The notes under the pieces: generated by a model
What the model was told of the DNA's origin: nothing
What the model saw: the letters and a program-made list of their open reading frames with translations, nothing else
The model's database searches: none
Assembly (NCBI GenBank): GCA_903813345.2
Contig: CAIIXF020000001.1
Span: 39,897,366 to 39,961,365, forward strand
Direction: 5' to 3'
DNA length: 64,000 nt
DNA from: Owenia fusiformis
Taxonomy: Eukaryota; Annelida; Polychaeta; Sabellida; Oweniidae
Part shown: one piece after another, positions 1-64,000 of the stretch
Layout: each line of letters starts with the position of its first letter
How positions within the stretch are numbered: the first letter of the stretch is position 1
Made by a program: the position numbers and the translations under genes

Positions 1-1024
1 TGGAAAATGGGCCTGGTTTGATATGCTGGCAGTGAGGCTGATTGTGGCAAGTAGTGAAACGGCAAAACAATGGTGGAGTCTTGTACTATAATTTTAAAAT
101 AGAGCTCTCCAAGAGAAATATTATCATGTAATGCAACAGGTAACTTATGTAAACAAATTTTTAAATTGATGTCATCTTTTTTGAATTATCTGAAATAAAA
201 AAAGAATTTTAAATATAAAAAAAGGAATGCAATACAAAGACAGAATTGTATAATAATCACAAACTTTTAATAAATACATGCTGGTATAAAGTAAAAAAAA
301 AAAAAGGTGGAGTCATACCATACGATTTTACACAGGACGCAGTTGTGAAAACAAAATGGCAAAAAGCTTTTGAACTTTTAGGATTATATCTAAAGGTAGA
401 GTATACTATTGATAGTGCTGACTTTGGTATTTTCACACTCAAGTAAAATGCAGTCTGCATCATGAAAGTTTGTCACATTTGAAGAGATAGTCTCTATTGT
501 TTTATTTCTGGGTATCTTCAGGATATTCAACGAGCCCATGCGCCAGGCAGGTACTGACCAACAGTGACCATATGGCATAGGACCAACGGCGTGTACCTTT
601 GAGAACTGCAACCTGTCAAGCACGTGCCCGTGTTTACTAATGAAAGGGAAATCCCCTCACGTGACAGCATTTCTTGAATGACGTATTTTCAAGGTCAGAA
701 ATATCCCCCACAATGCAACAGTTTTCCTACAAAATGTCTTCGCCATGTTAGATAGACTCTGAGGAAGGTCCTTAAATCGGAGTCATCAGAGGTATGTTTC
801 AATAATTTGATCACAAATGTGTGATATTTGTAATCTTTGATAATCGAGCTAAATATTGACTGGTATATTTCTATTATTCGTGCATACAGTTTGCAGAAAT
901 ATACAAAAAACTAAGGCTGGTCTTTCGAAAATTTTCTAAAAAAATTTGACCTCTGCAATTTTTCATTCTTTGTCTTTAAAATGCCTCGCATGGGTGTTTA
1001 TACTTATCATTTTCTTGATTGCAG
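1..1024. other. Region upstream of the Pumilio coding exons, with a possible 5' noncoding exon
   Basis: No convincing coding gene is visible here; the short open frames at 246-623 overlap on both strands and include a poly-A tract. A CACGTG E-box lies near 658 and a TGACGTA (CRE-like) site near 680. The stretch to 791 is followed by a consensus donor (GTATGT at 792), so it may be the first noncoding Pumilio exon. The next acceptor is the CAG ending at 1024. This is inference from splice signals only, and the true transcription start could lie outside the window. Confidence 0.3.
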
Positions 1025-1033
1025 GCGTGTAAC

Positions 1034-1051
1034 ATGAAACCTAAAGTTTAA
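1034..1051 (+). promoter_or_regulatory. Very short upstream ORF in the Pumilio leader
   Basis: An ATG at 1034 opens a five-codon frame (MKPKV) that stops 7 nt before the chosen Pumilio ATG at 1059. It lies in the same exon, which starts at 1025 after a CAG acceptor. It could reduce or reset initiation at the main start. This is seen in the sequence only, with no evidence of use. Confidence 0.35.
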
Positions 1052-1058
1052 TCATAAC

Positions 1059-4000
1059 ATGCAAGAAAAGGCCTGGGACGACAATATCGAGATGCAAGCG
1101 CAGGGACAGCAAGAAATGGCTGCAAGACAACCATCAACTCGATCCCAAGATGATGCTACGGTGGGATATTATTTTCAAAGACCTCACAATGACCAGGTTC
1201 CAAATTATCAAAATAAAAGATGGGCAGCTGGGGATGATAGTGCACTTCCTCAGGTGTGTATTTCTATCCCCCAGCAACTTCCAATAACCCAGATGCGAGT
1301 AGAAATAATCTTGATTTACGTCATTAAAAATTCAAAATTCAGTCAAAGTGATGTCATATTTGAAATCTGCATGTAAAAGTACATCTATAAATATGGTTTC
1401 GAAAATTGTTTATCAACTTTGAAAATTTAATTTTTTTTGAAAATGTGACTTCTTGTTCGGGTTGATTCCCCATAGACCCCATGATACAAAATCACAAAAA
1501 GTGAAATATCTTTTCTTGTATTGGATAAATAACATTTTCTTTTACTGGATATATTTCAGTTTGCATAACTATTAGATACATAAGGGTTATATGAAAATTG
1601 AATCATTAAAACAGATGTGATTTAAGTTTAAGGGAACTTTCTCCTATACCCGCCATGCTATCTGACCCGAACGAGCCACCTGGTAGTGAATCTGGTAACT
1701 ACCTACTCGCATCTGCGTTATTGGTTTGAAATGCATGTGCTTTCACAATTTGCTAAACCAAAACACTGAGGGTCATTTAGTGCACTTTCATTTTGACTTG
1801 CATCTTGGAGTTGTGTGGTTCTTTACTTTGCTGCTTTCCTTCCAGAATGTTAGTTTTACCACGGAAATATATTTCCCTTCTCCCTCCGAGTACCCCTTGA
1901 AGACCTTATCCATCATTAGTCACATTTTGGTGATTCCATGCGAGGTTTACATAGTCCTGAGTTATCCCGTGCCAGGACTATAGTTCTGAGAACGTCTTAA
2001 TCTTTTACCTGTACGATTACAACATGGGAGAATTTTCTACGCCTCTTACACTTAAGATACCTACTTCAATAGATTCCTGGGTATTTTAGCATTCTTTTCG
2101 TGTAGTTGAATCCACAATTATCTGGGTTTATCGGCAGAACGGGAACATTTTTCTTTTTCATTGAGGGAGATTCCATGACTTTTCAAGATTGCGCTTAAAT
2201 TTGAAAGGGGATTCCCTGTTTGACTGGCCCGGGAGTGGCCTGGAAGTACCAATAAATGGAGGAATTTGATGGTTGAAATAAGTTGAATATTACACAAAAA
2301 TATTGCGATCAAAAACGAAAATTTCTTTGTTCTGCCGATAAACCCAGTTTTGGATTCAACTACACAAGAATGCTAAAATACCACGGAATCTAGTAAGTAT
2401 TGAATTTGCTCGAGGACTAGAACATCGGAGAACAATCCATGCCCCAACACTTAAGGTCTCATGATACTTAACAGGTATAAATAAGAGTCCATCATTTTCA
2501 AGTAACGAAATTGAAGAAAAAACTATTTTTCAATTTGATACTTCAATTATGCAGTAAGAAACCCCCAAATCAAAGATGCATGAAAACCCCATTTTTGTGC
2601 TTTAGTATTAGGGCTGATTATGACAAATGATGTCCTCATCAGGGTGTCTGAGTCGTATCAAATACTACCATTAGCAGTTATCTCCATAGGATTTTTCTCA
2701 AGTAGGCGCAAAATTCTCATTTTCACAATTCCGATACTTGATAAAACCATCCATTTTCATTTCATTAAAATACACAAAAGAGAAAAAATGTAGTTGGCCA
2801 ATTCTTTAAATTCGGGCCATGCCAAGATTTTTTGTTATTAAGATACAATCACCTAAAAAGCTTCTTACCTTGTATGTGAATGCCACAAACATATGAATAG
2901 TTCGACCCTTTGGGTACTATGACATTGTACTATAACATGCTATTCATGTCATCATACCCTAAGTCATGGAAGCATCCATAAATAATGAACATATTTTTGG
3001 AGTATATTTATCAACTTGTATGTTTGATATGGCCAGTATTTCAGAACTGTATGACAGCGGTTAAACCAATAGTATGAAATCATCCCATCGAACAAAGTTC
3101 GGGGGGATATAGGGAATGCCTCAGTTTGTCCGCCCGTCCATCTGCCTGTCCATCCGTCCGTCTGGGCAATAACTCAAATACAGTTGGGCCGATTTCGTTC
3201 ATATTTTATACACACATACTAGTGGTGTCAATTAACCGCTTGAGCATTAACCGGTTAACCGGGGGTTTTTACCGGTTAAAGTCGGTTAACCGGCGGGAAA
3301 TTTGAACTGATAATTTCAAATGAAATCTTCATCTTCGATCTTGAAAGTTGAAAAAAATTGGGAAAATGATATATCGGCGTTTATTATTTACGTTCGTCAA
3401 GCGTTACTCTATTCTATGTAAGTAAGCGCGGGAAAGCAATGTGGTAGGGATTAAAGTTGCTGATTGGATGTTTGTAAGGAATTATCGGACCTATCACATG
3501 TATGAGTAGCTCACATGAAACTGACGCTTGAAAAACAAACAGATTAAAATGCAAAGTAAGCGCGGGAAAGCAATGTGGCAGGGATTAAAGTTGCTGATTG
3601 GATGTTTGTAAGGAGTTAAAGGACTTATGACATGTATGAGTAGCTTACGTGAAACTGACACCATAAAACCAAACGGATTAGCATGCAAAATAAGCGCGGG
3701 AAATAACAGAATTATACACGGTCAACTAACCGCCCATAAAAACACAGACCGGTCAAGGCATTATCGGCGGTTAACCGGTTAATACTTGGCACCTCTAACA
3801 CATACCCTATGAGAGTAGAAGTTCTGCTCGAAAGCTGATTTTCAAAATTGCCGTTCATTTATAAATGGTGGCCATTTTAGTGCTGATTTTACAGTAATTT
3901 GGGTACAATATGTAAAACTGCTATTGCAATATGTTTTAAATGTAATAAAATTAATAAAGCTAGAAATGTAGATATTAAAGAAGGCTTCTTAGAAGCACAT

Positions 4001-7000
4001 GGCAGCCATCTTGAAAAATGGCGGCCTTTACTCATTATTTTACGATTTTTGCTCTAACTCGAAAAGTAATGGAACTTATTTTGTTCATATTTGGTATGTG
4101 AATACTTTAATCATGGCACACTGTCTCATGACACTTTTGGTAGAATGTGGCCATTTTGAAAAATGGCTGACATTTTGCTATATAATTTGTCTGTAAAAAT
4201 GCCAGCCATGGCTGTTCGATGGGATTTGCTACGCTTTGGCGTTGCTGATGTCTAGTTGAAAAAATTAGTTACCATTGATACCTATCCTCCATTTTGAAAA
4301 AGAAGACAACGTCTGTCACTAGCTATATCCCGATACTAACCATTAATACTTAAAATTCATTTTTGATTAAAACACCATTCAAAAGTTTGTTTTGAGACCC
4401 CCTCCTATGCAGGGAGGGTAATTTTATATGTACTATTACCTCCATAGGTAGGAATTTGATGAAGAATTTCATCCCAGGAGTGAGGAATTTGATTTGCATG
4501 TTCCCCGGAGCTGGGATTTTTGACTGGATTTATTTCGCCCAGAATACACTAGTGGTGTGACTCGCCACCAAAATCTCTTCTCAAGACTCGAGTAGAATGA
4601 AATTTGACGATCGATTAGACGATTTTGGCAATTTTTTTTTTAAAAATTGAGAAAATTAGAACCTGAAAAGCCGAGGCATTTGTCACTACTTACATCGACT
4701 TTTGGTTTAATGACCACTCAATGATGTAGTTTTGAACGGATTGAGTTCCGTTTTGGATGTTTTAGATGCATATTTACCGTATATTAGCAATGATTTAAGT
4801 ATTTTATGGATTTTTTCGACTTTGAAATTCCCACTTCCGTCAAAATACATATGCGCATGTGATATACCGGATATAAACAAACATAAAAAGCAATGAATAC
4901 GATTCTAATACTTTATTCTCATCAACTGACCATTAAATCGCCATCGAGCTTGTTCTTGCCTTCCCTCCCAAAAAGTTGCACTTGAGCATCCTACTTATAT
5001 TCAAAGCCGTGTCATAATTTAATATAGATGAATAAAACAGGGAGATAACCCAATCGTAAAATATCGTCATTGCATGAATTATAATGTAGGGCACTTTTGA
5101 AAACTAGGAAGCTTACGATGTGGCTTTGTACCTGCCATGTGGGGTGGTTTCACAAAAACTTTTGAATGGTGCATTACTAATGAGATATTAATCAAACTTT
5201 TGTTCAAGTAAATATTGTATGTTGAATTGCTTATAGAACGGATCGTAGAATTTGATTTGTTATTTGCAGGCTGGTAGAGCAATGACAGTCACAGAGTTGG
5301 AAACAGGCCTCCATGCACTGAGTATTGACAGAGATGTAAGTACATACCTAGATTCTTCATATCTTCATCACAAAATTAGAAAAAAACAATGTAGAGTAGG
5401 GCTCTCCCAGGGAAATATAAAGGAGGAAATACCACATTGTAACATGCTCTCCCCTACCCATTAATTAAAATAAATAAGTACATCACCATTTTCTGTTTAC
5501 TTCAGTATTCTGGCAACAACATGAATAACAAGAAGATTTGGGAAGATGAACAGAAAGCTGGGGGAGATGCTAAACCTTACTTCGGTACACCTTGGACACC
5601 CAGAGATGATACATGGGGGGTGCCCTCAGGTAAAATAACAACCATAATTCACAAAAGCTACAGAGACTACTTTATTTTCATCTAACATATGGAATCTGAA
5701 AACAACAGTGTATTTAGGTTATTTGGTTCGATCAGAAGAATGTTACAAAATCTGGTATGGTAACTAGGCTATCATTGGAAATGTATTGGACATTCTAAGA
5801 TATGCACAAAGTTATATGAACAAGAAAAGACTGTAAATTGAGAAAGCAAATCTTATCAAAAGCTTTGAGCAGTGGTGTGTCCACTATATTATCAATAAAA
5901 TAGCATCAAAACAAAAAAATGTGTTCCATTACCAATATTTGTGGGAAAATGTAGTTAATTTTGTTATGATGGTTTAACTCTCCCTCATGTAATGAATCTG
6001 GTACTTTTCAGTACTAAAAAACTTTATCCCCACCTCATGTAAAAAAAAATTTCTAAATCTGTTGAAAATTTGATGTTTATGTTTTCTGCATGAATATACT
6101 TTTGTGATTTGATTTTCTGTTACAGTATTCTTCCTTTTCAACTTTTTAGTTTTAGATTGAATCTTTTTGTTGTTGTACTTTTCTAATCTGTTAATCCAAT
6201 AGTTTAGTTAACCATACCTCGGAAGACCCTTCAAATATTGATACGATCCTAGCACCATCCACTGTATGATATACAGTATGGTTCTTCTCACATGCTCTAC
6301 TCTAACATTTCCAAATGTTTAATCTAGATGCTACTAGGTAATAACAACAGCCAAGCATATTGCTGACACATTTCAATAATAGAAATGTCAACGTAACCTC
6401 AACATCATATCAGTGCTGATCTTCTCTATATTTAGTTTTATTAACTCCTTTCTCTTGCAAAACTGTATACTAGTTAAGTAAAATCAGATCATGAGACAGT
6501 TTTGCAATAGAATGTTTTTTCTGTTTGTTTTCACCCCTACCCCTATTAACTTACAGAGCATGCTGTCTCTCACCCTATCAACATGCAGCGTAACCGTAGT
6601 TTCCCAGGAAACGACATGTCTAACGTTTTAAACCCACGTTCTTCAGAACCAGGACAGCTACATATGAACATGGTGGAGTATGTATTGGGAGGCTCTCCCA
6701 CTGGCAAAGAACTAGACTCAAGGCTTGGGCGGCGTCAACAAGGATATGTAAGCATTGTCTCTTTGTTTGATACAATTTTGTAAGATACATGTCACATGAG
6801 GCCTTACAAATTATACTTCTGTGCCAATTCAGATGTTATCCCAAAACTATTTATTCCAATTTGTGGGGCATTGTTGCCACTTTAGAACCACATTAAAAAG
6901 AAAAACCCTGATTGGTTCTACCCTTGAACAGAAGAGTAATTTGTATGGACCTGATTTTGTATCCTGAGATTAGAGTCGCTTGTTGTGCTCATCATCATGG

Positions 7001-10000
7001 CCTTCGGGTGCTAAGATTTTCTCAGATATAAACATCAAGCTAAATCCCCAGCATGGTTTATGTGACCATTCTGACGCAGAGCTTGGGATACAATAATTTC
7101 TGGGTACAAATAAATATTTTGAGCAACATTTGTTCTTTAATATCATGTAAGGAAACTCAGTTTGGAATGTTTGAAAATAAGAATGGATCTCGAAAGATGT
7201 TAACACACTGAATTCACTTTTGACATTTATGATGAAATCTTTGCAGTAAAGAATCATTAGAAAGCAATAATATCTTTATGATTGGTGATTATAATGTGCT
7301 ATTGATTAAGTATGTATGAATATTAATTGGCAGCTGTTACTATATCAGTTTGTTTTGACAGGTTTTGATTAAATTACAATGACGTTTCACTGGAAATTTT
7401 TCATGATAGTCATTTTTTATAATTTATTTTATATTTATTGATTGACATAATCTCTTACTTAAAATATGGTCATACTTACGATTAAAAGCAAGAGTTAACC
7501 AAGAATTTTATCAATCGGTATCCTTAGAATTCTATCATCTTTATATCCTGAGAAGAGTTCTGTTGATAGCAAAAATTGCACCCTCAAAATGAAATCATGC
7601 AATTGGATGCAGACAGTACAGACCAGTGTATAGTTTAGGAATCCTGTGTTTATAGTCCCTGCCTTTATATGAAGTTAAACTTGAATTGCAGCCTCCGCAA
7701 CAAGGGGAGCAGAAAGGAGAGAAGAACAGTAAGACCCCTTCACCATTTGAAGGCCAGAAGGAGGGCTCTGACCCTGAAATGAGACAAGATCATAACCAGG
7801 CCAATGGTATAGTTCAGAATGGCATGGAAGATCAGGAGGGCCAGTTTAGGTACTTAAATGAACAGACTAATATCAAATTCATAATTATTGGGTTACAATT
7901 GTCAAAATTTATGTTCATCACCAAAATTGCTGTTTCTTTGCTCACATTGGTCCATGGCATTTCCTATTCATTTGCAATAATCAGGTTGATCTTCAACAGG
8001 CTGAAAATCCTATACACCCTGTGTTTGTGTTACTATCAACAATTCAACATACTTATAAAAGGATGCCTAAGCATGCTAATTCCAGAATTGATGGAGAGTT
8101 TTAGTTTGAAATTTGTTAACAAATCACGGCCATTGTCTTTTGATAATTCATGACTATGACACCTATAAATAGTCTATACCACCTTTAAATAGTCTATGCC
8201 CTGATGTTTGATTGTCAACTTGACTTTTAGAAACCCTGGAAGTAGGCAGACCTCCCCTACTGAGGACCAGCAGCCGATGGCCATCCAGTCTCAGTTGAAT
8301 GCCAATGCACAGAAGTTCATTGCGCCCAAGAATGAGATGATTGAGGGAGGCAACAATCAGATGCCACCACAGATGATGCCACAGCAAGGCCTCCATTTAG
8401 ATGCCCAGCAGTTTGAGCCGGTGGGGATAGACCCAATGAATTTTGATTACGCTAACCAGTTCCAGGCACCATCTATGGATAGCCCTGGTAACTTCAACCC
8501 CAACATGGATTACAATCAGCAGGTAATTAAAGTGAATTAATCTAGCTCTCCCATGGTGAATAGAAAGTGAACTCTTAAATGAGTCATCCCTTACTGCCTA
8601 ACAACTGTGCCCATAGCAACCCAATAATTTTGTCAATTAACAGTCAATTAAGCTTTGCTCATTCATCACAAATATATTGAAAGAAGATAAACATTCTTAG
8701 TGTAGTCACATACACAGAATCTCAGTCTGGGATATATATTGAATTTAATATCAAAAGCCAAATTTGAGAGCAATCTTAAATTTTGAGTTTTTCTTCAGCT
8801 AATGAGGCAACAACAACAGCAGCAACAACAGCAGCAGCAACAACAGCAGCAGCAACAAATAGCTGTTCTGGCACCTCAATACGCTCTAGCACAACAACAG
8901 CAACTTGGTTAGTAATGTCAGATTTATGTAACTTTCTCAGAAATCAACTTCAGGCAAAATCCCCAGCATGGTTTATCTGTACCATTCTGACGCAGTGCTT
9001 GTGACACAATAAATACAAAACATTCTATATATTGAACCCTTCCTATATTCACATGTTTGAATGGGCCACCTTATGGTAAATATTGTAACATGAATGGTTA
9101 TGTGTACTCTTTTAATTAAGTCGCTTAGCAGTAATTTAACACTCATGCATGCATATATGTGCTTTGGAGAAAGGACACTTGCAAATTCTTTGTATGTTCA
9201 TATGTATAATATTCCCTAATCTGCTAAGCATTAAATTAATGTGTGGATATGGCATGATCTTCTTTTCTTTATCTTTGTAAGTAATATTAATAGAAAATAT
9301 ATTGTAAGGATTTTTTATTTATTTTATGATTTCTATTTTATTTTTAAAGCATACTTGCAAACCTGTAAATATGTTGTTTGTATGTCTTGATTGAATGTGT
9401 CTGGTGTAGTAGGAGTGAATGAAAATGAATGAATGTTCTTTCTGTTAAACCTGCACATCGCTCCAAAACGCAATATGTTGACATATATTGTTTTTACATT
9501 TTCAAGCTCTAATATAAAGTTTAAGTAAATAAAAAAAAATTTCTGCGTAATATCAAAGAACAATCATTTAGTTAAAAAAATAGAAAGGCGAACGCGGGAT
9601 TCGAACCCGGGCCTCCCGCGTGCTCGGCGAGGATTCTACCGCTGCACCACCGTATTATTATGTATGATGGGAGTAATTAAACGCTACTTATTTTAAATGC
9701 TATGATTCGGAAGTGACGTCACGTTCTTCATTTAGAAACCTTTCCAAAATCATATCGCCGGCTCCGATCGAAGCAAATTCAATGAAAAATCTTTAAAATG
9801 ACACATTTATCGTAAGTATTTCTACACAAGATTTGCCCCATTTGTTCATGATTCTATAATCTTTCATTAAGCTCAAAATGATAAAGTTCACCCCCGAAAC
9901 AACCCAAGATTGCGTTTCGGAGCGTAGTCCAGCTTTAAGGTGACTCATGTGTCACATATCTTGTTATTGGAGAATGATTGGTGGTCATACTGGTCTTCAC

Positions 10001-13000
10001 ATGAATATAAAATGTACAAGGCTTATTGTTTCATATAGAGAAGCCATCCATGTGTCATTCAAATACCATTTGACAGATTGGGTTAAAATTTTACAGGCTG
10101 TCGCCTTATGAAGATAGGACCTCTGCACGAGAAGGAATTTTCAATATGACTGCTTGATTCAAAATGGCCACATTTTTCTTAAAAATACAATCTTTGAGAA
10201 ATCAAATTCCAGTTTGACAGATTTAGTTTGCTGATTTCTTTGCTGATTTCTTTGCTGATACCTGAGGGGCAGAGGACTCGTAAAAATATTATCTTTGTAA
10301 CTCGAATATGAGTTGTTAGATTTGGTTCAGATTTCATGTGCTTATGCCTAGAGGCATAGGACTCTTCTCAAGAAGGAATTAAAGATGGCTACTGAATTCA
10401 AAAAAGCTGCCTTTCAAGTAATACTATCTGGTTATTATTTTTATCATGTTATGTTCAAAACGACAAGAGATATGTTGTTTTCATCGTTTAAGAATGGAGT
10501 GTTCAGTGTGAAGAGAGCTTGTGTGTACATACATATGTTCACAAAATCATTAGATGGTAGTTGTGTGTGCGCATGGCTTAAGGTGCACGTGTTCCATTTC
10601 TAGGTGTCAGTCCAAGTGCTCCCAACAGTGCTCCCTATGTAGTGAACACTCAGGACCCTTATGCAGTGGGCATACCTCTCACAGGTCAGGCGCGCAACAT
10701 GAAAGGCTCTTCATCCACATATTTCACAGCATTCAGCACTTAAAGAGCCTGTCTCTAGTTCTGCTCCTTAATAACCAAAAATGAACACAATTTTGAATTG
10801 CTAATACCAAAGTTTGATATTGGAATGGTCCTTGTCTAAGTAAAGATTTGGTCAACTATTGTACTTAACAGTCTTTTTTATGATATTTAAGAAATTCCTT
10901 ATTTGGGATAATTTTAGAGACAAAAATGATTAATTTGACATTGATTGAAAGCTGCCCCATAAAATCTACTTCACACAATTTGGATGAAAAGTCTTTTTTG
11001 CTGTAACGTGTGAATCTATAGGTAGATTTCATTGTAGAGTTGCCTGTTCACAATGGGTTGCTGCTGAAGTTTCTGTAACATTCACAAAATTAACAACTTG
11101 TGGTTGGTGCCAGGTGTTTGGATTTCGGCATCTGTAACAAATGGCATGTTAATGCCTCGTTTATGAATGTTACAGAAGCTGTTGTAACAGTTCCCACTGT
11201 GCTGTTTCACATATGCATGTACCATATAATTCATTTGCTTTGGCTTGCTTTACTAACACCAATGTACTACTTACACAGAACTTTTTTTGTATTTTTTTTA
11301 TTAATTTGAAAAGTAGCTCTCATATTTTCTCATATTGTAGGCCTGTATATTGATTGTAGTTCATGTATTACATGACATCTATAGATTCCCAAACACATTT
11401 TTATGAAGACAAAATATATGTTAGATTAAGAGCACTTATGTCCCATCTTTTAGTAGTATATGTTGCTTTGAATAGTGCACTGCTAACTAGCTTTCTTTGA
11501 TAACTCGTGTTGCTTTTATTTAAATCGATTTGTTATATAATAAACTGTAAATGTTCCATCGATTATAGAACCTCTTCAGAATACTTTTTGGTATTCCTTA
11601 ATGTGCACGAATCATTGATTATTGTTTCTCTGCATTTGAACTAGCATCCATGTCATTGTTGTCAAAATTAACACTCTTGAATACAAGAATCACAAGTTCG
11701 AGAAAATCCCCCATCTGAACCAAGGTTCTGTTCATTCTGATGCATGTTTTTGTTTGACAATGTGGTCTAAATCATGTTTGATTTATCAGCAGGTCCAACC
11801 GCAGTGGTGCCACCACAGTACTATGGTATCCAGACACCATGGGGAGTTTATCCAGCTAACATAGTACAGACACAACCTGGTAAGTAGAACATTTCAACTT
11901 TCATCTTATGTATAATTGTGCCTCAAGTTCTGTTTCTACAGTGCAGTTTCTATTATATAAGTGATAACATGTAAATGAATAAAGCTTCAATTTGATTGAG
12001 TTCTGTCGTGTTGAACTTATTTAGTGTTTTGCAATCAGTTCATTTTTTAAACTAATAATACTTTGTTTATGTCAGATTTTGTCTACAAAATAAACATTAA
12101 GATTAGACTCTCTAATTGTGCCAAGTGCAGTAGTCTTTGCGTGCTAAAACTTTCTAAGATATAAGCTAAATCCCAGCATGTTTGGTTTGTACCATTCTGA
12201 TGCAGAGCTTCACACATTTTAAACTACAAAGAGGGTTTCAACAAGATATGTGTAATCATTAAATGGAAACAACAATAGGCTGACATAGGGACCTGTGCAT
12301 ATGAATAGGATTGATATGAAATTATGCAGTATGAGAAAATTAAGATTGTCATGTTATTTATTTGATTCTCAGGTCAGCAACAGCAGCAGCAGCAACAACC
12401 ACAACAGCAACAGCAGCAAGCACAGCAGCAACAGCCAGCAATGGTGCGCAGTGGGCAAGATGGACGACCTCTAACCCCAAGTCAGCAGCAGCAACAAGAT
12501 AACGTGCAGGCAAATATACAACTTCAGCCAGGTAAAAGCTTTAATACATTACAATGTCTTGTTAAGCGTAAAAGTAAACCTTAATGTTCTTGTGTACTTT
12601 ATAATTTCAAAATGCTTACAGATTATACAGATTGACTATTAAATGAGACACTTGTGAACTTCTGTGAACCAATCATATTGCATATTTTTAAGTTGTATAA
12701 AATTACTATGTTTCATTTTCTGTTAATCTGTTTTTATTAGCAGGTGCCGGTTACCAGATCATTGCACCAGCGTACTATGACCGTAATGGGCAGCTAGTTA
12801 TGGGCAATCCCCAGGGTGTTGGTACCCCAGTGAGACTTGTCTCTCCCGCCCCCATCATTGTTAATGCAGGTGGCCAAGGTAAGAACTGCTAAAGTACTTT
12901 TGAAATAAAGTCTAAAATATGCTTCGATCAAGTTCAGTTAACTACAGTACTGAAAGAGCCAAAATAGCTGTGAGATTAGAGTCGCTGTGGTCTTTGCATC

Positions 13001-16000
13001 CTAAAATTCTCAAAAATAAACAGGCCGAATTCCCAGCAAAGTTGGCCTGTACCATTCCCAAAGTGCTTGAAATGCAAATGACCAATGCTGTGTATTTTAT
13101 CAAAACTTGTTACTTGAAACTCTGCATTATGAAATGTAATTTTAGGTAACAATGCTCTTAGGCTTCTGACCACTCAGCAACAACAGGTGCAGACCCCACC
13201 CATCAATCAGACAGCTAACTCTAACACCCAGAATACTGGCATAGGTATGTTTAACAACTGCCCATCTCTCTCTAGACTGTGCCATATGCACTCTGTTGAC
13301 AAGATACTGTGAATTTAAAGTGGCATCATGAGATGAGTTGGCACAGTTGAGGGTAAATTATTGAAAATTTGTCAAATTCATGAATAACTCTCTTGAGTTT
13401 AAGATTTGCTTGATGTGCCTGGTTGTGTGATCTTTGAGTGATAAAACATTCTCAAACAAAATGACCAAACTAATTCCCCAGCACGGTTGATCTTTACCAT
13501 TCTGATGCAGAATTCGAAGTCATCCACCTGTTCCTCTTTTTCACATTCTTTAATTCTGCAAAGATTTGTCAGAATCCGTTGCTGAATAACCATAACTATA
13601 ACTATAGGTGGCTACAATCCCAGCTCCAGCTTTGGTGGGTTTACTCCCAGTACCAGTAGCCTGTTAACTCCCTCTAGTAGTCTAGGCCTCACCTCTCAAC
13701 CTACAGGTTTCAGCAACACTGGACTAGGAGGTCTTGGTACATCAGCTGCTCCGGGATCTATTGGCAGTTTTGGAAGCTACGAGGATAATTCACCATTCAA
13801 AGGTAAGGGAATTTAATTAGAATATTAAGTAATGTTTTTTTGAAAGTTTTTTTTGCCAATAAAAGCTTCTTTCAAGATACACAATCAGTTACTAATATTT
13901 GCATGAATCTGAGATTAGAGTCGCTTGTTGTGCCTGATTATATGGCCTTTGAGTGCTAAAACTTTCTCAGAAATAAACGTCAAGCTAAATCCCCAGCATG
14001 GCTTATCTGTACCATTCTGACGCATAGCTTTGAACAAGTTCCTCAAAACTGGCTGCATCCTATACATACAGTAAACCACTTGTCTCATCTACAGATCAGC
14101 ACTATCGCAGACTTTTTACATGAAGTCACTCTTGAAAGAAGCTTTTTGGCAGTGTTTTTTGATAAAAACTGTTTGACTAATTTTCACTAACATCATATAT
14201 AAAAACGTGCTTTTCTCATACCTATTTCTAATATTTAAGTGACTGATTAGTTCAGTTTCTTGTTTTACTGCACATGTCTTTTTATTCATTCATTGGTTCA
14301 TGTTCGTACATGAAACCTCACAGTTTATTGTTTTATAATGTAAACATAACATTATGTAATGGCTTTGTCTAACACATACTGTAGTTGCAATGTCAAATGC
14401 CATGTTTCAATACAGATGTTCTTAAAGCTGAGCAACGAATGTTGACTGTTGGACATGAGGTTAAGATTTATTAATATTTTATGTAAAAGGTTGAGTTGCA
14501 ACACACAGACACATAGAATCTATTTAACCAAAAAACTGCTAATCTGTAAAATTGTATTGAACCATGGCAAGAAACATTGTAGCTGCACCATAATTGATTT
14601 GTGTTGTCTTGACGCTTATATATCTTCTTTTGTGAATTCTAGCCAGCCAAAGCACGAACCTATACAATGTTGATGATGGCTATAACTCCTGGCGTAAGTG
14701 CTTTGTATTTGTAGTCATAATATTGACATAAACAGTGCAGTTGTTAAACATTGCATTGTCGTATGAAAGGGATTGGGGACTTAGACTTTATCTAATAGTA
14801 AATACAGACAGGAATAATACGTTTAGAGTCTAAGATGGTAGTGTCGAAGCTAGTGTGTAGACTATAATGCAGTTGTAGCTTAGTTAAGAGGATTTTTATG
14901 GCCACTAACCAGATCGTTACATTCTATGAGCATTTTAGGCTCCATGTTGAGCTGATTTTAGTGTCAAATTGGTTAAAACATAAGCCTCATGCAGCCATGC
15001 TTTAGCTAATGCTGAGTAAACTCTTGATTAGGTCTGGTTAGTAACTTAGTACCAGAGTTTGTAAGGAAGGGGAACTTTCAATTTATCTGAGATTAGAGTC
15101 GCTTGTTATGCTTTGTGCAGTGGCTTATGAGTGCTAAAACTTTCTCAGACATAAACTTCTAGCTTATGCCCAGCATGACTTTTTCATAGACCTGCTGACA
15201 CCAAGCCTGGTACAAACAATTGTGGGCATTTATACATTTGTTAAGCCATTTGAACAACTAGTCTTATACTATGTAACATATGAATGGAGTATTATATGGG
15301 AAGTATTTGTGGGGATTACAGCTGATTTGACCACTTCTGTTCTGGAAAGTAATTAACTTTGTATAGAAATATAACATTTTATTCTCTCATGTGTGCCTGT
15401 TATGTAAAATTGTATGGTCAGCAATTTATAATGTGTTATATACTTTTATTTTACACTGAACACTGTACTGATTAATTATATGTGTTTGCAGGTATGTCTT
15501 CTGGTAGACGTGACTCACTGACCAAGATGCCTCAGGTGGGACAGTACTACAACAGCCTAGGTGGAGCTGCTAGCCCTGCTGGGCCCATGGGACTTGTACA
15601 ACCCCCAGGCCAGTCTATCACACCTCCCCCATCTCTAACTGGATCCAACCCAAATCTAACATTTGGAGGTAAGCTATGATTTGAGATGAAATTGGTTTTA
15701 TGAGATTAGAGTCGCTTGTTGGGCCTACTCCTGTGTCCTATGAGTGCTAAAATTTTCTCAGACATAAACTTCTAGCTTAATGCCCAGCATGACTTCTCCA
15801 TAGACCTGCTGACACCAAGCCTGTTACAACATACAAAGGTGACTAATGTATATAGATATTTATTTGTAGCCTACTGTTTCAGATGCCAAAAACTGTTTAT
15901 ATTTTTGTTTTAGGAGTTGGGAGGTTCTCAGCTGCCCCTGGTGCAGAGGTGCCCAAATATAGGAATGGTTCTTTGACATCCTCTAGCATGTTCAGCAACT

Positions 16001-19000
16001 CACTATTTACCACCCAGCCTCAGAGGATCAAGAGGTAAGTCTATCAAATAGATTTTACTCCCTATTTAAATGAAGTCTGTTTACTGTTTATGAATGCTTC
16101 AAGGTGTATATATGATAAGTTACTGGTGATGAATAATATATTTTGTAAATAATTTTAGTATATAGGTCAAGATCTGTTGTTGAGACACATGTGTTAAATC
16201 ATTTAGGCAAAAACTTCATGGAGAAAAACTAAATATAATGATAAATGATTGATTCTCAATATTGTTCATATTTACACGATTTTGTCCCCGAGAAGTTAAT
16301 TGTTATACTGACTTTGTGTGCCTTTCTGCCTAAAGCAGTTTGGATCGTGACCTCAGGGGTGGTAGGAGTCAGTTGTTGGAAGATTTTCGCAACAGTCGCA
16401 TTCCAAATCTTCAACTGAAAGATCTAGTCAACCGCGTTGTTGAGTTCTCTCAGGATCAACATGGTTCAAGGTAGCTGCTTACTGGGCACAAACATGTGGG
16501 GAGATTGTTAAAGGGGACCCCATGCAGAAAATCTCAAGATACTACATGTATATTTGTAATTATTTGCATTAGAGATTAGGTGATGTTTAAGTATGCACCA
16601 ATACATTTTTGGTTTTAATATGTAACCATCCTGAGATTAGCTGCAAAGGGTCTTCATATAGGATATTGTGTTGTAGGAACTTTTGTTAATGGAGTCTTGG
16701 ATTGTATTGTGTTGTAGTCGTTGCCCTTCTGTATGTACAGCATGTACCGCTTTCACAATTTACACATGCAAATTACAGGTCACCTATACTGTAAGAATGC
16801 AACTGCTATGATTTTGTACTGGGCTAATGTATGATTTGGTATTTATGTAAAATCTTTATAGTTGATCACATTGGCTGCATTTCTCTTAAAATATCATGTT
16901 ATCAGTGATATATTCGAGAATCATTCCATCCGCAATGCTTTTTATATAAACTTAGATGGAATTCCAATAATATATTATTTAGAATGCAGGCACGAGTTTG
17001 ACTATAAGGATTTTACAGTATGTATGTTAGGTGTTGTGTTGGTGTAAACAGACAAGAAACCAAAACATGTTCTGTGGTGTTGTAAGCAGATCTGATTTGT
17101 AGAATATATATTTTGTTGGTGTAAGGCTACTGCATGCTTGTATGCATTGTTACAGTGGGGCAGGGCTAGCGAAGGAGGTGGCAGGAGGGCGCAGTCGCTT
17201 GCTAGAAGATTTCCGCAACAATCGCATCCCCAATCTGCAGTTGAAGGACTTGCTTAATCATGTGGTAGAGTTCTCTCAGGACCAGCATGGTTCAAGGTAG
17301 GATAGATGTTAACAATAGAACATCAGTTTAGCATCCATAGGAATAAGACCACATGCTTTTGTTCTTGACATGTCAACATGGATGCTTTTTTCTTGATAGA
17401 GTCTATAATGAAGTAGGGTCTAAAAAAATTTCTAGCAAATAAATATGAAAAAACTTCCAAACATGATAAGGCAGCACTATTATACATGTAAATGTTGAAA
17501 ATTGAATAGCTTGAACTTGACATACCAAACATTGCATGATGAAAGAATAAATGCATTTTTATGTCCCTACCAAATGGTGTGTGGCCATATTGTCAGCTTA
17601 GGCATGCCTGTCTGTATATATCTGTCCATTGTATGTATGTCTGACTATTTTCTCCAAAAGCGAAAGCTTTACAGTTATCAGCTTCAAATTTTCAACTGAT
17701 TACATTTGGGTGTTCCGTATGGAAAATTTATGAAGAGTAATCCAATGGTGGTGACATGTTGAACATGTATATGCACATGTTATTAATTGGGGAGACGGTG
17801 GCGTATTACACACATTGTATAAATGCTTGATCCAGTAAATGAACGATCAAAGTACATGTAGATAAGATGCAAGAGCATGGGTAAATGTTATGGCACAATT
17901 TCTTTTTTGTTTCATGTTGTATTGTAGCATAATGAGTAGCTTGGAACACCAATGCTTTATGTGTGGGTCTTATCTTAATTCATGTTTGTGTATAAACTTA
18001 GCTCCAAACTTATTTTAAAACACTTTGATATTTCTCAAAATAAAATTAAATTGTCAATGTTAACTTGCATGTTAATTTTCTAAAAATTACTAAGATACAA
18101 AAATGATAATTTTCTTTACTATTAACAATTTAACCTGTTTTTATCACATCATTCATCCCTATCCTTGTTAGAATGTTCAAGCAGACAAATATCCCATGTA
18201 TCTTGTCTTTCAAACTCATTGGTAACCATTTCCACTGATCTCTTAACATTATTAACATTTCACGATTCTGAATCTACCTATACCCCATAACATCAACATG
18301 CTACCTGTTTTAATCGATTGCTCATCCACAATGAAGAAATGAATCTTATATGAACAACTTCTGTATTCTAGATTCATCCAGCAGAAACTAGAGCGTGCTA
18401 CTCCCTCAGAGAAAACCATGGTGTTTGGAGAGATCCTGACAGCCGCCTATAGTCTCATGACTGACGTCTTTGGCAATTATGTCATCCAGAAGTTCTTTGA
18501 GTTTGGTACTCCTGAGCAGAAACAAACGCTTGCTCAGAGAGTACGAGGTCATGTGCTACCACTGGCTCTACAGATGTATGGTTGCAGAGTTATACAGAAG
18601 GCCCTGGAGTCTATCCCACCAGAGATGCAGGTACATATTCTCATTATATAAGTAGATTTCATGAATATTTCTGGGATTAGGGTCGCTTGTAGCACATCAG
18701 GCTGTGGGCTAATGTGTGCCTAAGATTTCTTCGACATGAATTTCTAGCTTAATGCCCAGCATGACCTCTACATACACATGCTGACACCAAACCTGATAAA
18801 TGATATTCCAAATTGAAACTTACGATGTTAAATCAGTGGCTTTTTTCTTTTGCCCATTTTCATTGTAATCACAAAAATAGGAACAGATCCTAGATACTGG
18901 ATCAAAGATTAGGCTTTATAAATCTGGTTGATATAAACATGAACTACATAGGTATTTATATTGAAACAATAAATATATTATTGCCATGCATTATGTTGTG

Positions 19001-21192
19001 TTGTAGGTTGAGATTGTGAAGGAGCTAGATGGACACGTATTGAAGTGTGTCAAAGATCAGAATGGTAACCATGTGGTACAGAAATGTATAGAGTGTGTAG
19101 AACCAGTGCACCTCCAGTTCCTAATAGACGCTTTCCAGGGACAGGTAGTAAGGCTATAATTTTTTTATTCCACTATCTTGTTAAATTACAAAGAATATTT
19201 AGGAGTACTTTAATATGTTGTATAATCATAATTTAATAAATAAATATAATGACTGAATGGATTCTAAAACTTAATGACCAATCCACCAATTATAACTGAT
19301 TTTTTCTAATTGCAGGTTTTCACACTGTCTACTCACCCATACGGCTGCAGAGTAATCCAGCGCATATTGGAACACTGTTCCCCTGAACAGACTGAGCCAA
19401 TACTTGCTGAAATGCATGACCAGACAGAGCGTCTAGTGCAGGACCAATATGGCAATTATGTCATCCAGCATGTACTTGAACATGGCAGACCAGAGGACAA
19501 GAGCAAAATTGTTGCAGAGCTGAGAGGAAAGATCCTTGTGCTGAGTCAGCATAAGTTTGCAAGGTATAAAAATTGAAATAATATCTGGCTGTCTTAAGTA
19601 TTTCAATATTCCTATTTTCTTTGTTATAGAAAATTAAAACGTCATGTAACATAAAAATCTTTAGGTTTTGTCTTTAAAACAATTTTTCAATAATAATGTA
19701 ACTAATAATTATTCTGAGATTAGAGTCGCTTGTTGCGCCTTGTACAGTGGCCCATGAGTGCTAAAACTTTCTCAGACATAAACTTCTAGCTTAATGCCCA
19801 GCATGACTTCTCCATACACATGCTGACACCAAGCCTGATACAAATCTATAAGATGAACTCGATAGAGGAATTATCTGACATTCTCTCAAATTTCTTCTTT
19901 CTCGTAAAGGTCATATTTCTAGCCATGTGCATTTCTGTGTTGTAAATAAATGTATGCCCTTGATAAGATTTTCTCAGAAAGATGTTTTAATATATATATA
20001 TTTTTTTTAGTAATGTGGTTGAGAACTGTGTTGCCCACTCCTCCCCACCTGAGAGAGCCATGCTGATTGCAGAGGTCTGCAACATGAATGATGGGTAAGC
20101 ACCTTTTCAATACTTTCTAACATTACTCTGTAAAGCCATTCAGATACATTTCAAATATGCGTGTAAAAGCAAACGATTATCGAACAATATTCAGACATGA
20201 CAGTGCTCTAATTGAATTTCTCAACCAATCAAAATGCAGCATAGCTAAAAAAGGTTCTCTATTTCTCCATACATGCATGACTATGCTCTATTGAATCATC
20301 CAGGTATCTATTATTATATATTGTGACGTCCCACTACCTATGAGTGGCGAAAATAACAGCAAGTTTGATTATTTTATGGAGCCCAATTCTCTGAACAATG
20401 TTTTCATTTTCGTTATGTTTGAATCGGAATAAATAATGATAGGCCATTCGATATGGTGAAATTATACACTCGTTGGACAGAAAATCAGTACAAATGCACT
20501 CACCTTCGGTTGATTCTTTGTTCGACATTCTGTCCAACTCATGCTGAATTTCACCATATTGAATGGCCTATGCAAATATTTATTCCTTAAATAATAATTG
20601 TAGTATTTCAAAGAGGAATGGCTTTATTGGTGAATTAATTAACACTTCTCATGCTTGATTCTGTTCTATCCTGTTCTCACTTCACATTTACAAATAAACA
20701 GTTGTAACATTCATGAATAAGTATAAATATAAAATCATCTCAGTGTTTAGTGATTTTTTATTCAAATAAAAATTGTTTATACAAATTTGTAATTTTGATC
20801 ACATTAATTTGTTGTTTGGCTTCAATAAGGTTATAAAGTAGAAGCAAATGCTTAAATTTCTCTGTTAACATTTCGAGTGAATCTATCCACCTAACATTAC
20901 TGCATCTTCCTGCAGTGCATTGTGAATCAGTAATGTCTTGCACATTTTCAGTCCCCACAGTGCCCTCTACACAATGATGAAGGACCAGTTTGCCAACTAC
21001 GTCGTGCAGAAGATGATTGATGTCGCAGAACCACCCCAGCGAAAGATCCTCATGCACAAGATCCGACCACATGTGGCTACATTGCGTAAATACACATACG
21101 GCAAGCACATCCTGGCAAAGTTGGAGAAATTCTTCATGAAAAACCAGACGGATCTTGGCCCCATTGGAATGCCACCGAATGGCATGCCTTAG
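1059..21192 (+). CDS. PUM: Pumilio-family RNA-binding translational repressor (PUM1/PUM2 orthologue)
   Basis: A cytoplasmic PUF protein that binds UGUANAUA in mRNA 3' UTRs and represses translation or promotes decay. Exons: 1059-1253, 5270-5335, 5506-5629, 6557-6747, 7692-7849, 8231-8522, 8799-8907, 10604-10684, 11793-11879, 12373-12531, 12744-12878, 13146-13244, 13608-13802, 14643-14693, 15492-15668, 15914-16034, then 16339-16470 or 17156-17296, 18372-18630, 19007-19144, 19316-19563, 20011-20094, 20952-21192. All junctions keep phase and give 1113 or 1116 residues, between human PUM2 and PUM1 in length. N-terminal Pumilio landmarks are [31 protein letters not shown] and TPPPSL. The eight PUF repeats carry SR-Q, NY-Q, CR-Q, NH-Q, CR-Q, NY-Q, SN-E and NY-Q, the standard code for UGUANAUA. 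The ATG is the first long-frame start after the 1024 acceptor. Confidence 0.96.
1281..1724 (+). mobile_element. MITE family 1, copy 1
   Basis: A nonautonomous element of about 440 bp. Its ends are inverted copies of CCAATAACNCAGATGCGAGT. It contains a recognisable core (GTGATGTCATATTTGAAATC near the left end, GACCCGAACGAGCCACCTGG near the right). It overlaps the donor end of the first Pumilio coding exon and lies in intron 1. Related copies are at 26320-26740, 35783-36158, 55840-56250 and 57518-58068. No coding capacity is seen. Confidence 0.75.
1962..2390 (+). mobile_element. MITE family 2, truncated copy
   Basis: The left end TTATCCCGTGCCAGGACTAT and several hundred following bases match the complete element at 43086-43626, including CGGCAGAACGGGAACATTTT. 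Similarity fades after about 2390, so the right inverted end is missing or decayed. Confidence 0.6.
3082..4225 (+). mobile_element. ATCCCATCGAAC repeat family, copy A (interrupted)
   Basis: The ends are inverted: ATCCCATCGAAC at the left and GTTCGATGGGAT at the right. It contains degenerate GGAC/GTCC repeats near the left end and modules rich in AAAATGGCGGCC. An hAT-type element interrupts it at 3220-3797. A related copy in opposite orientation is at 27246-28232, and a fragment is at 25870-26002. Confidence 0.7.
3220..3797. mobile_element. Nonautonomous hAT-type element nested in another repeat
   Basis: Its ends are TAGTGGTGTCAA and the complement of TAGAGGTGCCAA, typical of hAT elements. 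It is flanked by a perfect 8 bp target duplication ACACATAC at 3212-3219 and 3798-3805. Subterminal regions are rich in AACCGGTTAA. Internally a segment of about 134 bp starting AGTAAGCGCGGGAAAGCAAT is present twice (from 3421 and from 3555). There is no transposase frame. Confidence 0.85.
6964..7095 (+). ncRNA. Intronic H/ACA snoRNA, copy 1 (subfamily A)
   Basis: It lies in the Pumilio intron 6748-7691 on the sense strand. CTGAGA at the 5' end pairs with TCTCAG, closing hairpin 1. ATATAA follows as an H box (ANANNA). CAAGCT pairs with AGCTTG to close hairpin 2, whose upper stem is CAG..ATGGT with ACCAT..CTG. An ACA box follows at 7090-7092, 3 nt from the end and 14 nt below the upper stem. 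This is the standard geometry of an H/ACA pseudouridylation guide. The fold was drawn by eye. Confidence 0.8.
8799..8907 (+). repeat. PUM: Polyglutamine tract in a Pumilio exon
   Basis: A run of CAA and CAG codons encodes about 17 consecutive glutamines before [16 protein letters not shown] second Q-rich exon at 12373-12531 encodes several shorter runs ahead of [11 protein letters not shown]. The CAA/CAG mixture makes the tract less slippage-prone than pure CAG. Such tracts are normal in the N-terminal region of Pumilio proteins, where they promote assembly and repression. Length variation between individuals is possible. Confidence 0.85.
8918..9009 (+). ncRNA. Intronic H/ACA snoRNA, copy 2 (5' hairpin degraded)
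   Basis: It lies near the start of the Pumilio intron 8908-10603. The 3' half is well kept: TTTCTCAG, H box AAATCA, lower stem CAGGCA with TGCTTG (one G-U pair), upper stem CAG..ATGGT with ACCAT..CTG, and an ACA at 9004-9006. The 5' strand of hairpin 1 is absent, because the copy begins almost at the donor site. It is probably a half-snoRNA or a dying copy. Confidence 0.55.
9445..9938. mobile_element. piggyBac-type MITE flanked by TTAA
   Basis: Both ends begin at TTAA (9445-9448 and 9935-9938). About 30 bp of inverted terminal sequence share CGCTCC(A/G)AAACGCAAT. It is roughly 490 bp with no coding capacity and carries the tRNA-like sequence at 9589-9655. It lies in the Pumilio intron 8908-10603. 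Confidence 0.65.
9589..9655 (-). pseudogene. tRNA-Gly-like sequence, probably SINE-derived or a pseudo-tRNA
   Basis: On the minus strand, A box TGGTGCAGCGG and B box GGTTCGAATCC are intact and the anticodon stem resembles tRNA-Gly. The base before the anticodon is G rather than the invariant U33, the loop reads CGAGCAC, and the acceptor strands do not pair. A T-rich run follows, which could stop RNA polymerase III. It is unlikely to make a working tRNA. Confidence 0.65.
10085..10390. repeat. Duplicated dispersed-repeat segment in a Pumilio intron
   Basis: Two related passages, one with ATAGGACCTCTGCACGAGAA and the other with CATAGGACTCTTCTCAAGAA followed by GGAATT, lie about 240 bp apart. 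No element boundaries were recognised. The rest of the intron up to 10603 shows nothing. Confidence 0.35.
12097..12219 (+). ncRNA. Intronic H/ACA snoRNA, copy 3 (subfamily A, diverged)
   Basis: It lies in the Pumilio intron 11880-12372. The hairpin 1 closing stem is changed but roughly kept (TTAAGA with TCTAAG), and the 3' pocket strand CTAAAACTT is identical to other copies. The H box is ATATAA. Hairpin 2 keeps CCCAGCATG...GTACCATTCTGATGCAGAGCTT. An ACA follows 14 nt below the upper stem. Confidence 0.6.
12971..13075 (+). ncRNA. Intronic H/ACA snoRNA, copy 4 (degenerate)
   Basis: It lies in the Pumilio intron 12879-13145. TGAGATTAGAGTCGCT at the 5' end is nearly perfect and TGAGA pairs with TCTCA. 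The apical part of hairpin 1 is shortened. The H box is AAATAA. Hairpin 2 is altered and no ACA is found at the expected place, so this is probably a relic. Confidence 0.4.
13392..13525 (+). ncRNA. Intronic H/ACA snoRNA, copy 5 (degenerate)
   Basis: It lies in the Pumilio intron 13245-13607. The closing stem reads TTGAG with CTCAA, a paired change from the usual TGAGA with TCTCA. The H box is ACAAAA, and the hairpin 2 upper stem is CAG..CGGT with ACCAT..CTG. The ACA position reads GTC, so the 3' end looks broken although the 5' domain is paired. Confidence 0.4.
13909..14039 (+). ncRNA. Intronic H/ACA snoRNA, copy 6 (subfamily A, intact)
   Basis: It lies in the Pumilio intron 13803-14642. This is the best-preserved subfamily A copy: CTGAGA with TCTCAG; pocket strands TTAGAGT and CTAAAACTT; an H box (AAATAA); lower stem CAAGCTA with TAGCTTTG; upper stem CAG..ATGG with CCAT..CTG; and ACA at 14034-14036, 3 nt from the end. 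Confidence 0.8.
14643..14693 (+). CDS. PUM: Pumilio 51-nt microexon, a likely cassette
   Basis: A TTCTAG acceptor at 14642 and a GTAAGT donor at 14694 bound 17 codons reading [16 protein letters not shown] between the Gly-Ser-rich exon and the exon with RRDSLTKMP. The flanking introns are both phase 1, so skipping it leaves the frame intact. It sits in the low-complexity repressor region, where vertebrate Pumilio transcripts also vary. Use as a cassette is inferred from its size and phase. Confidence 0.65.
15087..15217 (+). ncRNA. Intronic H/ACA snoRNA, copy 7 (subfamily B)
   Basis: It lies in the Pumilio intron 14694-15491. Hairpin 1 is as in subfamily A (CTGAGA with TCTCAG; pockets TTAGAGT and CTAAAACTT), and the H box is ACATAA. 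Hairpin 2 differs: AGCTT with AAGC, CAGCA with TGCTG, and pocket strand ACACC. ACA is at 15212-15214, 3 nt from the end. Confidence 0.78.
15700..15831 (+). ncRNA. Intronic H/ACA snoRNA, copy 8 (subfamily B)
   Basis: It lies in the short Pumilio intron 15669-15913, filling more than half of it and ending about 80 nt before the acceptor. TGAGA pairs with TCTCA. The H box is ACATAA. Hairpin 2 is nearly identical to copies 7 and 10, with ACA at 15826-15828. Confidence 0.78.
16339..16470 (+). CDS. PUM: Pumilio alternative exon 17a (start of PUF repeat 1, first version)
   Basis: 132 nt, entered and left in phase 2, with a CAG acceptor and a GTAGCT donor. It encodes a short linker, then [16 protein letters not shown] and on to EFSQDQHGS, which is the cap and first helix of PUF repeat 1, including the start of its RNA-contacting SR pair. 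A second exon at 17156-17296 encodes the same segment. Either can splice from the exon ending 16034 to the exon at 18372. The residues that differ from the other version (S, V, R for N, L, H) lie off the SR..Q triplet. No stop or frame damage is seen. Confidence 0.85.
17156..17296 (+). CDS. PUM: Pumilio alternative exon 17b (start of PUF repeat 1, second version)
   Basis: 141 nt, also phase 2 in and out, with a TACAG acceptor and a GTAGGA donor. It encodes a linker containing [15 protein letters not shown], then [20 protein letters not shown]. This version is closer to vertebrate Pumilio (FRNNR). From LLEDF to the exon end, codons differing from exon 17a are synonymous in about 14 cases and amino-acid changing in only 3, so both copies look selected. 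The 685 bp between them is long enough for both to be spliced in. That would keep frame and duplicate the repeat start, so strict mutual exclusion cannot be read from the sequence. Confidence 0.88.
18671..18801 (+). ncRNA. Intronic H/ACA snoRNA, copy 9 (subfamily B, diverged)
   Basis: It lies in the Pumilio intron 18631-19006. Hairpin 1 has drifted (CTGGGATTAGGGTCGCTTGT). Hairpin 2 keeps TAGCTTAATGCCCAGCATGA and the CTGCTG-like strand. The 3' box reads ATA instead of ACA. This may be a weak or dead copy. Confidence 0.5.
19714..19845 (+). ncRNA. Intronic H/ACA snoRNA, copy 10 (subfamily B, intact)
   Basis: It lies in the Pumilio intron 19564-20010. CTGAGA pairs with TCTCAG, with pockets TTAGAGT and CTAAAACTT and H box ACATAA. 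Hairpin 2 has CAGCA with TGCTG and GCTT with AAGC. ACA is at 19840-19842, 3 nt from the end. It closely matches copies 7 and 8. Confidence 0.8.
20426..20586. mobile_element. Short palindromic MITE in the last Pumilio intron
   Basis: Arms of about 57 bp pair across a short spacer: GGAATAAATA..GGCCATTCGATATGGTGAAA at the left and TTTCACCATATTGAATGGCC..ATTTATTCC at the right, with GTTGGACAGAA and TTCTGTCCAAC innermost. No target duplication was recognised. Confidence 0.65.
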
Positions 21193-24100
21193 TGAGGGCC
21201 CTTGATTGGAAATAACGAACATTTGGATTATAGACCCCCTGCTTTGAATTATGGACTGCATATTGCTTCAAAGATAATTGAATAATATACTTAATACTAA
21301 TTAAATTACAATATTGAATATAACTTATTTAAGTCGTGGCCTTTAATATAATGGTTAATATTAGGGATGTTGATGTAAATTCACACAATGAAATTCTATT
21401 GAGTTCTATTTAAAAAAAATTGAGCATATGTTGTAACGCTGCATGCATTGTGACATTTTATATTATTAAGGTGTTGGGAAAATATTTTCACCTTATGGAA
21501 TGTATCAACCATGACTTAACATCTGTGAGACATGGTCTATTGGAGCATGGTGTTCCACTCAAATACACACTTGGTAAATGTGCGCCAGCATAGCCACTAA
21601 CCAGCGAGTTATTCAAGCTTATCAGTGGCACTTTGGTAAGCTGCAGTAACTGTCCAGTTAATCTGAATTACCATATCCTCATAAAAAATCACTTAAATGT
21701 CAACATTATTCGATGAAGTTTCAGGTATTGTGAAAGAATAATTGTATTTATAATGAAGTAAATAACAAAATGCTATTTCCATTACATATCAGAAGTGAAT
21801 GGCATTGTTAAATGCTGAATATTGAATGTTAGGTCAACATCATGGAATACTGTATATTGTAAAGCATTAGTGTATAGATGGCCTTCATCTGATCTCTTCT
21901 TATATCTATCTGTGTGTAAAGTGTAAATAAAACCTTGTAAGTATGTGTAAGATACAGTGATCATTTGTATAGTGATTCAACAGATAAACATTTTGTATAA
22001 ATCTTAACTCATTCATTGTGGATAAACTAACGACAATCTCACAACTTCAAAAACTTAACTCTGTAATCTCTAACAATCTGTATGTTTTGTTCGTAAATGC
22101 CTTTCTCATCCTCTTTAAACTCTCTTTGGGTCATTAATTGGCATCGCTATGTTATTTTGTACATGTATTAAGATATAGTAATGGGACATACTTTTGATAC
22201 AAATTAGTGTAAATTTTGTACATTTAAAATTATTTTTGCTGGTGTATAGCTGGAAAGGTCCATACGTTATACTCTTCCAGTTTCCAGTTTGGAACTGGAG
22301 AGTTGTTCTGTGGAGTCGATACCATTTGTAAGTAAGATGAACATAAACGCAATATTTTCAGTCAAAAATTGTAAACTTTGTACAGTATGGACAGTCAGTG
22401 TGTAAGATATGTAAAAATTGGAAGAATTTCTTTACAGCCAGCATTCACATGCATAAAGAAAAGATATTCTCGCTTATTTGATGTACATTTAGTATATATG
22501 TTGGCCCTTCATCTGAGAGCATACTTGGCTCCCATAGACCCTTTCTGAATATGCCCATGACCCTGGTAAATCAAGGGAAAGCGTGTATCATGGTTGATAA
22601 AGGGAGGTTTTTATTAATAATACTTTTTGTATCTATCTCTTGTATAATCCTATATTCTGTATTTATGCTAGAGCAAAACTTGTAAATGTGTGGTGTGCTA
22701 TATGCTGTAGATTATTCTATGTACAGATTGGTCGGTGCCAATAACAAAGCCAGGCACGTATATCCTATATACCCATATATAGATATAGGATGGATTTCTC
22801 ATTGAATTCCTTGTGTATATGTAAAATTATTGATGCATAAAATTTGAAAATATTTGTGTACAAATTCGAGCCTTTGTTAAATAGCTGTAGAAATGTGGAT
22901 ATTTTGAACCTGCTTCAAATTATTGTATAGGCCTGTATTAAAGTCTCTAAACTATTACATAGATGTAAAGTGTATAAACCAACAAATGTAATCATAGTCA
23001 TGTAAATTGTAAACATATCCTTATAATTATTCACTAATGTATAGAAATAATGTGACTCTTAATCAGAATGCAGCACATTTACTTTGTCGGGGAACTTGAA
23101 TGTATGTTCGTATGAGGAGATGAATATAAGTTGAAATGTGTTGAATATTTACTGTACACAAGTGGTACAAAACTGTAAAATATGTGAATAATTTGAGTAG
23201 AATTGTAAAAAGACTGAGAATATAAAATAAGATGCTATAATATTATATTGCTGTAGATAAATCACCGTCTGTAAATGTGCTGGATTTTGATTAGCTGTCA
23301 GGTGATGGAATTGTTAGGTAGTAATGTTTAATTAATTATTAATTAATTGTATGGTACATAATGGTTGAGCTGTAGTTACACTGTATATGAAATGTTGTGC
23401 CCAATCATGCATTCATATTCCCTACTAACTTGATAGAAAGTGTATGTCGCTTTGGGGGCAGATTTTCAACATTATTATTTTTTGTTGTAGTTTATTTGAG
23501 GTGGGATTAATGGGCTACAGTTGACGATTAATAAAAAACCTTTGAAAGTCATGTAAATCCCAAACTTGCATCAATTCAACCATTTGAAACAAGAATGATG
23601 CTTTTTGTAACTCAGACTGCTTGGTTTTTGTTATACACTCCCAATTTTGGACAAATTGTCTCTACATTACATAGTGTTTGAATGTGCTGAGGACAGAATT
23701 GTAAAATCTATTGGGCATCTTGAACCTCTGATGTACCAGTGTTGACCGAGTTTATTCTTTGTCAGTCTGCAGTTTGACAAGGTTTCATTCTACTTGAGTT
23801 CTCCCACCTTTGTATATTTAAAAGTATGTTTCAAATTGCAAATAATTATGCGGTATATAAATTATCCAAATATTGTACATTCTGTATGAAATACAAAACT
23901 CTGTATATTCGAAGATTTGCTATAAAACAACCTGTACATTTGTCTAGACAGTTTTTACATCACACTGAACATAGCTTGAACATAGTCACAAACTGTAAAA
24001 ATCTGAAACTGTACATTAAACACTTTGTATTAAATTTTAATTGTATAAATGACTTGTGAATAGCAGAGAAAGTTTATCATGGATATTTTTTCTTAAGTCA

Positions 24101-24875
24101 CTGTATGATAAGATATACATCCGTAGCCACTATAGTATATTGTAGGAATCACCGAGACTAACTCTTTGACAATTTAAATACATTCCTCTTGACATCACAT
24201 TTGGCATTAGGATTGCATTGAAATTGTTATAATTTTGGCATATTATGGTCAGCTCCTTAGAGCCGTGTGTTAGACAGGCAACAGAATAGCACAAAATTGT
24301 ATATGTACATGTAGCACTAGACTTGGGCACTGTAGAGCTAACAAGCTAGCGATCAAAACGAGCTGACTGAGTCAGTAGCAAATTCTAATCCCTCATTTTG
24401 ATTTGACAGCGAATCTAAGGCTGTAGGATATGAGTTCGTAGACAAATGTCGAAGAACGTTTTAGTAATGTTTATAAACATGGAATCTTATGAATTGAATT
24501 ATTTTAATTTTCATTTTATTTTCAATGAAGGTGGTACTGTAACACTTCTATATGCTTATTGTTTGTAGTGCGTAAACATTTCTGGGCAAAATTGGAGCTA
24601 TTGAAATGATACCCCAACATTATATTCAGTAGTGCTACTACAGAAGATATTGCAAGGTATGGTGAAGGTGGCTCCAGTATTGTCGAGATTTGGTCTAGAA
24701 TTATGTAGAAATTCTTTGCCTTATTGTAGGTAATTGGTATATAATGGAATGTACATTGTTGTATATTGTATAGAAATTCCTCCAAAACTCGCTACATCTC
24801 ACTTCACATTGACAGTATTAAATTATGATGATATAGTGAATTGTACAAATGAATAAAATTTCTATATAAATATGC
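21193..24875 (+). promoter_or_regulatory. PUM: Pumilio 3' UTR rich in Pumilio-binding motifs
   Basis: No coding frame is credible here. TGTANAT occurs at least 21 times, including exact UGUANAUA sites at 21922 (TGTAAATA) and 23252 (TGTAGATA). Others are at 22159, 22208, 22217, 22482, 22681, 22706, 22814, 23001, 23270, 23382, 23811, 23874, 23902, 23933, 24010, 24299, 24304, 24750 and 24760. The cluster stops just before an AATAAA at 24852, which supports a 3' end there. A small ATATCCTATAT/ATAGATATAGGAT hairpin lies near 22757-22793. Self-binding by Pumilio is inferred. Confidence 0.7.
24852..24857 (+). terminator. PUM: Candidate Pumilio poly(A) signal
   Basis: AATAAA follows a final TTGTACAAATG, and the run of UGUANAU motifs ends just upstream. 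Other AATAAA sites lie at about 21926 and 24992, so alternative 3' ends are possible. Confidence 0.5.
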
Positions 24876-26017
24876 GAATGAAGAGGAGTCGGCGGTGAAT
24901 TGCTTCTGGGAAAGGGGAATGAGGTGTAATGAGTTTTGGATAATTTTGTGAAATAATGATCTATATAATCACTGGTGTAACCGAGAGTTGCTAGTAAATA
25001 AATTGTTCATTGAAGCATGAATAATGGTAATCCCAGACTTCTGTGCATATATTTCTTTATTGACATTTAATTTGTTTCTTAAAGGGTGATGCATATCGTT
25101 TAGCAAATCGAACGCTCGTTACTGGTGTTTCTCACCGTTTAGTATAAAAGACCCAATCCAGGAATAATACTCCAGGGTTCACAGGCTCAAGGTTGTTGTG
25201 TCAACACCTCTTGATGTTATATAGCATTAGTATATTATAGATCGTCACTCATTTATAAAAGGGAGATTTTATTTTGACAAATCAATTTCACATTCATGGG
25301 TGAAGTTTCGGGATCTTCCATTTGTGTATAATAAGGAAAAAATGACATCTAAATTTCCTCATAATATATTAGTACACAGCTTGGCATATGAAATATACTC
25401 CAAATGAAAAGAAGGAGTTCTAACACAAGGATTTATATTGGCTGTTGTACACATGCATTCTTTGAACAATCACTCTCAATAATGTTCTCAGAATCATAAA
25501 TGGTTTACTTTATCTCCAAGACAATTTCAATAAACTTGATTTTACAAAACTCCCCTTATTTCTTAAAACTCGACTGATCCAGTTGACTTGCCTGGAGCCG
25601 CCATATTGTTTTTATACCGGAAGCTTATCACCCCTTAAAGGGACTCGCACCTTTCAGTGTTTTTAGCAAAGTAGATTTATTTTTCATAACCCTGGTACTT
25701 TCGGTAGATTGATAAGTACTTGATCTTGATGCCAAATACTGCTGGAATGGACCACATCAGAATTTACAATACAATCTTTAAAAATATTCTCCAATCTGTC
25801 AAATATTATTTAGGTGGTGAAGATATTCTTACCAGATTCATTTTTGCTCTGTGCTTCAAATGTTTACATCACCTATAAAATTTGGATCAAATCCGTCCAT
25901 CGGTATTTGAGATAATGCCCGGACAGACGGATGAACGGAAGGACATGAATGGATGGACGGCTTTCCTATATCCCCCTCAAACTTCGTTTGGTGGGATAAT
26001 AAATAGTAGTAGGTAGC

Positions 26018-26319
26018 AAGGAGGATTGGCTCCCAGAGTGCAACATCGATATTCTGTCCCATATATGGGCATGTCGTGCTACAAAATTTGAATTCCAACA
26101 GCCGCCATTTTGTTCACTTCAACATTTGAATCGTGAATTTTGGTCTTATTTCCTAACGAAAAATTCCAAAACTCACAGGAAATGATCGAGATATTGGTTC
26201 GAATCTTTTGAACTGTTTATTTTGAATTTATAATCGGTTATAATTTCAGAAAATAACGACATCTCGGCGTTTTCATTGTTGGAAAATATCGACTTTGATT
26301 CTGGGAGCCAATCCTCCTT
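26018..26319. mobile_element. MITE with AAGGAGGATTGGCTCCCAGA ends
   Basis: The first 20 bases are AAGGAGGATTGGCTCCCAGA, and the last ones are nearly their exact complement (CTGGGAGCCAATCCTCCTT). GTAGGTAG lies on both sides, suggesting insertion into the end of the adjacent MITE family 1 copy. It is about 300 bp without a coding frame. Confidence 0.7.
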
Positions 26320-26740
26320 GAGTAGGTAGTAAGATCACAGTTGGTAGTTAAAATTTTTACCACCAGGTGGCTGATTCAGGTTATAAAACATGGCACATAT
26401 AGTAAAAAGATCCCTTTAACTTGAATAATTATCAGTTTTAATGGTTCAGTTTTCATATTATTACCCTTATTTTGCGCCTGATAATTATACAAATGAAAAT
26501 ATGTCCTTTAAAAGAAAATGTGTTCTGTCAAATACAAGAAAATATATTTCACTTTTTGTGATTTTATAACATGGGGTCCAATGACCTCGAACGTATATTT
26601 TCAAAGAAAACTAAATTTTTAAACTTGATTAACAATTTTTGAGACCACATTTCTGGATTAGATTTCAAATATGATATTACTTTGATTATTTGAATATTTT
26701 ATAACATAAGTCAAGATTAGTTCTACTTGCATCTAGTTAA
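26320..26740 (-). mobile_element. MITE family 1, copy 2 (reversed)
   Basis: The reverse-orientation copy begins at GTAGGTAG beside another element (26018-26319) that seems to have inserted at its end. It runs through ACCACCAGGTGGCTGA and finishes in CTACTTGCATCTAG. It lies between Pumilio and the clathrin light chain. Confidence 0.65.
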
Positions 26741-27245
26741 TTAACCCATGACAGGGAACTCTACATGCCTAAGCCTGAGTACTGTTGATTAATTCAGATT
26801 GGGAGAACCTATACTGATGATTTATAAGAGTTTTATCATGCCTATATATTGTTAAGGCCATGCTCGAATTTCCTTGTCATTCCTATCGTGTCACCACCTC
26901 AAATTATTATATAGCCTCAACTTTCTTGTGTTAGGGGTTGGTGTTCAGCGTTTGGTGTTCTGCATTCAGTGTCTGTAACAAATGACAGGTGGTGACATTT
27001 TGCATGTTAATGCCTTGTTGCAAAGTGCTGTAATTGCTAGAACATACATGCATTTTGTAGATAAAATACAATGTTAAACTTGAATTGATAATGGCTATTA
27101 TAAGAGGGCGCTTAAACTAAATCTAAATCATGTCAGTAAAATCTTAGACTTGGCATGTGCTTAGAATGTATGTTGATCCCGTCAAATCGAACACTTTTGT
27201 GAAAAATAAATCAACCAGAACAACGGCAACGCCAAAGCGTAGCGA

Positions 27246-28232
27246 ATCCCATCGAACAGCCATGGATGGCGTTTTTACAAACAAAGTATATAGCAAAAAA
27301 AGCAGCCGTTTTTCAAAATGGCCGCCTTCTACCAAAAGTGTCATTAGATCATGTGCCATGCTTATAGTATTCACATACCAAATATGAACGAAATTGCTCC
27401 ACTACTTTTCAAGTTATAGTGAAATACGTTAAATGTCGGCCATTTTTCAAAATGGCCGCCTTCTACCAAAAGTGTCATAGGACAGTGTGTCATGCTTATA
27501 ATATTCACATACCAAAAATGAACAAAATCGCTCCACGACTTTTCGAGTTATAGTAAAATACATTAAAATGGTGGCCATTTTTCAAAATGGCGACCATTTT
27601 TCAAAATGGCCGCCTTCTACCAAAAGTGTCTTTAGACAGTGTGCAATGTTTATAGTATTCACATACCAAATATGAACAAAATCGCTTCACTGCTTTTCGA
27701 TTTATAGTAAAATACGTTAAAATGGCGGCCATTTTTCAAAAAAATTTTCAAAATGGCCGCCTTCTACCAAAAGTGTCATAGGACAGTGTGTCATGCTAAT
27801 AGTATTCACATACCAAATATGAACAGAATCGCTCCACTACTTTTCGAGTTATAGTGAAATATGTTAAAAATAGCGAGTAAAGGCCGCCATTTCTCAAGAT
27901 GGCTGCCATGTGCTTCTTTAATATCTACATTTCTAGCTTTATTAATGTCCTATATAATTTTTTTACATCTAAAACATATTGCTTTTACAGTTTTACATAT
28001 TGCACCTAAATTACTGTAAATTCGGCACTAAAATGGCCGCCATTTTGAAATGAGCGGCCATTTTGGAAATCGGCTTTCAAGCAGAACTTCTACCCCCATA
28101 GGGGATATGTGTACAAAATATGAACAAAATCGGACCAACGGTATTTGAGTTATTGCCCGAACAGACGGACGGACGGACGGACGGACGGACGGAGGCGTTC
28201 CCTATATCCCTCCGAACTTCGTTCGATGGGAT
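27246..28232 (-). repeat. ATCCCATCGAAC repeat family, copy B with expanded modules
   Basis: It is bounded by ATCCCATCGAAC and GTTCGATGGGAT. A module of about 130-155 bp beginning CAAAATGGCCGCCTTCTACC is repeated four times (from about 27315, 27448, 27602 and 27749). Near the right end is a (GGAC)n tract at 28164-28193. It is the reverse-orientation relative of copy A at 3082-4225. Confidence 0.75.
28164..28193. repeat. (GGAC)n microsatellite
   Basis: About seven tandem GGAC units. The same position in copies A and C of the family holds degenerate versions, so the tract belongs to the repeat rather than being independent. Confidence 0.85.
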
Positions 28233-28468
28233 AATGAAGCATGAAATACAGAAGATAATCTCTCAAAATCAAACAGTATAGCAGAGTGCCCTAATTGTGA
28301 CATCACTACAATATAGAATCCATCCAGTGATGGCAAATCATCAATTGGAAGATCAGTAGAAAAATGTCTAGTTTCTCAAAGGTCCAATTTCTAAAAGATG
28401 ATAGAAAACTCCATACATTTATCACTTTAAATCCCCACATTTTTTGGATGCAACAAAAGAACAGATAA

Positions 28469-28474
28469 TTTATT
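28469..28474 (-). terminator. CLTA: Candidate clathrin light chain poly(A) signal
   Basis: AATAAA on the minus strand lies about 500 nt beyond the stop codon. It was chosen only by motif. Confidence 0.35.
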
Positions 28475-28970
28475 TATAATTTATATTGGAATATCTCCAA
28501 TGTTATTTATTGCGCCTACTGTACAATACAACTTTTACATGCAATATCACAACATTAAGTGACAGAAAAGGAATCCTTATGAGAAAATTGAGATGACAGG
28601 AATAATATTCTGGATAAAGTGATATTTAAAACCTCGGAGGGTCATACTGTTTTCTTACTATGAAGGTTGTAATGCCAATACTTCTTACACTTGCTAAACA
28701 TGTGGTTATAAATTGGAGAAGTCCTGGACTAGCAGACATTTTGAACTTGTTTTACTCTATATGCTAATGGAATTATAATGAAGTCAGTCGATCCAAACTT
28801 GCAAAAATCATGACAGTTATTTTTCAAAAATGTATAGCTAGTTTTCACTCTGGCATTGATGGAATATGCTCTTATTTTTACGAAAAATTTCTCCAAATGT
28901 TTTTCTAACTTTAACATCGAAGAACATGAAGTCTTTTACAAGATGGATGCAAATGTCCTTTTAGTGATCA

Positions 28971-31900
28971 TTAACGAACAAGGGGTGTCTGCTTCAGGTT
29001 CAGTAAAATGGAACGCATACGAGACACGTCCTTTGTCATTTTAGTAGTTTTTGGATTAAACTCGCACAATCGACATATCCTCTCCCATTGGCCATCGGAA
29101 GATGTTTCATCTCGCTCTTCCACAAATGCAGCCTCTGAAGCTCTGGAAGTAAAGCACACACAATAGTAAATACCAGGCATTGGCATTTTAAGGGATGAAT
29201 AACAATACTACGAGTAAACTGCAGCTCTGAAGTAGCAAATCCAGATGAACATGATGTTTTCCAAAATCATGATGGATTTTGTCAAAAATATCCTTGTTTT
29301 GATTATGAAACTTACTGCTTAAAAGGTTATAGTATGGAAGCTGATATATTGAATGGAGATTATAGAATGATGATGATCAATGGTATAATCATTTGCTATA
29401 TACAGGGTGTCCCAAAAGTATGCCCCCCCCCCTAGGCAGATATATTCCACTGTCCTCATAGTATGTGTCATATATCATTTTAAAGCTTATCCAAAGTTAC
29501 ATTGATTTGCCAAGTATCATGTTTTAACTCCCAAATGGGAAAAAGTTACAGGCATTTTAAAAGTTAGTGTTTTGTCGAAATAAAGTTCAATTTTACACCA
29601 AATTACTAGTCAATGAGTCCCCCCTTGGCCATGTTAACAGCAGCAATTATTTTCAGATATGACCTTAAAAGCACTTCAAATAGGGGTGTGGAATTTTATA
29701 ACCCTCTTAAAACCTGTTAAGGCACTTTAGAAGAGTTTCCTTAGAGTTTCTACCATCACCATTCTCTTTTTCCAACTCAATATCCATCCGACCTGAAAAG
29801 AATTGCTGCTGTTAAGATGGCCGGGAAGGACACATTGACTAGTGATTTGGTGTAAAATTGAACTTAATTATGACCAAACACTAAGTTTTTAAATGCCTGT
29901 AATTTTTTCACATTTGAGAGTTGATCTGAACCATGATACTTGGTGAATCAATGTAACTTTGGATAAGCTTTAAAATGATATATGACACATACTATGACGA
30001 CACTGGTATATGTCTGCCTGGGGGGGGGCATACTTTCGGGACACCTTGTAGATATATAGAGATGAATAAATAGATGGCAGCATGTGTGTTGGTAGGGCCA
30101 GATTGATCTATCAAGTATTTTCATTTGGATTTATGTAAACTTCATTGACATGTTACTATATGATCTTGTTAGTTAAAATGTGGGCTTTGATTTAACATAA
30201 TGAGCTAAAAATTGTAAACCTTAAAAGAGTAAATGAACTTTTAAAGATTTTTATCATTTAGCGGGATAAATAGTGTAAAGTAATCGCCGTTTGCGGAACA
30301 AATCGTGAAAATTTCCTCAAATGATCACTGATTGCTACTCTTTAAATAAAGCAACTGTGCCAAAAAATCGCTCCATAGGAACTACCCTAATTTTAGAATT
30401 CTTACCCCCCCATGGTCACGGAGGGGGGGGGGGGGGGGGGCTAAAAAAAATTTGACACAATTTTTTTTACTAAATTATGCTCATACTTCAAATTTAATAT
30501 TACCTTATCATGTTAAGAAGTTAATGTTGAAGTAAAAATATGAAATACCATTGATTTTCAATTGCTATGTTAAAGGATGGTGATGGGCGACGCCCACTTT
30601 TCTTGTATTGAATATTTTGCACCATATCACAGTAGCAGGAGTAAATCGAATAAGTGATATATGATTTTAAAATTACATCTATATCTAATGCTTCACATGA
30701 CTATTATTTTTCCCCTTTTTCACTGTTAAAGGCTTGTTTTGAGTCACACCCATCTTTTAGATATACAGAGTTAGACTCCATATATCAACTATCTATACCT
30801 GTTTCATAGTTCCTTTAGTTTCACTTTGCACACGTTTTTAAATCATAGTTTTATTTATCTTATCAATAGAAGGATTTATACTAGTGTCTATCAGTATCAT
30901 AGTTACTTTTTGGTATGTTGCAGTGTCCTTATGAAGAACAATTGCCATCACACACACATAATGCTGTACAAACAAGATTTCCTTTCAGGCTCTTGCATCG
31001 TGTTGATATGCATTGGTATTTGCAGCTACACTTTATGAGAGCCTGGCAAGCGTCTGATGCTTGGGGTAAAGTCGTACCTTGGTATCCATTGGGTGTCTTC
31101 AAATATCCAGCCCCACTCAGCTGGGGAAGGAACTTGAGGATTCGCTGTAAGTGATTGCCCTTAAATACAGCTTGGTTTATGACTCTCTTCCTATGCTGTA
31201 AAAGGGCATCTGATGTTGGACGAATGTGTGATATTATTGAAGTCCTCTTTGTGAACATCTCCTTCCTCGCAGCATTGATTGATGTTTCATTGCTTGTTTA
31301 AAGTTGTAGACCAGAATAATGAACTGCTCTAAAATAGGCATGGCATCAAGCAGGGTATTGGGTCGTATTGAGATTTCTGTTAATACTGTAGTCAATTCAG
31401 GGTAGGTACTCCATTGGTTCCAGGCTGATGTCTTAGACTTTCCATTAAAGCCTGATGTGGTGTCACATCCAGTCATAGCATCGAATATTGGGAAACACAT
31501 GGCTTTCTGAGGAGTCATTACATGGGCAATTTCGTGGGCTGGAAGGTATCTATAGGACTTTCCCTTGCCAAAGGCGAGCCAGATTTGAATGTTAAGTTGT
31601 ACTAACTGCCAGAACAACAGTGTCTCAATCAACTGTTCTAATCGTCATTTTAGTGAAGCCTTATTTCATTGCATAATATATGTGCAGAAAGATTCAGGAA
31701 TCTGCCTCTTCAAGGGATGATGTTGAAATCTCAGAAACATGCTGCTTAGGATATGCCTCTACAGAATTCCAAATTGTTGTAATCAGGATTTTATTCTCTG
31801 GTACTGGAATGACTGCGACATTTGATGCAAGGAAGGTAAAGAGATCACTTTTCTCGTCATCCGAGCGTAGAAATTCTGGCCAATTCCCTGGCAATTTGTT

Positions 31901-34900
31901 TTCTGGATAAACTATTTGACGCTTTCCAGATCCACGCTTTTTTTTGTTGAAGATTTGACACTATTTGGTATATATTGATCCCATACAATATCAAGTCTTT
32001 GTACTCTATTAAGTTGATCTGCAGCATACTTATCAAATATGTCATTTGAGTATTGTAGGAAGGTTCTTGCTTCTTGAGTTTTCAGCAGGTCGACTATCAC
32101 GGCACCATCAAGAAACAGGGCTTCAACATCTGGTGTATTGATCTCTCTATTTGGAACAAGGTCTTCCACTGGTTTTAAGATATTTGCTTTGAGGCCAGTC
32201 TTGATTGTGCCATCTTGTGAAAGGGATGGAGGGAATGCCTGGTTCTCATGTCAGAAAAGCTCATCTAAGTTGCTGTCTCTATTCTGGCACGCTATGTATA
32301 GTTGTGAAAATATGTATAGTTGTGAAAATAGGGCAGTGTCATTTTTCAAGCTTGCTAGCTTTGAAATTGAGTTAGATTTGTTTGAAGATCTTGAAATTGT
32401 TTCTCTTAATAGGGTCTGGTGATGGCTTTTGATCTTTCAATAGTTCTCTCCTTTATATATACTTCACATTAACTTTTTCCCTTGTTATTCTCAATTGTGT
32501 TCAACGTGTCAACTGCACTGCTTGACATTACATCTTTAGTATCAAGTGTCCAAAGTTCCTTTGATGTTGCAATAAAGGGGTTTCCTAAATCATTGATAAC
32601 CTCAGTAAGGGAATTGACATATTTGTTGAAACTGGTTTGATAACTAACACTGTGCTCATGGTTTGCAAGGACTTCATCATCATTATCCTTCATCTCATCC
32701 TCAAACTCAGTTAACATTCTTGCGATCTCTGGACCACCGACCATCCACTTCTGTAATTAATGCTCTAGTTATTATCTGTTAGACACAGAACTTGTAATAC
32801 TCCTATTCGCGATAAGAGTTCAGGTGGTAATTTACATAAATATCTCCCATGATGCATCGCTTTGGAAGGGACAAATTTGCATTGGCCCGCCGAACAAGTC
32901 GATTACTCTGAACGTTTCTCAGCTTCTGATCTTCCATCAGCCCTCAAGCATAGTTATATGTCCAATCTATTCAATAATCTGAAGGATAATCGGTGATTCA
33001 AAGTAACATTATTCATATTTTTTCGATCTTCGATGGCGTCTGAGCAATTTCTGGGATATCAGTGACGTCACTGGGATTGGACGGCATTTTCAACTACAGA
33101 TTTCTTCGGATTTGGGGATTATAGTTCAAAAAGCTTTGTCATATATCTTAATTACATGCATACCTATCGTTTGTGCAAATGAAACTCTGCATAAATGTTA
33201 AATAGAGTCGCAGTGCGGCATTGAAAATAGCACCCCTGTGTAATCCAATGGGAAAGAACCCGGATGTAGACGAAGTTGTACCATACATGAGAGCTCTTCA
33301 AACGGGAGGTAGCTAAACTGAACTAAATTAAACGTTATCGCGTTTTGGTATATTAGAGTACCATGTACCAGAATTTGAATAAAAGTGACCCTGTTTCTTC
33401 ACTCTGCTATCTGGAATCTATCCAAGATTCAAAATCAAGAGGCAAAATTGTATTGATTGGTAATCTACCTGAAATCTACCCAGGTAACAAGACCCCCTCC
33501 CAATACACATAACACTCCTTCTTAATTCAAAACTTCCCTTATTAGACCAACAATATCATATTTGAAAACATAACAGTTCATCAAAATAAGCAGAACTACT
33601 TCTTGATTATTTTTATTAATCATGTAGGTCAAAATCATACTTACAAAAACTGATCTAGATCCTATCATAAACGTTGATGCTCATTGTCACTCAAGCATGA
33701 CCTTGTCAAAAACAAGAAGTGATTTTGGTAGTTGTTTAAGAAAGATACACTTTTTGCTAGATTATTCTGTATTTGCATTCAAGTCACTCATCAGATGTCA
33801 CATAGTTTGTCAAACTTTATTTTCAATTAAAATTACATTATTTATTATGTCGAAGTATATGCCACTCTGGAGATAAAAGGAATTAATTAAAGATAAGTGA
33901 ATATTCATTTTGCTAAAAAATGACTGCAATCTCACTCATTATCATGTATATCATGGTAAAAGGTCCCAACATTGAAATTATGATACTATTTAATGATAAT
34001 CCTAAAAAGTTATGGATTGTCATTAAGCCTACCCCTATAAATTTTAGGGGTAGGGGTAAAAATTGCGAAAAGTAGAAAAAAAATGGAGGAAATTTTCGGC
34101 ACAGTTGCTTTTTACACCCAGGAAGGTTGTCTGGTCATATATGGAAAGTTCCACGATTTGTTCCGTTTTCGGCGCTTTAGCCCTTTTTATGTCACTATTT
34201 ATCTCGCTAATTATGTAAATAGGGATTTAGCTCAAACTTTTTCAGAAAACTGAAAATCCTTGAAATAACTGCAAATCAAAAGTTTTTTCAATAGAAAATT
34301 ACGCATAGAATTCAAATATGCAATCAAATAGAAGAATGGTGGTATTTATTGTTTAAAAATACATATCTCATAAGATCTCATTAAAAAGAGATTTCAAAGC
34401 TATTTAGCAAACTCTATTCTTCATAGAAAGAAATACTAAAAGAAATAGTACGTTCTGAAACATGAATATCATGCACTACAAATGTGAGTTATATATAAGC
34501 AGGATAAGTTGGTAGATAAAGTAATACAGTAGCTAAGTTAGATGTACGTGGAAGGAAACTGCACCTATGGCTACAAGTGCAAATATGTGGTTTATTTCAT
34601 TTAAAGTTTCCATTTTTTGCAAGAAATGCAAACTTGTAAACAAGAAAAAAAAATATAAAAATATAATATGTAGTCTACAATAATATATCTGAAGCTGCAG
34701 TGGTTTAAAATGACCACTGTTTTTGTTCTTGATTCATTTAACGTTGATGGGCGGGTATACAGACAGATGATGGATGATTCCACTGACTCACTTATTACAT
34801 GTTTAAGTGAATTACTTATTAATTCCTAACTCTTTAAGAATTCAGTTTACAGTAATTACTAGAACATTTACCCATGCTACCCCAAACTTTCAAAATATTA

Positions 34901-37900
34901 CATATCCCTGTCATAATGACTTGCTTCTAGTTTAACATAAACCAGGTAACAAACTTTAACAATAAACAATCAAGTTGCTCTTAATATTTTGTTTGTGTTA
35001 AAAAGGGGCAATGAATTTGAATAAATTCATTGGGACGTCATAATGCAAAAATTCATCTAACCAGACCCACCTACAATTACAATACCAACAAATACATACA
35101 ATGACTAAAATATATACTGATACACATGCCTAGTTTTACAACATTCATAATAACTAGTCTAGTTGACCTTCACCTCTGATCAGCTATTAAAGTTCAAGGT
35201 CACTTACTTGTTCTCAACCCTGCATGCAGAAAGGCAAAATAAAACAAAATACAAATAATCCTTGTTGATGAGAAAGTATGTATGCCAGCATAGAGTATAC
35301 AAAAATATGGGAAGAGATGGTGTGGAGATGTTGACACTTGTGGAAATGGAAGGACAACATTAAGTTAGTGGTCTTAAATGACAATTTTATTGGAGTTTGA
35401 ATTTTCACGAACACGTGATAAGCAAATCAGGAATGGTAGAGGTCAACAATAAAGAAATAAACTTTGTTTTCAAACAACACTTTCAACATTTCGTTACCAT
35501 CTCAAGAATGATTAATAATATTAGGAATGTATGAACAGGGTATTTAAGCATTGTTATAATTGGTCTACATACATATTGTAAACTGAATATTTTGTTGAGA
35601 TACTTTGACTTTGACAATTTTAATCACAATTAAAATTTTCATAGATGAGGAGAATGGGCCGAGTAAACCATTTATATTGCCCCACCCTGTGCATGTACAT
35701 ATTGTTCCAAAGCTTAATAGGCCACACAAAAACAGACATCAGGAAATATGTAAGCATTAGGTCAAAGATCGTATACTGATACAATAACCTAGATGCTAGT
35801 AGGTAGCTACCAATTTTACTGCCAGGTGGCTAATTAGGGTTAGACAGATATGGTATATTGTTCCCCTAAACTTGAATATTCATCAGTTTAATCAGATCAA
35901 TTTTCCTATAACCCTTATGTGTCAGATAATCATACAAATGAAAATCAACACAAGAAAAGAAATTTCACTTTTTTGTGATTTTATAACATGGGGTATATCT
36001 TCCCTACCAATAAGTATCATTTTCAAAGAAAACAAAATTTCCAAAGTTGATAAATATTTATGTGAACCACATTTTAGATGTATTTTTACATGTAGATTTT
36101 AAATATCATTTTGAACATTCAATGATGCAAATCAAGGTTATTTCTACTTGCATCTAGTCTTTTATTGAGCATTGGAAAGTGACAAGGTTTAGGTTTGTAT
36201 TCATACCATTTATTGTACAAGAATGAATGGAAGGTAAAGGTTAAATAGGGTGGCACCTCCCTCTTAAACCAAATTTTAATTCACTATTAAGATTAATGAC
36301 AAAATATGATAATTTTTATTTTATTGTTTATTTAATTTTATATATCAATTTATGTAACCAAGCTGAAATTATGATATGTGTACAATGAAGTACATTTGAA
36401 AGTCTTTGAGATTTTAGAGTCCATTGAACATCCTGCAGAAATGTCTTTATTGACTAAATGTCATCTTTTTAGCGTCATTATTTTTGAAAAAATATTTGTC
36501 TTCGGAATGGTTGCTTGTGCCTTAATAACATCATCTTGAATATCTCTGAAAATGTTATAAAAAGTACTTCAGATTTATGAAAGACCAGTGACCCTACAAA
36601 TCTATATTTATAAATTCCTTCATTAATCAATTGGAAAAATTGGGTAAATCAACTTCAATAAAAGCTACATTATTTTATTCTTTAGTTGTGATTAATTTGA
36701 ATTAACTTGAATGATTTGTGAATGTTCATCATTTCGGCTTTCAATCTAAACCATTTATTATTGAAAAGAGTGTGTATGTACATGTATATAAATTGGTGAT
36801 GTTACACCCTCTTTGTATGTTCCAATAAGGAGATGTATTATGCACGTTTTACAAATTCTGAAAAATAGTTTGACAAGAAAAAAACACAGTTTGAGTTAAT
36901 GGAGATTTGAAGAGGGAGTTAAAAAACAAGAGGCACACACCAGTTGTTAATTGAAAGGCCAAAGCATGAGGAATTCTGTCAGTATGTGATAAGATTTAAC
37001 TACAATATTAATCTTATGTAAGAATACACAATAATCATAAAAAAATTAATTACTGATATCAAAAGCTGAGGGATATTTAAAAAGCTCATAAACTGTACTA
37101 ACTTGTTTGTTTCTTTCGTTTTTTCAACTTGCTCTGTATGATGTTTGTACCAATCCTCTAGTTCTTTCTTAGCAACTTGACGAAGCTCGTCAATTTCTTT
37201 TTCTTCTGCTACGTCTGAAATATGAAAACAGTAACAGTTAGTGTGTTCTATGATAAACATTTAAAGAAGACACCTAGCTTGCACTTTCCTTTTAAATAAA
37301 CACTTCTGCAATCTGAACACTTGTATAGCTTGCATTTTAATCCTTCCATTTACTCTCATGTTAAATTCACCTTGAAACTTGCACTTTTTAAGCATTTTAA
37401 AACTTGGGTAAGGAGGCTTTTAGCATTAAACAATCTAGTTGAAAATACAGTTTTCAATTCATTACAAACTATTAATGAATTCAAACTCAATCTCACAGAT
37501 TGGGGTAACTTAATGTAATTTTTGTGCTAGCATTGCATATAAAAAACTGAAAAAATTCAAGGGAAATCCTGGTTTTCAGTGTACAGACAGATACCTTTTT
37601 GTTGTAACCTTTCTTTTTGTTCTTCACGCCAGAGGATTATTTTTTCAGGCTCCTTTCTTTCAACATCTATTTGAGAAATAGCTGAGTATGCATCAGATGG
37701 ACCATTTTCTTGTGGTGCCTGAAAATCGAGTAAAACATTGTGAATTTCATTCAACAGCAAGTAAAGTACTGAATGATAAATGAGTAAAATCCTAAAATGG
37801 TAAACTTATCATATATACAAACCAAATTCAGACATAAAATGCATCTTACATCATTTTTTTTACTTGGGCTGAACTACATTAACATGAAAATACATATGAT

Positions 37901-40900
37901 GAATACCAGAAATTTGCATTAATGTTAATTCTGCTGGGAGAAACAGTTTGCATTCTTTGAACAACACTTTCAAATGAGTGTATTAATAGTTAAAATACAT
38001 TTGCCGATCAGAATTCTGAATTGTGAATCTCGGGTAAAATGTAAAATGAATATCATTGTTTTTGGTATTCTTTCAAAATTATTTCTTTTTTAAGAATGCC
38101 TATGATTAAACAATTGGGATTGTTTGGAACTTCTGGTACTGCATACATGTACATCCATGCATTTCTTAGACAATAGACACAATGTACATGTAGTTGGAAG
38201 ATTAACTAAAATAATGCTTATGTATTATATTCTAAAGAATCATTGAATAAAAATTTAACAACATATCTATTATTTATAAAATATCTAAACATTGCTTACA
38301 ACACTACATTTATTGCTTTATTGTTAAAAATCTTACTCTATCAAAAAATAAATAATCTAAAATAATAGGATCATAACTGTGCATTTTCCCAAAACAGGGA
38401 AAGCTGTGTAAAAATAGAAAGCCATATAGTGCCTCAAGATGTCAAACTTGATTTCTTGTAATGTGAAAGTGTTAATCAGATAGAATAAGTTCATATGAAG
38501 TGACAAAACACTCATGTGACCAAGGGGTCTTACGTCAGATGAGAAGGCATCATAACCCCCAACATCATTGCCAAGATCTTCAGTTACAACACCAGACTGA
38601 GCATCACCCTCCTTGAAGAGAAACAAATTTAGTTACACAGCTCTACAAGGATCAGTGTGGGATAAGGGCCAGAGCCAAGATTTGCATGTTATGAGGGCGA
38701 GGCACAGTAGCAGTTATTGCTGGTACTTTATGAGAGCATTTGGCCAAATATGATTTTTCCATTAATATTTATGAAAATCTAGATTTCGAAGGACAAGGGC
38801 TCTGGTTGCTAAAGCATATGTTATAATGTGCCACGATCAGTCCCTACACCATGGAATGATCCAGGCCCCTAGTAAATTTAGAAATCAAATCTCTCCAATG
38901 AAAACACGAACAATAAAAAGAAACAAAGAAAAGAGGAGTTATCTTTTGTTCACTTGAATTATAAGCTGTACAAAGCTTTTTTATGAATTTTCCTCAATGA
39001 TTCCATTGTTATTAAGACTATATCATATATCATCTTAGTATCTGTAGTATCATATAGAATCAACATTTTCTGTATGTTACAGCTGAAGAATGCTGTTTCA
39101 CTTTTGAAATAGAATATTGTATTATGTTGCGCTGTAATAGATTAAGTAATATGGTATGATATTCATTGCCATTTTAGATCAGATAATTTTTTTGCTTTAT
39201 ACCAAATATGACACTGTTCTGTGCCATTTACATGCATGCAGCTCCTGGTCTCAAAAGTTGGAATATGCTTCATTAAAGTATGGGAGTCCAACAACAGAGA
39301 GTTGGTGTAACCTCTACTTTACTCCACAAAAATTAAGTAAATTAGAAACCTTGTATCCTAGACTATTGATGGACTATAATACAAACCTCATTTTCTAAAA
39401 AGATCACAAAAAGATTCCTTGACGAGTAAACATGAAAATATGAGGTGTAACTGTCTTATAAAGCTTATTAAAAAGTTTGGTAATGATAAGCGTCAAACTT
39501 TGGAATGGTATTTAAAAAACAAGGTTTGTATGAAAGTCTGTGTTAGTTAAAGATTGTGACAAGTAAATTCAAATAAAGCAGGACCTGCACCAAAAGCAAG
39601 CTAAGAAGGAGCCAAGGTAAACAAGCAAGCAATGTAAGGTGGAACGAATAGAATGAATGAGAATATAAGAGAAGAAATTATACTGGCAATAGTACAATTT
39701 CACCCCAGACTCATCATATTATATTCTATTGCTAACCTTCTATTAAACATATAAGGCTGATGTGAAATAGAATGAGAACAGTTACTGTGTTTCTAAATTT
39801 GAAAATTTACAACTTGCAAGACTTGTTTTGGAAATTGGAATATTTTTCCTTCCATGTCAGCCATTATATATACACTGTTGCTCATAAATATGGAATATTA
39901 GATTTGTCAGATCAGAATTCACGTTTTGGATCGAGACAACATTTATTTGAAGTTGTTTAAGCAATTTATTTTCTAGGCAAATCATAAACACGTATTTAAT
40001 CTACAAATCAACATTTTTTAGGGAAAAAAATATTTACATTTAAGTTTAGAAATTTGCTGTCGTTAAAAATGGGGTAGTTAAAAAAAATCTGCATATTCAA
40101 AACACCCCAATCCAAATTTTAATGTAAACCGGATCAAAGAAACTAAACATCAGGTCATGAAGATGAATGAGTCCGCTATCTCATAACAGCACTAATATAC
40201 GGTTTGTATTCCAAGTGCTGCAATCAGAGCATCCATCCCGCGGGGCCTGCTGTCATGAGATGTCTGACCTGCTTACACGAAATAGGGTCCCACTACTCAA
40301 TCAGAGGAGTATATAACTCTGCTAAATTTTGAGATAGAGGATCTGTGTCACGAATTGCGCTATCAGTCTCATCCCACATGTGCTCTGTAGAAGCCTGATA
40401 AGGTGACTTTGGTGCTTATGGTAGCTGCTCCACATTGCCTGCCCTGGGGAAATCCTGCATAATGCAGCTATCATGCGCATGAGCTTCATCATGATGCAGT
40501 TGAAAGTTATACCCAATGACTCTGTTTGCATGTGGTACTAGATGTAGGTCCAAAATGTCACTGTATCTCTCACCGCTGACATTACAGTTCAGACTCACCT
40601 AGGGGGCGCGACTCTCCTCGGTGAACACCACCTCAAATATGAACAGAACCACCTCCACAAGCTACTTTTAATAACATTCACTGTATATTTGTATGTTCAT
40701 GAAGGTAACAGAAGGAAGTAACAGAGAAATGTTGTACATTTTTTGCACCATAATAAAATGAAATGCACAAACATTCAAAGTCATGGATGGAAGCACACTT
40801 CATAAAAATAAGTACTGTATCAGTAAAATTAAGAATATTGGAGAGAAACATTTGTAGTATTATAAAATGTCATCTAATTGTTGCTACAGAAAGTTTTAAA

Positions 40901-43900
40901 TTCAGATTCAGTAAAACTTTTGTTGAAAGAGAATTAAAGAAAGACATTGGAGAATGGTTTATGCAGCATTCAAAGAGTCTTCATGGGGTACTCCCCAATA
41001 GGACATCCTCCGATCACAGGGCTTCAAAATCCAGAATACATTCTTTCTTTTTACCTCCTGCGATAAGCAGTTAGCATTTCCCGATTAAGAACTCGCAATC
41101 TGATTGGCTGTCGCAACACTGCGACAGAAATCATGTATAAGTCATTGCGCATAATTAGATCACGTGATTCAGTTTAATCGGGCGCTTCAAAATCGGTTAT
41201 AGCCGGGGGAAGAAGGAGGTACGGATTCTGGATACGTGCCGAGAAGGATGCCAATAGGAATGAGTGGGAAACTTGTAGAGATTTGTTTTGACATCATTTT
41301 GACAACTGAACTATATCTCAGTCCTTAGTTTGACATGTTTTAACATACATTAATAGACATCCCATTTTCATCCCATTTTTATACAAAATTCATTATTTCA
41401 ATACAGAGTGTTTCAGAAATACATACGTATACTTTCAAAGATTTTAAAAATATTTCTGTCAAATCTCATCCCTATTCCCATATTATGTGTGTATAAGTAA
41501 CCCAAAGTCTTTGAATGATGCATAATTTAGACATGTAAAAGAACTCTTGACTTAATTCCTTACAGCATTGGCTGCCATTGGATCAAAACCTCCGCCAATA
41601 TCATCATTTAATAGTCCACCACCAGATGTCGCTTGTTGTTGATCATCAGCTGGTGGAGTGAAGCCAAACATATCCTAGAAAACAATTCTACTTAAACAAC
41701 ATGCAACATGCTAACTGTATCCTACTACATTGTCACAACACTAATAAAACACAACTACAACATTTAACTAGATAAGGTATGCAAGTTTAATCTGATAACT
41801 ATACAAGCTGGGGATGTATAAGTTACTACTTTGTAAAAGCTACTACTGGAGCATTTTTAAGATACACTTAGTTTGTAAAATCAATGTTTAATTCTAACAT
41901 ATATTAAGTGAAATAGCTATTTAATAAATGTAGAATTGAGCACAGAATTTCTGAATACTATACTTCTAGTAATCTATTAATACTGTCTTATGATAAATAT
42001 GGATTTTCTGAGTTTGTCACAATTAGATTTATATTTCATATATAGTTCATATTTTATAGTAAGAGTTATACTGATGTAAGTGATTATAACAACATTGGTA
42101 TTATTATCTCACCTGTACATTTGCATCTTCAGAAGCTGCTGGGGCTGCGAATGCATCAAAGTCTCCAGATCCTGTAATTGAAAGTAAATGATTAGCCAAC
42201 AATTTAACTTCTTGTATCCTCCCATCATGGAGCAGTTTATAACTCATAGCGGGTTGGTTGGGTACAATCAAGGTAAACTCATGATTAATTCGGATATTAT
42301 CAATATAATAATTTTATGTTAACTAAAGGTCTTCAAATGTCAATGGAATCTGTTTGGCAGCCATTTTAAGCACAAAATTTTTAGACCCTGAACTACTCCT
42401 CTGACTTCTCACGACTACTCCTCTCTTAAGTGAGATCAGAGATATCCTATTAGTATACTTTTCAAAATACTATTTAAGATTATCTTCCTATTTTTATCAC
42501 AATATACATTTCTAAAAGGTTTCTGGTTTCCTATTCCTTATTTATATCCAGTTTTATGTATTTTCTTAAGAGTTTTCCCACAAATAATGTGACAAAAATG
42601 TGAAATTAGATTCTGGAAAAAACATGACTCTGGAAAAGCTAACAGACTCTGGAGCAAGACGGCCTAAAGACATTAGACTCAGGAGAATCTCCAGAGTCTA
42701 AAAGCCTAGTGAGAACCCTGGTTTTACCAAAGTGAAACCTTGTAGAAGAAGTGCCCAAGGAACTTACATATTTCAACAGTGAGTATATATTAAGAAACAG
42801 TATCACTGAAATGTACATACATTTTGCTTAATCGACATTTGTAATTTGTGTGCATGTATTTGTCACGCATTTGCTTGAAAATTTGAAGTCACACCAGTTT
42901 TTTTTGTGTGACAGAATATGTCACACAAATACGCACTTTACCTGAGTATTGTCGAGCAAAAATATTCCTGTAGAAAAATTTAAAAAAGTGATCACTGATA
43001 CAGCACAAGAAAGAACGCCGAAAAAACAAGGACGCACTTTCCTTGTAATAATTCGTACCTCCCCCTCTGTGATCAGTGTAAGGCTTATTCCGTGCCAGGA
43101 CTATAGTCCTGCATCGAGCGCAATCTTTTGCCTGTACGATTACAACTTGGGAGAATTATCTACGCCCCTTACACTTAAGATACATACTTCAATAGATTCC
43201 TGGGTATATTAGCATTCTTTTCGTGTAGTTGAATCCCCAATTGTCTGGGTATATCGGCAGAACAGGAACATTTTTCTTTTTCATCAAGAGATATACCATC
43301 ACTTTCCAAGATGGCGGTTGGATTTAAAAGGGGATTCCCCGTTTGACTGACCCGGAAGTGGCAGGGAGTACCATAAATGGAGGAATTTGACGGTTGAAAT
43401 AAGTTAAATATTACACGCAATATTGAGATCAAAAATGAAAATTTCTTTGTTCTGCCGATTAACCCAGACAATTGTGGATTCATCTACACGAAAAGAATGC
43501 TAAAATACCAAGGAATCTATTGAAATAGGTATCATAAGTGTAAGAAGCGTAGACAATTCTCTCGTGTTGAAATCGTACAGGCAAAAGAATAAGACGTTCG
43601 CAGGACTATAGTCCTGGCACGGGATAATGTAAGGCCACATTCATGTCCGAAGAAGGTAATCTACCCGTTCATCCATTTTGAAAGTTGATGGATGATTTCG
43701 AAGGCAGGTAAAAGTAGTCCAGAACTAAGGGATACGGTTTCCATCTTATCCGAACAGTCTTATTTCTTATTTCATAAGGTAGGAAGTTAGAACAGACGAA
43801 TGGAACACGTATTGATTTCCGATACAAATACAGGCAAAATATTTTGGCGAAATTTGTTACCGGAAGTGACTCTTTCTTTTAAATTTCTGAGAAGATCTGT

Positions 43901-44040
43901 TCCTTACCGGCTTGTTGCTGCACCGGGGCGGCATCTGAGCTGTCATCTTCAAGACCAGCTAATTGCTCATTCTGTTCGGCCAGAAAAGCAGCCGCTGGGT
44001 CCTCTTCTTGTGGAGGTTGATCATTTAGTAAATCTGCCAT
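28971..44040 (-). CDS. CLTA: Clathrin light chain
   Basis: A regulatory subunit of the clathrin triskelion, acting on coated pits and vesicles. Exons in transcript order: 44040-43908, 42171-42113, 41674-41564, 38611-38534, 37718-37595, 37214-37103, 29142-28971. They join in phase to 262 residues, close to vertebrate light chains. The N-terminal EEDPAAAFLAEQNEQLAGLE is the conserved light-chain signature. SEPE-like and WREEQKERLQQK followed by LEDWYKHHTEQVEKTKETN form the heavy-chain-binding coiled coil. The C terminus WERICRLCEFNPKTTKMTKD to SLKQ-like LKQTPLVR is diagnostic. The last intron is about 8 kb and holds several transposon relics. Exons of 111 and 78 nt are multiples of 3 in phase 0 and could be cassettes. 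It is head-to-head with TBCEL, 232 bp apart. Confidence 0.95.
29403..30048. mobile_element. Tc1/mariner-type nonautonomous element with long inverted arms
   Basis: The ends read CAGGGTGTCCCAAAAGTATG and the complement of CAAGGTGTCCCGAAAGTATG, flanked by TA on both sides. The arms remain complementary for well over 200 bp (for example GATAAGCTTTAAAATGATAT near the right, its complement near the left). There is no coding frame. It sits in the large clathrin light chain intron. Confidence 0.8.
30423..30440. repeat. Homopolymer G tract
   Basis: An uninterrupted run of about 18 G just inside the left inverted end of the 4 kb element. It is prone to length error and a possible quadruplex former. 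Confidence 0.8.
30929..32744 (-). pseudogene. Broken repeat-encoded gene with a GCDTTS motif and Cys-rich tail
   Basis: Minus-strand fragments read in order: GGPEIARMLTEFEDEM (32744 down), then DGAVIVDLLKTQEARTFLQY (about 32090), then YRYLPAHEIAHVM followed by MTGCDTTSGFNGKSKTSAWN (about 31500), and a Cys-rich end with VCTALCVCDGNC (about 30930). This order matches a multicopy uncharacterised protein family common in cnidarian, mollusc and other invertebrate genomes. Stops and frameshifts separate the pieces. I do not know the family's biochemical role; its copy number and the flanking inverted ends suggest a mobile element. Confidence 0.6.
34212..37102. other. Remainder of the large clathrin light chain intron
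   Basis: Apart from the MITE family 1 copy at 35783-36158, no gene, RNA or bounded repeat was recognised. It is AT-rich with scattered short open frames of no conserved content. Confidence 0.5.
35783..36158 (-). mobile_element. MITE family 1, copy 3 (reversed)
   Basis: It starts with AATAACCTAGATGCTAGTAG, contains GCCAGGTGGCTAATTAGGGT, and ends with TTCTACTTGCATCTAG. It lies in the 8 kb clathrin light chain intron. Confidence 0.65.
39875..40660 (-). pseudogene. Tc1-like transposase relic
   Basis: On the minus strand a degraded frame reads VVFTEESR (the Tc1 FTDESR site), then GERYSDILDLHLVPHANRV, FQLHHDEAHAHDSCIMQDF and, after a stop, SPYQASTEHMWDE. This follows the C-terminal half of Tc1 transposases (RPHTA and SPDLNPIEHLWDEL equivalents). 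TATACACTGTTGCTCATAAA at 39873 resembles a Tc1 terminal repeat. In-frame stops make it dead. It lies in a clathrin light chain intron. Confidence 0.75.
41025..41240. mobile_element. Short MITE, about 215 bp
   Basis: CAAAATCCAGAATACATTCT...TACCTCCT at the left and AGGAGGTACGGATTCTGGAT at the right are inverted counterparts. It contains TGATTGGCTGTCGCAACA. No target duplication was recognised. It lies in a clathrin light chain intron. Confidence 0.5.
43086..43626 (+). mobile_element. MITE family 2, complete copy
   Basis: Both ends read TTATYCCGTGCCAGGACTAT in inverted orientation. The inner arms also pair over a long stretch (for example GATTCCTGGGTATATTAGCA with its complement near 43500). It is about 540 bp, with no transposase frame, in clathrin light chain intron 1. 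The tip contains the short palindrome AGGACTATAGTCCT. Confidence 0.75.
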
Positions 44041-44272
44041 TTTCGGTTCCTGCCCACTTGTAATCGGTTAATTCCGGTAATTTCCGTAATTGAAAAATCA
44101 TGACACACCACATATAAATTTCTCGCCAAGATTATACCAATGAAATTTAAACCTTTATTCAGTCCTTCGATGTAAACAAAGGAAGTTATAAAATTCTTAA
44201 AATAGAGATGACCGTTGATAAAGTTGGTCAAAGTCTGCAAATCGACTCTGAATCACCACTCTAACCTCCAAA
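44041..44272. promoter_or_regulatory. Shared divergent promoter of clathrin light chain and TBCEL
   Basis: Only 232 bp separate the two start codons, so both transcripts must start here unless noncoding exons lie elsewhere. TTCCGG (ETS-like) occurs near 44072 and CCAAT near 44138. A bidirectional promoter is inferred from spacing. Confidence 0.6.
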
Positions 44273-47200
44273 ATGGCAAGTTCTAAGTCTCAAGCTTCAG
44301 AAATCAAACCTTGGAAGCGAAAACAAAAGAAACCTTTTCCAAAAATCAAGAAAGATTTGAAACCAAAAACGTTTGCTGATGCACTCAAAGAAAAATATTG
44401 TGACTTTGATGATTTTGACTCGAATAGCAGTGATGGTTTTATAATTGATATTGTTGTTCGTGGAAAGCCAAAGGTGAAAAATGACGGAACTGGACCAGAG
44501 CTTGGATTTCTAACAAATGCAGTGAGTAATTACTTTCTCAATATCGTTGTCTTGAAGCATAATAAAGTAAGGACCCAAGGGGACCTCTTTCATGGTTATG
44601 TGGCATATCTGAGACTAACATAATTTTATGATGATCTCAGAATATACTGACTGACTGTACTCTCTGTAATTTTTGCATGTTATTCCATTTCTATTTGTGC
44701 TTTATATGTGTTTTGGAAAATTCATTCACTCCGTGTTCACGGTATTTTTGTCCATGGTACTACGGGATTTTCTCGCATATACGACCCCCTAAATTTAGGC
44801 CCATTGGCCAAAAATCGAATGTAGTACGCTTATACGCCCATGGGCCTATAAAAAACGACTATTTATTGATTTTTTCAATAAATTCAAGAGTATTTTGTCA
44901 CTGGCAGATTGTTCTGTCATTACTTTGTTTCAACATTAAGTTCAACGCTGTGCCATAAGTGGTAGTGGTGGATCGTTCTGTTGTTACTTTGTTTCAACAT
45001 TAAGTCCAAGGTTGTAGGTGACATTTCCTTTATAATTCTTACAAAACATGCGGTAGGACTACAACAGTAGGTATAGTAGTTCATCAGCTCTTCTCACCTT
45101 TACGCCCACTAGGCCAAAAATCGAAAGTAGTACACTTATACGCCCATGGGCAAAAAATAAGAGGTAAAATAACAGACGAAATTACCCCTTCTTTCAGTTA
45201 TACACCCAGGGCTTATATGCGAGAAAATCCGGTACTAGTAAGCGATAAAATGCAAAATATAATAGGGTCAAATATTAGTGGGAGTAAAGTTTCATTTTTC
45301 ATTTCTTACCACAGGTAGTTAAAATCTTGATAACTTATAGAAACAGGACACACAATAATATTATACATGATACATACATGTACTATGTAGAATAATATTC
45401 AATCTTAAATTCTCAAATGGAGACATTTTAGAAATTGTTTACAATATCCGACATTACCTCTTGATATTTCAGGTTCTTAACAACAGTCTTATTGGATCAA
45501 TAGGAAGTATAGATGGTGGATTAGCAGCATTATGCCCAAATATAGTTGACTTAGATGTTGCTTCCAACAACCTCACTGACTGGTCTGAACTTCTCACAAT
45601 GATGTCACAATTGCCCAAACTGGCATTTTTAAATCTTAGCCAAAATAATTTAAAATCAAACAGCAATAAGGTATGCACATTTGTGTATATATAATCTTTA
45701 GTGCTGTTTGTAGGTTTTTATTTCTTTTTTTATGTATAGTCAGAGTTATGTAGTGATCCCTGGCCTTTAGGTTGAAATGTATAGGTTAAGAACATTTATG
45801 ATCTTAAACATGATTCAGCATGACACCGATAGATCTCAGGGAGAAAACAGCATTGTATAAAATTTATATAATATATCCCTCTCAGTCTCTGTTATATATG
45901 TCTCTGCTAAGTGGGGTGTTTTTAAATTTCTCAACTCGTCATTGTAAAGAAAAAAAGCTTTACTTAAAAATGACATAAATTTTTGTCCCTAAATCTTGAC
46001 ACTGATGGTCTCTGTAGTCTTTTGGGAAATGTGTATATTTCTCAGAGGATAAGCCTTACATCCAACGTTTCCTAGCACTCTAAGTCTCAACTCTCATATA
46101 TTTTCCAGGAAGCATTAATGACATGTAGAGAGAGGTTCCCCAGTATGAGGAATATGGTACTCAATGGGACATTCTTGCCATGGGAAGATATCTCTGTCTT
46201 AACTACTCTTGTGCCTAATTTAAAGGAATTGCATCTGTGTAGAAATGGTAAGATAATTGCTAATAAGTTCATGTATTCAATAAGGTACAATATAAATTCC
46301 TTGGGTATTAAAGGCAGAATCTGATCTAAAGGGGGTGACAAAATTACAAGCAACGTGTATAATTGACCTACCAATATCAAATACAATATCTCCCAAAAGA
46401 TTCACAATATGTTGTAAATTGGTGAAGTTATTAATGATTCAAAGTGCAATAAATGGGTGAAAAATGTTTAAATTCTCCCAAATAATAAGAATGGCAACCA
46501 TTCGTATAGAAAAATAATACATTATTGTAGAAATCTTTAGTTTTCCTGGTATAAAGTATGCACTTTTGTGATTTTTAGAAAATAGACATGACAATTGGAA
46601 TGACGTAAGCCAAAAATATTCTAAAATTGAAATTTTTTTTGTTTAGCCTGCTCGCTATATCTGATTCTCTCTTTAAATATTGAAGCTTTTAGAATAGAAT
46701 AGAATAGAATAACATCCCATCATTTTTAAATGAATCAGCAGGTCTGCTTGCTTCAGTACCATTTGTGTATGATGTACACGTACATGTATTTAAATTAAGG
46801 TGAAATAAATCAAACATTATTTGTGTTTAGACTTTAATTTATAGAGCTACTTGTAATTCATTATTTTATTCATTGCAGACTACACTCATGTTGAGGGCAA
46901 TGGTCTCTCAGGATTCCATTCTATTGAATGTTTGAGACTAAATGACAATAAAATTGAAGGGTAAGTAAGAAGCTTCTTACCAAATGGTCTAGTAATTTTT
47001 TGTTGAAAATTTCTCTGAAATATAAGTTATATTACTTATGCATTTTTGATCAAATGTTATCTGGAAATAGAGACCTTTTTCCTAGAGTCTGAAGGTTTTT
47101 ATCGAAAACATGTATTCAAACAGAAGACTTCTCATATACATGAAAAAAAACAATATCCTTTCTGATTTACATATGCCTCCCTTTGGTTCTAATAGAAATC

Positions 47201-50200
47201 TTCTCAATTTATATAGATTGGACACTGAGAATACTTTTATCTGATTATAATTCATAATCAAATCCACAACAGCCCTTTGATATATTTCCCAGATATATCA
47301 TCAGGCATTTCCCATCAAAAGTCTTGTATACGGCCCATATTCCCATGCTGCTATTGATCACCTGTTAAAGAGTGCATGTGCAATAAATATACTTATAAAC
47401 ATAAGTGCACATACTTTATTTTTAGATGGGAGGAAGTCTGGAAACTGCATACATTACCTCAGCTTAAGTCTTTAATACTCTCTGGCAATGCTTTACGAGA
47501 CATTTACTATGTTCACCCAACCATTCCAAAGTACTCGTGTGATAATGTAGAAGATGAAACATCTGCTGAAGAAGGCTCTGTTCCTGGAGAACAAAAGGAA
47601 GGCATTTTGGTAGATGCCTCAGCTACTACTGCGATGAACACTGACAATACTCCCAAACCTTCAGACAATGATAAACAGAACAATGATGGTCTGTGTAATC
47701 TAAGTCAAGAAACCCTGGAAACAGATGCTAAAGATGTGAACATCATGTCAATTGTTAAAGAGGGAGATGCTTCATCTGATGTTAAACCTCAAGACAGTGC
47801 ACTAGAAACTTTAAATGATGTAAAATCTGAAGATATTACACCAGATTCTCTAAATGATGAGAAACCTAAAGATAATGCACAAGATTCACTTAAAGATGCA
47901 AATCCTGAAGACAATGCACTGAATTCTTCTAATGATGTGGAATCTGAAGCCAATGTACCAGAAGATGCTGTCATTCCCAAGATTGAAGCTAGTCCTTTGA
48001 ATTCTGATGTTAATCCACCATTCTCAAAGCTGGAGTCCCTGTGCCTCAGTGACACATGGGTTAATAAGTGGGAACATTTGCACTCCCTTAACAAATTCCC
48101 ACAGCTTAAAGCAGTTAGATTAAAGGTATGTCACTTAGAATTATTGTAGCTTTTTAACAGATTTTATTTCATTTTGAGCCAAGCCAAGATTACTATGATC
48201 TTACTTTTAGCCTATGGATAAACATGATAAGAGCAAGTTAAACTTTTGTCTGTGTATTAACATGAAGGCATTATAAATTGTGAATGGTTATCATTTGGGA
48301 GAAGAGAGATTTGCCCATGAAGTAGGAAGAAATTGTAAAGCCAGATTTAAAAACAGAAATTCATGAGAAATTTAGAGTGGGGGGGGGCTACTAACTACTT
48401 CAGTGTGTATACCAGCATGTTATGTTTTGCAGAGTATCCCACTTGCTCAGGAAATTAAAGACGAGGACAGAAGAAAACTCTATGTTGCTAGGTAGGTGTA
48501 TTACCATGGGCGTTCAACTAGAAAGCCCATGGTATTACCAACAATGACTTTGGAATGAGTTGGTTAAATTTTTCACAAAAATCAAACCTTCAGTTGTTTG
48601 CTAGCCTCCTATTTGAAATTCATCCACACCTATGGAAATTAATCCATTATCTGATACTCTCCAGGATTGCTTAATGTGGTGTCCTTTTTTCTCTAAATGG
48701 ATGGTAAATATGTTTCGCTGGACATAAAAGAAATCTACTTGTTTTGGCCTTACTAGAAATGTGGCATTATTTGGGAATTTGTAAATATACTACTTTAGAG
48801 AAGAGTAACTAAATCCAATGTAATGAGCGTCATATTATTGTATTGGATATTGAACTTCCTTTCCAGTGGTATATAAAACTGTAGGTGAGATATTATTATT
48901 CAAGCACTCATAATGCATAATTATTTCTTAAAGGGGGTCATTTCTATTGGCCCACCCTGTATTTTGCTTAATCTGTATTTATGTTAATTTTGTTTCTTTA
49001 GTTTACCAAAGATTAGTACATTAAATGGAAGTGAGGTGACATCTACTGAGCGAGAGAAGGCTGAGCGTCACTTTTTACGTCACTTCTCTGAGGATGATAA
49101 ACCTGAGCGCTTTCATGAGCTAGAAGCCAAACATGGTGAGTTGTTTTCATGATCGTGAGCCTATACATGATAAGTCGTTTTCATGAACATGGTTAGATGC
49201 TTTCATGACCTAAAGACTAAAAAGTGTTTTTGTGTGCTAGAGTCGAGCCATACTATATTCAGAGAAAGTTAGCCTTCAACTGTAATTAACTTGTACAATA
49301 TGTATTATATTAAAGGCCTTCATTTCTTATCTATTTATAGGTAAACTGGAACCCCTTGTTGATATAATTCTAGCTCCCAGGTGCAAACCATGTGTGAAAG
49401 TAAAGATCATCCATGAGGGGAAAGTTGCTTGTGAACCTGTCTTAAAAACCCGAGACACTGTGCTTAAAATTAAAAGCCAAATCATCAGAATGCTGAAATT
49501 AACTAAATGGTTAGTAGTTTTCTAGTTTTTGGCTTACACAGTGAGCCTATGGAATCAACTAGTCCATCTTCCAAGTCATCTGTTTTTTTCGAGAAATCCG
49601 TGATTTTGATGTAAAAAGTAATGCTTGCATTTGTAAATATACTCAAAAAATCTTTCTGTTACAATAGGTCAAAAATTGATGTCAAAAAAAAAAATAGTAG
49701 AACCCATGTAAACCAATGGAAAATGGTGGGTTAGGGGCAAATCCCATTTTGGATCTATTTAGTGAAACATTTATTAAAAATAAATTCCAAGTTGAAAATG
49801 AATTGTTTTACTTTGTGTGTGCTATTAGCATTTAGCTTACTTTGTGAAAATTAACGATACAGAGCTTCCAAGTATTTTTCAAAGAGAGGTTTATTGAAAA
49901 ATATTTTTAACTTTGGAAACCCAACCAGGAGAAATTTTAATCAATTTTTTGTTGTAGACAAGTTAGCAAATTCAATTGTCTATTTAAATTCTATTTTTGA
50001 GAGCAATTGGATGGATGAATATTTTCTCCTTATATTGACCTTTGGCAACCCACCATTTCCCATTGGTTTATGTGCATGGGGTCTACCATATTTTTTATTC
50101 ATCAAATTTGACATCAATTTTTGACACATTGTAATGGAGGGAGTAAATTGAAAATCTTCTGAAATATAGAGTAGGTACATCTCAATTTAAATGTATATTG

Positions 50201-50690
50201 TCAGTTTTTCTTTCATTTGGGCTTAGAAAATAGAGTTCAAACATACATGGCCAAAACTCCCGGCCCAAAACTGTTCATGATACAATACATGGTCCTTTGA
50301 ACCCCCTGCTGGAATATTTTAAAACTCCCCCTCTTGGCTTGCTACAGCCCTGATATATCTTATACTGTAACTGTTGAGAGTAATTTGCAACTGTAGGTCA
50401 AAGTATTGCAAACTTAATAAAGAATTCCTTCTTAATTGTAACCATTGAATAATATTGACACAAACCCCAAGTGGACTTTAGATTGTTTATCTTGTATTTC
50501 CAGCTACCAGGCTAGATACCTCGACCTGTACCTGGTTTCTGTGAATGGTAATAAAGAACCTGAATTGATCACCCTGATGAATTCTCCATTGAGCTTACTT
50601 GATATTGTGGATGGAGATGAGTTCCATGTATCAGACTCCTATGAGAAGCATCCATTTAATATCAACTTCTGTGAGGTGCCCAAGAAATAG
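44273..50690 (+). CDS. TBCEL: Tubulin-specific chaperone E-like protein (TBCEL)
   Basis: TBCEL family proteins bind tubulin and destabilise microtubules. Exons: 44273-44521, 45473-45670, 46109-46247, 46879-46960, 47426-48125, 48433-48491, 49002-49135, 49341-49509, 50504-50690, giving about 638 residues. There is no CAP-Gly domain at the N terminus, unlike TBCE. FADALKEKYC near residue 35 matches the TBCEL start. LRR segments include LDVASNNLTDWSELL, LAFLNLSQNNL and LKSLILSGNAL. The post-LRR IPLAQEIKDEDRRKLYVA, NGSEVTSTEREKAERHFLR, and GKLEPLVDI lead into a C-terminal ubiquitin-like fold. It is about 200 residues longer than human TBCEL because of an acidic insertion in exon 5. A candidate AATAAA is near 51232. 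Confidence 0.93.
44757..45237. mobile_element. MITE in TBCEL intron 1
   Basis: The ends are GTACTACGGGATTTTCTCGC and the complement of GTACCGGATTTTCTCGCATA. Subterminal GGCCAAAAATCGAA...TAGTACNCTTATACGCCCAT occurs twice (near 44808 and 45110). About 480 bp with no coding capacity. Confidence 0.65.
47781..47936 (+). repeat. TBCEL: Coding 39-bp tandem repeat in TBCEL exon 5
   Basis: Four 13-codon units read VKPQDSALETLND, VKSEDITPDSLND, EKPKDNAQDSLKD and ANPEDNALNSSND, followed by a partial fifth. They sit in a strongly acidic, low-complexity segment of roughly 170 residues placed between two leucine-rich repeats. The frame stays open on both sides and the exon joins in phase, so this is coding. 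Vertebrate TBCEL has only a short loop here. Confidence 0.85.
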
Positions 50691-53600
50691 AATCAGGAGA
50701 TCTTCCAATAACACCAGGCCCATGCATGTCTTTTGCACTTAAACTTGGTCCCGAGCAGACTTAATTTGCCCATTGTGCAAAAGGAATGATTATTCAGCCA
50801 ACCATTATCACATGTTACTGAATGACATAATTGGCTATTGGATAAGAGGAGAAATGTGGTTTCAGGGTACATTGAATGAAAACCGACAGTCATCACTAGT
50901 TTTGTGGTTTTATGATTTATTTGTTTGTTGTAGTATTGAGTACATGTGATTTGTATTATTTTGTCAGTGCAGTATTGATTAACATGTGAATAGTGCCTCT
51001 GTTAGATTTAATCTATGGTAACTGTACGGCGGTCGCATCTTCCCAAAATCAAAAGAAATATGTAGCATCAAATATAGGAATACTGGAATAAGCAGTACAA
51101 TGTAGATTTTCTATATGGAATTTGTGAAGCTACAGCTGCCGTACTCCCGCCATTGAGCAAATATTACTGAGCCAGCACCCTATATAAAGTGAGCAAAAAA
51201 GGAAAAGGACGAGAAAATGTGACAAAAATCAAATAAAAATAGCACCAAAACTTATGTAAGCCGTATTTGTATTGTATTGTATATAGACCAATATCATTAA
51301 CTTAGAAGATTGGTGCAACAGTACTTGATACAGTGCATGAAATCTTCCCCAAAATTTGTTTTTTTATTACCTCAAAAATGTATCTTTTAGACACTGAATA
51401 GATCACATCATATCGAAAAAATAGAAGCAATAATCAAAATCTGGATCATAAGAAACTTGTCTCTTCTAGGAAAGGTGTGTGCTAGGAAAGGTGCTAATGC
51501 TAAATCACTAATTGCATCACAGGTAATACAAGATGAGCCAAAGGAGGTAACCCAAACAAATGTTAAGTCATTCAGCATGTGTTTAAGGTCACATTTGGAA
51601 AAAATGAACCTTGTCCAATGTTCTTTAACCATGTTTCATTGGTTATGATTTTACCATATTTTAAAAACATGCTCTAAATGCCATTCTTGTCTCTGAAGGC
51701 AATTTTGAACACATCGAGTGAAGTTATTCTGACTACAGCACACAGATATCTTGTGTGATGGCTCTCATCTTCCTTCTAATCTCTTGTTTCAACTCTCTGA
51801 TGTTCCTATGTATATGGTTGTTAGTGTAGACATTATCTTTGAAATCGCCCCAAAGATAAAAGTCTGAGGGTTAATTTTGGGTGGGTTTGGCATATTTTGG
51901 CATTTGGAGCAAACTTTGTAAAATGGCTGTAAAATTGTGCCCATTGGAGAGACCAATAGTGAAACTTAGTAGAATGAAAGATCACTGAACAAGGTTCAAT
52001 TGTGCTAAATATGATTTTAAACCCACGCTGGATGATGGAGTTATTTCATTTACTTAGTTTGCCTTTTTTCGGGTCAACCTGTACATTCAATACCAGTGCC
52101 AGAATAATTTTTGAAAAAATAAGCACAATTTTACTAAAATTTATATGACATAAATCTGGCAAAGATTATCAGGATGGAGGCTTTATAATGACAGATATTA
52201 ATGATGGTGAGGAAGCTCTTTTGTAACATGGGAGTGTATCACACAAGCTTTGAAAATCAAGTGAAATCTGTTTAAGAACCCCTTTTCAAACTGATTTTAG
52301 ATATGTTCAGTAACATATTTCTACTCGTTGAGGCTTGAGGGAGATGTGTACTTTTGGATTTTTATGCAGTCCTCACATGTTATTCTCAGGAATACAAAAC
52401 TCATTGCACATTTGCGCAAAGAATGCACTAAGGTACCTCGAAGAGTGTAGTGAATAATTTTTATAAGGTGTATAAAAATGAGAATATAAAGTGACCTTCT
52501 TATTTTGTACGTTTAAAATGTAGGCCACTGAATTTTGTCATTTTCCATACGTTTTGTAACAAAAATATTCTCCACACTCTTCTAGGTACATCAATGCAAT
52601 GAGCACTCATTGTGAAAAACTGAAAGGTGTAGACAATGTGGGGGAGGAATCTATATTTGAGAAGTAACACATGTTACTTTATAAGTACACATTGACCTAA
52701 TCAACCAATGTTCTGAGAAAATGAAGTTTTCAGCAAGGGTGCATTTTTAATGATTTGAAAACTACTATTACTTTCTCCCATAGACCAAAAAATATTGCAT
52801 ATTAAAGTAAAAACCTCTTCTGTTGTAGGCTATTTGTATCTAATCTGTATCGGATATTTTTCAATTCATTTTTTTTATTGGCGCCATTGACTTAACAACT
52901 CTACACCCTTGTTGAAATCCTCATTATCTCAGAAGAACATTGGTTGATGGTAGACTTAGTATTATCAATTCTAATTAGTTAGACTAGGGGTTCTCAAACA
53001 GGAGATTCTATGGCTTGTATGAGGCCTTTCTGAAAACTGATTGCCTCTATTTAGTAAAGATGATGCAGTGTCTTAAAATGGGTCATTGTATGAACTTTTT
53101 TTCTGTATGATTGTAATTTCAAAGATATAACACAAAAGCCTTGGTTGAGAATATTACCAATATTCAACACATTTTATTAGAATGTTGGTAAAAGAAATAA
53201 ATAAAGCTAAATAAATAGATGTCACCACTTGTTTTTATTTGTTTTGGTTGGACCAGACTGCCATAGGCTTCAATGTCAAAAACTTGCAATAGTCACTTAA
53301 TTTCATGATTTATCAAAAGGTGTTGGTTGAATCTGTCTAAAACACAAATGGCATAATATGGGATGACCCTGTTAATGTACATTCAGTGTGATTAATCATA
53401 AAAGTTTGATTATCAAACAAACAACAATGGAGATTTGGCCCACACTTCTTTTAGAAAATTCATGGAAAATGATTGATAAATGATTAGAACTGTATAAATC
53501 AAAGTTATTGTGAAAGTTTTCCCTGAATTCGAATATAAGAAGGAAAAGTAAGTTATCAGAGTTCATGATGTCACATTTTTTTCAAAAAACAAAGTATGGG

Positions 53601-54409
53601 TCTAGATCTTCAAAATGATATATAACTTATTGTGTCTTGCTACATTTTCTTGCTTCTAGATTCATTTACATTTTATTGTTCCATTTTCATCCATATGCCT
53701 TTATTTATGGATCTGTCATCTGTCTAGTCATAAAATAAAGCCGGAATTGCAGAAATGTTAATAATTTAAGCTATTTTGTTTTATGTCTGCTTTTGATTTC
53801 TTGAAATGATTTTTGTTGATCGGCCAGTCTGGCTTTGTATAACAAGCCTCGTACCCACATTATCACCATTTACTCTATAATTATGCATAAACTGAGAATG
53901 AATAATAATCTTTAAATATATGAATTGTTTATATAGTTGTGAACTTTCATTCTTAAAGTCTTTGAAAGACTGAATTTGCATTCTCTTTCAACAGTTTTAA
54001 TTCATGAATGCATTCCCATTGTGTATCTGATGTAACGTCAACAAAATGGTGGTGTGGAAGACCCACGCATTGTTTTCTATGCCAACAACTTCCATTGGAA
54101 CCTATATTGTTGCCAAAACATGTACCTGCTGGCACAGTTCGTAGTGTCAGTCATGCTAGCAATTGTTTTCATCTGGCTCAAAGATAAATGTTGAATAATG
54201 TACTTAGTACCATGTGTGTTTTGGTCTACTACTGTACTATTGTCCATTTCATAGCACATCATCAGATCATTCAACCTGGCTGTTTGCTGCAGGTGGGGAC
54301 ACTTGATGCCACAATTAGGTAATAACATACAGCCTGAGTGCTGCCCCTTTGTTTTCCAAAGGAGAGTCCACAGCTGAAGTCACATTCAATATAAGTATTC
54401 TGGAACCCA
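50691..54409. other. Spacer between the convergent TBCEL and SNRNP25 genes
   Basis: It holds the TBCEL 3' UTR (a candidate AATAAA is near 51232) and presumably the SNRNP25 3' UTR. Apart from a possible LINE relic near 51410-51560 I see no gene, RNA or bounded repeat. Confidence 0.5.
51410..51560 (+). pseudogene. Possible LINE reverse transcriptase relic
   Basis: A short plus-strand frame reads IEKIEAIIKIWIIRNLSLLG followed by KVCARKG and AKSLIASQ. This resembles the end of LINE reverse transcriptases (the 'RNLTLxGKI..KSLxxSQ' region). No other LINE parts are visible nearby, so the call rests on one motif. Confidence 0.3.
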
Positions 54410-57400
54410 TCACCTCTCCTTCAATCTCTTCATGAAAGTTACTTCATCCCTATTACGTATACCATAGCTGAAATTGAATAAATGAACAAATTAAAAATAG
54501 CAATTGCAGTACAGCATACTCAAAATAATTCTAAATAAAGCAAACTTCTAATTCTTGAAAAGTACACTAAAACTCTCTATAAGACTGATGCAATCAGAGT
54601 CTGTCCTTGCTCTACAATGTAAGCATTAATAGGTGAAGACTAATTGGTTAGGCTAGGGCCCAACAAATGACAGCTGGGAAGGGGCTGTAAGCCTGTCAAA
54701 GTGAAAATGATTGGTTCTTGTCAACTTTCAACAGGTAGGATTTTAGCCAAAGAACCCCGGGGGCTCACTTTAAAAAATTTGGGTAGGTATGTGCAGCACG
54801 GGCAATTTTGGCTGAGGGCAAAAACCATGGAACCTGGCCAATCTGAGAGGAAAAATACATGGAAAATTTGTCGAAGAAAGCACCTTTTTAAGTCAAAAAT
54901 CAGTTTATTTTACTACAAATGCTTATAAATCGGTAAAATCAGTTGGCAAGGTCTTGGACAAATTACCTAAAAAGTGGATTTTGTAGTTAATATACCAATA
55001 CTCCCTTTTATAAGTCTGAGAGGAAGTATACATGGAAACTTTCAATCTTGAGAGGAAATTGACATGAAAAAAATGCTCAAAAAGGGGGTCTTTGGCGCGG
55101 CACATAGGTATTTAGAGGTATATTGGAGTGAAACCCCCGGGCAAAGAACCTGGTGTAGACAAAAGGTCTTGTGTTTGGTAGTTTTTTTTAAAATAATGTT
55201 AATGATGATCTTGGCACCTTTAATTATCATTACAGTATATCTATTTCTTACGCTCTCAATTCTTTTGTATCATCCTGTAGCTTTTCTCCTTGGTAAATCA
55301 ACCAGTAAGTCTTCCAAATATATCGCCTGGAAGTAAACAATTAAATTGTTCATACATTTAAAGAACATTGAGCTCAAACTACAGGATAAGTAACAATGAT
55401 AACAATGGAATTATTTGAAATGAGTGTGACATTAACAACATCACTGACCCTCAGACCCTGGTCATAAAAAGTGCCAACAAGCATTAGCATGTGAAGCTGT
55501 GTCCCTCCACAAAACAGAATTAAAGGCATTAAATAGAAAATATGGCTACTGTTACTTGATTTATCTAGGGTTAAATACTTGATTTCCCCCTAACTGAAGG
55601 ACCATTGAATCAAATCATTTTGATTTTTCATACTCACCAACTTATATGTGATGTACCACCCTCTCGTTTTTGCTTTAACGTTAAGTGACGTTTCATGGCA
55701 TTCTTTAGATCCAACACTGTGGCTGCTTGAACCACCACCACAGCTGAAACATAAAAGGCAAAAATAAAAATCGGAAATTAAGTGAAAGTATAGAACCAGT
55801 GTGTTATGTCAGATTTGGTAGTAATTTCCTGGTAAGCTATCTAATAGACTAGATGCGGGTAGATATAATCTTGATTTACATCATTAAACATTCAAAATGA
55901 TGTCATATTTGAAGTCTACAAGTAAAACTACATGTATGTCTAGAAACGTGGTTTCGAAATTGTTTATAAACTTTGAAAATTAATTTTTTTTGAGACCCTA
56001 TGTTACAAAATCACAAGAAGTTAAATATCTTTTTATGTGACCAAATCATAGCTAAACAGACATATTTTAATTTGCGTAACAATAAGTAGATACATAAGGG
56101 TGTTATGAAAATTGAATCAGAAAAAAGTGAAAACAGATGAATATTAAGTTAAAGGGAGCATTCTACTATACCCGCCATGCTACCTGACCCGAACGAGCCA
56201 CTTGGTGGTGAAACTGGTAACTACCTACTCATATCTGAGTTACTGATATTTAAACCACTATATTTCCTATCACATGACGATGGCATTAACTTCTTTAATC
56301 CCAGGTTCTAAAATCGGTTGAAACCAGAGAATTTTTCATTTTTACCATCTTTTGACAGTTTACTACTTACCTATACAACTTGAGATGCTCATTTTAGTAA
56401 AATTGGACGGCAGAGATCATTTCTACACATTTAAAACAATTTTCGTGTAAATCGGATGAAAATTGTTCAAATAAGAGCAATTTTAGTGAAAATTTTTATG
56501 ACAGATTTTCTTGTCACTCTGGGTTTAAAGGTCATTTCTGAGGTGACGAGAAATCTTGTCACTCCAGGTAGTCAAGAGGTTAAATGAAAATGAGGGAAGG
56601 ACGATGCCATATAAATGAATAGGGAAATATCACTGCCCATCACCTCACATAACTTATGCCCAAAGGCACAAAATCCATGTGATATGCCTTTTTAAGTATA
56701 TTATGACATTTGTGATATTGTGACGTAATTTTGTGAAGTGGAATTTGAGAGATCAAAAGTAACCCGAAAATTTGGAAACGTTTGTTTACTCTATCTGCCA
56801 AAACCCTTCTTGTTGGCTGATTTTAAAGAATTCAAAAATCTACTTACGGAGAACAGAGTTGTCACCGCGTCTAACATTAACCATCATTGACTGGCCATGT
56901 TCAAGGGCTATAAGAGAGTTGATTTCTTCAAGGGTCACTTCAGTTGGCAGATCAAAGGTCAGAGGATCAGACTGAAAACAATGAAAATCAAAATATGTCT
57001 ATTATCCAAATAATAACTTAATAAGTTGAGTAGGGGGTTTAACTTCAGACAACTTTGGCCCAAATATGGCCAAGAGTGCTCAGAATGGTGAAAAACTGCT
57101 TGATTTTTGGCCAGGGGAGGAGGGGGCATTCGCTAGATATTATATAAAATTAATTTTGGTGCCATGAAGAATTCATTCAGCATAGCACAGTTGACCAGTA
57201 TAGTCACGTTGACTTGATTTGAAAAAAATCGGGAAAAAAGAGATCAATTGCACAGGTGCCCCCTGGGTAATAAGAGTGTTGGGCGTTTCTGTGTTGCAGG
57301 GAGGTCCCTATCTCTTATTACCCAGGGGGCACCTGTGGTCAATTCAACAATATAAGTGTGTAAAACACTTCAAAGAAGATTCTTGAAATATTTAGATGAT

Positions 57401-60373
57401 TCAATTAAATACCTAAAGAGAAATTGTGTCAAGCAGTCAAGGTTTTTCTATCGCTTATCCTAGGCCTATGTAGTTCTACAAGTAGAACTCAATGCATGGC
57501 CTTCTTTATTCATAGACAAGATGCGCGCAGAAATTTATGTCATTAAATATTCAAAATTCAGTCAAAGTGATGTCATATTTGAAATCTACATGTAAAAGTA
57601 CAGCTAGAAATATGGTTTAGAAAATAGTTCAACTTAAAAAAATCAACTTTGAATTTAACTTTTTTTGAAAATGTGACTTCTTGTTCAGGGAGACTCCCCA
57701 CAAAATCACAAAAAGTGAAATATCTTTTCTTGTATTGGACAGATAACATTTTCTTTTACTGGACATATTTTAATTTGCATTTATATTAGATACATAAGGG
57801 TGATATGAAAATTGAACTACTAAAACAGATGTAATTTAAGTTAAAGGGAACTTTCTTCCATACCAGCAATGCTATCTGACCCAAACTACCCCCATAAATG
57901 TGGGGTCGAATTGGCGTTTTTCCTTATTTGTTATTATTTAAGGCCAATTGCCTTATTAATTGTCAGAAGTAAAAAAAAAAAACGCAAACTGAGCACACGT
58001 TTAGGGTATAACCCGAATGAGCCACCTGGTGGTGAAACTGTTGTTACCTACTCCCATCTGTGTTATTCTGATCTTTCTTTGCTGAACGAGTCTGGGCCGT
58101 AAGACTCAGATAAGAAATGAGGCCCCAGACTAGGTCTAACGCTGTTGGACTAAGCCAGGCCTACGTAGTTTAAGACCCTATCTGTTGCAAGACTTATGCT
58201 TGGGACAACCATCACCATGTTATTAAGTGTTTTTAAGTTTCGCAAGGATCCTGCCATGACCGTTGTAGTGTTATCGTGATAGCCTGGTATAACCGTGACA
58301 ATGCTATATTATATTGCAAGACCTGTCATGACCGTGGTAAGGTAAAAGCCTGATATGACCGTGACAATGCTATACTATATTGCAAGGCCTGTCATGACCA
58401 TGGTTATGTTAAAGCATGATATGACCGTGACAATGGTTGCAAGGCTTGTCATGACTGTGGTAATGTTAAAGCACAATATGACTGTGACAATGGTTATATT
58501 AAGTGACATTTAGTAGCATAAGAATACATATTTAAATCTAGACTACTAGTACTACTACTACACCCTATGCAGACAGAGCCTGTGGGAAATATTGGGTGCG
58601 GAGCAAATGAGCGGAGGGTGCGGAGCTAACGGTCATTTTTGAATTTAAAATTGGGATATTTCTGAAACTAAGCCGTTTTAGGACTTCAAATATACCAAGA
58701 TATGTGTATTTGACACCAAATATCAATAAAATTGTGAAAAAAGTAGTGCAATTCATTTTATAGCGACGCAGTATGCCTTAAACATTTCCCAGACCTATAT
58801 ATTTTGAGACTATCCTTTTAATACGGCGTCCCCAGCATTCATAAAAAATGGTGTTCAAGATACACTACCCATGCAAATTATTTTTGCATCTTGGAAGCCA
58901 GGCAGTATCTGTGTGATTTTATAAAAATTCGGAAATGTTCTTCAGATATGAGCCCCTCTAAATATTGGGTGCGGAGCTACGTTTATGGAGCTGCTCCGCA
59001 CCCAATATTTAGAGGGGCTCATATCTGAAGAACATTTCCGAATTTTTATAAAATCACACAGATACTGCCTGGCTTCCAAGATGCAAAAATAATTTGTATA
59101 GATAGTGCACCTTGAACACCATTTTTTATGAATGCTGGGGACTCAGTATTAAACGGATAATCTCAAAAGGAAAGGTTTAAGGCACACTGCGTCGCTATAG
59201 AATGAATTGCGCTACTATTTTCACAATTGTATTGATATTTGGTGTCAAATACACATATCTTGGCATATTTGAAGTCCCAAAACGGCTTAGTTTCAGAAAT
59301 ATCCCAAATTTAAATTCAAAAATAACCGTTAGCTCCGCACCCTCCGCTCATTTGCTCCGCACCCAATATTTCCCACAGGCTCTGTCTGCATAGGGTATAC
59401 TACTTTAACTAATAATTCATTTCCACAAACTAATTCTAATCTCATTCACATGCCTGTCAACTTGGGAACACCTAATATAATCTTTGTTCAAATTATGGAC
59501 ACCTTGGTCCAAATCTGAACACCTTGGCCACATTTTCAGCACCTTGGTTAAAATTTCATTGCATCTCAAATTTTTCGCACTCGCTACGCTCGCTATCTGT
59601 CAATGGAGGGGGGGGAGGTATGAATTGCGTTCGTTTTTTTTCGTTGTTCGGTTTTGTGTTGTATTGCCGATCATTTTTTAAAATTTTTCTACAGGAATAT
59701 TTTTGCTGGACAATAATCAGGTAAAATACGTATTTGCGAAAATAACTGGCGTGACTTCAGATTTTCCAGCAAATGCGTGACAAATACCCAAATTGCGGGA
59801 CAGTTGGACGTTAACATTGTCTTGGTCATATCAGGCTTTAACATTACCACGATCATGACAGGGCCTTACAACCATTGCCACAGTCATATAAGGCTTTAAC
59901 ATTACCACGGTCATGACAGGCCTTGCAATATAATATAGCATTGTCACGGTCATATCAGGCTTTAACATTACCACGGTCATGATCGACACACCTTGTAATA
60001 TAGTATAGCACTGTCACGGTTATACCAGGCTTTCACGATAACAATACCACGGTCATGGCAGGATCCTTGCAAAACTTAAAAAACCTAGTAACATGGTGAC
60101 GGTTGCCAGGCATAAGTCTTGCAATAGATATGTGTGTAGTTTTTGGCCAATATAATGAGTCAATGACTGAAACTAACTCACAGTTATCAAATCAGCAAGG
60201 CCATCTTTAAACAGGGACATGGCTTTAACATGAGTCAAGCACTGCTGTGAATTTGTATCTTCTTCTGACTCTTTATCATCCATCTTTTCTTTTTCTTCAG
60301 TTTTTGATTCCACATATTCTCCTTCTTCGCATTTGTTGTGGTTTGAAGATCCTTGTTCATTTGACTGTGACAT
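54410..60373 (-). CDS. SNRNP25: U11/U12 snRNP 25 kDa protein
   Basis: A ubiquitin-like-fold component of the U11/U12 di-snRNP of the minor spliceosome, nuclear. Exons in transcript order: 60373-60182, 56971-56848, 55743-55638, 55326-55252, 54467-54410, all in phase, giving 184 residues. Human is 132. The extra length is a Glu/Lys-rich N-terminal extension (CEEGEYVESKTEEKEKMDD). Family landmarks are FKDGLADLI, EVTLEEINSLIALEHGQSM, VVVVQAATVLDLKNAMKRH, KREGGTSHISW, WKTYWL and the C-terminal YGIRNRDEVTFMKRLKER. An alternative in-frame ATG at 60391 would add six residues; a TAA lies just upstream of it. Intron 1 contains the large foldback element. It is divergent from POLR3K. Confidence 0.95.
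55840..56250 (+). mobile_element. MITE family 1, copy 4
   Basis: It begins CTAATAGACTAGATGCGGGT and ends CTACCTACTCATATCTGAGT, with the same core as copy 1 (GACCCGAACGAGCCACTTGG). It lies in SNRNP25 intron 2. Confidence 0.7.
57252..57336. repeat. Perfect 25-bp inverted repeat (hairpin)
   Basis: ACAGGTGCCCCCTGGGTAAT plus AAGAG at 57252-57276 is exactly complementary to 57312-57336, with a 35 bp loop. Perfect arms suggest a young insertion or gene conversion. It lies in SNRNP25 intron 1. Confidence 0.85.
57518..58068 (+). mobile_element. MITE family 1, copy 5, with an internal insertion
   Basis: The left end (AAGATGCGCGCAG) and right end (CTACTCCCATCTGTGTTATT) match the family. About 125 bp with a poly-A run (57884-58010) interrupts the sequence between GACCCAAACTA and ACCCGAATGAGCC, accounting for the extra length. 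It lies in SNRNP25 intron 1, just before the foldback element. Confidence 0.65.
58179..60130. mobile_element. Foldback element of about 1.95 kb
   Basis: The outer arms (58179-58505 and about 59805-60130) are inverted copies starting TATCTRTTGCAAGACTTATG. Each is built of direct tandem units of roughly 55-75 bp containing CATGACCGTGGTAA. Inside lies a second palindrome, 58561-59398. Between the inner palindrome and the right arm is about 400 bp of other sequence without a partner. No transposase frame is seen. The whole lies in SNRNP25 intron 1. Confidence 0.75.
58561..59398. repeat. Inner near-perfect palindrome of the foldback element
   Basis: Arms of about 410 bp meet near 58985. The outer ends are CACCCTATGCAGACAGAGCC and its complement, and the inner ends are AAATATTGGGTGCGGAGC and GCTCCGCACCCAATATTT. 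The arms each also carry a GGGTGCGGAGC motif more than once. Mirrored open frames in the arms (58565-58756 and 59202-59393) are a consequence of the palindrome. Confidence 0.85.
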
Positions 60374-60737
60374 TTTATTTATAGAAACCATTAAAGGTTA
60401 GACTATGGACTAAATTTAATAATTACTGCCTCGGTACTTTCCTGTTATTAGGGTTTTAGTTGAAATTTTGCATTTGCAAATATGGGCGCTGCCATCTTGG
60501 ATCAAGTCTCGAATGACAAAACTAATATTCTGTTTAAAAATCATACCGTCTTATTATACACCAAAAATACTTCTGCATATAAAGTTTTAATGATTTATCT
60601 ATGAATTGTATCGATATTGAAAGGGAAATATTAGAATTTAAAGTATATATTGCATTTAAAGTCATGCAAATCCATTGCGAGACTATTCGAGCCTCAACCC
60701 GGAAGTGAAGTTGCATGATTTTTCCAAACTTTTCGAA
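60374..60737. promoter_or_regulatory. Shared divergent promoter of SNRNP25 and POLR3K
   Basis: 364 bp separate the two start codons. GCCATCTTGG at 60491-60500 matches the YY1 site seen near the starts of many housekeeping genes. CCGGAAGTG at 60699-60707 matches the ETS/GABPA site. Both motifs are typical of TATA-less bidirectional promoters. Function is inferred. Confidence 0.65.
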
Positions 60738-63298
60738 ATGTTGATGTTTTGCCCAACTTGTGGGAATGTCCTGGTGGTAGAAGAAGGTCCAAGCTGCTAT
60801 AGATTTGGTTGTAATACATGTCCATATATTCACAACATTAACAAAAAGGTAGTGCTTTCTTGAAGTTGGTTTTTGTTTTCAACTTTCAACCAGAAAAGAT
60901 TTTTCATTGAAAAATGTTTACAATTTCTTAAGAATCCAGAGACAATCTACATGTATGGAGAAAACTGATCCGTTTTTTATGAAAATCTTTTTGTTATATG
61001 ACTGCGCCATTTTGTCAGAAAATGGTAATGTGATCGTTTTGGTCTTCATTTCTCCAGTAATGTCCGTTGAAAAGAATTAGCATGTTCATTCTTTTTATCT
61101 TACAGAATTAGACAACACAGCAAAAAATGCGTATGAATACAATGAATCCTGACATCAGGATTCATACAGGATATGCACGCAGTGTGCCAATCCTGTATAA
61201 ATCCTGACACCATGGCGTAGAATAATGGAAATAATGTCACAACGCATGTCCGTAAATCGACATTTCATGGTCCAAAGATTTCAATGGAGAGCAGTCTTCA
61301 TCAAAATTTAAAATCTTAATAACTTTTGAGCTGATCATTTATTTTCTTAGGATTCAACGGATCGTTGTTAGACCCAATGAAGTGTTCATTACAACAAAAT
61401 CCATCCACAGATCTTTCGGCCTTTTTATTATTTAATTTTCTGGATATTTTGCTAAAATCCCCCATTGGCCGCCATTATAAACTTCATTCATTCAGGATAC
61501 GCTCGCAGTGTGCCAATCCTGTATGAATCCTGATGCCTAGATTCATACAGGATATGCACACAGTGTGCCAATCGGCCTGTACGTTTGATGTATCCTGAGT
61601 CAAGATTCATACAGGATAGGCACGACTAGTTCAATATCAATATCTGATTTTGAAGAAGAATATACATTCATGGAATAGTATACTGTCGTCTCTTACCCCC
61701 CTATCACACCAAACTAGTTCTTAGACACATACAGTATAGACCTTTAGAATAAATGACGAAATATAAATGACTAACAACATTACATGCAGATTTTACGATA
61801 TGAAATAGCGGGATTTAGAAACGCATTGTACTATAATAATATTTTACAAACTTTAACAGATAAATAGACAAGTGTGCAAGCACCTTGGCGATAATAATTT
61901 ATAATCCAAATTGCGATTTGTCAACAAAACCCCCATACACTCACATATCAGGTTAGGCATAATTCCACATGTTTGAAACCAGATCTGGAAGCATCAAATA
62001 CGGTGTGTCATTCAGTTTCTAAAGGCAGAATTCCACATGTTTGCAACCAGATCTGGAAGCATCAAATATGGTGTGTCATTCAGTTTCTAAAGGCAGAATT
62101 CCACATGTTTGCAACCAGATCTGGAAGCATCAAATATGGTGTGTCATTTAGTTTCTAAAGGCAGAATTCCACATGTTTGCAACCAGATCTGGAAGCATCA
62201 AATATGGTGTGTCATTCAGTTTCTAAAGGCAGAATTCCACATGTTTGCAACCAGATCTGGAAGCATCAAATACGGTGTGTCATTTAGTTTCTAAAGGCAG
62301 AATTCCACATGTTTGCAACCAGATCTGGAAGCATCAAATATGGTGTGTCATTTAGTTTCTAAAGGCAGAATTCCACATGTTTGCAACCAGATCTGGAAGC
62401 ATCAAATATGGTGTGTCATTTAGTTTCTAAAGGCAGAATTCCACATGTTTGCAACCAGATCTGGAAGCATCAAATATGGTGTGTCATTTAGTTTCTAAAG
62501 GCAGAATTCCACATGTTTGCAACCAGATCTGGAAGCATCAAATATGGTGTGTCATTTAGTTTCTAAAGGCAGAATTCCACATGTGCACAGTTTGCAGCTT
62601 CACATTATCTTGTCCATATACCTCCTGTAGGCCCATATCGTTTCAATACTGATGTTCCCCTGATCGCATTGTATTTTATTATGTTGACATCAAGTTCTTT
62701 AGAATTCATGCTTATTTCAGCAAATTATTCTCCAACCTATTAGGTACTGCAAAATTGCAATATCTTTAGATCAGACAAGGTGGACATCAATGGAAAAAAT
62801 AGGACAATTTCCAGTTGTCCACCCAGCACTTGGGCTTGTCCATCATTAACATATTATCTAAAGCTAGCAGTAAGAATCAACAATGATGTGTGATGTTATG
62901 ATTATTTATTTGTTTGATTGCATATAGTTCAATGGTTGAGCTAAGGTTGCCAAACTTATGGAGGGGAGTGTACATGTAACACTTGACAATATATATATAC
63001 ACAAAATTTGTTCATATGACATTGGATACAGGATTTTGGCTGATTCGAGATCCAATACGGAATCTGATACAAGATTTTGGCTGATACAGGTTCTGATACA
63101 GGATACTTTGAATATCAATTCAGTTCCCTGTCTATTTCCCAAGAAATCATGTTATAACCAACTAAGACCAATTAATCCTTGTATTAAAACTGTGTAACTG
63201 TGTTTTTCAGATGAGTAGTAGGAAGTATCCTAAACTAAAGGACGTTGATGATGTGCTCGGTGGAGCTGCTGCTTGGGAGAATGTAGACTCTACAGAAG
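60738..63298 (+). CDS. POLR3K: RNA polymerase III subunit RPC10 (POLR3K), 5' part
   Basis: The small TFIIS-like subunit of RNA polymerase III, needed for RNA cleavage, termination and reinitiation. Two exons are visible: 60738-60848 and 63211-63298. The first encodes MLMFCPTCGN followed by CYRFGCNTCPYIHNINKK, the N-terminal CxxC...CxxC zinc ribbon. The second encodes SSRKYPKLKDVDDVLGGAAA and WENVDSTE. Human POLR3K has 108 residues; the remaining C-terminal zinc ribbon and its acidic catalytic hairpin lie beyond the window. The ATG at 60738 matches the family start. The last visible exon ends in phase 1 at a GTATCA donor. Confidence 0.95.
61141..61630. repeat. Cluster of short palindromic repeats in POLR3K intron 1
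   Basis: GGATTCATACAGGATATGCA with CGCAGTGTGCCAATCCTGTA occurs at about 61157, 61495 and 61540, partly inverted, with another partial copy near 61600. The unit is itself palindromic (ATTCATACAGGAT against ATCCTGTATAAAT). No boundaries were defined. Confidence 0.6.
61955..62585. repeat. 68-bp minisatellite, about nine units
   Basis: Units containing AATTCCACATGTTTGCAACC and AGATCTGGAAGCATCAAATA recur with starts (CCACATG) at 61965, 62033, 62101, 62169, 62237, 62305, 62373, 62441, 62509 and 62577, exactly every 68 bp. Units differ by only a few bases (for example C/T in CATTYAG). The first unit is the most divergent and the last is truncated. It lies in POLR3K intron 1. Confidence 0.95.
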
Positions 63299-63336
63299 GT
63301 ATCAAACCATAGAGCATATCATTGAATAGTATTCAG

Positions 63337-63893
63337 CACAAATTTTTGTTGCATACTTTGATGTACCGTAGAAAGAAATCCAGCAGGAGCATCTCATGAA
63401 ATTTTGCAAACATCTTTACACAATTTATGACACTCAAATTTTTATTTAGAGATTGAAGTAAAATTGACAGAATATGACTATGAGTCACTTCAAAATATTT
63501 GTATTTAACTCACTGAATTTCCACTAAAGGAATTGAACATTTTGAAATATGAATGGCAAGTATTTACTTATTACATTATTACAATATTACATTACATACA
63601 AACAGTGTACAATTTAATATTATATTGTATTATAATGTACAATAACCATAGTATAGCATGCACCAAACACTGTGTCTAAAAACGTTTGTCAGGCAACTCC
63701 GTGGAAGAGATGCATATTGGGATTCCTAGCTCCTCTTTGTGATAACTGAGAAGATCTGCTTCAAAGGTTCACATCATCCCTCCCATAAAATCATGTGAAC
63801 ATGCATGGGTGTTATTTGTTTTTACTTGTGCAAGACCAAATCCTCTTGGAAACTTTTCTATAGTACATCAAAGTATGCAACAAAAACTTGTGT
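63337..63893. mobile_element. MITE in POLR3K intron 2
   Basis: CACAAATTTTTGTTGCATAC and TTTGATGTAC at 63337-63366 pair with GTACATCAAAGTATGCAACA and AAAACTTGTG at 63863-63893. About 555 bp with no coding frame. The flanks show no obvious target duplication. Confidence 0.65.
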
Positions 63894-64000
63894 GGAGGAC
63901 TTGTTATTTCACATACTATCTCCTTCTTTTTCCTTTACTTGCTGCCATAAATTTAAGGGATTTCTTATACTTGCAAACTAAAATTAGTCATCAAGATATC

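Follow-up and report, generated by a model that had tools for sequence, protein, structure and literature searches.

The Pumilio gene and its intronic elements

The window, the whole stretch of 64 kb of Owenia fusiformis DNA that we have analyzed, contains a Pumilio gene (Table 1). We have modelled it with AG and GT borders at the exons and a single reading frame up to the stop codon, and the PUF part of the product has 8 PUF repeats (E 4e-95). The introns contain repeats of up to ~132 nt. A covariance model (R1) identified ten copies of an element of ~133 nt (E <= 0.0053), all on the plus strand and each in a separate one of the 19 modelled introns, and a search of both strands of the 64 kb with R1 gave no further copy. 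The first-pass annotation had claimed that ten Pumilio introns each hold a single copy in the same orientation, and this is what we have found. R1 was trained on 10 copies, 6 from the window and 4 from contig C11; c2, c4, c5 and c6 were outside the training set, so only these four are independent matches. Over ten sources, with 141,253 bases, R1 gave 14 copies, the ten of the window and four in source L001 of contig C11, again all on the plus strand. Five of the ten window copies keep boxes and pockets, c10 is decaying and the remaining four are decayed. An eleventh candidate picked by eye, c3 (11625-11762), was not recovered by R1 and was dropped.

Table 1. Coordinates in the window of the Pumilio gene, its exon 12 and the copies of the ~133-nt element.
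Feature	Position	Strand	Description
Pumilio host gene	6557..21194	+	20 exons modelled in one frame within the window; stop at 21194
Pumilio exon 12	15492..15668	+	frame-broken copies of this exon on contig C11
c1	6962..7093	+	subfamily A, boxes and 5' pocket kept, intron 1
c2	8913..9011	+	subfamily A, most of hairpin 1 deleted, intron 4
c4	12093..12221	+	subfamily A, decayed, intron 6
c5	12966..13059	+	A-like by eye, decayed, intron 8; R1 26.5 bits, E 0.0053
c6	13389..13526	+	subfamily A, decayed, intron 9
c7	13907..14039	+	subfamily A, boxes and 5' pocket kept, intron 10
c8	15085..15217	+	subfamily B, boxes and both pockets, intron 11; best 3' pocket (4+8)
c9	15698..15831	+	subfamily B, boxes and both pockets, intron 12; MFE fold not two-hairpin
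c10	18670..18802	+	subfamily B, decaying (ACA lost, 5' pocket changed), intron 16
c11	19712..19845	+	subfamily B, boxes and both pockets, intron 18

Other features of the gene can be mentioned here. Where the PUF domain begins, the exons at 16336-16470 and 17156-17296 duplicate each other in tandem (76% over 117 nt). Each of them keeps the frame and has a length divisible by 3, and the pair are candidate mutually exclusive exons. Tandem splice acceptors of the NAGNAG type lie at 11790 and 12741, ahead of exons 6 and 8. Intron 19 has a MITE-like inverted repeat (20439-20482 / 20528-20571) with arms of 44 nt that are 84% complementary. On the minus strand of intron 4 a stretch at 9590-9655 resembles tRNA-Gly by eye; ARAGORN reported no tRNA for it, and it is perhaps a tRNA-derived SINE.

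Distribution in the genome

Two DNA searches of the 498-Mb genome found 10 and 11 places, all of them in the Pumilio cluster and in a second cluster on contig C11. A genome-wide search with the Rfam model RF00334 (SNORA3), in which 42 of 20050 candidates were scored, gave 6 matches, again in these two clusters; it missed c7, c8 and c11, although a scan of the window gives them 28 to 35.5 bits. Beyond Pumilio, copies were found only on C11 (n=4), in searches of the 498 Mb that were non-exhaustive and included some stretches read as N. This confinement supports the local duplication that had been suggested for the array. A mobile repeat, either a MITE or a snoRNA-derived retroposon, lying by chance in Pumilio introns would agree with the lack of common flanks around the ten copies, where the only flank matches were overlaps of neighbouring test windows, and spread by retrotransposition is thought likely for mammalian H/ACA RNAs in the sections available of PMC8178906. 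However, only two loci were found in 498 Mb, the orientation is single throughout, the 30-nt flanks show by eye neither an A-tail nor a target duplication, and a Pumilio exon travels with the element at the second locus. We consider a mobile repeat very improbable; the view that a sense, one-per-intron layout is not that of a MITE is supported, the non-exhaustive genome searches having found no scattered copies.

A probable H/ACA RNA of the SNORA3/ceN100 type

At the gathering threshold, Rfam gave no match in the window. With a relaxed threshold, SNORA3 (RF00334) matched c11, c9, c7, c1 and c8 at full length (35.5-28 bits, E 8e-4 to 0.05). Its scores with the four copies on C11 were 27-36.9 bits (E 2.6e-4 to 0.06). 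The matches in these nine copies span positions 1-131 of the model (E 2.6e-4 to 0.06), with scores that all remain below gathering, at most 36.9 versus 51 bits, and the relaxed genome-wide search with RF00334 also gives below-cut-off signals in 6 of 14 control genomes. The nematode family ceN100 (RF01607) matched c8, c9 and c7, and its scores reach at most 34.9 bits, versus a gathering threshold of 80.

By inspection, the H box ANANNA is found in c1, c7, c8, c9 and c11. Among the ten full-length copies (six of the window and four of C11) nine have the ACA, with c10 reading AAA, and the boxes are kept in the C11 copies, m1-m4, too. The distance from pocket to ACA, also by inspection, is 14 nt in c7 and in the ACA-bearing copies of subfamily B, and 16 nt in c1. 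The good-copy anatomy of H box, ACA and pocket described in the first-pass annotation applies to c1, c7, c8, c9 and c11 and does not extend to the other five window copies.

Of the 10 full-length copies, 7 have a minimum free energy (MFE) fold with two hairpins; the folds of c8, c9 and c10 are different. A hand-drawn two-hairpin structure has 86.7% of its cells paired over the ten full-length copies, versus 21.5-43% when it is slid; the lower stem at the 3' pocket of subfamily B is poor (71% of cells paired, all ten copies). Covariation is thin, with 2 of 33 pairs changed on both sides and 28 of 500 shuffles as high. The z-scores of folding energy for 13 folded sequences went from -2.29 to +0.85, so that most copies fold no better than shuffled sequence, an outcome that had been named in advance as evidence against a snoRNA. 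Folding energy is a weak test and the z-scores are uninformative here. With mostly unremarkable z-scores and thin covariation, the anatomy rests on boxes, Rfam matches and pockets rather than on energy. These, namely the boxes, the two-hairpin anatomy, the weak full-length matches to SNORA3 and ceN100 and the fit of the 5' pocket given below, support the H/ACA identity. Judged by its sequence, the element is a SNORA3/ceN100-like box H/ACA RNA that probably corresponds to ACA3/SNORA3 of vertebrates and ceN100 of nematodes, and the copies in Pumilio introns are probably small RNAs that guide rRNA modification.

Pairing of the pockets with 28S rRNA

The sequence scanned for targets was L004 4081-4780, 700 nt of a truncated 28S copy on contig C10, together with degenerate 18S; L004 4231-4645 is a match of the Rfam LSU model and the rest of the 700 nt is 28S-like by eye. 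In the rDNA source L013, 5000 letters read N, and a search for 28S in viral contigs gave none. At L004 3000-4100, a retroelement-like sequence ends at TAGCCAAATGCC of 28S and is followed by the truncated 28S and 18S; we take this end point to be the R2 site.

On the 28S fragment, the pocket lying ~14 nt above the ACA can pair around a target uridine. The 5' pocket fits one uridine, AGC-UU-GACUCUAG, with 3+9 pairs, and this site was found by 9 of the 10 full-length copies, c10 giving none. Shuffled pockets were equally good as the consensus 5' pocket in 5 of 2000 cases, and shuffled rRNAs in 0 of 500. The SNORA3 consensus pairs with the same site, also with 3+9 pairs, and has no 3' target in the 28S fragment. 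The 3' pocket of subfamily B fits GGUG-UA-GCAUAAG, 39 nt downstream of the first site. All 8 B copies, which are related and not independent, found it, with 4+4 pairs in general and 4+8 in c8. Taken alone the B 3' pocket is weak, with equally good results from 54 of 2000 shuffled pockets and from 24 of 500 shuffled rRNAs; for c8 the figures are 2 of 2000 and 1 of 500. The ceN100 consensus pairs with both sites, with 3+6 and 6+6 pairs.

The chicken table of PMC2653536 lists ACA3-type RNAs for 28S-3409 (7+3, 5') and 28S-3448 (5+4, 3'), 39 nt apart, located in introns 3 and 2 of RPL27A. In yeast 25S, the portion available of PMC8307265 gives Psi2416 (snR11), Um2417 and Um2421, and we infer that these correspond to AGC-UU-GACUCUAG, where the spacings of the three U fit. 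A SNORA3 target was sought in the accessible parts of PMC8522698, PMC12288042 and PMC11028025, and none was found there. The resemblance to SNORA3/SNORA45 (ACA3) thus includes the 5' pocket with its 28S site, a match over the whole model and the location in introns. The differences are the score below gathering and the host, Pumilio in O. fusiformis and RPL27A (introns 2 and 3) in chicken. Chicken lists the two sites, with the same spacing of 39 nt, under two RNAs, whereas the B copies pair with both in one RNA. In this the B copies resemble the C. elegans ceN100 consensus, although their ceN100 scores are far below gathering.

Subfamilies A and B

The division into two subfamilies near 14 kb, subfamily A on one side and B on the other, was recovered with a tree support of 1.000 for the whole element and for hairpin 2, while hairpin 1 separates them uncleanly; c5 was left out of the tree. 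The first-pass annotation had proposed that hairpin 2 was retargeted, and this did not find support. Subfamily A would in that case have moved to a new RNA through hairpin 2. The A copies do have a distinct 3' pocket in common, with a best fit in the 28S fragment, AGCG-UU-GGAUU with 3+5 pairs, that is the same in c1 and c7. However, 85 of 2000 shuffled pockets and 33 of 500 shuffled rRNAs were equally good, so that the A 3' pocket has no significant target in the fragment and retargeting is not demonstrated. The SNORA3 consensus likewise has no 3' target in the fragment, which makes a loss in A as likely as retargeting; we consider retargeting quite unlikely. The A site was also compared with chicken 28S-3912 (snR34/U65); the distance matched but the positions of neighbouring sites disagree, and this assignment was rejected.

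Chicken ACA3 and nematode ceN100 have a second site, and it is this one that hairpin 2 of subfamily B fits, so that by comparison of these RNAs the dual guide looks ancestral. Should subfamily B, like ceN100, guide at both sites, their assignment to two separate RNAs in chicken may reflect a split that is derived.

A second locus with copies of Pumilio exon 12

Source L001 of contig C11 contains four tandem units, each formed by a frame-broken copy of Pumilio exon 12 followed by a B-type copy of the element, and the units alternate with an snR77-like C/D snoRNA. The exon copies are 68.8 to 71.2% identical to exon 12 and have deletions of 12, 1 and 2 nt in common. In the four units the borders of the exon remnant, AG and GTAAGC, can still be read, and the GTAAGC donor precedes the B-type copy. 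Third codon positions have slightly more of the substitutions relative to exon 12 (16-20 versus 11-17 at the other two).

The C11 copies of the element are 87.6-90.6% identical to c8 and c11, versus 84.7-86.1% to c9, which lies in the intron of exon 12 itself, and the intron sequence on either side of c9 gives no alignment with the C11 units (34-44%). Therefore c9 may have drifted or undergone conversion; the alternative is that the block that was copied was not exactly exon 12 with its present intron.

Conservation within the four units is very uneven. Over ungapped columns, 7 of 206 are variable in the snoRNAs versus 139 of 596 in the rest (P 1e-12). Outside the snoRNAs, the exon remnants are less variable than the introns (35 of 219 versus 104 of 377, P 0.001). 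Retained splicing would have this effect, as might other causes. It seems from these sequences that one Pumilio exon was copied elsewhere together with the small RNA, and that the coding part then decayed with the small RNA almost unchanged.

These data bear on a scenario in which only one or two copies are functional, all others, with the C11 set among them, being neutral duplicates of recent origin. The clear decay of four of the ten window copies, the ongoing loss of boxes in c10 and the young age of the C11 tandem repeats would all be expected of such a graveyard. Against it, conservation in the C11 units is far higher in the snoRNAs than elsewhere, and c1, c7, c8, c9, c11 and m1-m4 retain their boxes and 5' pocket. 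We regard this scenario as unlikely, though not negligible.

The best explanation overall, with a probability of about 0.82, is an H/ACA guide cut from introns, multiplied within its gene and later copied to C11. An intact copy would be expressed with Pumilio, processed from the spliced intron and bound by dyskerin as a box H/ACA guide RNA. Its 5' pocket would direct pseudouridylation of the conserved 28S uridine in AGC-UU-GACUCUAG, and in subfamily B the 3' pocket would direct a second one 39 nt downstream, in GGUG-UA-GCAUAAG. As for the order of events, duplication inside Pumilio would have multiplied the RNA, with redundant copies now decaying; a block of exon 12 plus a B-type copy would later have been copied to C11 and repeated in tandem; and there it would have been retained in a noncoding snoRNA host, with erosion of its coding sequence.

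RPL13A remnants and a C/D snoRNA around the second locus

We have found a similar situation ~12 kb upstream of the C11 units, where SNORD33-type RNAs occur together with decayed exons of RPL13A that have lost 27 and 22 nt by deletion and gained 1 nt by insertion (L008 9236-9676, L005 119-783). Three of these RNAs are above the Rfam gathering threshold. Compared with the intact RPL13A gene (L011), they are 96.3 to 98.8% identical, versus 71.4, 78.7 and 85.5% for the exon remnants. Counter to this pattern, a SNORD34-like RNA by the RPL13A remnants reaches only 85.7% identity, which does not exceed that of the nearest exon.

The C/D RNA of the C11 units has a terminal stem of the GATTCT/AGAATC type. 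It has 13 matches in the genome, 12 on C11 and one on contig C9 (L009 4977), downstream of an RPL18-like exon. The locus at 26.091-26.110 Mb of C11 lies just downstream of a DBHS gene (L007, with RRM and NOPS domains) that has the same RNA in three introns, at 1912, 2212 and 3313. From this distribution, the snR77-like C/D RNA appears to be another moving snoRNA. Its guide has a 10-nt match to 18S at CGGTAATTCC; there are two further matches of 10 nt, and 80 of 1000 shuffles had a match of at least 10 nt in the 2900-nt rDNA stretch. The CGGTAATTCC match being not distinctive, we base the snR77 label on the location ahead of a putative D' box, on sub-threshold matches of Rfam snoR77Y (E 0.018 to 0.63) and on the snR77 row of the chicken table as available in PMC2653536. 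SNORD34 scores similarly to snoR77Y on this RNA. Remnants of DBHS exons were also sought in the C11 cluster, and tblastn gave only two weak matches rich in glycine and methionine (L008 563-679, E 0.06 and 0.07), which we have attributed to the DBHS gene itself, as its C-terminal exons.

We lean slightly towards reading the locus at 26.091-26.110 Mb as a young noncoding snoRNA host composed of exon-intron modules from at least two coding hosts, Pumilio and RPL13A. Its transcription is putative, and this locus is the stronger result of the analysis.

Comparison with known snoRNA hosts

Hosting snoRNAs had been suggested as a recurring role of Pumilio. In chicken, introns 9, 12 and 21 of PUM1 contain three isoforms of the C/D snoRNA HBII-251/U103 (table of PMC2653536), so that hosting does recur in Pumilio. 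However, the chicken RNAs are box C/D and have another target, while those of O. fusiformis Pumilio are H/ACA; since the RNA class differs, inheritance of the role is not demonstrated.

Intragenic duplication and partial duplication of hosts are already known for snoRNAs, as described in the available parts of PMC2653536 and PMC8178906. In human, 7.3% of H/ACA families keep all their expressed members in one host (same portion of PMC8178906). In O. fusiformis the H/ACA copies multiplied within one gene and then, seemingly, by segmental duplication. Our partial search of the literature found no report of a Pumilio H/ACA array or of a snoRNA host assembled from coding hosts.

The C11 locus resembles hosts of the GAS5 type in that the snoRNAs are its conserved part and are placed in putative introns, which alternate with short, frame-broken remnants of exons. 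It differs from them in that the remnants are recognizable as pieces of Pumilio and RPL13A, and in that its transcription is putative. Exons of lncRNAs that host snoRNAs are poorly conserved, according to the part available of PMC11405852, and the origin of such hosts is therefore hard to see. On C11 the donor exons can still be recognized and the donors are still in the same genome. If our reading is true, this locus pictures the birth of GAS5-like hosts, in which coding exons erode while splice sites and snoRNAs stay.
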